Below, in pieces: positions 1 to 32,272 of a stretch of DNA of 32,272 bases. A program made the translations under genes and the position numbers. Source of the DNA: a virus; IMG/VR virus record IMGVR_UViG_3300033552_000039, positions 1-32,272 of that record; one strand, 5' to 3'. The notes under the pieces are model-generated. The model saw only the letters and a list, made by a program, of their open reading frames with translations, was not told the DNA's origin and made no database searches. Numbering within the stretch: the stretch's first letter is position 1; every line of letters starts with the position of its first letter.

Positions 1-127
1 CTATTCAAGGTTTAGCAGCAAACAATCAGCCAGTTGGTATTTTAAATAAAGTGGGTGTTACGGCTTCTGTAAATCAAGTTGCAGCTGGTGCTCCTACTTA
101 TGCAAATGTGGTAGAATTGCAAGGATT
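1..127. repeat. Terminal direct repeat, left copy (circular junction)
   Basis: These 127 bases are identical to the last 127 bases (32146-32272). The repeat lies inside the capsid coding sequence and joins its two halves in frame, so it is the overlap of a circular or circularly permuted molecule and not a biological duplication. 127 is also a common maximal assembly k-mer, which fits an assembler overlap. Confidence 0.95.
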
Positions 128-503
128 GGTGGAAGATGCTGATGCAACTGAAATCTCTTTAGGTTACTTGTGTAATCCTAAATTACGTGCCAAAATGAAA
201 ACTATTTCAAAAGGGACTGATATGGGTGGTGCAATTTGCCAAAATGGGTTAATAGATGGTATGCCAACAGTTTCAACTTCATTAGTGAAGAAAATTGCAG
301 GAACGCCAGATACGTATCCGTTGATTTACGGTGACTTCTCTCAGCTTTATGTTGGTGTTTGGGGTGGAATAGAAATCATTGTTGATGCAGTATCTACAGA
401 AGCAGCTTCTAAAGCGTCTGTAAATTTAATCATCAATATGGAAGCTGATGTTCAAATCGCACATCCAGCAGCATTTGCAAAAAATAATTTTATGACTGCA
501 TAA
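1..503 (+). CDS. Major capsid protein, HK97 fold (C-terminal part)
   Basis: This is the 3' part of the major capsid gene that starts at 31347 and runs through the circular junction; position 1 is the second base of a codon and the frame continues without a stop to the TAA at 501-503. Joined, the gene encodes 433 residues, normal for an HK97-family capsid protein with an N-terminal scaffolding domain. This part holds the end of the A-domain and P-domain. It follows the protease gene and precedes neck genes, the standard order. An internal ATG at 51 is in frame but is not the start, because coding continuity extends back through the junction. Confidence 0.93.
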   Translation, partial: IQGLAANNQPVGILNKVGVTASVNQVAAGAPTYANVVELQGLVEDADATEISLGYLCNPKLRAKMKTISKGTDMGGAICQNGLIDGMPTVSTSLVKKIAGTPDTYPLIYGDFSQLYVGVWGGIEIIVDAVSTEAASKASVNLIINMEADVQIAHPAAFAKNNFMTA

Positions 504-516
504 GCAGTTTAATATA

Positions 517-542
517 TAGAAAAGAGTTTCGGCTCTTTTCTA
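517..542 (+). terminator. Hairpin after the capsid gene
   Basis: Perfect 10-bp stem (517-526 with 533-542) and a 6-base loop, 14 bases after the capsid stop codon. The T-run afterwards is poor, so it may act as a partial terminator or mRNA-stabilising hairpin that raises capsid output relative to neck genes. Function is inferred. Confidence 0.5.
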
Positions 543-559
543 TTTAATAGTTTAAAAAA

Positions 560-775
560 ATGGCAAAAAAAATAAAGATTGTAGCCTTATTGCCTTTGTT
601 GGCATTTGGATTACCGCAAAGCGAAGGTCAGAGCGTTTCTATTGAAAAGAAACAAGCTGACGAACTTATTGAAGCTGGTTACGCTAAATTGTATGTAGCT
701 TCAAAAGGCGAAGTTCTCACTGAAGAAGAAGGGATTGACGAAGAAGGAACTGACGAAGAAGAAACTCAAGAGTAA
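560..775 (+). CDS. Small acidic protein following the capsid gene
   Basis: A 71-residue protein. Residues 1-45 resemble the short beta-rich proteins often encoded just after phage capsid genes, with a motif of the kind 'KKQADELIEAGYAKL' near residues 30-44. The last 18 residues are almost all Glu/Asp with short spacers, coded by a degenerate GACGAAGAAGG-type tandem repeat (about 722-770). The function is not known; a head decoration or head-assembly accessory role is a guess from position. The hydrophobic N-terminus (residues 7-17) is too short for a convincing signal peptide. Confidence 0.75.
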   Translation: MAKKIKIVALLPLLAFGLPQSEGQSVSIEKKQADELIEAGYAKLYVASKGEVLTEEEGIDEEGTDEEETQE

Positions 776-797
776 GTAACAGTAAAAAAACTAAGGT

Positions 798-1358
798 ATG
801 ATGACTCATTTTTATACATCCGTAACGGCCGAAGCTCCGATTCTTTCTTTGGAAAAAGCGAAGAAACAACTTCGTCTCGACGCTGACAATACAGACGAAG
901 ATGATTTGATAACGTCTTACATCGATGCTGCGCAAGTAGCTTGTGAGGATTATATAAATCGTGGGATTGGGAAACGTAATTTCATAATGGAATTACGTGC
1001 TTTTCCAGAAAATATAATCTTCGAACGTAATTATGAAAATGATGTCATCACTAAAGTTGAGTATTACGCACCTGGAGCAACAGCGCTTACGATTTTAGCA
1101 GTTGATCAGTATAAATTGCGCAATTCTAATATCGTGGAATGTTTTGATATTAAGTTCTTGTCGTTACCGGAAACGGATAAAAGGGATGATGCTGTAATCG
1201 TAACAGTTGAGCAAGGTTTTGCATTAGCGCAATGTCCTAAACCTATTTTGCAAGCCATCAACTTAAAGCTTTCGGATTTTTACGAACGCCGTGAAGATCG
1301 TGAGCAAGGGAATAATCCTGCATCCAATAATTTACTGAGAAAGTACCGAAAATATTAA
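798..1358 (+). CDS. Head-tail connector protein (HK97 gp6-like)
   Basis: A 186-residue protein matching the gp6-like/DUF-type phage head-tail connector family: an N-terminal helical segment with 'LSLEKAKKQLRLD' (residues 17-29) followed by an acidic stretch and 'LITSYIDAAQVACEDYINR' (about 36-54), then a beta-rich middle, and a C-terminal helix ending in 'YERRED'. In HK97 this protein forms a ring under the portal that the neck builds on. The position, between capsid and head-closure genes, agrees. Two tandem ATG codons (798 and 801) make the exact start ambiguous by one residue. It ends 2 bases before the next ATG. Confidence 0.88.
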   Translation: MMTHFYTSVTAEAPILSLEKAKKQLRLDADNTDEDDLITSYIDAAQVACEDYINRGIGKRNFIMELRAFPENIIFERNYENDVITKVEYYAPGATALTILAVDQYKLRNSNIVECFDIKFLSLPETDKRDDAVIVTVEQGFALAQCPKPILQAINLKLSDFYERREDREQGNNPASNNLLRKYRKY

Positions 1359-1360
1359 TT

Positions 1361-1693
1361 ATGGAAAAAGCACCTTTCATAGGCCAAATGGACCGTAAAA
1401 TTCAGATAGTAAAGTTTGTGGCAACACGTAACTCTACTAATGAAAAAGAAGTTACTCAGGAAGTAATTGCGGAACCGTGGGCACACATGATGGATGTTTC
1501 AGGAAGTGAAGATGTCGAGGGAAAAATACGGTATTTGGTGAATAAGAAATTCACAATTCGATACAATCAAATTGTGAATAATCTAAAAAACCAATTGGGA
1601 TTGTTGTATGAAGGAAAGTTATATGACGTAGTTAATGTCATCGAAATTGGACGTAAGGCGCACCTGCAATTAATCGTGAAAAACTATGAGTAA
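1361..1693 (+). CDS. Head closure / head-tail joining protein (SPP1 gp16-like)
   Basis: A 110-residue small beta-barrel protein resembling the phage head-tail joining family (Phage_H_T_join). The start 'MDRKIQIVKF' region at residues 10-19, the 'EPWAHMMDVSGSE' segment (about 39-51) and the ending 'LYEGKLYDVVNVIEIGRKAHLQLIVKNYE' pattern (split here as two motifs: GKLYDVVNVIEIGR, then HLQLIV) are characteristic. It probably plugs the connector after DNA packaging. The gene overlaps the next by 8 bases, implying translational coupling. Confidence 0.85.
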   Translation: MEKAPFIGQMDRKIQIVKFVATRNSTNEKEVTQEVIAEPWAHMMDVSGSEDVEGKIRYLVNKKFTIRYNQIVNNLKNQLGLLYEGKLYDVVNVIEIGRKAHLQLIVKNYE

Positions 1694-2234
1694 TTTAGGA
1701 ATCACAGTAACTGGTTTTCCTGAACTTAAAGAGAAGATTAGGGAACTGGCAAACGATAAAGACAAGAAAAAAGAAGTCCTTCTTATTCTACGTCAAGTAG
1801 CACGTCCTTCGCTTGTAGCGGCACGAAATGCGGTTCCAATAAGTAGTAAATCACATATTGCACGGGGCAAGAAAATTGAATCTGGAAACCTTAAAAAATC
1901 GCTTGGGTTAATTACGTCTAAATCGAGTAATCCAATGATTTTAGCAGGTCCTAGAGCAAAAAACGGGAACGATGGTTGGTACGGTCACATGGTACACGGT
2001 GGGCACGCTATTTATCGTAATACGGAGAATATCCGTAGAACGCTTCGAAACGGACGTAAAAAAAGCGTGTTGGCCCGTGTTACTAATAAACGCAAAGGAA
2101 ATACGGTTGGGCGTGTGCGAGCAATTCCGTTTATGGATATTGCATACGAACAAACAAAAAACACTGTTACGGCTGACGCTCAGGATAAAATGGCAAAATT
2201 TATTCAAAGAAGGATTAATAAACTAAGCAACTAA
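1686..2234 (+). CDS. Neck/tail completion protein, HK97 gp10-like
   Basis: A 182-residue very basic protein of the HK97 gp10-like family, which joins the connector to the tail terminator. Features: an N-terminal 'GFPELKEKIRELA' helix (about residues 10-22), a Lys/Arg-rich middle with 'VPISSKSHIARGK', the 'GYGHMVHGGH'-like histidine segment near residues 98-107 and a C-terminal amphipathic helix. It is longer than typical members (about 120-150 residues) owing to a basic insertion after the histidine segment. Start overlaps the previous gene and the stop overlaps the next ATG (TAATG). Confidence 0.82.
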   Translation: MSNLGITVTGFPELKEKIRELANDKDKKKEVLLILRQVARPSLVAARNAVPISSKSHIARGKKIESGNLKKSLGLITSKSSNPMILAGPRAKNGNDGWYGHMVHGGHAIYRNTENIRRTLRNGRKKSVLARVTNKRKGNTVGRVRAIPFMDIAYEQTKNTVTADAQDKMAKFIQRRINKLSN

Positions 2235-2575
2235 TGTTAGAACTATCAGACGAAATCACGGACTTTTTATTAAGTCAAACGGTTTTTACAACCGTAATGG
2301 CGGATCGTTTATCGCCTGTAGTTTCTTCGGCTGATGAAACCTATCCTTTTGCTAATTATGTAATTCGGGAGCAGTCTGGGCAAAGTTTAGACGGTGACGC
2401 GTATAGTGTGACATTATTGTTTTATTTCGAACAAAACAGCTATCGTAAATGTGTGGCTTTTTTGGACCAAATGAAACCTATTATCAAAGAAAAATACGAT
2501 TGGTTAAACTCCGAAATTGAATTTGTAGAAGTAGATCAGTCTTTTGTGGGAATTATTAATTTTAATAAAATATAG
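2234..2575 (+). CDS. Tail completion / tail terminator protein (DUF3168-like)
   Basis: A 113-residue protein at the conserved place between the gp10-like and tail tube genes. The pattern 'YPFANYVIREQS' (about residues 36-47), followed by alternating strands and a helix with 'FLDQMKPIIKEK', is that of DUF3168/tail-terminator proteins that form a hexameric ring ending tail tube growth. Start codon overlaps the previous stop by one base. Family assignment is by pattern and synteny; no catalytic residues apply. Confidence 0.78.
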   Translation: MLELSDEITDFLLSQTVFTTVMADRLSPVVSSADETYPFANYVIREQSGQSLDGDAYSVTLLFYFEQNSYRKCVAFLDQMKPIIKEKYDWLNSEIEFVEVDQSFVGIINFNKI

Positions 2576-2580
2576 AAATT

Positions 2581-3000
2581 ATGGCAGGAAATACTTATGC
2601 TGGAAAAAATTTAAGAATTAGAGTAGCTGGAAAAACAATCTTCCACGCTACAGAATGCACATTCACCACTTCACGTAACATGGAAAGCATCGCTTCCAAA
2701 GATACGAACGGGGAGCAAGTAACACCAGGAAATTATACTTGGGGCGTTTCTACAAACTTTTTAGTAGCGAATAAGCCTGCTGCTTCAACTACTCAAATGG
2801 GAACAAAAGAAGTTATTGATATTTTTCAAAATGGTACTGAAGTTGAAGTGCAGTTTTCGACTAAGATAGTTGGTGATGTAATAATCACAGGACAAACCTT
2901 CATTGAAGGAATGAACATGTCGTCAGGAACTAATGGAGTAGCAACTGGGGATTGCTCTTTCAAAGGAAATGGTGACTTTGTAACAAGTTTAGTTGTATAA
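2581..3000 (+). CDS. Major tail tube protein
   Basis: A 139-residue beta-rich protein, the size of TP901-1/phi13-type tail tube proteins. It contains 'AGKTIFHATECTFTTSRNMESIASKDTNGE' in overlapping strands near residues 16-45 (motifs ATECTFT and SKDTNGE are typical of Bacteroidota phage tube proteins) and ends in a second sheet with 'GVATGDCSFKGNGD'. It polymerises around the tape measure. It directly precedes the frameshifted chaperone pair, as in lambda-like tails; TAA and the next ATG share base 3000. Confidence 0.88.
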   Translation: MAGNTYAGKNLRIRVAGKTIFHATECTFTTSRNMESIASKDTNGEQVTPGNYTWGVSTNFLVANKPAASTTQMGTKEVIDIFQNGTEVEVQFSTKIVGDVIITGQTFIEGMNMSSGTNGVATGDCSFKGNGDFVTSLVV

Positions 3001-3341
3001 TGGACGAAATCGTTTTACAATTAGGAAGTAAAAGTTTCAAGCTGAAATTCGGCTTGAAACTTTTTAGAATTTTGGGTCGCAAATGGCAATTACCAGGCAT
3101 TGATGAAGTCGTGCAAAAAATTGCTGTTTTAGATTCGGCTGACGGAAAACTGACATTTGAGCAAATTGATGTTTTAGAAGTGATTTTAGTCTCGGCGATC
3201 GAGTGTGGCGGGAACGATGTAAACCTATTTGAATTTGATATTATCGATGAGTTTTTTAAAGATTCAAAAGCGCTAGATAACTTTAAAAACGCATTGGTCA
3301 ATTCGATGCCAACTAAAGAACCTGCTGACGAGGGAAAGTAG
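3000..3341 (+). CDS. Tail assembly chaperone, short form (gpG analogue)
   Basis: A 113-residue mainly helical acidic protein located between the tail tube and tape measure genes, where siphoviruses encode the tail assembly chaperone. It opens with two strands ('IVLQLGSKSFKLKFGLKLFR') and continues with helices. The final codons GAG GGA AAG TAG contain the slippery heptamer G GGA AAG in the right phase, so a fraction of ribosomes should shift -1 and read on into 3338-3715 to make a 238-residue long form. The short and long forms would coat and recruit the tape measure but leave the virion. Confidence 0.88.
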   Translation: MDEIVLQLGSKSFKLKFGLKLFRILGRKWQLPGIDEVVQKIAVLDSADGKLTFEQIDVLEVILVSAIECGGNDVNLFEFDIIDEFFKDSKALDNFKNALVNSMPTKEPADEGK

Positions 3342-3358
3342 AAGGTCACGAAAGTGAC
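3332..3358 (+). promoter_or_regulatory. Programmed -1 ribosomal frameshift signal
   Basis: Slippery heptamer GGGAAAG at 3332-3338, phased X XXY YYZ (G GGA AAG) in the zero frame and immediately followed by the zero-frame stop TAG. Six bases later is a perfect 5-bp hairpin GTCAC-GAAA-GTGAC (3345-3358) with a GNRA tetraloop, at the distance expected for a stimulatory structure. The -1 frame is open from 3338 to the stop at 3713-3715. The heptamer is the same one used by the lambda G-GT pair (established knowledge). Confidence 0.88.
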
Positions 3359-3715
3359 GAACCACCATTGCCTTTAACCTGGGACAAACTAGAACAAATA
3401 GGATTAGGCGAACTGCGAATGACATTCAAAGAGATGTATGCGCTTACACCGCGTTCTTTTTTTAATGCCGTAAACGGCCAACGAAAAAAAGAAGATGCTT
3501 TCTCGAAAGAACGCTGGATAATGACTCGTGAAATTATGTATGCTGTAATGCGTCGTTATTTAGAAAAAGGGATCGAAAAACATGATGTGCTTACCTTTGA
3601 ATGGGAAAAAAAACAGTTACAAAAAATAGCTGCTACAAAACAAGAAACAATATTTGAAGACCTTGAACGCATGAATACTTTTTGGGAGAAACAAGATAAT
3701 GCGAAAGCAGAATAA
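3338..3715 (+). CDS. Tail assembly chaperone, frameshift extension (gpT analogue)
   Basis: Coding region reached by a -1 shift on the heptamer ending at 3338; it contributes 125 residues to a 238-residue fusion with the upstream short form. No ATG occurs near its beginning; only a TTG at 3368 could start it alone, so fusion is the better model. The segment has 'LGELRMTFKEMYALTPRSFFNAVNG' spread over two helices (the motif 'MTFKEMYALTPRSFF' resembles GTA/DUF-type tail chaperone C-domains that bind tape measure) and a basic helical end. It is followed by a T-rich low-complexity tract (3716-3749) and a terminator. Confidence 0.85.
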   Translation, partial: VEGHESDEPPLPLTWDKLEQIGLGELRMTFKEMYALTPRSFFNAVNGQRKKEDAFSKERWIMTREIMYAVMRRYLEKGIEKHDVLTFEWEKKQLQKIAATKQETIFEDLERMNTFWEKQDNAKAE

Positions 3716-3754
3716 TACTTTTTTATTTTTTATTTTTTATTTTTTTTTAGATGT

Positions 3755-3784
3755 AAAACCCAAATAGAGATATTTGGGTTTTTT
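3755..3784 (+). terminator. Intrinsic terminator after head/neck operon
   Basis: Perfect 12-bp stem (3755-3766 with 3771-3782), 4-base loop GAGA, then a T-run. It closes the transcript coming from the portal-side late promoter, so the tape measure and everything after it need the new promoter at 3794-3844. Confidence 0.85.
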
Positions 3785-3793
3785 GTTTTATGT

Positions 3794-3844
3794 AACAAAG
3801 TTGAATTATTCAACCTTTTAAAACACACCCTAAAACTACTTTTA
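3794..3844 (+). promoter_or_regulatory. Late promoter module, copy 2 (before tape measure)
   Basis: AACAAAG leads into the 15-bp palindrome GTTGAATTATTCAAC (3800-3814); 22 bases later is TACTTTTA (3837-3844), five of six specified bases of the Bacteroidota -7 box TAnnTTTG. The same parts at the same spacing occur before the portal (29385-29435). The palindrome centre would lie near -42, the place of a class II activator site. There is no TTTG at the -33 position, in line with activator dependence. Promoter function is inferred. Confidence 0.7.
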
Positions 3845-3862
3845 ACCCTTAATTAAAAGTAG
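3836..3862 (+). promoter_or_regulatory. Leader hairpin just before the tape measure start
   Basis: Perfect 10-bp inverted repeat (CTACTTTTAA at 3836-3845, complement at 3853-3862) with a 7-base loop, ending 4 bases before the tape measure ATG. It overlaps the -7-like box, so at DNA level it may be part of a regulator site; if transcribed it could mask the start. The portal-side copy of the promoter lacks it. Confidence 0.45.
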
Positions 3863-3866
3863 TCAC

Positions 3867-6326
3867 ATGGCATCATTAGCGAGTATCAACATTCGATTTG
3901 CAGTTGACCTTCGGGAGTTTTCCTCGGAGATGCAAAATTCGTTGAGAACTATTGATAAAGTAGGGCAAAAGTTTCAAGCAGTTGGACGTTCTATGTCCGC
4001 TTTTGTGACGTTGCCAATATTAGCAGCAGGAGCGGCAGCCGTGAAGTTTGCCAGTGATTATCAGGAGTCGTTAAATAAAGTAGATGTCGCTTTTAAATCT
4101 AATTCTACTCAGGTAAAAGAATTTTCAAAAAGCTCTTTAGAAAATTTTGGTATTGCTGAAGGCACCGCTTTAGATATGGCTGCTGCTTATGGCGATATGG
4201 GTACCAGTATGGGATTGACTACGGGTCAAGCAGCTAAAATGTCTACTTCTTTAGTAGGTTTAGCTGGGGATTTAGCATCGTTCAAAAACATCTCTATTGA
4301 CATTGCAAATACTGCAATATCAGCAATTTTTACAGGAGAAACAGAAAGTTTGAAAAAGCTTGGTATTGTAATGACTGAAGTTAATTTAAAGCAATTTGCT
4401 TTGAATTCTGGTATCAAAAAGAATTACGAGCAAATGTCGCAAGCTGAAAAAGTACAATTGCGGTACAATTATATTTTATCAGTTACTAAAAATGCACAGG
4501 GCGATTTTGAGCGTACACAAGGCGGTGCAGCGAATCAAACAAGAATATTCACTGAATCCTTAAAGCAAATAGGACAGCAACTTGGAGCGGTTATTTTGCC
4601 TTTGTTTACTCAGGTAATTACTGCGGTTAATGAAAAAATAAAAGCATTTTCGAAGCTTTCTGAAAGTACTAAAACAACTATCGTGGTTATTGCAGGATTA
4701 GTGGCTGTCATTGGTCCGTTGTTGTTAGGAATTGGTGCAATACTTTCTATCATTCCTTTTGTTGTAGCTGGATTTGCAGTTATATCTGGTGCAATAGTTC
4801 CTATTTTGGCGGGATTGGTTTTATTGACTGGTGCTTTATTGATTGCGAAAAATGCTTTTGCTGATACTGCAAAAGCGGTGGTTACACTTACGGATAATCA
4901 AAAGTTAATCCAGAAAGTTACAGACGAAGCAACTGCTTCTATTGTAGATCAAAAGGCTGAACTGGAAAACTTATTGATTACGGCTCGAAATGAAAATGAA
5001 ACAAAAGCCAATAGACTGAAAGCAATTCAGGCTATTAATAAGATATCACCTGAGTACCTGGGGAATCTTACTCTTGAAAATATAGGTACGGATAAAGCTC
5101 GTGTGGCTATTGAAAAATACAATGCAGCACTTATTTCAGGTGCAACGGCTCGTGCAGCTTCTCGATTATTAGAGCAAAACCAATCTGATAAAATTAAGGC
5201 GGGTTTTGAGCGTGAAAAAGCATTAGCAGATTATAATGCAAAACGTGAAAACGCTATTGGGCAAGGTTGGGAAGCTGAAAAAGCATTCTATGAAGAAAAC
5301 AACCGTTTGATGCAATTTGCAAATGAAGCGTTGGACCGTAAAAATGCAAAATACGATTCGGAAGCTAAATTGCTTACGGAAATCTACAATAAAAACAAGC
5401 AAAATTTAGACTTACTAAACGGAAATACGGTAACACCGGATGTTGTTCGTGAAGCAAAAGTAAAAAAAGAAAAAGCAGTAAAAGCACCTTCTAATTTAAC
5501 CGCTCTTAATAGTACTTTACCAGTTGCAGTGTCGGCAGGAAGTATTGAATCCTATGATCGTGAAATTGCAAAACTAATTGAGTTTAGAGATCAGTTTGCC
5601 ACTACTGCCGAACAGGTAAAGCTAGCAAATGAAAAGATTGCAAATGTTGAATTTGCTAAGGCTTTAAATTTTGATCCGACTTCTTTGATTACAACCACTG
5701 AAACTACTGAAGAAATGATGCTTCGTTTAGCGGCAGCTGTCGGTGGTGCATCTGCTTCTATGGTTGCTGATCAAGAAAGAATTATGACTACAGGGCAATT
5801 GCTTTCTGAATCAGTAGGAAGTTCATTTAGTGCTTTGGGCGATAGTATGATTGCTAGTTTAGGTTTGGCTTCAACTGGACTTGCGGGTTTTGCTTCTACA
5901 ATGCTTAAAACATTAGTTGATTTAATTCAAATGGTTGTAAAGCAAATAGTAGTTAATCAGGCATTGGCTATGAGTAATTCTATTGCGGGTGCAACTGCTT
6001 CTGGTGCGGCTACAGGACCTGGAGCTATATTTACCACACCTGCGTTTATAGCTACCGCTATTGGTGGGGTTTTAGCTGCTTTTGCTGCGATTCCTAAATT
6101 TGAAACGGGTGGTATTGTTTCCGGTTCTTCAATGTATGGAGATAAAATCCTTGCTCGTGTAAATAGCGGTGAAATGATTGCTAATGACAAACAACAAAAG
6201 AACATTTGGGCGGCCATGAATACAGGTGGTGGCGATGTAAGTATTGTTCCAAGTATTAAGCTGGTAGGTTCTGATTTCTTAATCATGTTTGAGCGCGCTC
6301 AGGCACGTAAAAACCGCATAGGATAA
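3867..6326 (+). CDS. Tape measure protein
   Basis: The 819-residue protein is the longest helical protein of the tail module and follows the chaperones. Residues 1-230 are Ala/Ser-rich helices typical of tape measure N-termini; about 268-328 is a cluster of strongly hydrophobic segments; about 360-560 is charged coiled coil with repeated 'ENETKANRLKAI'-type heptads; residues 690-760 are Gly/Ala-rich and hydrophobic; the end is short and basic. Using the family rule of about 0.15 nm per residue, the tail would be about 120 nm. The gene has its own promoter module, and its stop overlaps the next ATG by one base. Confidence 0.93.
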   Translation: MASLASINIRFAVDLREFSSEMQNSLRTIDKVGQKFQAVGRSMSAFVTLPILAAGAAAVKFASDYQESLNKVDVAFKSNSTQVKEFSKSSLENFGIAEGTALDMAAAYGDMGTSMGLTTGQAAKMSTSLVGLAGDLASFKNISIDIANTAISAIFTGETESLKKLGIVMTEVNLKQFALNSGIKKNYEQMSQAEKVQLRYNYILSVTKNAQGDFERTQGGAANQTRIFTESLKQIGQQLGAVILPLFTQVITAVNEKIKAFSKLSESTKTTIVVIAGLVAVIGPLLLGIGAILSIIPFVVAGFAVISGAIVPILAGLVLLTGALLIAKNAFADTAKAVVTLTDNQKLIQKVTDEATASIVDQKAELENLLITARNENETKANRLKAIQAINKISPEYLGNLTLENIGTDKARVAIEKYNAALISGATARAASRLLEQNQSDKIKAGFEREKALADYNAKRENAIGQGWEAEKAFYEENNRLMQFANEALDRKNAKYDSEAKLLTEIYNKNKQNLDLLNGNTVTPDVVREAKVKKEKAVKAPSNLTALNSTLPVAVSAGSIESYDREIAKLIEFRDQFATTAEQVKLANEKIANVEFAKALNFDPTSLITTTETTEEMMLRLAAAVGGASASMVADQERIMTTGQLLSESVGSSFSALGDSMIASLGLASTGLAGFASTMLKTLVDLIQMVVKQIVVNQALAMSNSIAGATASGAATGPGAIFTTPAFIATAIGGVLAAFAAIPKFETGGIVSGSSMYGDKILARVNSGEMIANDKQQKNIWAAMNTGGGDVSIVPSIKLVGSDFLIMFERAQARKNRIG

Positions 6327-9109
6327 TGGCTTCGTATTATATCGACATAATAGACACTACAAGTCCTTTGACTAAATTAGTCCTAGAGGATGCCTCTGCG
6401 TCTGGAATTGTCTTGAAGTGGAACGGTGGTGACTCTAAGGATGAAATGGCTATTATAAGCAGTGAATTTAACTTTGATATGTTGACTAAAACTGCTAAAG
6501 ATGCGGCTTTTATCGAATTCTTTACAGGAGATGAACATCGTTATAAGGTTTTAGTTAAAAATGATGTGGATGACAGTATTATTTGGCAAGGTTATATTTT
6601 ACCCGATTTATACAGTGAACCATACAAAAACGCATGTTTTTTTGTTTCGTTTACGGCTACTGATGGTTTAGGTCGATTGAAAGGGAAATACCTTCCGGAA
6701 GAGTATTATTCCCGTGAAAAATCCTTAATTGATATTTTTTGTCAATGTTTGAAATTAACAGGGATTGAGCTGGATTTGTATTTTAATCCGGCCATTGAAA
6801 ATTTTACAAATAAAGATTGGAATACCATTTATGTTGATACGGCCGATTTTTTGAACAAAGAAAAAAAGCAAGATGCTTACAAGATCCTTGAAACGTTATT
6901 AAAAGATACGCTGTCTGTTGCTTACCAAGCAGACAACCGCTGGTATATTGAAGGGGTAAATACCCGCCATTTACGTAAAGTAACCTATAAAGTGTATGAT
7001 GTTACGGGAACGCTATCAGGGAACGTTGTTTATAATCGTTTATTAAAGCAAATCACAGCATTAGTAACGCCAACTGTTACTATTATACCTCCTTACAACG
7101 AAATCACAATTACACATCCAAAAATAGAGCCTTCGATACCTAAAACCGCAAGTAAAGAAAAAAATGATGGTTGGGCAATAGTTACAGGTGTCAAGGGCAC
7201 TATTTACAACTCGGAGTGGGTGGGTCACGGTGGCTTGTATGCAATTTGTGATAAGCCTGATTATTATACGCGTATCTATAATGAAGGTTATTTTACAGGA
7301 TTAGGATCTGTTTCTTATGCTCAGGACAATATGCGTTGGGTTTCCTTAAAAGAAAAAATATACTTTGTAAAGGCGCAAAAAATCACGTTTAATCTCGAGT
7401 TTAGTATTGTAAAATTCGTTTCGGTAGTTTCTGATGTGATTGATTATGAGTTGTGGAAAAATCCTTTTAAGTACGAAATTGTACTGAATAACGTGGTTGT
7501 TTTTACCAATTTTAAAGAAAACGTTTCGGATAATGAAAATATGTTTTTTGAAAATAGCGGTACTTTAAAAAAAGAATTTCAACATATTGTTACGGCTGAT
7601 TCTTTGCTTGATATTCGAATTTATGCGCCTTTTGGATCGTTTATTACAAATAAAATTATGGCTATCGAGTTGCGATCCGCATCAGTATCGGTAATAGGGT
7701 TTAAAGAAGAGGAAATTATTAAAGATTTAATTAGCGGCGATTTTACTGTTGATAAAGAATTAGAATTGACTTATGGTGATGACAAATCAGGAACCTCAAA
7801 AGGGTTTCGATTAAAAAAGCTTAAAGAACAAACTACTTTTTTTAACGCTATTCAAGCGCCTATTTTATATGGCTTTGCAAATAATGGAAAGTTTTATAGT
7901 GTGGTGAGTTTGCAAGATGCGAATTTAATTGATGAAAACCGTTTTCAAGTTTTTAAAGAAGGTGTTTTGATTCCTGTTATAGATGTTTTTTACAATTTTA
8001 ATGATGGCGAGCAAATGGTTGTTGAAACAGAAATAGCATATACTTCAGGTTTTTTTGTATTACATAAATATGCTGTTAACGATTTACTTGATAATAGAAC
8101 AACCTGGCAACAATGGACTGATGCTATTTATCAAATAGAAAACACATCGTACGCTAAAACAGTATCTAATATTTACCGAAGAATGTTTAATGCAGCACAC
8201 GAAAAAATCGATTGTGTGGCTTTGAATGCCGTAAAGTTTAACGATGTTGTTTTGTTTAAATATGTGTACCCTAAAGATTTTTACCTGCTTAATTGCAGTT
8301 GGAATCTTGACCAAAATAAAACTACTATTACAGTAGGGCGCTCGATTTATAAAGATGCTACAGCTACCGTTCCAGGTGATGATAATGTGCCGCCAATTGT
8401 ATTAGCTGTTGATGATATTTATTTAACCGATTTGCAAACTACAGCTCCTCTCATGGCAACGGCTTATGATCCTGATGGGTTTATTGCTAGTCAGCAATGG
8501 ACTAAAACAAGCGGGCCTTTTGGGGATGTAATTACTACGCCTTTTGCCTTGAATACTGATTTAACCAATTTAACTGGTGATTATTATACCTATCAAATTC
8601 AGGTAACGGATAATAGTGGTGCTACGGCATTAGATACAGTAAATGTAATTCGAAAAAAAGACTATCAAATCATTTTTGAACAGCTGTATTACAACGAGAT
8701 TGAAACGCTTGAGAATCATGCTGTGCAAGCACGATATAAGCTTGTAATTAATCCGAACATTCCTGCGGGTTTTGTGCTGAACCTGCAAGGTATTTACAAA
8801 ACATTAGTAGAAGTAAGCCGCTGGAGTGTTTACGGTTATTTGCTTATTGAAAAAAACGGGGTGGTGCTCGAGGAATATGTGCATTTTGGAGCTTTTTCCG
8901 TGCCAGTGACACTGAATTATATCGCTACTGATGAAATATATTTTACAATAGAGGTAAGCGCTACTGCAGGCTCTTTAAGTGGCGAAACAGCTTCGTTTGC
9001 TGGTATTAATTCAAGCGTGAAATTTGACATCGCGACATTTATAAATGGTCAAGGAACAGTAATAAATTTGCCTGTAAGAATAGAAATTCGAGCGGCTGTA
9101 AGAGGGTAA
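6326..9109 (+). CDS. Distal tail / tail-tip protein with PKD-like domain
   Basis: A 927-residue protein after the tape measure, where Bacteroidota siphoviruses encode a fused distal-tail/tail-tip protein. Residues 1-120 are beta-rich ('SGIVLKWNGGD', 'SEFNFDMLT', 'WQGYILPDLYSEPY'), resembling the hub domain of distal tail proteins; the middle is a mix of strands and Trp/Tyr-rich segments. Residues about 689-785 form a PKD/REJ-like Ig fold ('DPDGFIASQQWTKTSGP' and 'YTYQIQVTDNSGATA' motifs). The last 140 residues are another beta domain. Likely role: closing the tube and carrying fibres; the PKD-like domain may bind surface glycans (inference). Confidence 0.8.
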   Translation: MASYYIDIIDTTSPLTKLVLEDASASGIVLKWNGGDSKDEMAIISSEFNFDMLTKTAKDAAFIEFFTGDEHRYKVLVKNDVDDSIIWQGYILPDLYSEPYKNACFFVSFTATDGLGRLKGKYLPEEYYSREKSLIDIFCQCLKLTGIELDLYFNPAIENFTNKDWNTIYVDTADFLNKEKKQDAYKILETLLKDTLSVAYQADNRWYIEGVNTRHLRKVTYKVYDVTGTLSGNVVYNRLLKQITALVTPTVTIIPPYNEITITHPKIEPSIPKTASKEKNDGWAIVTGVKGTIYNSEWVGHGGLYAICDKPDYYTRIYNEGYFTGLGSVSYAQDNMRWVSLKEKIYFVKAQKITFNLEFSIVKFVSVVSDVIDYELWKNPFKYEIVLNNVVVFTNFKENVSDNENMFFENSGTLKKEFQHIVTADSLLDIRIYAPFGSFITNKIMAIELRSASVSVIGFKEEEIIKDLISGDFTVDKELELTYGDDKSGTSKGFRLKKLKEQTTFFNAIQAPILYGFANNGKFYSVVSLQDANLIDENRFQVFKEGVLIPVIDVFYNFNDGEQMVVETEIAYTSGFFVLHKYAVNDLLDNRTTWQQWTDAIYQIENTSYAKTVSNIYRRMFNAAHEKIDCVALNAVKFNDVVLFKYVYPKDFYLLNCSWNLDQNKTTITVGRSIYKDATATVPGDDNVPPIVLAVDDIYLTDLQTTAPLMATAYDPDGFIASQQWTKTSGPFGDVITTPFALNTDLTNLTGDYYTYQIQVTDNSGATALDTVNVIRKKDYQIIFEQLYYNEIETLENHAVQARYKLVINPNIPAGFVLNLQGIYKTLVEVSRWSVYGYLLIEKNGVVLEEYVHFGAFSVPVTLNYIATDEIYFTIEVSATAGSLSGETASFAGINSSVKFDIATFINGQGTVINLPVRIEIRAAVRG

Positions 9110-9110
9110 G

Positions 9111-9269
9111 ATGGAGCAAGACATAAAAAGAATAGGCTTAGGAAACAGTAAGTTTCCATCCATAACAGAAAGAGATATTAAGGAGCCTAAAATTCCTTTT
9201 GATTTTAGTACTAACGAAATTACGTTTGATCAAGAAGATAGAACGTTTGACGAAAACCCGAACGAATAA
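9111..9269 (+). CDS. Small tail-module protein, 52 residues
   Basis: Short gene between the tail-tip and adaptor genes: ATG at 9111, one base after the previous stop, and TAA at 9267-9269 overlapping the next ATG. The tight packing on both sides supports it as real. The product is charged, without membrane segment or cysteines, rich in Asp/Glu/Phe near the end. I recognise no family; a small baseplate or fibre-attachment part is suggested only by its place. Confidence 0.75.
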   Translation: MEQDIKRIGLGNSKFPSITERDIKEPKIPFDFSTNEITFDQEDRTFDENPNE

Positions 9270-9898
9270 TGGCATTACAAAAGCTTTTTTTAGGAACAAC
9301 AACCGGAGATAAAACGGGTACTGGCGCAAAAAGTGCGGGCCAAATGATTAACGCCAATTTCGATTATCTCGAAGCTAAAATCGATAATGTTAATAAAGTA
9401 GTTTTACAAACAGGACTGTCATTGGTTGATCAAACCTTAACAATGATTACGGGTTGGCAATGGCTTATAAATGGAGTTTTGTATATAAATCCTTTTGCGG
9501 TTTCAATTATAATTCCTTTTTCCACCGCAGGAAAGCAACGCATTGATTTGATTGTTGTAAACACGTCAAATACATTTACTCGCATTGCGGGAATTGAAAG
9601 CATTTCTAATCCTGTAGCGCCTACAATGCTAAACGATACAATTCAGGCTACTTTGATTCTTGTTACTGATGGCGTTATTGAAATAACTAAATCCGATAAC
9701 TATAAACATTCCCACAACATATTCAAATTCATCCAAAAAGGATTTGGAAACATTAACCTAGCCAGCAACGAAATAAACGACATATTTTGCGGATGGTCAA
9801 ACGATGGAACATTACGATATCCAGAAGCTAAGTGGTTGGGTGGAGCATTGAATAATTCAGATAATTTCAAACCATTAATAACAATAATTATAGAATAA
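9269..9898 (+). CDS. Tail fibre/baseplate adaptor protein
   Basis: A 209-residue protein. The N-terminus 'LGTTTGDKTGTGAKSAGQMINANFDYLEAKI' (two motifs: TGDKTGTGAK and MINANFDYLE) is a recurrent N-terminal attachment segment of Bacteroidota phage baseplate and fibre proteins. Residues 50-140 are beta strands with 'GKQRIDLIVVNTSNTF', resembling receptor-binding shoulder domains; the end is short and hydrophobic. Probably a peripheral baseplate component. It is coupled to the 52-residue gene upstream and followed 6 bases later by the fibre gene. Confidence 0.7.
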   Translation: MALQKLFLGTTTGDKTGTGAKSAGQMINANFDYLEAKIDNVNKVVLQTGLSLVDQTLTMITGWQWLINGVLYINPFAVSIIIPFSTAGKQRIDLIVVNTSNTFTRIAGIESISNPVAPTMLNDTIQATLILVTDGVIEITKSDNYKHSHNIFKFIQKGFGNINLASNEINDIFCGWSNDGTLRYPEAKWLGGALNNSDNFKPLITIIIE

Positions 9899-9904
9899 TT
9901 AATC

Positions 9905-11701
9905 ATGAAAAAAATACTTTTTTTACTACTACTTATTAGTTCCATTTCGTACGGACAAGCTATTGCTCCTACACGAGTGAAAATCACGAACAATGTCATC
10001 AGTACTTCGGCTCCATTTATTAACGCACAAGAAACAGATGGTTTTGTAAATAAAATAAACAAAGCAGACCTTATCGAGTACCTAGAATTTGCAAGCGCGG
10101 TAAATTTACCAGTTACGGGCGTAGTAGGTAAATTATATTTGATTAAAGACAATAACCTATTGTATCGTTGGAACGGAACCGTTTACACTACAATAACCGC
10201 AGACGTATCGGGAAAAGAAAACACGGCAAACAAGCAAAATAGTTTAGTTGTTGATGGCGCGGGAGTTAAGTTCCCAACAGTAGACGCGGTTAATGCGGAG
10301 GTTATTAAAACAACGGGGGATCAAACAAAAACAGGGCGATTAAAGTTAGGTAATGGTACTTTTTCAACAGATGATTCCTCTTTGTTGATTAATAGAGTTT
10401 TATCTGGCAACGGTGGCACTACTGGCTTTCACGCTATTAGAGATGAAAGTATCTATAACGGTAGTGGTACGGGCTTACTTTCTTATGCTTCTTTTGATGC
10501 TATACCAAATTATATAGGCGCATCAAATTACGGACATTTACACGGCTTTCAAGCTAGACTTACTTTTAATGGTAGCGGTAGTATAGGCGTAGTAAGATCT
10601 CACACTTCGCAAACAACAAACAACGGAACTGGTGCTATTTTGGAAAATATAGGGTACAACGTTTCAGACGCTATAGGTACGGGCGAAGTTCGTAATAATA
10701 TAGGGCTATATATTGAAAATTTAACTAAAGGTAGTATATCAAATTTTGCTATTTATTCAGCGGGTGCGACAGCTTCATATCACCAAGGTAAATGGGAAAC
10801 AGGAGGCGAAATTAAGGCGGGGGGTAAATTATCGGGTTCTAATTTTAAAGATAGCGAAGGTGCAAATTCTATAGTATTAGGAGTTACGCCCGCAATCGCT
10901 GCAAACCACAATCGTTTAGCAATTTTAGGCTACGGGGCTGGGTTTACATTAAGTAATTCAGTACCGACAGATTATAATACTTATTTAGGCGCTTGGGCGG
11001 GGGCGGTTAATTTATCTGGAAGTAATAATACGAGCGTAGGGGCTTACGCGGGATATAATCAAGTAGGTAGCGGGAATGTTAATTTAGGAAAAGAGGCTGG
11101 TTATTTTGAAACAGGGAGTAATAAATTGTTTATAGACAATGATAAAAGAGTAAATGAAGCAGATGCAAGGGTAAAATCATTAATTTACGGTCAATTTGAT
11201 GCAAATCCAATAAACCAATTTTTAAATGTAAACGGAAATTTAAACATTAACGGAAATTTAATATCTCCAACACTCACAGGCGTACCAACCGCGCCAACAG
11301 CTACCGCAGGGAGTAATGGTTTACAAATAGCAAACAAGGAATATGTATTGGCTAATGGATCAAGACCATATAAATCTTATGTGGCTATTATAAATCAATC
11401 TAGCACAGGTGCTCCAACAATTACAACTTTAGAAAATACACTTGGAGCTACAATTATACCAACTAGAATTAGTGCTGGAAGTTATTTACTTACTTACTCA
11501 GCAACCGTAGCTGGTAATGGTTATGCTACAATTAACGGAGATAGATCAGCATCAGGCCAAACACCACCTACTAGATATGGTATAAGTGTTGGAAACACAA
11601 GTATAACTATATCTTCTAGCATATTTAATTCAGGTTTATCTTTATTTGAATCAGTTGACGGGATATTAAGCAGTGCATATATTGAAGTAAGAATTTACTA
11701 A
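9905..11701 (+). CDS. Tail fibre-like protein with Sec signal peptide
   Basis: A 598-residue protein. It opens with a clear signal peptide: KK, hydrophobic 'ILFLLLLISSIS' and 'YGQA', with cleavage expected near residues 17-19. After a short linker come Gly/Ser/Asn-rich repeats, a YadA/trimeric-fibre-like stretch ('YLGAWAGAVNLSGSNNTSVG', 'AYAGYNQVGSGNVNLGKEAG', about residues 360-400), the fibre motif 'SPTLTGVPTAPTATAG' (about 455-470) and a beta-sandwich C-terminal head of about 110 residues. The fibre motif and the position argue for a virion receptor-binding fibre; the signal peptide argues for export. No T9SS C-terminal signal is seen. Its product may be both, or a surface protein made in the lysogen. 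Confidence 0.75.
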   Translation: MKKILFLLLLISSISYGQAIAPTRVKITNNVISTSAPFINAQETDGFVNKINKADLIEYLEFASAVNLPVTGVVGKLYLIKDNNLLYRWNGTVYTTITADVSGKENTANKQNSLVVDGAGVKFPTVDAVNAEVIKTTGDQTKTGRLKLGNGTFSTDDSSLLINRVLSGNGGTTGFHAIRDESIYNGSGTGLLSYASFDAIPNYIGASNYGHLHGFQARLTFNGSGSIGVVRSHTSQTTNNGTGAILENIGYNVSDAIGTGEVRNNIGLYIENLTKGSISNFAIYSAGATASYHQGKWETGGEIKAGGKLSGSNFKDSEGANSIVLGVTPAIAANHNRLAILGYGAGFTLSNSVPTDYNTYLGAWAGAVNLSGSNNTSVGAYAGYNQVGSGNVNLGKEAGYFETGSNKLFIDNDKRVNEADARVKSLIYGQFDANPINQFLNVNGNLNINGNLISPTLTGVPTAPTATAGSNGLQIANKEYVLANGSRPYKSYVAIINQSSTGAPTITTLENTLGATIIPTRISAGSYLLTYSATVAGNGYATINGDRSASGQTPPTRYGISVGNTSITISSSIFNSGLSLFESVDGILSSAYIEVRIY

Positions 11702-11720
11702 TTAAAAAACCCAAATTAAC

Positions 11721-11942
11721 ATGACAAAATTTTCACCACAAGCCGTAGCATTAGAAACCCCAAGATGGGCAAAAATAATGTTTAGAATAGTGTTTTTATT
11801 AACAACTGCTTTCACGCTATTTATAGCAGGAACAAACTTAATTGAAGAAAATGTAAAGTTTGAATTGATGTTAGCCGTAAAATCATTAGACGTTATGATT
11901 TACGGAATTAGTAAAATGTTTGGAATAGAAAAAGAACAATAA
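11721..11942 (+). CDS. Small membrane protein, holin candidate
   Basis: A 73-residue protein with one strong membrane segment (about residues 19-42, 'IMFRIVFLLTTAFTLFIAG') and a second weaker amphipathic helix (about 48-66). It is the first gene of the lysis cluster, two genes before the endolysin. Size and topology fit a holin, but the sequence does not match a holin family I know. The next gene, also membrane-anchored, is an equal candidate; the two may be holin and antiholin. Confidence 0.6.
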   Translation: MTKFSPQAVALETPRWAKIMFRIVFLLTTAFTLFIAGTNLIEENVKFELMLAVKSLDVMIYGISKMFGIEKEQ

Positions 11943-11944
11943 TT

Positions 11945-12247
11945 ATGGATTTAGAAAACTTAAATTTTAAAGCAAAAGACCTTATCAGTTTTGCCGTTTA
12001 TATTATTTCGCTCTCTGTTTATTTCTTATCAATGAACGCAAAAGTCGACAGAGTAACTGAGGCCGTTGACGATCTAAAAACAGAAAAAAGAGAAGTATCT
12101 AGCGAAAGCAAGGCGTCGAGTTTTATTACTCAAAACGATATAAAAGCTTTAACGATAAGAGCCGAATTAAACAGGCAAAACATTGAGATCATGAAAAGTG
12201 ATATTGAAATGTTGAAAATGCAATATAACAATAGAAATAATAACTAA
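11945..12247 (+). CDS. Membrane-anchored coiled-coil protein (holin/antiholin candidate)
   Basis: A 100-residue protein with one membrane helix (about residues 13-31, 'LISFAVYIISLSVYFLSMN') followed by a charged coiled coil to the C-terminus. The topology is like XhlA/hemolysin-type accessory lysis proteins, though reversed (membrane helix first). It begins 2 bases after the previous stop and ends 2 bases before the endolysin ATG, so it belongs to the lysis operon. Exact role is inferred. Confidence 0.65.
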   Translation: MDLENLNFKAKDLISFAVYIISLSVYFLSMNAKVDRVTEAVDDLKTEKREVSSESKASSFITQNDIKALTIRAELNRQNIEIMKSDIEMLKMQYNNRNNN

Positions 12248-12249
12248 TC

Positions 12250-12798
12250 ATGGACAAAATAACCTTAGAAAGAATAAACCAGTCACACCCAAAAATTAGA
12301 GAAGAGCTTGCTGTGCATTACGGTCAAGCAAATGGTTTATTAGGGAAAGGATGCCGTCTACGTTTTGCTTATGTTTTACGAACTGATAAAGAGCAAGATG
12401 TGCTTTATTCTTTAGGGCGTACAAAAGTAAATCCAGATGGTAAGTCAGCTAAAAAACCGTTAGGCAATATTGTCACCAATGCAAAAGGTGGCCAATCAAT
12501 TCATAATTACGGATTAGCTTTTGATATTGTTTTGCTATATGACAAGAACGGCGACGGGGTTTTTGAAACAGTTAGTTGGGATATGGTAAAAGATGGTGAC
12601 GACGATGGAAAAGCCGACTGGATAGAAATTGCAAATTTCTTCAAATCAAAAGGATATGAATGGGGCGGAGATTGGAAATCTTTTAAGGACCTTCCACATT
12701 TTCAAAAATCATTTGGCTTTCATTGGAAAGTCTTGAAAATGAAAAAAGATAACAACACTACGATTGTAAACAACGGAATTACTTACGTAAAAATATAG
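12250..12798 (+). CDS. Endolysin, M15-family L-Ala-D-Glu / D-Ala-D-Ala peptidase
   Basis: A 182-residue zinc peptidase that should cleave peptidoglycan stem peptides at lysis. Metal ligands are visible: 'SIHNYGLAFDI' gives His85 and Asp92 (HxxxxxxD), and 'DLPHFQ' gives His150, the third ligand; 'YEWGGDW' just before carries the catalytic acidic position. The layout matches the M15C/VanY-like phage endolysins such as T5 Lys. There is no separate cell-wall-binding domain and no signal peptide, so it needs a holin. It has an Asp-rich loop ('DKNGDGVFE', 'DGDDDGKADW') that looks like a calcium-binding element. Confidence 0.9.
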   Translation: MDKITLERINQSHPKIREELAVHYGQANGLLGKGCRLRFAYVLRTDKEQDVLYSLGRTKVNPDGKSAKKPLGNIVTNAKGGQSIHNYGLAFDIVLLYDKNGDGVFETVSWDMVKDGDDDGKADWIEIANFFKSKGYEWGGDWKSFKDLPHFQKSFGFHWKVLKMKKDNNTTIVNNGITYVKI

Positions 12799-12801
12799 AT
12801 C

Positions 12802-13464
12802 ATGTCAACAAATTTATTTAGTCCTTTTTACAAAGAAGCCTTGAAGTATCTTGGTTGGGTATTGTTGTTTGCAGTATTATGGTTCAATGGATGCTCTAGT
12901 AGTAAGTCAACGTTACAAACTGCAAAAGTGAAAGTTCCGGAAGTAAGAGCAAAGTTTAAAGCTAAAAAGCCAGCTCATGAGCCAGTTATTTCTAAAATCA
13001 AACATACTAAAAAAAGAGAGACTATTTATAAAGACAATCCCATTGATAAAAAGTTGATAGCTGAAAACGAAAAGCTAAAACAGGAATTTTCTAAAGAAAC
13101 TGATTCTTTAAAAAAAGAAATCTTATTTGCAAAAGTGGCGCAACTTAATAAATTCTCTACCAAATTTGAAGATGAAAATTTAGTTTTAAATATAAATGGA
13201 ATTGTCCAGGGCGAAGTAAAAGAGATCACGCCAAACTATATCATCAAGGAAAAGAAAATTGAAGTTCCGGTAAAAGTGAAAGAAACGGTTTTTAGGGTAT
13301 TAGGTGGTATGGAGGTTGGAAATACTGCCCAGTTAAATGCTTTCAAATTAAAAGCAAATTTGATGTTTCAGAACCGGAAGGGGAATATTATCAGCGGTTC
13401 ATTTGATACTAATCAAACGGTTTGGGTTGGTTATAATATTTCGATTTTTGATGTAAAGAGATAA
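12802..13464 (+). CDS. Spanin-like membrane/lipoprotein, last gene of lysis cluster
   Basis: A 220-residue protein with an N-terminal hydrophobic segment (about residues 16-30) ending in 'WFNGCSSSK'. Cys31 with Gly at -1 makes an imperfect lipobox, so the protein is either a lipoprotein or anchored by the helix. Then come a Lys/Pro-rich linker, a coiled coil (about 75-115), 'YIIKEKKIEVPVKVKET', and a C-terminal beta-rich 50 residues that resemble outer-membrane strands. Membrane anchor plus coiled coil plus outer-membrane-like end, following an endolysin, suggests a unimolecular spanin. The family is not recognised with certainty. Confidence 0.6.
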   Translation: MSTNLFSPFYKEALKYLGWVLLFAVLWFNGCSSSKSTLQTAKVKVPEVRAKFKAKKPAHEPVISKIKHTKKRETIYKDNPIDKKLIAENEKLKQEFSKETDSLKKEILFAKVAQLNKFSTKFEDENLVLNINGIVQGEVKEITPNYIIKEKKIEVPVKVKETVFRVLGGMEVGNTAQLNAFKLKANLMFQNRKGNIISGSFDTNQTVWVGYNISIFDVKR

Positions 13465-13468
13465 AAAG

Positions 13469-13496
13469 AAAAAGTGTCGTATTCGACAACTTTTTT
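13469..13496 (+). terminator. Intrinsic terminator after lysis operon
   Basis: Imperfect stem AAAAGTGTCG / CGACAACTTTT with one bulged base and loop TATT, followed by a run of T, 5 bases after the last late gene. It should end the tape measure-to-lysis transcript. Confidence 0.75.
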
Positions 13497-13554
13497 ACAT
13501 TATATAATTTTTGAAGTTTATTGTATATAATTTTCAATAAAATATGTATTATTT

Positions 13555-13587
13555 TAAAGTGGTCAAATTTGACCACTTTATTTTTTT
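13555..13587. terminator. Perfect 26-bp palindrome followed by T-run
   Basis: The 13-bp arms (13555-13567 and 13568-13580) are perfect complements and the plus strand continues with seven T. It works as a second rightward terminator before attP, and, being symmetric, may also be a protein-binding site. The stop codon of the minus-strand small gene lies in its right arm. Confidence 0.7.
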
Positions 13588-13706
13588 CTATTTTTCCAAC
13601 TATCGTTATGGTATTTATCAGACGGGTGCTCATTAAATTTATTCCATAATAATTTGATAATTAATGCTAAAACTGCTACAGTAAGAATAATATCGATCGC
13701 TGTCAT
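13578..13706 (-). CDS. Small membrane protein on the reverse strand, 42 residues
   Basis: ATG at 13706 to TAA at 13578 on the minus strand. The first 20 residues are a membrane helix ('AIDIILTVAVLALIIKLLW') followed by a short polar, basic tail. It lies alone and reversed between the late terminators and attP, a position often used by genes expressed in the lysogen. I recognise no family and support is only from composition (a clean membrane helix with a charged end), so it could still be chance. Confidence 0.45.
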   Translation of the reverse strand: MTAIDIILTVAVLALIIKLLWNKFNEHPSDKYHNDSWKNRKK

Positions 13707-13850
13707 TTATTTAGATTTGTATTATTCATTTAAAAATAAGTTGTTTTAACCAAATTTACGGTATGATAGGTTTTAATAAGTCGATAATTATTATTAAAAT
13801 GTAGGTTGTTTTATATTTATTTTTGGTTTCGGAGTGGTTACCGGCGATTT

Positions 13851-13876
13851 AGCAGTTCATAAATGAACTGCTTTTT
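13851..13876 (+). terminator. Terminator hairpin left of attP
   Basis: Perfect 10-bp stem AGCAGTTCAT / ATGAACTGCT with loop AA, followed by TTTTT (13872-13876... continuing into the left arm site). It insulates the attP/integrase region; after integration it would lie at the far right end of the prophage, facing host DNA. Confidence 0.7.
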
Positions 13877-14127
13877 CACGTATATTCACGAATAATTAAC
13901 ACAAAAAAATACCTTACAAATTGTCAGGTTCTTATTTTATTGGGTTATACGTGTTTTCGTTTGTGCCTTCTAAGCAGGCGGTCGAAGGTTCGAATCCTTC
14001 TGCCTTCACAACAAAACCCACTGGATTCAGTGGGTTTTTTGCGTTTAATGATTTTTGTATTTCTTATTTTCTTACATTTACCACAACAAAAAGCAACATT
14101 TTACGACATTTTCACGAACAATTCACG
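13875..14127 (+). other. attP: attP: tRNA-Arg(UCU) 3'-half core with flanking arm sites
   Basis: The core (about 13964-14008) is the 3' part of a tRNA gene: anticodon loop CTTCTAA with anticodon TCT at 13969-13971, 3' anticodon stem GCAGG, variable CGGTC, T arm GAAGG-TTCGAAT-CCTTC and acceptor strand TGCCTTC plus A73. The 5' half is absent, so this is not a gene. Flanking it are paired TTCACG repeats: left at 13875-13880 and 13885-13890, right at 14111-14116 and 14122-14127, spaced about one helical turn; TTCACGAAYAATT is shared by left (13885) and right (14111). These look like integrase arm-binding sites. Integration would restore an intact host tRNA-Arg. Confidence 0.85.
14013..14040 (+). 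terminator. Terminator just after the tRNA core
   Basis: Perfect 11-bp stem (14013-14023 with 14028-14038), loop GATT, then a T-run. It begins 4 bases after the tRNA 3' end, so the phage brings a terminator for the reconstituted host tRNA and prevents tRNA transcription from running into the integrase. Confidence 0.85.
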
Positions 14128-14130
14128 AAC

Positions 14131-15339
14131 ATGAAAATAGAAATTAAACTTATTACTTCCCGAAAAGAATCAGCTGAAGGGTTTCCGTTGGTGGTGGAAA
14201 TCGCGCACCAAAATAAACGTAAATCTAAAACAATTGCTTTTTGTGCAGCTAATCATTTTATCCAGGACGGAAAAACGATTTCGAGCAAGCATCCTGATTA
14301 TGATGTTTTGGCACCTATCATAATGGAGTTGAAAATTAGAGCTAGAAAACTGATATTAAGCTGTGTTACCGATGTTGAAAAAACATATCAAGACATGTTT
14401 GCTATGGATTTTTCGCAAATTGGATTTTTAGATTATGCTAATAAATTGATTGCTGAAATGAAAAGCGTGGCTGAAAATGTAGGGAAGTATGATTTGAAGG
14501 CTAAAAATAAATTATTAGGAAACATTAGGTGTTATGATAATGTGATCGCGCAATTCGGGAATTTTGGTAAAAACGTCTCTTTGCAAAATTTGGATTATGA
14601 AATTTTAATGCGTTTTAAGAACTACAATATTAGCATTGGGAATTCGAAACCTACGATACATTTGTATTTGCGCACTTTGCGCTCTATTTATAATAAAGGA
14701 ATTCTGATGCACAAGTTTGCGGACCAAAAGCCATTTAATGGCGTTTTTGATGGATTGAAAACCAGAAGCTTTGATTCTCAAAAAAAGTACCTTGATCGTG
14801 AAACATTGGTAAAATTGGAAAATTTAGACCTGAAAAATGAAAAGCAGAAATATGTAGATCTATTTTTGTTGCAGTTTTATTTTGGTGGTTGTGATTTGAT
14901 TGATTTGTATTACCTGAAAAAAAGACAAATACGTAAAGGGCGTATTGTTTTTGAACGTACTAAAACGAATACTGGAACCCGAATTGATTTGAAAGTGCAC
15001 CCAAAAGCAAGCGCGCTATTGGCAAAATATCCAAATGATGGTGATTGGTTGTTCCCCTGGAAAAAAGAGAATGAATCCTATATTACTTTTCGCAGGAATT
15101 ACCAAAGGGATATTTTGATAGTTCAAACAAAAAATAAGATTGAAGTGTTGCCTGATGGTGGTAATCTTGCTATAAAAGTGGCTCGCCATACCTTTGCTAA
15201 CTTAGCAAAAACCCTGAATATTGAAACCGATGTGATCCGGGAACTTATGGGCCACGAGCGGGACGATGTTGATAATTACTACAAAGACAAATATCCTGAA
15301 GTTGTACGGGATAAAGCGCTGTTTGATGTTATTGGATAA
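14131..15339 (+). CDS. int: Tyrosine-recombinase integrase
   Basis: A 402-residue integrase next to attP. I place the start at ATG 14131; an open frame reaches back to 13921 but that would translate the tRNA core. Residues 1-75 are an arm-binding domain ('KIEIKLITSRKES'), about 95-200 the SAM-like core-binding domain, and 220-402 the catalytic domain with 'VARHTFA' (Arg352, His353), 'LMGHERDD' (His375) and 'NYYKDKYPE' with nucleophile Tyr384 nine residues after His375. The box I arginine is not seen: the equivalent stretch reads 'FYFGGCDLIDLYYLK' (251-265) with Gly in place of Arg. It should catalyse attP x attB recombination at tRNA-Arg(UCU), helped by the Xis-like protein at 17690. Confidence 0.92.
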   Translation: MKIEIKLITSRKESAEGFPLVVEIAHQNKRKSKTIAFCAANHFIQDGKTISSKHPDYDVLAPIIMELKIRARKLILSCVTDVEKTYQDMFAMDFSQIGFLDYANKLIAEMKSVAENVGKYDLKAKNKLLGNIRCYDNVIAQFGNFGKNVSLQNLDYEILMRFKNYNISIGNSKPTIHLYLRTLRSIYNKGILMHKFADQKPFNGVFDGLKTRSFDSQKKYLDRETLVKLENLDLKNEKQKYVDLFLLQFYFGGCDLIDLYYLKKRQIRKGRIVFERTKTNTGTRIDLKVHPKASALLAKYPNDGDWLFPWKKENESYITFRRNYQRDILIVQTKNKIEVLPDGGNLAIKVARHTFANLAKTLNIETDVIRELMGHERDDVDNYYKDKYPEVVRDKALFDVIG

Positions 15340-15348
15340 ATAGATTTT

Positions 15349-15377
15349 ATTAGTTTAGTTTTTAATTTTAAACTGAT
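15349..15377. terminator. Weak hairpin between convergent genes
   Basis: Imperfect 9-bp stem (15349-15357 with 15369-15377, one mismatch) around a T-rich loop, between the ends of the integrase and the convergent gene at 15395. AT-only composition makes it weak; a bidirectional terminator role is a guess. Confidence 0.3.
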
Positions 15378-15394
15378 ATAAATATGAGTATTGT

Positions 15395-15880
15395 CTATTC
15401 ATCTTTAGTTTCGAAGTTGATAGCGTATTCGTCTTTAAAAAATTTAGCTAGTGAATTCCATGTTTTTACAGTACTAATTTTTCTTTCATTAAAAAAAAAG
15501 CAGAAAACATTGTCTTCTACATTAAAAGATAAATATTTAAGATAAGCGTTGTCATAAGACTCGACAAAACGCTGCATTAATTGATGTTTTAAAGATTTTT
15601 CAAGAATACTGATATAAATAATAGTTTTATCTTCTGATTCTAATTTAAAATCAAAGATATGTTTTATAGTTAATGCTAATTCCTTACAATAGTTTTCAGG
15701 AATACTACTTGCTTTAGCAATAACCATTTCAACAACGTTTTCTTGTAAGAAGTCGTTGTTAAAATGCATTTTTTCGTTATCTAAACTTTCGAATGCAAGA
15801 ATTGTAGTATTTACTTGTGGTGTAGTTATAATAAAACGAGAGCTTTCAGGGCTCTCGTCATGCTGTGTATAATTTAACAT
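15395..15880 (-). CDS. Unknown protein of accessory cassette, 161 residues
   Basis: A soluble acidic protein without signal peptide, membrane helix or recognisable motif. The first part is Thr/Ser-rich strands; residues 45-125 look helical ('ENVVEMVIAKASSIP', 'KSLKHQLMQRFVES'); a Phe-rich strand 'NVFCFFFNERK' lies near 125-135. It is the second gene of a two-gene minus-strand unit, 10 bases downstream of a 52-residue gene and a clear promoter. The unit is bracketed by two copies of the integrase 3' end. Accessory genes here are often made in lysogens (superinfection exclusion, defence), but nothing in the sequence proves it. Confidence 0.75.
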   Translation of the reverse strand: MLNYTQHDESPESSRFIITTPQVNTTILAFESLDNEKMHFNNDFLQENVVEMVIAKASSIPENYCKELALTIKHIFDFKLESEDKTIIYISILEKSLKHQLMQRFVESYDNAYLKYLSFNVEDNVFCFFFNERKISTVKTWNSLAKFFKDEYAINFETKDE

Positions 15881-15890
15881 ATGCTAATCT

Positions 15891-16049
15891 CTATTGAATA
15901 CTTAAAGAACCAGATTTGTAATCACATACTAGCTTGGTTAAACGTTCAGCTTTTTCTGCCATTAATTTGTTCAACTTAAACTTTGTCTCATCCGAAACAA
16001 TGTTTTTAGGAACAAATTCAATTCCCTTGGTGTTAAACTTCTTTTCCAT
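15891..16049 (-). CDS. Small basic helical protein, 52 residues
   Basis: ATG at 16049, TAG at 15891 on the minus strand. The product starts 'MEKKFNTKGIEFVPKN' and continues as a Lys/Glu-rich amphipathic helix ('DETKFKLNKLMAEKAERLTK'), ending after a single Cys. It lies 46 bases downstream of a strong TACCTTTG promoter box and 10 bases before the 161-residue gene, so the two are very likely co-transcribed. Size and order (small then larger) would fit a regulator or antitoxin-like partner; this is conjecture. Confidence 0.65.
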   Translation of the reverse strand: MEKKFNTKGIEFVPKNIVSDETKFKLNKLMAEKAERLTKLVCDYKSGSLSIQ

Positions 16050-16094
16050 TTTTTCTTTAGTTTACTTATTTTTTTCTTTCTCTTTTTGAGGGTG

Positions 16095-16102
16095 CAAAGG
16101 TA
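16095..16102 (-). promoter_or_regulatory. Bacteroidota -7 box for the accessory cassette
   Basis: Reverse strand reads TACCTTTG followed by C, a perfect TAnnTTTG match, in an extremely AT-rich stretch. It is 46 bases upstream of the 16049 start and would drive both cassette genes independently of the late and early operons. Confidence 0.65.
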
Positions 16103-16242
16103 ATTTTTTTATTTGATATAAAAAAAATAAAAATTTTAAACTTTTATTTAAATTAAATAATTTATTAACACTTTGTTCCCACACAGTAATATTATTAAAT
16201 ATTTTTTGTATTACAATATTTTTTATGATTTTTAACACTTAT

Positions 16243-16325
16243 ATAATTACCACAAAGGCAAATGTCCTGAAGCTGTACGGGATAAAGCGCTGTTTGATAT
16301 TATTGGCTCTTTTGAGTGTTTATAG
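16243..16325 (+). pseudogene. Relic of an integrase 3' end
   Basis: Bases 16243-16306 match 15272-15335, the last codons of the integrase, at 59 of 64 positions; all five differences are transitions and all change the amino acid. In frame it reads 'NYHKGKCPEAVRDKALFDIIG' and runs on to a TAG at 16323-16325; the residue matching catalytic Tyr384 is His. No integrase sequence precedes it. It is therefore a leftover or imported fragment of a related integrase, and together with the intact copy it brackets the minus-strand cassette. The stretch 16103-16242 to its left is very AT-rich and shows no gene. Confidence 0.85.
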
Positions 16326-16330
16326 TAGGT

Positions 16331-16846
16331 TTATGTTTTGCTTTTAAAAAGAGTAAAGGTGTTTTTTATTAATTCTTTTTTGTCTTCTTTAACTTCTAGG
16401 GTAATATATCCGTCATAAGTATAGATTCTAAATTTATTGATAGGATTAATTGAAAGTAGATTTATTTGTATGTCTGAAATTATATACTTTGTAAGCAGCC
16501 TATTGGCGCAATCTAGTCTAGACCCTTGTTTTAATTCTAATGTTTCATTGTTTTCTAGTAATAATATTATTTTATCTTCATTGTTATTAATGCAAAGCAT
16601 CCCTCCTATTTGAATATCAAGTTGAAGTATTTTTGTTGCATTAATTTGTTTTAATGATAAAAATATGTTGTTAAATAATCCTTTTGCAATATTATCAGTT
16701 CCTTGCCATTCAGTATTTTTTGAAGCGTTTACTTGGATAATGTTGTCTTTTGTAAACTCGTCAACATATCTTGTTGAAATTTGTTGTGAAAAAATTGAAC
16801 AACTGAAAAATAAAAAAATCAAGGTTGTTTTAATTTTATCAATCAT
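16331..16846 (-). CDS. Exported unknown protein, 171 residues
   Basis: Begins with a typical flavobacterial signal peptide ('MIDKIKTTLIFLFFSCSIFS' then QQ, cleavage near residues 20-21). The mature part is predicted mixed alpha/beta with two Cys (in 'GGMLCINNNED' and 'GSRLDCANRLL') that could pair. No family recognised. The gene has its own TATATTTG box immediately upstream, within the gap after the repressor gene, so it can be expressed in the lysogen without late transcription. Together these points make it a lysogenic-conversion (moron) candidate acting in the envelope. Confidence 0.75.
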   Translation of the reverse strand: MIDKIKTTLIFLFFSCSIFSQQISTRYVDEFTKDNIIQVNASKNTEWQGTDNIAKGLFNNIFLSLKQINATKILQLDIQIGGMLCINNNEDKIILLLENNETLELKQGSRLDCANRLLTKYIISDIQINLLSINPINKFRIYTYDGYITLEVKEDKKELIKNTFTLFKSKT

Positions 16847-16882
16847 AAAAGTATTTTTTTTTCATAAAAGTAATTTTTCTTT

Positions 16883-16890
16883 CAAATATA
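16883..16890 (-). promoter_or_regulatory. -7 box for the exported protein
   Basis: Reverse strand TATATTTG, a perfect TAnnTTTG, 37 bases upstream of the start at 16846 and just past the repressor stop at 16897. It allows separate transcription of the exported gene. Confidence 0.6.
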
Positions 16891-16896
16891 ATTATT

Positions 16897-17277
16897 TTAA
16901 TCTTCGTCTTCAAAAAAATCCTTAAATTCAATACTGTTTTTTCTTAATAAACTTTGAAGTTTATGAATTTCTTTTAATAATTTACTTTCTCTTTCAATAC
17001 AATTGACATATTTTGTCAGATCTAAATTAGGATCAGTATAAACTGCGGGTGGTTCTTCTATTTTATTCTCGTCACTTCCTAAAATCCTTTTCTCAAAAAA
17101 CTCTATAATTTCATTTAGCGAATTCTCTTGCGGGTTCTTGCTTGTTCCGTTTAATATTCTTTGGATGCCAGCTTCGGTCAATTTTGTGTTTTTAGAAATA
17201 GTATTTGCGCTAATCTTTAATTCTTTTTGATTTTTCAACACAAAATTTAATTTTTCTTGTTTATTTAAGTCGTACAT
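16897..17277 (-). CDS. CI-like lysogeny repressor
   Basis: A 126-residue protein from ATG 17277 (an in-frame upstream ATG at 17316 exists, but it would lie at the operator edge). Residues about 22-50 form a helix-turn-helix ('SANTISKNTKLTEAGIQRIL' then NGTSKNP), the classic DNA-binding part; a linker with Pro residues follows, then a C-terminal coiled coil (about 95-115) that would give dimers. There is no LexA-like peptidase Ser-Lys dyad, so induction would not use RecA autocleavage. It is transcribed leftward, divergent from the early operon, with paired TATCGATA sites between them. Confidence 0.82.
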   Translation of the reverse strand: MYDLNKQEKLNFVLKNQKELKISANTISKNTKLTEAGIQRILNGTSKNPQENSLNEIIEFFEKRILGSDENKIEEPPAVYTDPNLDLTKYVNCIERESKLLKEIHKLQSLLRKNSIEFKDFFEDED

Positions 17278-17319
17278 TATTAGGTAGTTATAAATTAATA
17301 TTAAATAAGTTTGCATTTT

Positions 17320-17348
17320 TATCGATATAATATGTATTTGTATCGATA
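17320..17348. promoter_or_regulatory. Paired operators of the lysogeny switch
   Basis: The 8-bp palindrome TATCGATA occurs at 17320-17327 and 17341-17348, starts 21 bp apart (two helical turns), between the divergent repressor and early genes. The second copy adjoins the rightward -7 box. This is the expected arrangement for a dimeric repressor binding two operators. A third copy (GTATCGATAC, 20201-20210) lies inside the HNH gene. Confidence 0.65.
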
Positions 17349-17355
17349 CTTTAAT

Positions 17356-17363
17356 TATATTTG
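17356..17363 (+). promoter_or_regulatory. Early rightward promoter -7 box
   Basis: TATATTTG, a perfect Bacteroidota -7 box, 7 bases right of the second TATCGATA operator, so repressor there would block it. A TTTG at 17337-17340 is closer than the usual -33 spacing. It should transcribe the early genes from 17430 on. Confidence 0.6.
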
Positions 17364-17429
17364 TCCTGTCAAATAATACAAATGAACATTACAATATGTG
17401 TGCCAACCTTGACAAGACAATACAAATAT

Positions 17430-17687
17430 ATGAAAAACTTGATACAAATTGACCCTGTTGATGACGAAATGGCTTTGCTAGGTAATGCTGTTTTTATTTT
17501 AAACAACTACAAAAAAGTAGGTTTTGTAAAAAGAGAATCTTTTGTGGAGCTAATTATGGATGAAGATAAGTCTTACCATACACTGCAAGGAATGCAGAAA
17601 TTAAATAATTTTTGGGCCGGTCGTGTAAAAGATAAATCCTTGAATGAAGATTTAACTCGAATTCTTGAAAACATGAAATCGGAATAA
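17430..17687 (+). CDS. First early gene, Cro-position regulator candidate
   Basis: The most probable start is ATG 17430 (85 residues); ATG 17382 is also possible (101 residues), but lies only about 12 bases after the likely transcript start. The product is helical, with 'PVDDEMALLGNAVFILNNY' and 'YHTLQGMQKLNNFWAGRVKD'. It is divergent from the repressor and immediately right of the operators, where phages put Cro. I do not see a standard HTH, so a regulator role rests on position only. It is followed 2 bases later by the Xis-like gene. Confidence 0.65.
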   Translation: MKNLIQIDPVDDEMALLGNAVFILNNYKKVGFVKRESFVELIMDEDKSYHTLQGMQKLNNFWAGRVKDKSLNEDLTRILENMKSE

Positions 17688-17689
17688 TT

Positions 17690-18001
17690 ATGTCAAAACT
17701 TAACTACATAAACGCAACTGATTTTATTGAGACGCTTAAATCTCATGGACTCGTAATTGTTTCTATTCGGGAATTTGAAGCGGGAAAAGATTTGTTGCGT
17801 AAAAAGCTGATGCGTAGAAAAGCGCTTTCGCTTAAGGAAATTGCAGACAATAAATTGCTTCCTGTGAAGGATAAAAAAACGGTTAATGACTGGATTATTA
17901 ATGAAAAAATAAAACCTACTGAAACTTATCAAGAAGCAGGCGGATGTAAAAGAATAATGGTTTTAACAAGTGCAATAAGAAGATTAGGTTATGAAGACTG
18001 A
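17690..18001 (+). CDS. Excisionase-like HTH protein
   Basis: A 103-residue basic protein with a winged-helix/MerR-like pattern in its second half: 'ALSLKEIADNKLLPV' as first helix, 'DKKTVNDWIINEKIKPTETY' as turn and recognition helix plus wing, and 'KRIMVLTSAIRRLG' as final strand and helix. This resembles DNA-binding excisionases that read 'column' type target in Bacteroidota phages. Position in the early operon near the integrase module fits. It may instead be a transcription factor. Its stop overlaps the next start by 11 bases. Confidence 0.65.
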   Translation: MSKLNYINATDFIETLKSHGLVIVSIREFEAGKDLLRKKLMRRKALSLKEIADNKLLPVKDKKTVNDWIINEKIKPTETYQEAGGCKRIMVLTSAIRRLGYED

Positions 18002-18143
18002 AATAATAAAAACTACACCTGAAATAAAGGAAATCACTGTGATTGATGAAGTGGTTGTACAATGCAAAGGTGTTATTCTTTGTTACCCAGAAGCATATTT
18101 TGAAATGATTGAAACCTGTAAACTATGCGGAAAATGTGTGTAA
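17991..18143 (+). CDS. Cysteine-rich microprotein, 50 residues
   Basis: ATG at 17991, overlapping the Xis-like gene by 11 bases, TAA at 18141-18143. The product ends with 'CKLCGKCV', three Cys in CxxCxxC spacing, with two more Cys upstream (residues 25 and 31), which could form a zinc site. Overlap with both neighbours supports translation. No family recognised; small zinc proteins in early operons often modulate host or phage enzymes, which is speculation here. Confidence 0.6.
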   Translation: MKTEIIKTTPEIKEITVIDEVVVQCKGVILCYPEAYFEMIETCKLCGKCV

Positions 18144-18295
18144 TACAACTAAATGCTCCTGCAGTAATAAAAACGCCTGAAGAGCAATCGATTTTTGATC
18201 GCTATAAAAAGTGGTTGTATGAAGATGTTATACCTGGTCATATTGTAGAAAATTTTACAGCTGAAGTGCAAAAATTTAAACATAAAAAAAAATAA
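18125..18295 (+). CDS. Small early protein, 56 residues
   Basis: ATG at 18125 overlaps the end of the previous gene by 19 bases; ATG 18134 is an alternative that shortens the product by three residues. TAA at 18293-18295 is 3 bases before the next ATG. The product is soluble, with 'IFDRYKKWLYEDVIPGHIVE' in the middle and a Lys-rich end. No family recognised. Tight packing supports that it is real. Confidence 0.6.
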   Translation: MRKMCVIQLNAPAVIKTPEEQSIFDRYKKWLYEDVIPGHIVENFTAEVQKFKHKKK

Positions 18296-18298
18296 ATC

Positions 18299-18463
18299 AT
18301 GGAAATAGTAATGTTGATTTTTTGGTTTGTGATCATAGGTATTGCAGCTAGTATTTTGTTAATCACTTCTTGCTTTTTATTCTCTCTAGTAATTATTTTC
18401 TACAAAGTGTACTGTAAAAAAAATTCCAATAATCCCGATTTGTACAACGGTAAACTGGATTAG
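18299..18463 (+). CDS. Small membrane protein, 54 residues
   Basis: ATG at 18299, 3 bases after the previous stop; TAG at 18461-18463. Residues 3-35 are almost entirely hydrophobic and long enough for one long or two short membrane helices; the end is polar ('CKKNSNNPDLYNGKLD'). It is in the early operon. Candidate functions are superinfection exclusion or altered membrane state, but none is shown. Confidence 0.6.
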   Translation: MEIVMLIFWFVIIGIAASILLITSCFLFSLVIIFYKVYCKKNSNNPDLYNGKLD

Positions 18464-18478
18464 TTATATATAAATTAT

Positions 18479-18550
18479 ATGACAGAATATCGATGTTTTT
18501 ATTTGGTGGGAAATCATGTATGCCAGAAGATTTTCGAAGATTTTAAGTAG
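18479..18550 (+). CDS. Possible 23-residue microprotein
   Basis: ATG at 18479 and TAG at 18548-18550 give 'MTEYRCFYLVGNHVCQKIFE' plus three residues. It fits in the gap between two early genes and is spaced like its neighbours, but such a short frame can be chance. Confidence 0.25.
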   Translation: MTEYRCFYLVGNHVCQKIFEDFK

Positions 18551-18572
18551 TAACTAAATAATTAAATATAGA

Positions 18573-18992
18573 ATGGAAAAACAAATTTTACAAAGCGAAA
18601 GCGCCAGCGATCGATTGGAACAGTTGAAAAATTCGGCTGAAAAAGTAGAAGCATTCTCTTATCCTAGGGAATTGTCTACTGGCGAAATTCAAGAACTACA
18701 ATCGCACTTGTCGCAGGACATGATAACCGTGGACCAGGAAGAACAAAAATTAAAGGTTGCAAAAGAGATTTTTAAAGCTGCAACGAAGCCAGTAAAGCAA
18801 ACCATTGCTAAAAACTTGCAAATGATTCGAACTCAAGTTGAAGAAGTTAATGAAGATGTTTACCTATTAAAAGATGTCGAAGAAAGTAAAATGGGATATT
18901 ATTCTAAAGAAGGCAAGCTTGTTTTTGAGCGTAACCTGCGCCCAGAGGAACAACAGTACAGTATTACGGATCATTTGAGAAAAGCGCAATAA
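18573..18992 (+). CDS. Early helical protein of unknown function, 139 residues
   Basis: A soluble, charged, almost wholly helical protein. About residues 45-105 form a coiled coil ('DQEEQKLKVAKEIFKAATKP' and 'QTIAKNLQMIRTQVEEVNED'); the end has 'YYSKEGKLVFERNLRPEEQQ', likely a beta hairpin. It precedes the 236-residue gene by 2 bases, and the two are probably a functional pair in early DNA metabolism. I do not recognise the family. Confidence 0.75.
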   Translation: MEKQILQSESASDRLEQLKNSAEKVEAFSYPRELSTGEIQELQSHLSQDMITVDQEEQKLKVAKEIFKAATKPVKQTIAKNLQMIRTQVEEVNEDVYLLKDVEESKMGYYSKEGKLVFERNLRPEEQQYSITDHLRKAQ

Positions 18993-18994
18993 TC

Positions 18995-19705
18995 ATGGAA
19001 AAAGAATTGAAAATTACCGTAGAAAATGGTGTGAAGGAATTGGTCATCTTGAATGGTGCTGCCGAACCTGTTTATCATTTAAAAAGTATTGATGTAAAAG
19101 ATGCTTCAATTGTAGCAGTACATGAATTTTTAGTAAAAAAGGGTATTGAGAATGAAGATGTAATGAACTCTAAGATTGAGTTTTCATATAATGAATTGTT
19201 TTTGAACTTGTATTATTCTATTCGTAGAAGAAATCCTGACACGATCAAGGGGGTTTTAAAGTTGCATCCTGATTTAAAGAAATTTGATATTAATGGATCT
19301 AAAACGTACAACACTTTTGAATTGGCTGATTTTATCAAAATGAATCGCCATTATTTTGAAAACAAAGAATACGCAATGAAATTAGTTTCTGAATTGCGTG
19401 GTTTTGAAGGTAAGGTAAATAGAGATATTGAAGCTAAAGCAGATACTAGAGGAAATGCAAAGATGTTGATTAATCAGGTTGTAGAATCTAATATTCCAGC
19501 TGGATTTCATTTAGTTCTTCCTGTTTTTGTTGGTCAAGAAAAAGTAAGGCTGGCGGTTGAGATAAATATTACATCAGATTTCAGTTGTTCATTGATTTCT
19601 CCTGATTTAAAACAATTAATTGATGAAGAAACGAAAGTAATCATTGGCGGTGAATTAGATAAAATCAAACTATTGCAACCGGATTTAAAAATTTTTGAAT
19701 TATAA
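18995..19705 (+). CDS. Early protein, 236 residues (weak DUF2303/YfdQ resemblance)
   Basis: A soluble protein: residues 1-50 beta strands; 65-150 helices with 'TYNTFELADFIKMNRHYFEN' and 'RDIEAKADTRGNAKMLINQV'; 155-235 strands with 'IPAGFHLVLPVFVGQEKVRL'. The order (an edge helix naming a field position, then a 'P-x-F-x-G' strand) loosely resembles DUF2303 proteins of phage early regions, but I hold this weakly. It is coupled to the preceding gene by a 2-base gap and precedes a possible DnaA-like gene. Confidence 0.72.
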   Translation: MEKELKITVENGVKELVILNGAAEPVYHLKSIDVKDASIVAVHEFLVKKGIENEDVMNSKIEFSYNELFLNLYYSIRRRNPDTIKGVLKLHPDLKKFDINGSKTYNTFELADFIKMNRHYFENKEYAMKLVSELRGFEGKVNRDIEAKADTRGNAKMLINQVVESNIPAGFHLVLPVFVGQEKVRLAVEINITSDFSCSLISPDLKQLIDEETKVIIGGELDKIKLLQPDLKIFEL

Positions 19706-19709
19706 AATT

Positions 19710-20030
19710 ATGAATACAACCACTTTTAACCTTGAAAAAGCCAAAATAATAGAAGATGCTGTGTGCGTGGAGTTTGGTTGTAGTATTTACGAAATCGTGT
19801 GTTTTAAAAATACTTTTTTAAAGAAAGTGGTTGTTTTTCTTTTATCTAAAGTTCACGGTTACAATAAGCGAAATATTGGGCACAAGTACCAAATCACATA
19901 TTTGTATGTGCCTACGGTTGTAGCGGAACTGGAATGGCAGTTTAAGAATGTTCAGGCGTTCCAGGTGTCGATTAATAATGTTTGTAAAAAAATAGGGTAT
20001 GAGCAGGATTTGGACTTTGCAGGAAGATAA
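19710..20030 (+). CDS. Small DnaA domain IV-like protein
   Basis: A 106-residue protein from ATG 19710, 4 bases after the previous stop (an earlier non-ATG start at 19695 would overlap that gene). Residues about 30-75 read 'KKVVVFLLSKVHGYNKRNIG' and 'HKYQITYLYVPTVV', the pattern of the DnaA C-terminal DNA-binding domain (helix, then a basic loop, then helix 'IG-x-x-y-x-x-T-x-x-x-x-V'). No AAA+ domain is present, so at most it is the DNA-binding domain. It may help at the phage origin. The last 32 bases overlap the next gene. Confidence 0.6.
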   Translation: MNTTTFNLEKAKIIEDAVCVEFGCSIYEIVCFKNTFLKKVVVFLLSKVHGYNKRNIGHKYQITYLYVPTVVAELEWQFKNVQAFQVSINNVCKKIGYEQDLDFAGR

Positions 20031-20727
20031 TATTTTGCGTGAAAAATATCCTGATTTATTGACTTCTGATTTGGTTAATTTTTTACCAGGTAGGACATAT
20101 TCAAGTATTACTGGTCACGCAAATGTTTTAGGAATAAAAAAAAGTGAATTGTTTTATTCCCTTGGTATGGGTGGTCGAATATCAAATTGTAATGACATTG
20201 GTATCGATACCAGATTTAAAATAAATAAACCAGGTTGGAATAAAGGCAAAAAGCAAAAGGACTACATGTCGCCTGAAAAAATTGAGAGAACAAAAGCGAC
20301 TCGATTTAAAAAAGGTCAGGACCCGCATAATACAGTTCCTTTAGGTACGGAGAGAATTTCAAAGGATGGTTATGTTGAAATAAAAATTAGGCACTTAAAA
20401 AATGGAGAAGCCAATAATAAAAATTTTGTTTCGAAGCATCGGATGATCTACCAAGAACACTTTGGTCCAATCCCGGAGAATTGCAATGTAGAATTTATTG
20501 ATGGTAATAGAATGAATTTTGAGCCTTCAAATTTTATTTTAAGGTCTAAGATTGAAAACTTTCTAAAAAATACAATGTCGGATGCTTCGGTTGTAAAGCG
20601 TTTTTTAAGGGTTAAGGAACTGGAATTGGTTAATAGAATTATCAAAGACATGCCGGAGGTTATAAAGCTAAAAAGGAATGCCATTAAATTAAACCAAAAA
20701 ATAAATAAAAAAGAAAATGCAAAATAA
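19999..20727 (+). CDS. HNH-type protein with N-terminal Myb-like domain
   Basis: A 242-residue protein. Residues 1-50 match the SANT/Myb-like HTH often fused to phage HNH proteins ('WTLQEDNILREKYPD', 'LPGRTYSSITGHANVLGIKK'). About 115-180 is the HNH part: 'VSKHRMIYQEHFGPIPENC' then 'NVEFIDGNRMNFEPSNFIL'. The place of the second catalytic His carries Glu-Phe before 'IDGN', as in a known variant group ('VIFKDGN'), so nuclease activity is uncertain. The C-terminal 60 residues are a basic helix bundle. Starts within the previous gene (32-base overlap) and ends within the next (11 bases). A repressor-type palindrome (20201-20210) is embedded. Confidence 0.8.
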   Translation: MSRIWTLQEDNILREKYPDLLTSDLVNFLPGRTYSSITGHANVLGIKKSELFYSLGMGGRISNCNDIGIDTRFKINKPGWNKGKKQKDYMSPEKIERTKATRFKKGQDPHNTVPLGTERISKDGYVEIKIRHLKNGEANNKNFVSKHRMIYQEHFGPIPENCNVEFIDGNRMNFEPSNFILRSKIENFLKNTMSDASVVKRFLRVKELELVNRIIKDMPEVIKLKRNAIKLNQKINKKENAK

Positions 20728-21190
20728 ACTTAATCAATTTGTAGGGGAACGATTCATTTTCTCGACACTAGAATACAAAGTTCTGGGGGTAAAAATTGTA
20801 AATCAAAAAGCAGCTATAAAAACGGACCGTAGGACTTTTGTTTTTTTAGAAAGCGAATTAGATGACTTTATGGAATCAATTAAATTCCTTGATGTAGAAA
20901 GTTTCCCTAAAAAGGTAGTTGAGCCAAAAAAAGAGCTGCAAGTGCAGAATATTTGGTCACAAGAACAAAATGTGCCTGAAGTGGCAAAAACATCGGCTTT
21001 ACAAGCTGAAATTGTTGTAGCTGAGAGCAACGCTCAAAAAGTTTCTAACAAGCTTATGGAGGTGTTTGATTCTCTTGCAGATAACCCAACGGAAGAAACG
21101 TATAAAAAAGCTTCTGCCATGGTTAATGTATCGAATTCTATAGTAGCGGTACAAATGGCTCAAATTAAGTTTTTATCGCTTAAAAAGTAA
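20717..21190 (+). CDS. Early protein of unknown function, 157 residues
   Basis: A soluble protein with a strand-rich start ('GERFIFSTLEYKVLGVKIVN', residues 9-28), a Pro/Lys/Gln linker (about 63-85), and a helical end ('ESNAQKVSNKLMEVFDSLAD', 'YKKASAMVNVSNSIVAVQMA'). No motif recognised. Its position directly before the replication initiator suggests a DNA metabolism accessory. Overlaps the HNH gene by 11 bases and ends 4 bases before the next ATG. Confidence 0.72.
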   Translation: MQNKLNQFVGERFIFSTLEYKVLGVKIVNQKAAIKTDRRTFVFLESELDDFMESIKFLDVESFPKKVVEPKKELQVQNIWSQEQNVPEVAKTSALQAEIVVAESNAQKVSNKLMEVFDSLADNPTEETYKKASAMVNVSNSIVAVQMAQIKFLSLKK

Positions 21191-21194
21191 GATT

Positions 21195-21929
21195 ATGGAT
21201 CACTTCAAACTGCTTCGGGATTTTTGGGACTTTGCATTTGAGAATCCAGAGTTAATATCGCCAAATCATTGTGCCTTGTATTGTTTTATTATCAATCATT
21301 CCAATCGATTAGGTCAAAAGAGAAAGTTGGGTTTACCAAGTGGTATGGCTAAAGAGGCTATTGGTATTAAGTGTTATAAGAGTTACATGAAAACTCTTAA
21401 CGATTTGGTTGAATGGGGGTTTATTGAAATATTAGAAAAGAGTAAGAATCAATATAGTTCTAATATTATTGCTATAGCGTTTAACGATAAAGCAACTACT
21501 AAAGCATATGACAAAGCAATGCTAATGCAGTCGCTAAAGCAACACCAAAGCAACACCCAAAGCACTATCCAAAGCACTACCCAAAGCAACACCACTATAG
21601 ATAAACTAATAACTAATAAAGAAGAACTAATAACTAAGAGAGAAGAAAAAGAAAATTTCGCTCTCTCTTTTTTAGAAATTAATCATCCTTCGGACCATGA
21701 AGTTTTAATGATGCAATTCAAGAAGCAAATAAATGATTACGAAAAGTTTTTGCAAATGTTTGAAGCGACTATTGAGCAAGAAGGATTGGAATTTAAAAAA
21801 AATGTAATCGTTGGGCGTTTCAAAAAATATGCTTTGAATTGGATTTCGAACCAAAACAAATTTGATGCTCCGGTCATTGATTTAAATGCTAATCAAAATC
21901 AACCACAAAGAAAATTTTTTAAAGGATAA
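21195..21929 (+). CDS. Replication initiator / replisome organiser (O/DnaD-like)
   Basis: A 244-residue protein just before the DnaB-type helicase gene. Residues 1-95 look like a winged helix ('FENPELISPNHCALYCFIIN', 'LPSGMAKEAIGIKCYKSYMK', 'LNDLVEWGFIEILEK'), the DNA-binding part of phage initiators. About 98-140 is a low-complexity Gln/Ser/Thr linker, whose DNA is the iteron array. The remainder, with 'SDHEVLMMQFKKQINDYEKF', is a helical domain likely to bind the helicase. Role by analogy with lambda O and DnaD-like organisers: bind the origin in its own gene and load helicase. TAA overlaps the helicase ATG. Confidence 0.82.
   Translation: MDHFKLLRDFWDFAFENPELISPNHCALYCFIINHSNRLGQKRKLGLPSGMAKEAIGIKCYKSYMKTLNDLVEWGFIEILEKSKNQYSSNIIAIAFNDKATTKAYDKAMLMQSLKQHQSNTQSTIQSTTQSNTTIDKLITNKEELITKREEKENFALSFLEINHPSDHEVLMMQFKKQINDYEKFLQMFEATIEQEGLEFKKNVIVGRFKKYALNWISNQNKFDAPVIDLNANQNQPQRKFFKG
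21489..21594 (+). repeat. ori: AAAGCA iteron array, probable replication origin
   Basis: AAAGCA recurs at 21489, 21501, 21513, 21536, 21547, 21559, 21571 and 21583; spacing is 12 bases except two 11-base steps and one degenerate unit (21525). Because of the 11-base steps, the motif is read in all three codon phases (AAA GCA, A AAG CA, AA AGC A), so it is the DNA, not the encoded peptide, that is conserved. The right half has fuller units of AAAGCAACACCC type. Iterons inside the initiator gene are the lambda-type origin arrangement. An AT-rich stretch follows (21600-21660). Confidence 0.75.
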
Positions 21930-23434
21930 TGGAAAACGTAAAAAAACCTTTTCAGTACAAAAAAAACGATGGTCCTGTAGTTTCGCTAGAAAAAGGCAAG
22001 TTGATGCCTCATTCTTCAGAAATTGAAGAAGCTGTGTTGGGTGCGTTGCTTGTAGATGCAAATTCTATAGATGAATGTTTGATTATATTAAAAACGTCTG
22101 AAGTTTTTTATAAAGAATCTCACAAAGTAATTTTTGAAGCTATATCTGGATTGTATGAAAGCAATGAATTGATTGACTTACTGACTGTAGGTGCTAGGCT
22201 TCGTTCGATGAATAAGTTTGATGTCGCTGGGGGCGATTATGCTTTGATTTCTTTAACGCAAAAAATTGCTTCGGGTGCGCATATTGAGATACACTCGCGA
22301 TTGTTGTTGCAGTTTTACATTAAACGTCAATTGATACGTGACGCATCGATAATGCTTAGTACGGCGTATGATTTTGATATTGATTCACTTGAATTGCTAA
22401 GTAAATGGGGTGATGCTTTAGATGTATTGCAGGAACAAATTTCATCTGGTAGAAAAAATGTTAGTTACTCTGAAGGATTGGATTTAGTAGAAAAGCGAGT
22501 GGAGTTCTTAACGCATAAATCGCCAGAAGAAGTAACGGGTGCGCGCACCGGGTTTAATGTTATTGATCAGTTTACTGGTGGCTATCAACCAGGTGAATTA
22601 ATTGTTGAAGCGGCACGCCCTGGTATGGGTAAAACTGCTAAAATGTTGAAGTGTGCCTTAGAAAATGCGAGAATTGGTAGTGGCGTTGGAATTATATCTG
22701 CCGAAATGTCTGCGGTTCAGTTGATTACAAGAACAGTAGCTATTGACACAAACTTTCATTTAACACAGCTTACAAAAAAAGGTTTTGAAAAGAACGAATA
22801 CTTCGCAACATTGAGTGCTAATAAACATAGAATGAAGGAGTTCCCAATTTACATTGATGATGCAGCATCGCCAGATATTAGACACGTGCAAGCAACATTG
22901 CGTATGTGGAAACGAAAGTTTGATATTAAAATTGCGATTGTTGACTACTTGCAATTGCTTTCAGATACTACAAAATCAGGGAATAGAGAGCAGGAAATCG
23001 CCTCTATATCAAGAAAATTAAAGGGATTAGCAAAAGAGTTGGATATTCCCGTAATAGCGTTGTCTCAATTATCTAGAGCTGTAGAAACTCGTGGATCAAG
23101 TAAGCGTCCAATGTTATCTGATTTAAGAGAATCAGGAGCGATCGAGCAGGATGCTGACATGGTTACTTTTATTTACAGACCAGAATATTATAATATCGAA
23201 GTTGATGAAGAGTTAGCAGAAATGGGTGCAAACACTGAGATAATATTTGCTAAGTACAGAGGTGGTGCGCCTGGTACAACGATAGGATTGCATTGGCAAG
23301 GTGATAAGACAAAGTTCGAAGATCCAAAGGTAATACAAGATAGTCACGGTGAGTCTATTGAAGAGCAACCATTGCCGATGGTTTTGCCTGCGGATGCGTT
23401 CGAAGAGAATGAAGATAACGGAATAGGTTTTTAA
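21929..23434 (+). CDS. dnaB: Replicative DNA helicase, DnaB type
   Basis: A 501-residue SF4 hexameric helicase. Residues 18-140 are the N-terminal DnaB domain ('IEEAVLGALLVDANSIDECL'). The ATPase domain has Walker A 'ARPGMGKTA' (about 228-236), Walker B 'IAIVDYLQLL' (about 333-342), motif H3 'ALSQLSR' and 'DLRESGAIEQDADMV' (about 396-410) with the arginine-finger region after it. Length is slightly above chromosomal DnaB owing to the ends. It unwinds phage DNA at the fork and would be loaded by the initiator encoded upstream, to which it is translationally coupled (TAATG). Confidence 0.95.
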   Translation: MENVKKPFQYKKNDGPVVSLEKGKLMPHSSEIEEAVLGALLVDANSIDECLIILKTSEVFYKESHKVIFEAISGLYESNELIDLLTVGARLRSMNKFDVAGGDYALISLTQKIASGAHIEIHSRLLLQFYIKRQLIRDASIMLSTAYDFDIDSLELLSKWGDALDVLQEQISSGRKNVSYSEGLDLVEKRVEFLTHKSPEEVTGARTGFNVIDQFTGGYQPGELIVEAARPGMGKTAKMLKCALENARIGSGVGIISAEMSAVQLITRTVAIDTNFHLTQLTKKGFEKNEYFATLSANKHRMKEFPIYIDDAASPDIRHVQATLRMWKRKFDIKIAIVDYLQLLSDTTKSGNREQEIASISRKLKGLAKELDIPVIALSQLSRAVETRGSSKRPMLSDLRESGAIEQDADMVTFIYRPEYYNIEVDEELAEMGANTEIIFAKYRGGAPGTTIGLHWQGDKTKFEDPKVIQDSHGESIEEQPLPMVLPADAFEENEDNGIGF

Positions 23435-23436
23435 TT

Positions 23437-23760
23437 ATGGCGAGCAAACCAAACAAAGTTCAACGAAGCTGGGTTCCTCAGAGAGTAGCATTCGAGCGTG
23501 AAAAAGATAATTCATCATTTTATAACTCTTGGCCTTGGAGAAAGTTTGCGAAAAGATTTAAGCAAAATAATCCGTTGTGTTTAGAGTGCGAAAAGAATGG
23601 GTTGGTTGTTCCGGTCAAGGTTGTTGATCACATCGTTCGTATCAATGCAGGAGGTGCGCCTCTTGATGAAGCTAATTGTCAAAGTCTTTGTGAAAGTTGT
23701 CACAATAGAAAATCTTCGAGTGAGAGCCGTTCCGGGGGGTATGGGGTAAATTCTCGATGA
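23437..23760 (+). CDS. HNH endonuclease of the packaging module
   Basis: A 107-residue HNH protein with zinc-binding 'CLECEKNG' and 'CESCHNRK' (CxxC each) and catalytic 'VVDHIVRI' between them. This is the small HNH family placed next to terminase genes in HK97-like cos phages, where it works with TerL in cutting DNA at packaging (HK97 gp74, established). It starts 2 bases after the helicase stop and ends with a G-rich stretch. The 90 bases after it, before TerS, are noncoding. Confidence 0.9.
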   Translation: MASKPNKVQRSWVPQRVAFEREKDNSSFYNSWPWRKFAKRFKQNNPLCLECEKNGLVVPVKVVDHIVRINAGGAPLDEANCQSLCESCHNRKSSSESRSGGYGVNSR

Positions 23761-23827
23761 TTGGAATCATACCAACATCGCTGTTTAAATAGAATTTTAC
23801 TCGGAGTGTTAATTTAGGTAGGGGGGT
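23734..23827. other. Candidate cos region
   Basis: GGGGGGT occurs twice in this otherwise AT-rich genome: at 23734-23740 near the end of the HNH gene and at 23821-23827 in the HNH-TerS gap. Phages with the HNH-TerS-TerL order usually have cos in or beside this gap. No cut site or overhang can be seen from sequence alone. Confidence 0.3.
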
Positions 23828-23850
23828 GTAAATAGTTAATAGTATGTATC

Positions 23851-24321
23851 ATGGAAAAATTAAGAATTATAAAAGGGGATGGTGAAGTAGCAGTTGTAAA
23901 TAAAAATCTATACGAGATTTTAAAAAAACTTCCTGCGCCAAACTCAAAATTTGAATTATCAAAAGAGCAGAAATATTGGTATGAATATTTTGGTCAGCAA
24001 TTGATTGACACGCAAAAATTAACGAAACCTGATTTAATTCATTTACATCAATTAGCCACTTCAGTAGATTATTATATCCAGGCAGAAAATGAAATTAGAA
24101 AGCAAGGATTTCATGGTGGTTTGATACAAACTTTTAAAGGCGGTGCCACAAATGTTTCCGGTTATGTGACAATCCGAGAAAAAATGATAAAAGAAATCAA
24201 TGAGCTTTCTAAACATTTTGGATTTAGTTTTAAGGACCGAAGTAAATTAGTTGAGCAAAAAGAAACTGATTCAGGACAGCAAGATATTTTTAAGCAGTTT
24301 TTGGAAGCTAGTCATGGGTAA
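23851..24321 (+). CDS. terS: Terminase small subunit, P27 family
   Basis: A 156-residue protein matching the P27-type small terminase: 'LSKEQKYWYEYFGQQLIDTQ' (about 37-56), then 'LTKPDLIHLHQLATSVDYYI' and the C-terminal 'SGYVTIREKMIKEINELSKH' followed by 'FGFSFKDRSKL', the family's typical end. It recognises the packaging start and delivers DNA to TerL. Its partner TerL lies 1.9 kb downstream instead of adjacent, because of an insertion carrying a hairpin, a small gene, a recombinase and an HTH gene. Confidence 0.9.
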   Translation: MEKLRIIKGDGEVAVVNKNLYEILKKLPAPNSKFELSKEQKYWYEYFGQQLIDTQKLTKPDLIHLHQLATSVDYYIQAENEIRKQGFHGGLIQTFKGGATNVSGYVTIREKMIKEINELSKHFGFSFKDRSKLVEQKETDSGQQDIFKQFLEASHG

Positions 24322-24327
24322 CGTATC

Positions 24328-24386
24328 GGTGCTTGTAGATGCCAGCCTACGCACCAACATAAATTCGGCTGGTATTTACAAACACC
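24328..24386. repeat. Long imperfect inverted repeat after TerS
   Basis: Arms GGTGCTTGTAGATGCCAGCC (24328-24347) and GGCTGGTATTTACAAACACC (24367-24386) pair over 20 bp with one C-A mismatch and two G-T pairs, around a 19-base loop. It starts 7 bases after the TerS stop at the left edge of the inserted block. There is no T-run after it, so it is unlike a normal terminator. It may be a recombination site folded as single strand, or an edge of the insert. Confidence 0.6.
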
Positions 24387-24423
24387 TGTTATCTTCTAGT
24401 TGCGGGTAAATAAACTAAATAAA

Positions 24424-24600
24424 ATGGAAAAAATAAAAACTTACACAATTGAAGGAGCAGATTTTGAAAGAGCAAAATTAAAACATTTAAAAAAACAGAT
24501 TTTAAGTTTTGATTTAAAAAAAGAAACGATTGAAGATGTCACTAATGTAATTGATGAAGAAATTGAGTTTTTTAATAAATTAATAAAAGACTCAAAATAG
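24424..24600 (+). CDS. Small acidic helical protein, 58 residues
   Basis: ATG at 24424 (a TTG at 24400 would extend it by 8 residues but lacks support). The product is two charged helices, with 'EGADFERAKLKHLKKQILSF' and 'EDVTNVIDEEIEFFNKLIKD'. No family recognised. It lies between the hairpin and the recombinase in the terminase insertion, so it is probably part of the inserted element. Confidence 0.6.
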   Translation: MEKIKTYTIEGADFERAKLKHLKKQILSFDLKKETIEDVTNVIDEEIEFFNKLIKDSK

Positions 24601-24701
24601 CTATAACAAATTTTCTAATTAAAACGAAAACTTAGCAATTGAAGATAACGTTCCTATTTACTCAACACACAAAATCACCAATAACCACAACACTTAAGCT
24701 T

Positions 24702-25502
24702 ATGAATTCCGCAAAGTACATCCAAGACTATGAGAGAGATTTGAGATTCATTCACTTCTCAATTGAAACAATCAAAAACTACAGCAGCCAAATAAAACTA
24801 TTCCTGGCTTATTTTAAAGAAAAAGACAGTCCTAAACATATTTCGGCAGATGAAATTAAGAATTATCTTTTGAATGCCAAAGAAGTTAATTCGCAAAACG
24901 CAATGCACTCGGCAATCAAAAAGTTTTATATTTTAACAATCAAACAGACCAGAAAATTCGAATACATAACCTACGCTAAAACAGAAAAGAAAATCCCGTT
25001 GGTAATCGATATGGATGAATTGGTAGTTATGATTAATAAAATTGAAAACAAAAAACACAAAGCAATTATTGCTTTGACGGCTTCGGTAGGTTTGCGAGTT
25101 TCGGAAGTATTAAATTTAAAACTGGAGCATATTAGCACGCCACTGATGCAAATTAGAATTATTGGTGCAAAAGGTAAAAAAGACCGAATAGTTCCGCTTA
25201 CGGCAACAACAAGAGAGATAATACGATTGTATTACGTGGAATATCTTCCAAAAGAATACTTATTTAATGGTCAGTTCAGTTTGCAGTATTCATCTGGAAG
25301 TTGCAACCAGATAGTAAAAAAATATCTAGGCAAACAATACCACATGCACACGTTACGGCATAGTGCGGCAACCGGATTATTCGAAAAAGGAACAGATCTA
25401 AAATTAATATCAGATTTATTGGGGCATACGTCATTAAAAACAACTTCGATTTATGTGCATACTTCGAGTAAGAAATTAAAAAGTTTGCCTTTTGGTATTT
25501 AA
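24702..25502 (+). CDS. Second tyrosine recombinase, XerC/D-like
   Basis: A 266-residue recombinase from ATG 24702 (a TTG at 24639 could add 21 residues). N-terminal SAM-like domain with 'YSSQIKLFLAYFKEKD'; catalytic domain with all expected residues: Arg132 ('SVGLRVSEVLNL'), a beta-hairpin Lys in 'GAKGKKDRIVPL', His216 and Arg219 ('HTLRHSAATGL'), His242 ('LLGHTSLKTT') and Tyr251 ('SIYVH'). Unlike the attP integrase it lacks an arm-binding domain, so it resembles Xer and mobile-element recombinases. Its place between TerS and TerL marks an inserted element. It may act on the nearby inverted repeat or on host dif. Confidence 0.85.
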   Translation: MNSAKYIQDYERDLRFIHFSIETIKNYSSQIKLFLAYFKEKDSPKHISADEIKNYLLNAKEVNSQNAMHSAIKKFYILTIKQTRKFEYITYAKTEKKIPLVIDMDELVVMINKIENKKHKAIIALTASVGLRVSEVLNLKLEHISTPLMQIRIIGAKGKKDRIVPLTATTREIIRLYYVEYLPKEYLFNGQFSLQYSSGSCNQIVKKYLGKQYHMHTLRHSAATGLFEKGTDLKLISDLLGHTSLKTTSIYVHTSSKKLKSLPFGI

Positions 25503-25562
25503 ATTACAAAATGAGGTTTCCCGTAAAATAATTAAAAAACAAAAAAATAGGTTTGCGCTGTT

Positions 25563-25784
25563 TTAAGGTAATAATTCCGAAAAATTAATATCTAGAGCTT
25601 TGCAAATTTTAAAAAGGGAACCAATGGTAGTGTTAATTTCACCCCGTTCAATTCTACCTATTTGGTTAATTGGAATATTGGCATCATGAGAAAGTGTGGC
25701 TTGCGAAAGATTCTTAGACAATCTTTTTTCTCTAAGTTTTTGCCCAACATTTTTAATAAATATTTTTTCTATTTTTTCTAACAC
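25563..25784 (-). CDS. XRE-family HTH regulator
   Basis: A 73-residue single-domain HTH_3 protein: 'GQKLREKRLSKNLSQATLSH' (first helices), 'DANIPINQIGRIERGEINTT' (recognition helix and following turn) and 'IGSLFKICKALDINFSELLP' (last helices). It is transcribed against the surrounding terminase genes and is divergent from the 25875 gene, with a dyad operator between them. It should bind that dyad and repress itself and perhaps the TerL-side transcript. It is distinct from the 16897 repressor. Such genes are frequent in restriction-modification and mobile elements. Confidence 0.88.
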   Translation of the reverse strand: MLEKIEKIFIKNVGQKLREKRLSKNLSQATLSHDANIPINQIGRIERGEINTTIGSLFKICKALDINFSELLP

Positions 25785-25816
25785 GCATCAAAAGTGCAGT
25801 TATATTTTAAAATAAC

Positions 25817-25836
25817 ATAACACAAATATGTGTTAT
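25817..25836. promoter_or_regulatory. Dyad operator for the XRE regulator
   Basis: Perfect inverted repeat ATAACACA-AATA-TGTGTTAT, 33 bases from the HTH gene's start and 39 bases from the divergent gene at 25875. It overlaps a near-consensus -7 box on the minus strand (CATATTTG), so binding would shut off the regulator gene. Size and placement are typical for an XRE dimer. Confidence 0.65.
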
Positions 25837-25874
25837 TTGTAATCGTTTTACAGCATTAAAAAGAAAACAATTTT

Positions 25875-26264
25875 ATGAAAGTTAATCCAGGAACAGAAGT
25901 TCAATTCGAAAATAAAGAGTTTAGGTATTGCGCAGATCAAGATGGTGATGTGAGATTTGATACTTGGGTTTTAAAATCACCAGGTAATATATTGAAGTTT
26001 GTAAAAGAAGGTTTTGAGGTTAAAATTATTACAAGCAAGTTCCCACACGGATTTTACGGCTACGGTTTTGGCGGCAATGCTTTACATGATATACAGCAAT
26101 GTTACTGCTCAGGCACTTTGGATACTAAAACTTTCAAAACAGAATTTGAAGCGCAATGTGCAGCTATCAACTATGTTTTGAAATACCAGCTACCTTCAGA
26201 CTGGCACCGACATTTTATTCGCTTGCAAATGACTGAATTTGTAAATCCAAAAACACTTTTTTAA
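25875..26264 (+). CDS. Unknown protein coupled to TerL, 129 residues
   Basis: A soluble protein with an N-terminal beta part ('GTEVQFENKEFRYCADQDGD', 'VRFDTWVLKSPGNILKFVKE'), a Gly/Tyr/Phe-rich loop ('FPHGFYGYGFGGNALHDIQQ') and a helical end ('EFEAQCAAINYVLKYQLPSD'). Three or four Cys are present but not in a zinc pattern. Its stop TAA overlaps the TerL ATG by one base, so it is co-translated with TerL, and it is divergent from the XRE gene. I do not recognise the family; a host- or DNA-modifying accessory is possible. Confidence 0.72.
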   Translation: MKVNPGTEVQFENKEFRYCADQDGDVRFDTWVLKSPGNILKFVKEGFEVKIITSKFPHGFYGYGFGGNALHDIQQCYCSGTLDTKTFKTEFEAQCAAINYVLKYQLPSDWHRHFIRLQMTEFVNPKTLF

Positions 26265-27997
26265 TGAAACCAACACAAAAACAGCTTAATTCCGTTCCTT
26301 TTCAGTACGCAAATGATGTGCGTACAGGAAAAATAATCGTCGGAAAACGCATTAAGCAAGCCGTGGAGCGATTTTACTCTTGGCTTGAAGATGCTGAAAT
26401 TGATGGTTTTGTCCTGGACCACGAAAAAGGAATGCGCATCCTTAGTTTTTACCCTACTTTTTTAAACCACACTATAGGAAAATTGGCAGGCAAACCTTTT
26501 TTTTTAGCACCGTTTCAGCAATTCACCATGTATAATATTTTTGGATGGATAAATGCAACATCAGGATTTCGCAGGATTAATACCGTTTATGATAAACGAG
26601 CTAAAAAAAACGGGAAAACCGCTGAAATGGCGGGACTGGCATTATACGCGCTTTCCTTTGATTTAGAAATGGAAGCACAAGTTTATGTTGGGGCCACAAA
26701 GGAAGAGCAAGCGCGCATCTGTTGGAAACAAGCAAAAATGTACATTGAAAGTCCGGTGGCAAATCCTGCCTTGCGTAAAATGGGTTTTTACTGCCTTCAA
26801 AAGATAATCGGATTCAAAAATACAGGATCTACCATGATGCCATTGGGTGGCGATTCTAAAACACAAGATGGTATCAATTGCCATGTAGGTATCATTGACG
26901 AATATCATGCTCACAAAGATGATTCTGTAAAAGAAAACCTTGAATCTTCTACCGTGCAAAGAGCGCAGCCATTAATTTACCAAATTACAACTGCAGGTGC
27001 TAATGTACAATCTGCCTGCAAAAACTATGAAGATTCTGTTATTGAAGTTTTGGAAGGTCGAAATATAGATCACTCACTTTGGATTATGATTCACGACATC
27101 GACCAGGAAGATTTAAAAACTCCTGAAAGTTGGGAAAATAAGGAATTATGGATAAAAGCAAATCCGCTTCTAGGAAATGGTTTAGCACTCGAGGGAATCG
27201 AAAAGGAATTTGTGAAAGCATTAAACCAACCTTCAAAAATTAGAAATTTTAAAACAAAAAATTTAAATATGTGGGTCGATCAGCAGTTTTCGTGGATTTA
27301 CAACGAGGATTGGATGAAAAACAAAGTCGATGAAATCTCAATGGAAAAATTCATAAAATACGGAGCTTATGCCGGACTGGACCTTTCTACAACTACTGAT
27401 TTAAGTGCCTATGCTATTTTATCGGAACCAGACGAAAATATGGAGCGTTATCTTAAAATTTGGCTTTTTTGTCCAAAAGATACTATCGAAAAACGATCTA
27501 AGGAAGATCGCGTTCCTTATCAATATTGGGCGGACCGAGGTTATATTATAGCAACGCCTGGAAACGTAATCGATTATTTTGTGATTTCTGATATAATCAA
27601 ATCCACCTTTCACGAACACAAAGTTATCCGACTCGAATACGATCGCTACAACGCTACACAATTAATACAGGAATTACAGGAAGACGGTTTAAATGTCTCT
27701 GAGTTTTCCCAGGCTATTGGAACAATTTCGGCACCCACAAAAGAGTTTGAAAAACTAGTGTATTCCGGTAAAATAAAACACGATGGGAATCCCGCCTTGT
27801 CGTGGATGCTAGCGTCTTGCGTTATTTATACAGATGCTAATGAAAATATAAAAGTGCACAAAGGACGTTCCGGTGCAAATGGTCGCCGTGTCGATGGGAT
27901 TATTGCGACAATAAATGCGTTGGGTGGCTCGATGTCAACGCCTGAAGAAACAAACGAAAGTGTCTACAACCGAGAAGATACACAATTCACTTGCTAA
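26264..27997 (+). CDS. terL: Terminase large subunit (Terminase_1, HK97-like)
   Basis: A 577-residue packaging motor. ATPase: 'YDKRAKKNGKTAEMA' with the Walker A-like KxxGKT (about residues 112-121) and 'GIIDEYHAH' Walker B plus catalytic Glu (about 209-217), then 'ITTAG' coupling motif. Nuclease: 'AGLDLSTTTDLSA' (Asp near 371), 'RLEYDRYNA' (Asp near 458) and 'GRRVDGIIATI' (Asp near 543), the RNase H-like acidic residues. Full family length. It pumps and cuts DNA at the portal. Translationally coupled to the 129-residue gene upstream. Confidence 0.95.
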   Translation: MKPTQKQLNSVPFQYANDVRTGKIIVGKRIKQAVERFYSWLEDAEIDGFVLDHEKGMRILSFYPTFLNHTIGKLAGKPFFLAPFQQFTMYNIFGWINATSGFRRINTVYDKRAKKNGKTAEMAGLALYALSFDLEMEAQVYVGATKEEQARICWKQAKMYIESPVANPALRKMGFYCLQKIIGFKNTGSTMMPLGGDSKTQDGINCHVGIIDEYHAHKDDSVKENLESSTVQRAQPLIYQITTAGANVQSACKNYEDSVIEVLEGRNIDHSLWIMIHDIDQEDLKTPESWENKELWIKANPLLGNGLALEGIEKEFVKALNQPSKIRNFKTKNLNMWVDQQFSWIYNEDWMKNKVDEISMEKFIKYGAYAGLDLSTTTDLSAYAILSEPDENMERYLKIWLFCPKDTIEKRSKEDRVPYQYWADRGYIIATPGNVIDYFVISDIIKSTFHEHKVIRLEYDRYNATQLIQELQEDGLNVSEFSQAIGTISAPTKEFEKLVYSGKIKHDGNPALSWMLASCVIYTDANENIKVHKGRSGANGRRVDGIIATINALGGSMSTPEETNESVYNREDTQFTC

Positions 27998-28015
27998 CTA
28001 AAATTAATTATTAAT

Positions 28016-28270
28016 ATGAATGCAGTCGAAGAAAATGCCCTTAGAATTTACATCGCTAAAATTGAAAAACAAAACGAGCAAATGCGAGAGCTCTCTACTA
28101 GAAAAGGTTTTTATGCCGCCTATTTTGTAGCGTTGAAAACCGCAAAATCCAACAAAGCAGCTTTTGATACTATAAATGAAACCTATCATGAATTATTCGG
28201 CAATTATCGCTATTCAGATTGGAACTCCTTCAAGAAAATGACAAACTATTACAATAATCAAAAAAAATAA
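28016..28270 (+). CDS. Small unknown protein after TerL, 84 residues
   Basis: A basic helical protein with 'NALRIYIAKIEKQNEQMREL' (coiled coil, residues 8-27) and a Tyr/Asn-rich second half ('YHELFGNYRYSDWNSFKKMT'). No family recognised. First of a run of six small genes between TerL and portal. Confidence 0.65.
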   Translation: MNAVEENALRIYIAKIEKQNEQMRELSTRKGFYAAYFVALKTAKSNKAAFDTINETYHELFGNYRYSDWNSFKKMTNYYNNQKK

Positions 28271-28271
28271 A

Positions 28272-28445
28272 ATGAAAATAGCAATTATAATTCTACTTAC
28301 TTTCTTTTTCGCATTTGCCACCAGTGCGTTATTTGAATTCAATTTTATAACTACAAATCCAGTACGGTATGCGCTAGTAGTTTTTTTAATCAGCATAGAA
28401 TTACTAACTGGATTTTTTTATATAAAATCTGAAATAAAAAAATAA
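28272..28445 (+). CDS. Small two-helix membrane protein, 57 residues
   Basis: ATG at 28272, 1 base after the previous stop; TAA at 28443-28445. Two hydrophobic segments (about residues 3-21 and 33-51) separated by a short polar loop with 'EFNFITTNPVR'; Lys-rich C-terminus. No family recognised. In this late-region spot it could be a lysis or exclusion accessory. Confidence 0.65.
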   Translation: MKIAIIILLTFFFAFATSALFEFNFITTNPVRYALVVFLISIELLTGFFYIKSEIKK

Positions 28446-28468
28446 TATTAATCAATAAAAATAGAAAA

Positions 28469-28696
28469 GTGGAAAATCCAAAAATTAAAACAAAAGTTGT
28501 TCAATCTGAATCAAAAGATGCTTGGAATATAATTGGAATAAGTTTAGCAAAAAAATATAAGGTAGCAAGAATTCCATATTTAATTATTAAAGACTGTCCA
28601 AACTTAAATGAAACAAGAAAAGAAGAAGCATTAAGACATGCTAAATTTATAAGCGAATGTTTTAATAAATCAGATAAGATTGTGCATATACTCTAA
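28469..28696 (+). CDS. Small basic protein, 75 residues (GTG start)
   Basis: Starts with GTG at 28469; no ATG is available upstream in this frame before a stop. The product has 'DAWNIIGISLAKKYKVARIP' followed by a strand 'YLIIKDCPN' and a helix 'ETRKEEALRHAKFISECFNK'. It looks like a compact alpha/beta domain with two Cys. Family not recognised. Confidence 0.6.
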   Translation: MENPKIKTKVVQSESKDAWNIIGISLAKKYKVARIPYLIIKDCPNLNETRKEEALRHAKFISECFNKSDKIVHIL

Positions 28697-28757
28697 TGAA
28701 GGTATATCTCTAAATAGAGAATCAATCTAATAATTAATAATCCTTAATTTAAAAAAC

Positions 28758-28910
28758 GTGTCAGAAAATCTAAAAGTAGAAAACATTGCAAAAGCAATAA
28801 GGTTATTGCCAAAACCTAAAACATACCAAGCTACAACAGTTACTGTAGCAGTGGGAAAACTAAAATACACCTTCGAAAAAGTAAAAGACGAATGGTATTA
28901 TAAATTTTAA
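28758..28910 (+). CDS. Small protein, 50 residues (GTG start)
   Basis: GTG at 28758, TAA at 28908-28910, 3 bases before the next ATG. Basic product with a helix ('ENIAKAIRLLPKPK') and two strands ('TTVTVAVGKLKYTFEKVK', 'EWYYKF'). It is supported by spacing to the following gene and by the regular strand pattern. Family not recognised. Confidence 0.5.
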   Translation: MSENLKVENIAKAIRLLPKPKTYQATTVTVAVGKLKYTFEKVKDEWYYKF

Positions 28911-28913
28911 CCT

Positions 28914-29150
28914 ATGAAAATATTCCTGCAATCATTTTTTCAAATAGGGTTAGTAGCGATAAACACGATGTTGATCTCAAAAGGGATTTACATCGGTGTT
29001 TTTATAGTCTCGTTTTTAATTAGCTTGCTTTGGGCTTTTAATGTTTCTAAAGTAGCAATATCAACAATCAAGCAAAAATTAATTTACGCATTGGGTGCTG
29101 GGTGTGGAGCTGTGATTGGATTAGTTTTAATATCTTTATTCTTTAAATAA
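28914..29150 (+). CDS. Small membrane protein, 78 residues
   Basis: Three hydrophobic segments (about residues 5-20, 24-42 and 56-77) with a short basic loop in between ('KVAISTIKQK'). The Gly-rich third helix 'ALGAGCGAVIGLVLISLFF' is typical of small phage membrane proteins. A holin-like role is possible but the lysis cluster lies elsewhere. Family not recognised. Confidence 0.65.
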   Translation: MKIFLQSFFQIGLVAINTMLISKGIYIGVFIVSFLISLLWAFNVSKVAISTIKQKLIYALGAGCGAVIGLVLISLFFK

Positions 29151-29161
29151 ATCATAAAACA

Positions 29162-29347
29162 ATGGCAGATAAAAAAGCAGATATTTTAGAAAAAGTAAGT
29201 GCTCGTGAATTTTTAAATGAGCTGAACAAAAAAATTAAGAAGTACGAAAAAAAATCTTTAAATGAAATTCCAACATGTGATGTACAGGATGTTTGGAATT
29301 GGATTCGAAAAACAGAAGAAAAAATAATAAAAAATTATGGAAATTAA
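29162..29347 (+). CDS. Small basic helical protein, 61 residues
   Basis: Charged helices with 'SAREFLNELNKKIKKYEKKS' and 'QDVWNWIRKTEEKIIKNYGN'. Last gene before the late promoter module at 29385. Family not recognised. Confidence 0.6.
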   Translation: MADKKADILEKVSAREFLNELNKKIKKYEKKSLNEIPTCDVQDVWNWIRKTEEKIIKNYGN

Positions 29348-29384
29348 AAAGATACTAGTAAATCCGTAAAATACGCGGATCATT

Positions 29385-29435
29385 AACAAAGTTGAATAAT
29401 TCAACCATTTAGAAAGCATCGTTAAAATACTTTTA
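29385..29435 (+). promoter_or_regulatory. Late promoter module, copy 1 (before portal)
   Basis: AACAAAG leading into palindrome GTTGAATAATTCAAC (29391-29405), 22 bases, then TACTTTTA (29428-29435) and the portal ATG at 29455. The two copies differ at the centre base of the palindrome, and the 22-base spacer keeps 14 identical positions with the tape measure copy. The repeat of the parts at fixed spacing is what supports function; the activator is not identified. Confidence 0.7.
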
Positions 29436-29454
29436 CACCTAAATCGATGGCGTA

Positions 29455-30687
29455 ATGAGTTTGAACGGTGCTTTTAGCGAAATGTTTGCTTCTCAAAAAA
29501 GAAGTGTAAATACTGATAATTCCTATTTTTCGGGATTTGGAGGTATTTTTTCGCTTGGTACTTCGGGTACTAATATGAATGCTTCGAGAGCATTAAAACT
29601 TTCTGCATTTTACAATGGTGTTGATCAAATATCAAATGACATTGCGAAAATCCCTTTTTCGATATATCAAAAAGACGGTAAAGACCGTGTTTCAAGAACA
29701 AATCACCCTGCTTACAATGTAATTGCTATAGAGCCAAATTCACTAATGACATCCTTTGTTTTTCGTAAAACAATGGCTGTTTCTTTTTTGGTTAAAGGAA
29801 ACGCTTTAGCAAAAATCAATTCTGATAAAGCAGGAAAGCCTATATCTACAGATTTTATTAACTGGGATAGAGTGGATGATATTCGAATAAAAAACGGTGT
29901 ATTGCTTTATTATGTTTCTGGTTATAAATATCCATTATTATCTTCTGAAGTATTACATTTTAAAAACTTCTCTCACAACGGAATAAGCGGTGTGGGAGTC
30001 ATTACAAATGCAGCACAACAATTGAACCTGGCTATTGAAGTACAGGAATTTTCGGCAACAAATTTCGAAAATAAAGGCGTTCGTCAAGGGGTTGTTGAGA
30101 CTGATAAAGTAATATCAAAAGATACGTCAAAACTGGCAATCGCTGCGGCTATTCAAGGTGCTTTTTCTCAAAAAGACGCAACGCGTGTGGCAGTTCTTGA
30201 TGAAGGTATGAAGTGGAAAGCTATTACAGTAACACCTCAAGAAGCGCAAATTATCGAGCAAGCACGTTTCAGCATTGAAGATATTGCACGTTGGTTAAAC
30301 ATTGCGCCTCACAAAATTAAGTCTTTACAACAATCTACTAATAATAATATCGAGCAACAGTCTTTGGACCACGTGAGCGATACGATACAGCCTCACATTA
30401 CAAATTGGGAACAGGAATATGCTAAAAAATTATTCCTTCCTTCTGATATTCTGGAAGGATATTATGTGCGTGCAAATATGAATGTATTGCTTCGATCAGA
30501 TATTAAATCCCGTGGAGAATATTACGGTAAAGCGGTAAATGGTGGATGGATGAATAGAAATGAAGTGCGACAATTAGAAGATATGAATGCGGGTCCGGAA
30601 TTGTTAGAGGAATTTTTAACGCCTGTTAACACGTTTACCGAATCACAAATAAAAAACAATTTAAAAACGGCTCAAGATGGAAAGTAA
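29455..30687 (+). CDS. Portal protein (HK97 family)
   Basis: A 410-residue portal protein of the Phage_portal (HK97 gp3-like) family. Visible: 'RALKLSAFYNGVDQISNDIA' (about 44-63), 'PFSIYQKDGK', 'WDRVDDIRIKNGVLLYYVSG' (middle), 'HFKNFSHNGISGVGVI', 'SIEDIARWLNIAPHKIKSLQ' with 'QSTNNNIEQQS' (about 275-305), and the stem/crown part 'GWMNRNEVRQLEDMNAGP' near 363-380. It forms the dodecameric vertex for packaging. Own promoter lies upstream. Overlaps the protease gene by 11 bases. Confidence 0.93.
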   Translation: MSLNGAFSEMFASQKRSVNTDNSYFSGFGGIFSLGTSGTNMNASRALKLSAFYNGVDQISNDIAKIPFSIYQKDGKDRVSRTNHPAYNVIAIEPNSLMTSFVFRKTMAVSFLVKGNALAKINSDKAGKPISTDFINWDRVDDIRIKNGVLLYYVSGYKYPLLSSEVLHFKNFSHNGISGVGVITNAAQQLNLAIEVQEFSATNFENKGVRQGVVETDKVISKDTSKLAIAAAIQGAFSQKDATRVAVLDEGMKWKAITVTPQEAQIIEQARFSIEDIARWLNIAPHKIKSLQQSTNNNIEQQSLDHVSDTIQPHITNWEQEYAKKLFLPSDILEGYYVRANMNVLLRSDIKSRGEYYGKAVNGGWMNRNEVRQLEDMNAGPELLEEFLTPVNTFTESQIKNNLKTAQDGK

Positions 30688-31339
30688 AGATTATATAAAA
30701 AACCTTAGCGATACGGCAGAACGCCGATTCTTTTCATCTGAAGTTCGTGCTGAAAAGCGGGAAGATACGCTCGAAGGAACAGCTTCGGTAATTGAAGGTT
30801 ATGCAGCCAAATTTAATTCTGATACTGTGATTGGTCATTATTACCAGTTCAGAGAAAAGATTAGTCCAGGTGCGTTTGATGATGTTTTAAATGATGACGT
30901 CCGTTGCCTTTTTAATCATAATCCAAACTACGTTTTGGCACGTTCCAAAGAAGGAAAAGGAACTTTAACGCTATCGGTTGATGAAATTGGATTAAAATAT
31001 TCTTATGTAACGCCTGAAAGGTCTTTTGCAAAGGATTTAGAAGATGCAATCGCTTTAGGGGATGTTTCTCAATCATCATTTGCTTTTGATATTGAAGAGC
31101 AAACTTGGACTGAAGTAGATGGCGAAATACCGATGCGTACTATTGTACGATTTAAAAAACTATATGATGTGGCTCCAGTAACTTATCCTGCGTATGCAGA
31201 TACGGAAGTAGCAAAAAGAAGTTTAGATGCTTTTATCGAAAAAACACACCCGAAAGACGATTCAAAAGAGACTCGCTCGGATAACAATAAAGAGCTCAAC
31301 GCTTTTGACGCTCAATTAATTATTAATTCAAATTTATAA
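30677..31339 (+). CDS. Prohead maturation protease (U35/HK97 gp4-like)
   Basis: A 220-residue serine protease of the phage prohead family. The start has 'VIEGYAAKFNSDTVIGHYYQ' and 'FREKISPGAFDDVLNDDVRC', then 'LFNHNPNYVLARSKEG' with catalytic His (near residue 78), and 'GDVSQSSFAFDIEEQTW' with the catalytic Ser (near 138), followed by 'VAPVTYPAYADTEVAKRS', the family's signature end. It removes the capsid scaffolding domain after assembly. The start overlaps the portal gene and the stop is 7 bases before the capsid ATG. Confidence 0.93.
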   Translation: MESKDYIKNLSDTAERRFFSSEVRAEKREDTLEGTASVIEGYAAKFNSDTVIGHYYQFREKISPGAFDDVLNDDVRCLFNHNPNYVLARSKEGKGTLTLSVDEIGLKYSYVTPERSFAKDLEDAIALGDVSQSSFAFDIEEQTWTEVDGEIPMRTIVRFKKLYDVAPVTYPAYADTEVAKRSLDAFIEKTHPKDDSKETRSDNNKELNAFDAQLIINSNL

Positions 31340-31346
31340 CAAGCAA

Positions 31347-32272
31347 ATGAAAAAGTCTGCTATTTTATTACAACAACGAGCTCAAAAGATTGAGTCTCAA
31401 AAAGCGCTTCATGCCACTGCTGAAGGCGAAAAAAGAAGCTTGAATGAGACTGAAACAGCAACGTTTCGTTCTCTTCAAACAGAGATTGAAGGTCTTACGG
31501 GTCAATATAATGATGCGTTAGCTTACGAAGAAAATCTTCGTTCAATGGAGGGATCAGAAGGAACTGATTTTGTAGGCGAAGGAGAATCTGTAAAGAAAAA
31601 AAAGCCTGCGCAACGTGCTTACTCTCTTGCAGCGCACATTCGCGGTGCAATGGGCGGGAAGTTGACGGGTGCTGAGAAAGAAGCTCAGGAAAAAGGAATT
31701 GCGGAACGTCAAGCGCGTGGTTTAGAAATAAACGAAAAAGCGGTTTACATTCCAGAGGAATTAATGACGAGAGCGACACAGCAAACTGTTACGCAGGATG
31801 CAGGTGAGTTTGGTGGTCAATTAGTTTCTAATGCCGCGCCAAGATTAATTGATGGTTTTATGCCAAAATTATTCTTGGAAGATATGGGTGCTAATGTTTG
31901 GACTGGTTTAACTGGTGGCGACATTCCTTTGCCAGTATCTTCAAACTACACTTTTGAATGGTTAGAAGAAGGTGCAGCAATTACAGGTCAAAAACAAAAG
32001 TTTGTTGGTCCTAAATTGTCTCCAAAACGTGCTGGTGCTTTAGTGTCAATCACTAAAAAATTATTGATGCAAACTTCTATTGATGTAGAAGCTACAATTA
32101 GAACGAGATTGCAAGATGGAATCCGTAGAACATTGGAAGGTGTCGCTATTCAAGGTTTAGCAGCAAACAATCAGCCAGTTGGTATTTTAAATAAAGTGGG
32201 TGTTACGGCTTCTGTAAATCAAGTTGCAGCTGGTGCTCCTACTTATGCAAATGTGGTAGAATTGCAAGGATT
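31347..32272 (+). CDS. Major capsid protein, HK97 fold (N-terminal part)
   Basis: Starts at ATG 31347 and is open to the window end; it continues at position 1 of the window after removing the 127-base overlap, to stop at 503 (433 residues in total). Residues 1-60 are a charged coiled coil ('QRAQKIESQKALHATAEGEK'), the delta/scaffold domain that the protease would remove; a linker follows with 'GEGESVKKKKPAQRAYSLAA'. From about 145 on is the HK97 fold ('AGEFGGQLVSNAAPRLIDGF', 'WLEEGAAITGQKQKFVGPKL', 'KRAGALVSITKKLL'), typical E-loop and P-domain segments. Confidence 0.94.
   Translation, partial: MKKSAILLQQRAQKIESQKALHATAEGEKRSLNETETATFRSLQTEIEGLTGQYNDALAYEENLRSMEGSEGTDFVGEGESVKKKKPAQRAYSLAAHIRGAMGGKLTGAEKEAQEKGIAERQARGLEINEKAVYIPEELMTRATQQTVTQDAGEFGGQLVSNAAPRLIDGFMPKLFLEDMGANVWTGLTGGDIPLPVSSNYTFEWLEEGAAITGQKQKFVGPKLSPKRAGALVSITKKLLMQTSIDVEATIRTRLQDGIRRTLEGVAIQGLAANNQPVGILNKVGVTASVNQVAAGAPTYANVVELQG
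32146..32272. repeat. Terminal direct repeat, right copy (circular junction)
   Basis: Identical to 1-127. Removing one copy gives a circle of 32,145 bp with an uninterrupted capsid gene. Confidence 0.95.

Follow-up and report, generated by a model that had tools for sequence, protein, structure and literature searches.

A conserved promoter-like module in Flavobacterium phages and gp84, its candidate late-transcription activator, with a site specificity that may be read from sequence

Ogr of phage P2 and Mor and C of phage Mu are phage-encoded proteins that activate late operons via the host RNA polymerase. Class II activators, such as CRP at class II promoters and lambda cI at PRM, bind a palindromic site at about -42 of promoters with a poor upstream element, and the hallmark of the class is a dimeric site centred about -41.5 from the start site. 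The nearest systems known for phage late genes are the Ltr families and RinA of Staphylococcus phages, with which we group the activator of late genes in lactococcal phage TP901-1. In Gram-positive phages, late regulators lie just upstream of the promoter; Ltr proteins have about 130 amino acids and are encoded before terminase or endonuclease genes, and Phi13 uses four direct repeats (PMC13123087). A late-gene activator of a Bacteroidota phage was not found described in the literature searched, which mostly did not extend to subscription journals. On the host side, the promoters of F. johnsoniae carry a -7 element with consensus TAHHTTTG at -12 to -5, its last G being nearly invariant, and in general show little -33 signal (PMC6847099).

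The window, i.e., the whole stretch of DNA analysed here, is a 32,272-base viral record of a Flavobacterium phage (G000, also WIN), for which no near DNA match was found in the phage collection. It starts with head-tail and tail genes, followed by the tape measure gene (3867-6326, plus strand; PHROG tape measure, E 5.6e-41) and more tail genes, and it ends with the portal gene (29455-30687, plus strand; PHROG portal, E 6.6e-98), a protease gene and the capsid gene. The tape measure and portal genes are each the first gene after one copy of a short promoter-like module. After the large terminase gene and just before the portal module lies a gene (28016-28270, plus strand) for a basic protein of 84 amino acids, gp84, which we propose as the late-transcription activator.

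In role and gene position, gp84 resembles the Ltr families and RinA (PMC13123087), with no detectable sequence relation to them and in a different host. Unlike the Ltr proteins, it has only 84 residues, is encoded after the large terminase, and would use one palindrome at a fixed distance at each of two target promoters. The module may resemble class II sites, with a palindrome that would be centred at about -42 beside a promoter whose upstream element is poor. It differs from CRP and lambda cI systems in its protein family and in the sigma factor and promoter type, which are those of Bacteroidota; moreover, its sites are phage-specific, and their type switches between close relatives. The proposed action on several late operons via the host RNA polymerase is that of P2 Ogr and Mu Mor and C, from which gp84 is set apart by the lack of a sequence match in Pfam or PHROG, by other hosts and by other site positions.

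The module consists of a 15-base palindrome, GTTGAAT-W-ATTCAAC, a spacer of 22 bases and a -7 box, TACTTTTA, and is found on the plus strand at 3800-3844 (tape-measure copy) and 29391-29435 (portal copy). In the tape-measure copy, the palindrome GTTGAATTATTCAAC (3800-3814) is followed by the spacer (3815-3836) and the box (3837-3844); in the portal copy, the palindrome GTTGAATAATTCAAC occupies 29391-29405, the spacer 29406-29427 and the box 29428-29435. The two palindromes are identical except for the central base, which is A in the portal copy, and both are directly preceded by AACAAA (3794-3799 and 29385-29390). A scan of the window for the 15-mer at no more than one mismatch returned those two positions only, and the identical geometry of palindrome, spacer and box at both genes, pointed out by the first-pass annotation, is exact. 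With a module defined as a 15-mer whose arms pair at 6 or 7 of 7 positions, placed 22 bases before TA[ACT]TTTTA, 0.04 are expected per shuffled window versus 2 observed, and arms paired at 7 of 7 positions occurred in 0 of 200 shuffles.

Relatives of the window allow for a comparison of the module across phages. Searches with the portal and the tape measure protein yielded 17 and 13 viral loci, respectively. The module is absent from four portal loci of about 30% identity (L031-L034), and the same layout stands upstream of the remaining start codons, with a palindrome that varies in sequence. The common types are GTTGAAT/ATTCAAC, GTTACAT/ATGTAAC and GTTAAAT/ATTTAAC; more distant palindromes include GTTTGAA, GTACAAA, GTTAACA, GGTACAA and GGGAACA, among others. 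Changes in the arms are paired, a change in one arm being matched in the other. Among 74 distinct sites, compiled from related phages and Flavobacterium prophages and located from their -7 boxes, 56 pair at 6 or 7 of the 7 arm positions with a 22-base spacer, and other spacers are stray cases at most. The first-pass annotation expected the palindrome in close relatives that share the gene order, and nearly all relatives have it, with identical geometry before the portal gene, the tape measure gene or both.

A scan of all 2.9 million viral contigs, allowing spacers of 12-32 and free of the bias of starting from the box, gave the same picture. The GTTACAT palindrome with a box occurs at 15 distinct places, every one with a spacer of 22 and every one in a contig with a portal, tape measure or gp84 gene. 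The more AT-rich GTTAAAT type was found 7 times at a spacer of 22, always in such contigs, versus 40 placements at other spacers, all in unrelated contigs. Palindrome matches in L008, L011, L012, L015 and L016 were set aside as lying in unrelated contexts, on contigs without phage relatives. Judged from these sequence comparisons, the module is a real conserved unit.

The two sites of a phage also match each other. In the 28 genomes with both copies, the portal and tape-measure palindromes of the same genome agree at 14.3 of 15 bases on average, versus 8.6 of 15 when copies are paired across genomes, and the observed value was reached in 0 of 20,000 shuffles. The sites within a genome thus point to one binding specificity per phage, which differs between phages. 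The within-genome match is broken in G022, with GTTAACAATGTTTCC before the portal gene and GTTACATAATGTAAC before the tape measure gene; since its gp84 is similar in helix 4 to the protein of G191 (portal site GTTAACAATGTTAAC), the portal copy of G022 fits its protein and the tape-measure copy does not. Poor palindromes occur among the distant sites (L101, CGGAACTTTCTACCG; G310), and some distant prophages carry the portal module and none before the tape measure gene. Cellulophaga phage phi39:1 encodes a gp84 homologue of 37% identity between terminase and portal (gp08, AGO49123.1, a hypothetical protein); the candidate site there, TACATAAATTGTTTA, pairs poorly as a palindrome, at 5 of 7 arm positions, and no module was seen upstream of its tape measure gene. 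Two modules in tandem precede the tape measure gene in a few relatives (L046/L068 of G005, L108 and L112). The G005 pair is mixed, GTTGAAT followed by GTTACAT, on a contig without its gp84, and may be a record of a specificity change or of recombination.

The spacing of the module places it in a promoter context. If the -7 box spans -12 to -5 as in F. johnsoniae, the palindrome extends from -49 to -35 with its centre at -42, in line with the position near -42 proposed by the first-pass annotation (numbering after PMC6847099). From this numbering, we infer start sites near 3849 and 29440, with leaders of 18 and 15 bases. The box retains T-A and T-T-T of the consensus. In 71 of the 74 sites, its last base (-5) is A where the consensus has G; together with the missing TTTG at -33, this makes the core promoter weaker than consensus. 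TTTG at -33 is found in neither window copy, as had been reported before, and there is no consensus at this position across the 74 sites, which counts as weak evidence because F. johnsoniae promoters in general have little -33 signal. Upstream of the palindrome, most sites carry AAA at -52 to -50, with A at -52 in 68 and at -50 in 69 of the 74.

Both copies also display a second inverted repeat, joining the region of the -7 box to the bases just 5' of the start codon. It reads CTACTTTTA ... TAAAAGTAG at the tape measure gene (3836-3862, plus strand) and TTACACC ... GGCGTAA, with one mismatch, at the portal gene (29433-29455, plus strand), where it reaches the start codon; its sequence differs between the two copies of the same genome. 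For the portal copy, the arms of a genome form 4.73 Watson-Crick pairs on average versus 3.95 when arms are swapped between genomes (sd 0.11; 41 relatives). For the tape-measure copy, the difference between own and swapped arms is weak. By its appearance, the second repeat would form a structure at the late mRNA 5' end.

A phage-encoded reader of the palindrome should vary along with it. We listed the genes common to the module-bearing contigs and aligned the conserved small ones; gp84 was found in all of the module-bearing contigs in which the terminase-portal region is covered. Across 15 genomes with the three common site types, 15 shared protein families provided 1,944 ungapped variable columns, of which residue 74 of gp84 is the sole perfect predictor of the site type, the next best column in any family scoring 0.79. 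This residue is K with GTTGAA (5/5), R with GTTACA (7/7) and V with GTTAAA (3/3); in the window it is the lysine codon AAA at 28235-28237 (plus strand), in helix 4. The independent cases are fewer than 15, as some of the genomes are close kin (WIN and G003; G002 and G006). On the portal tree, the site type switches about six times, with no more clustering than shuffled labels, and shared ancestry therefore does not explain the match between residue 74 and the site. Three genomes fetched after the rule had been noted (L095, G030 and G031) all obey it; on the short contigs L088 (R) and L089 (V), the portal module was not found, and these two do not enter the count.

Beyond the three common types, site distance correlates with the distance between gp84 helices 4 over 39 genomes (r 0.733; partial 0.645 given portal distance), versus partial r of 0.17-0.32 for other parts of gp84 in the same genomes. 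For distant site types, residue 74 alone is insufficient, and several positions of helix 4 contribute. The tie to gp84 is thereby established, alongside the module, its invariant geometry and the match of sites within a genome. The first-pass annotation had looked for the activator among early genes and named the products at 17430, 17690 and 25875, which turn out to be poor candidates, the product of 28016-28270 being the likely one. Homologues of the 17430 product (17361-17687) occur in two related contigs only, the product of 25875-26264 has none in any related contig, and that of 17690-18001 has no column tracking the palindrome. The XRE-type repressor on the minus strand (25563-25784) occurs in a minority of related contigs only, and the tyrosine recombinase at 24639-25502 is patchy among them.

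The AlphaFold model of gp84 (mean pLDDT 92.5) displays four helices at residues 3-26, 29-40, 46-61 and 69-82, which form a long N-terminal helix and a three-helix domain with residue 74 in the last helix. Residues 27-84 alone are predicted to adopt the same fold. A dimer is suggested by the first helix, which is long and apparently amphipathic. The protein is basic throughout the family, with a median pI of 9.3 over 42 members. No matches beyond chance level were found in Pfam, PHROG and NCBIfam, and none by sequence in the PDB. By fold, neither the whole model nor residues 27-84 gave a significant PDB match, which does not equal a new fold. A helix-turn-helix factor would carry a recognition helix; in gp84 it is helix 4 that tracks DNA specificity, and such a DNA-binding fold is putative. 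The best viral fold match is S0A4G7, a protein of 76 amino acids without a name (E 1.6e-4).

Among cellular genomes, gp84 is found in 15 of 398 Flavobacterium genomes, and 9 of 397 genomes in a wider sample of the family match it, including a few matches that are weak or contain stop codons. Flavobacterium algicola MBE-1 (L116) is an example of a lysogen with the system. Longer proteins of about 150-160 amino acids, in which a gp84-like domain is followed by a second domain, occur in G001, G019 and G028, where their genes lie outside the terminase-portal region (L047 about 3156, plus strand; L057 at 15372, minus strand; L064 at 8390, plus strand). They may represent a related regulator that serves a different gene block. 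Contig G014 has, besides the standard gp84, another gp84-like reading frame (L071, minus strand, about 10537).

Taken together, these observations can be best explained by gp84 acting as the late activator that reads both modules as late promoters and switches on the head and tail operons together, a reading to which we give a probability of roughly 80%. The two modules would be phage late promoters with a host-type -7 box weakened at its last base and without a -33 element. The palindrome at its fixed position of -49 to -35 would be bound by gp84, whose gene belongs to the block that has the terminase at its end. The protein would dimerise, probably via the long N-terminal helix, with each subunit reading one half-site through its last helix and residue 74 selecting between GTTGAA, GTTACA and GTTAAA. 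Positioned at -42 beside RNA polymerase, it would recruit the host sigma-A holoenzyme, so that the operon for the head, from the portal gene on, and that for the tail, from the tape measure gene on, are turned on together. The earlier proposal that a phage-encoded activator serves both late operons is supported, its phage origin being backed by the co-variation with gp84; binding and activation we infer from sequence, and activation is preferred to repression because of the position of the site and the quality of the promoter.

The same protein might instead bind the palindromes and repress the late promoters, e.g., in a lysogen. Co-variation, on which recognition rests, reports that a site is recognised and not with what outcome, so repression is conceivable; in addition, the palindrome would overlap the -33 region, and the genomes carry integrases, which makes lysogeny likely. 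We nevertheless regard it as unlikely, as the site at -42 lies upstream of the core promoter, the last base of the -7 box is off consensus in nearly all sites, and gp84 sits in the terminase block, whereas a lysogeny repressor is expected beside integrase-proximal genes on the reverse strand. The window itself contains two tyrosine recombinase genes. The first (13921-15339) follows the lysis genes, where the integrase usually lies; the second (24639-25502) stands between the genes for the small and the large terminase, adjoins the reverse-strand XRE gene and is present in some relatives only.

Two further explanations are far less probable still. A host regulator might bind the palindromes, the phage merely carrying its site, since bacteria commonly use activators of their own at -42; against this, the site type has changed about six times among close phages of a single bacterial genus, each time together with one particular residue of a phage protein, and the two sites within a genome match. 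Equally improbable is the possibility that the palindromes are packaging or replication sites with gp84 as a packaging accessory: its gene directly follows the large terminase, but a genome usually has a pair of sites, each standing exactly 22 bases ahead of a -7 box and near the start codon of a structural gene, and a separate small terminase is encoded at 23851-24321. A chance repeat or a recent functionless duplication, suggested by the two copies only in the AT-rich DNA of the window, is refuted by the comparison with relatives, where arms co-change and the spacer stays fixed across the 74 sites, and by the shuffled windows, and its probability is negligible.

Activation by gp84 at both modules thus remains the preferred reading. 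On the best reading of the sequences, gp84 represents a new family of phage late-transcription activators that bind as a dimer at -42 and whose specificity can be read from sequence. For the broader proposal, that gp84 founds a new family of DNA-binding activators in Bacteroidota phages, without known structural relatives, in which a few helix residues re-specify the target, with the protein and both promoters changing together, we see the odds as even. Phages of Bacteroidota are abundant in water and gut, and a so far unnamed protein of 84 residues gains a specific proposed function, promoters and a rule for its binding site. The repeated switching of site type along with one residue offers a natural data set on the co-evolution of a regulator with multiple sites, and the promoters with their activators would supply matched on-switches for Flavobacterium genetics. 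Should the broader proposal hold, the late promoters of closely related phages that share a host would be insulated from one another, and a natural protein-DNA recognition code would be readable from metagenomes.
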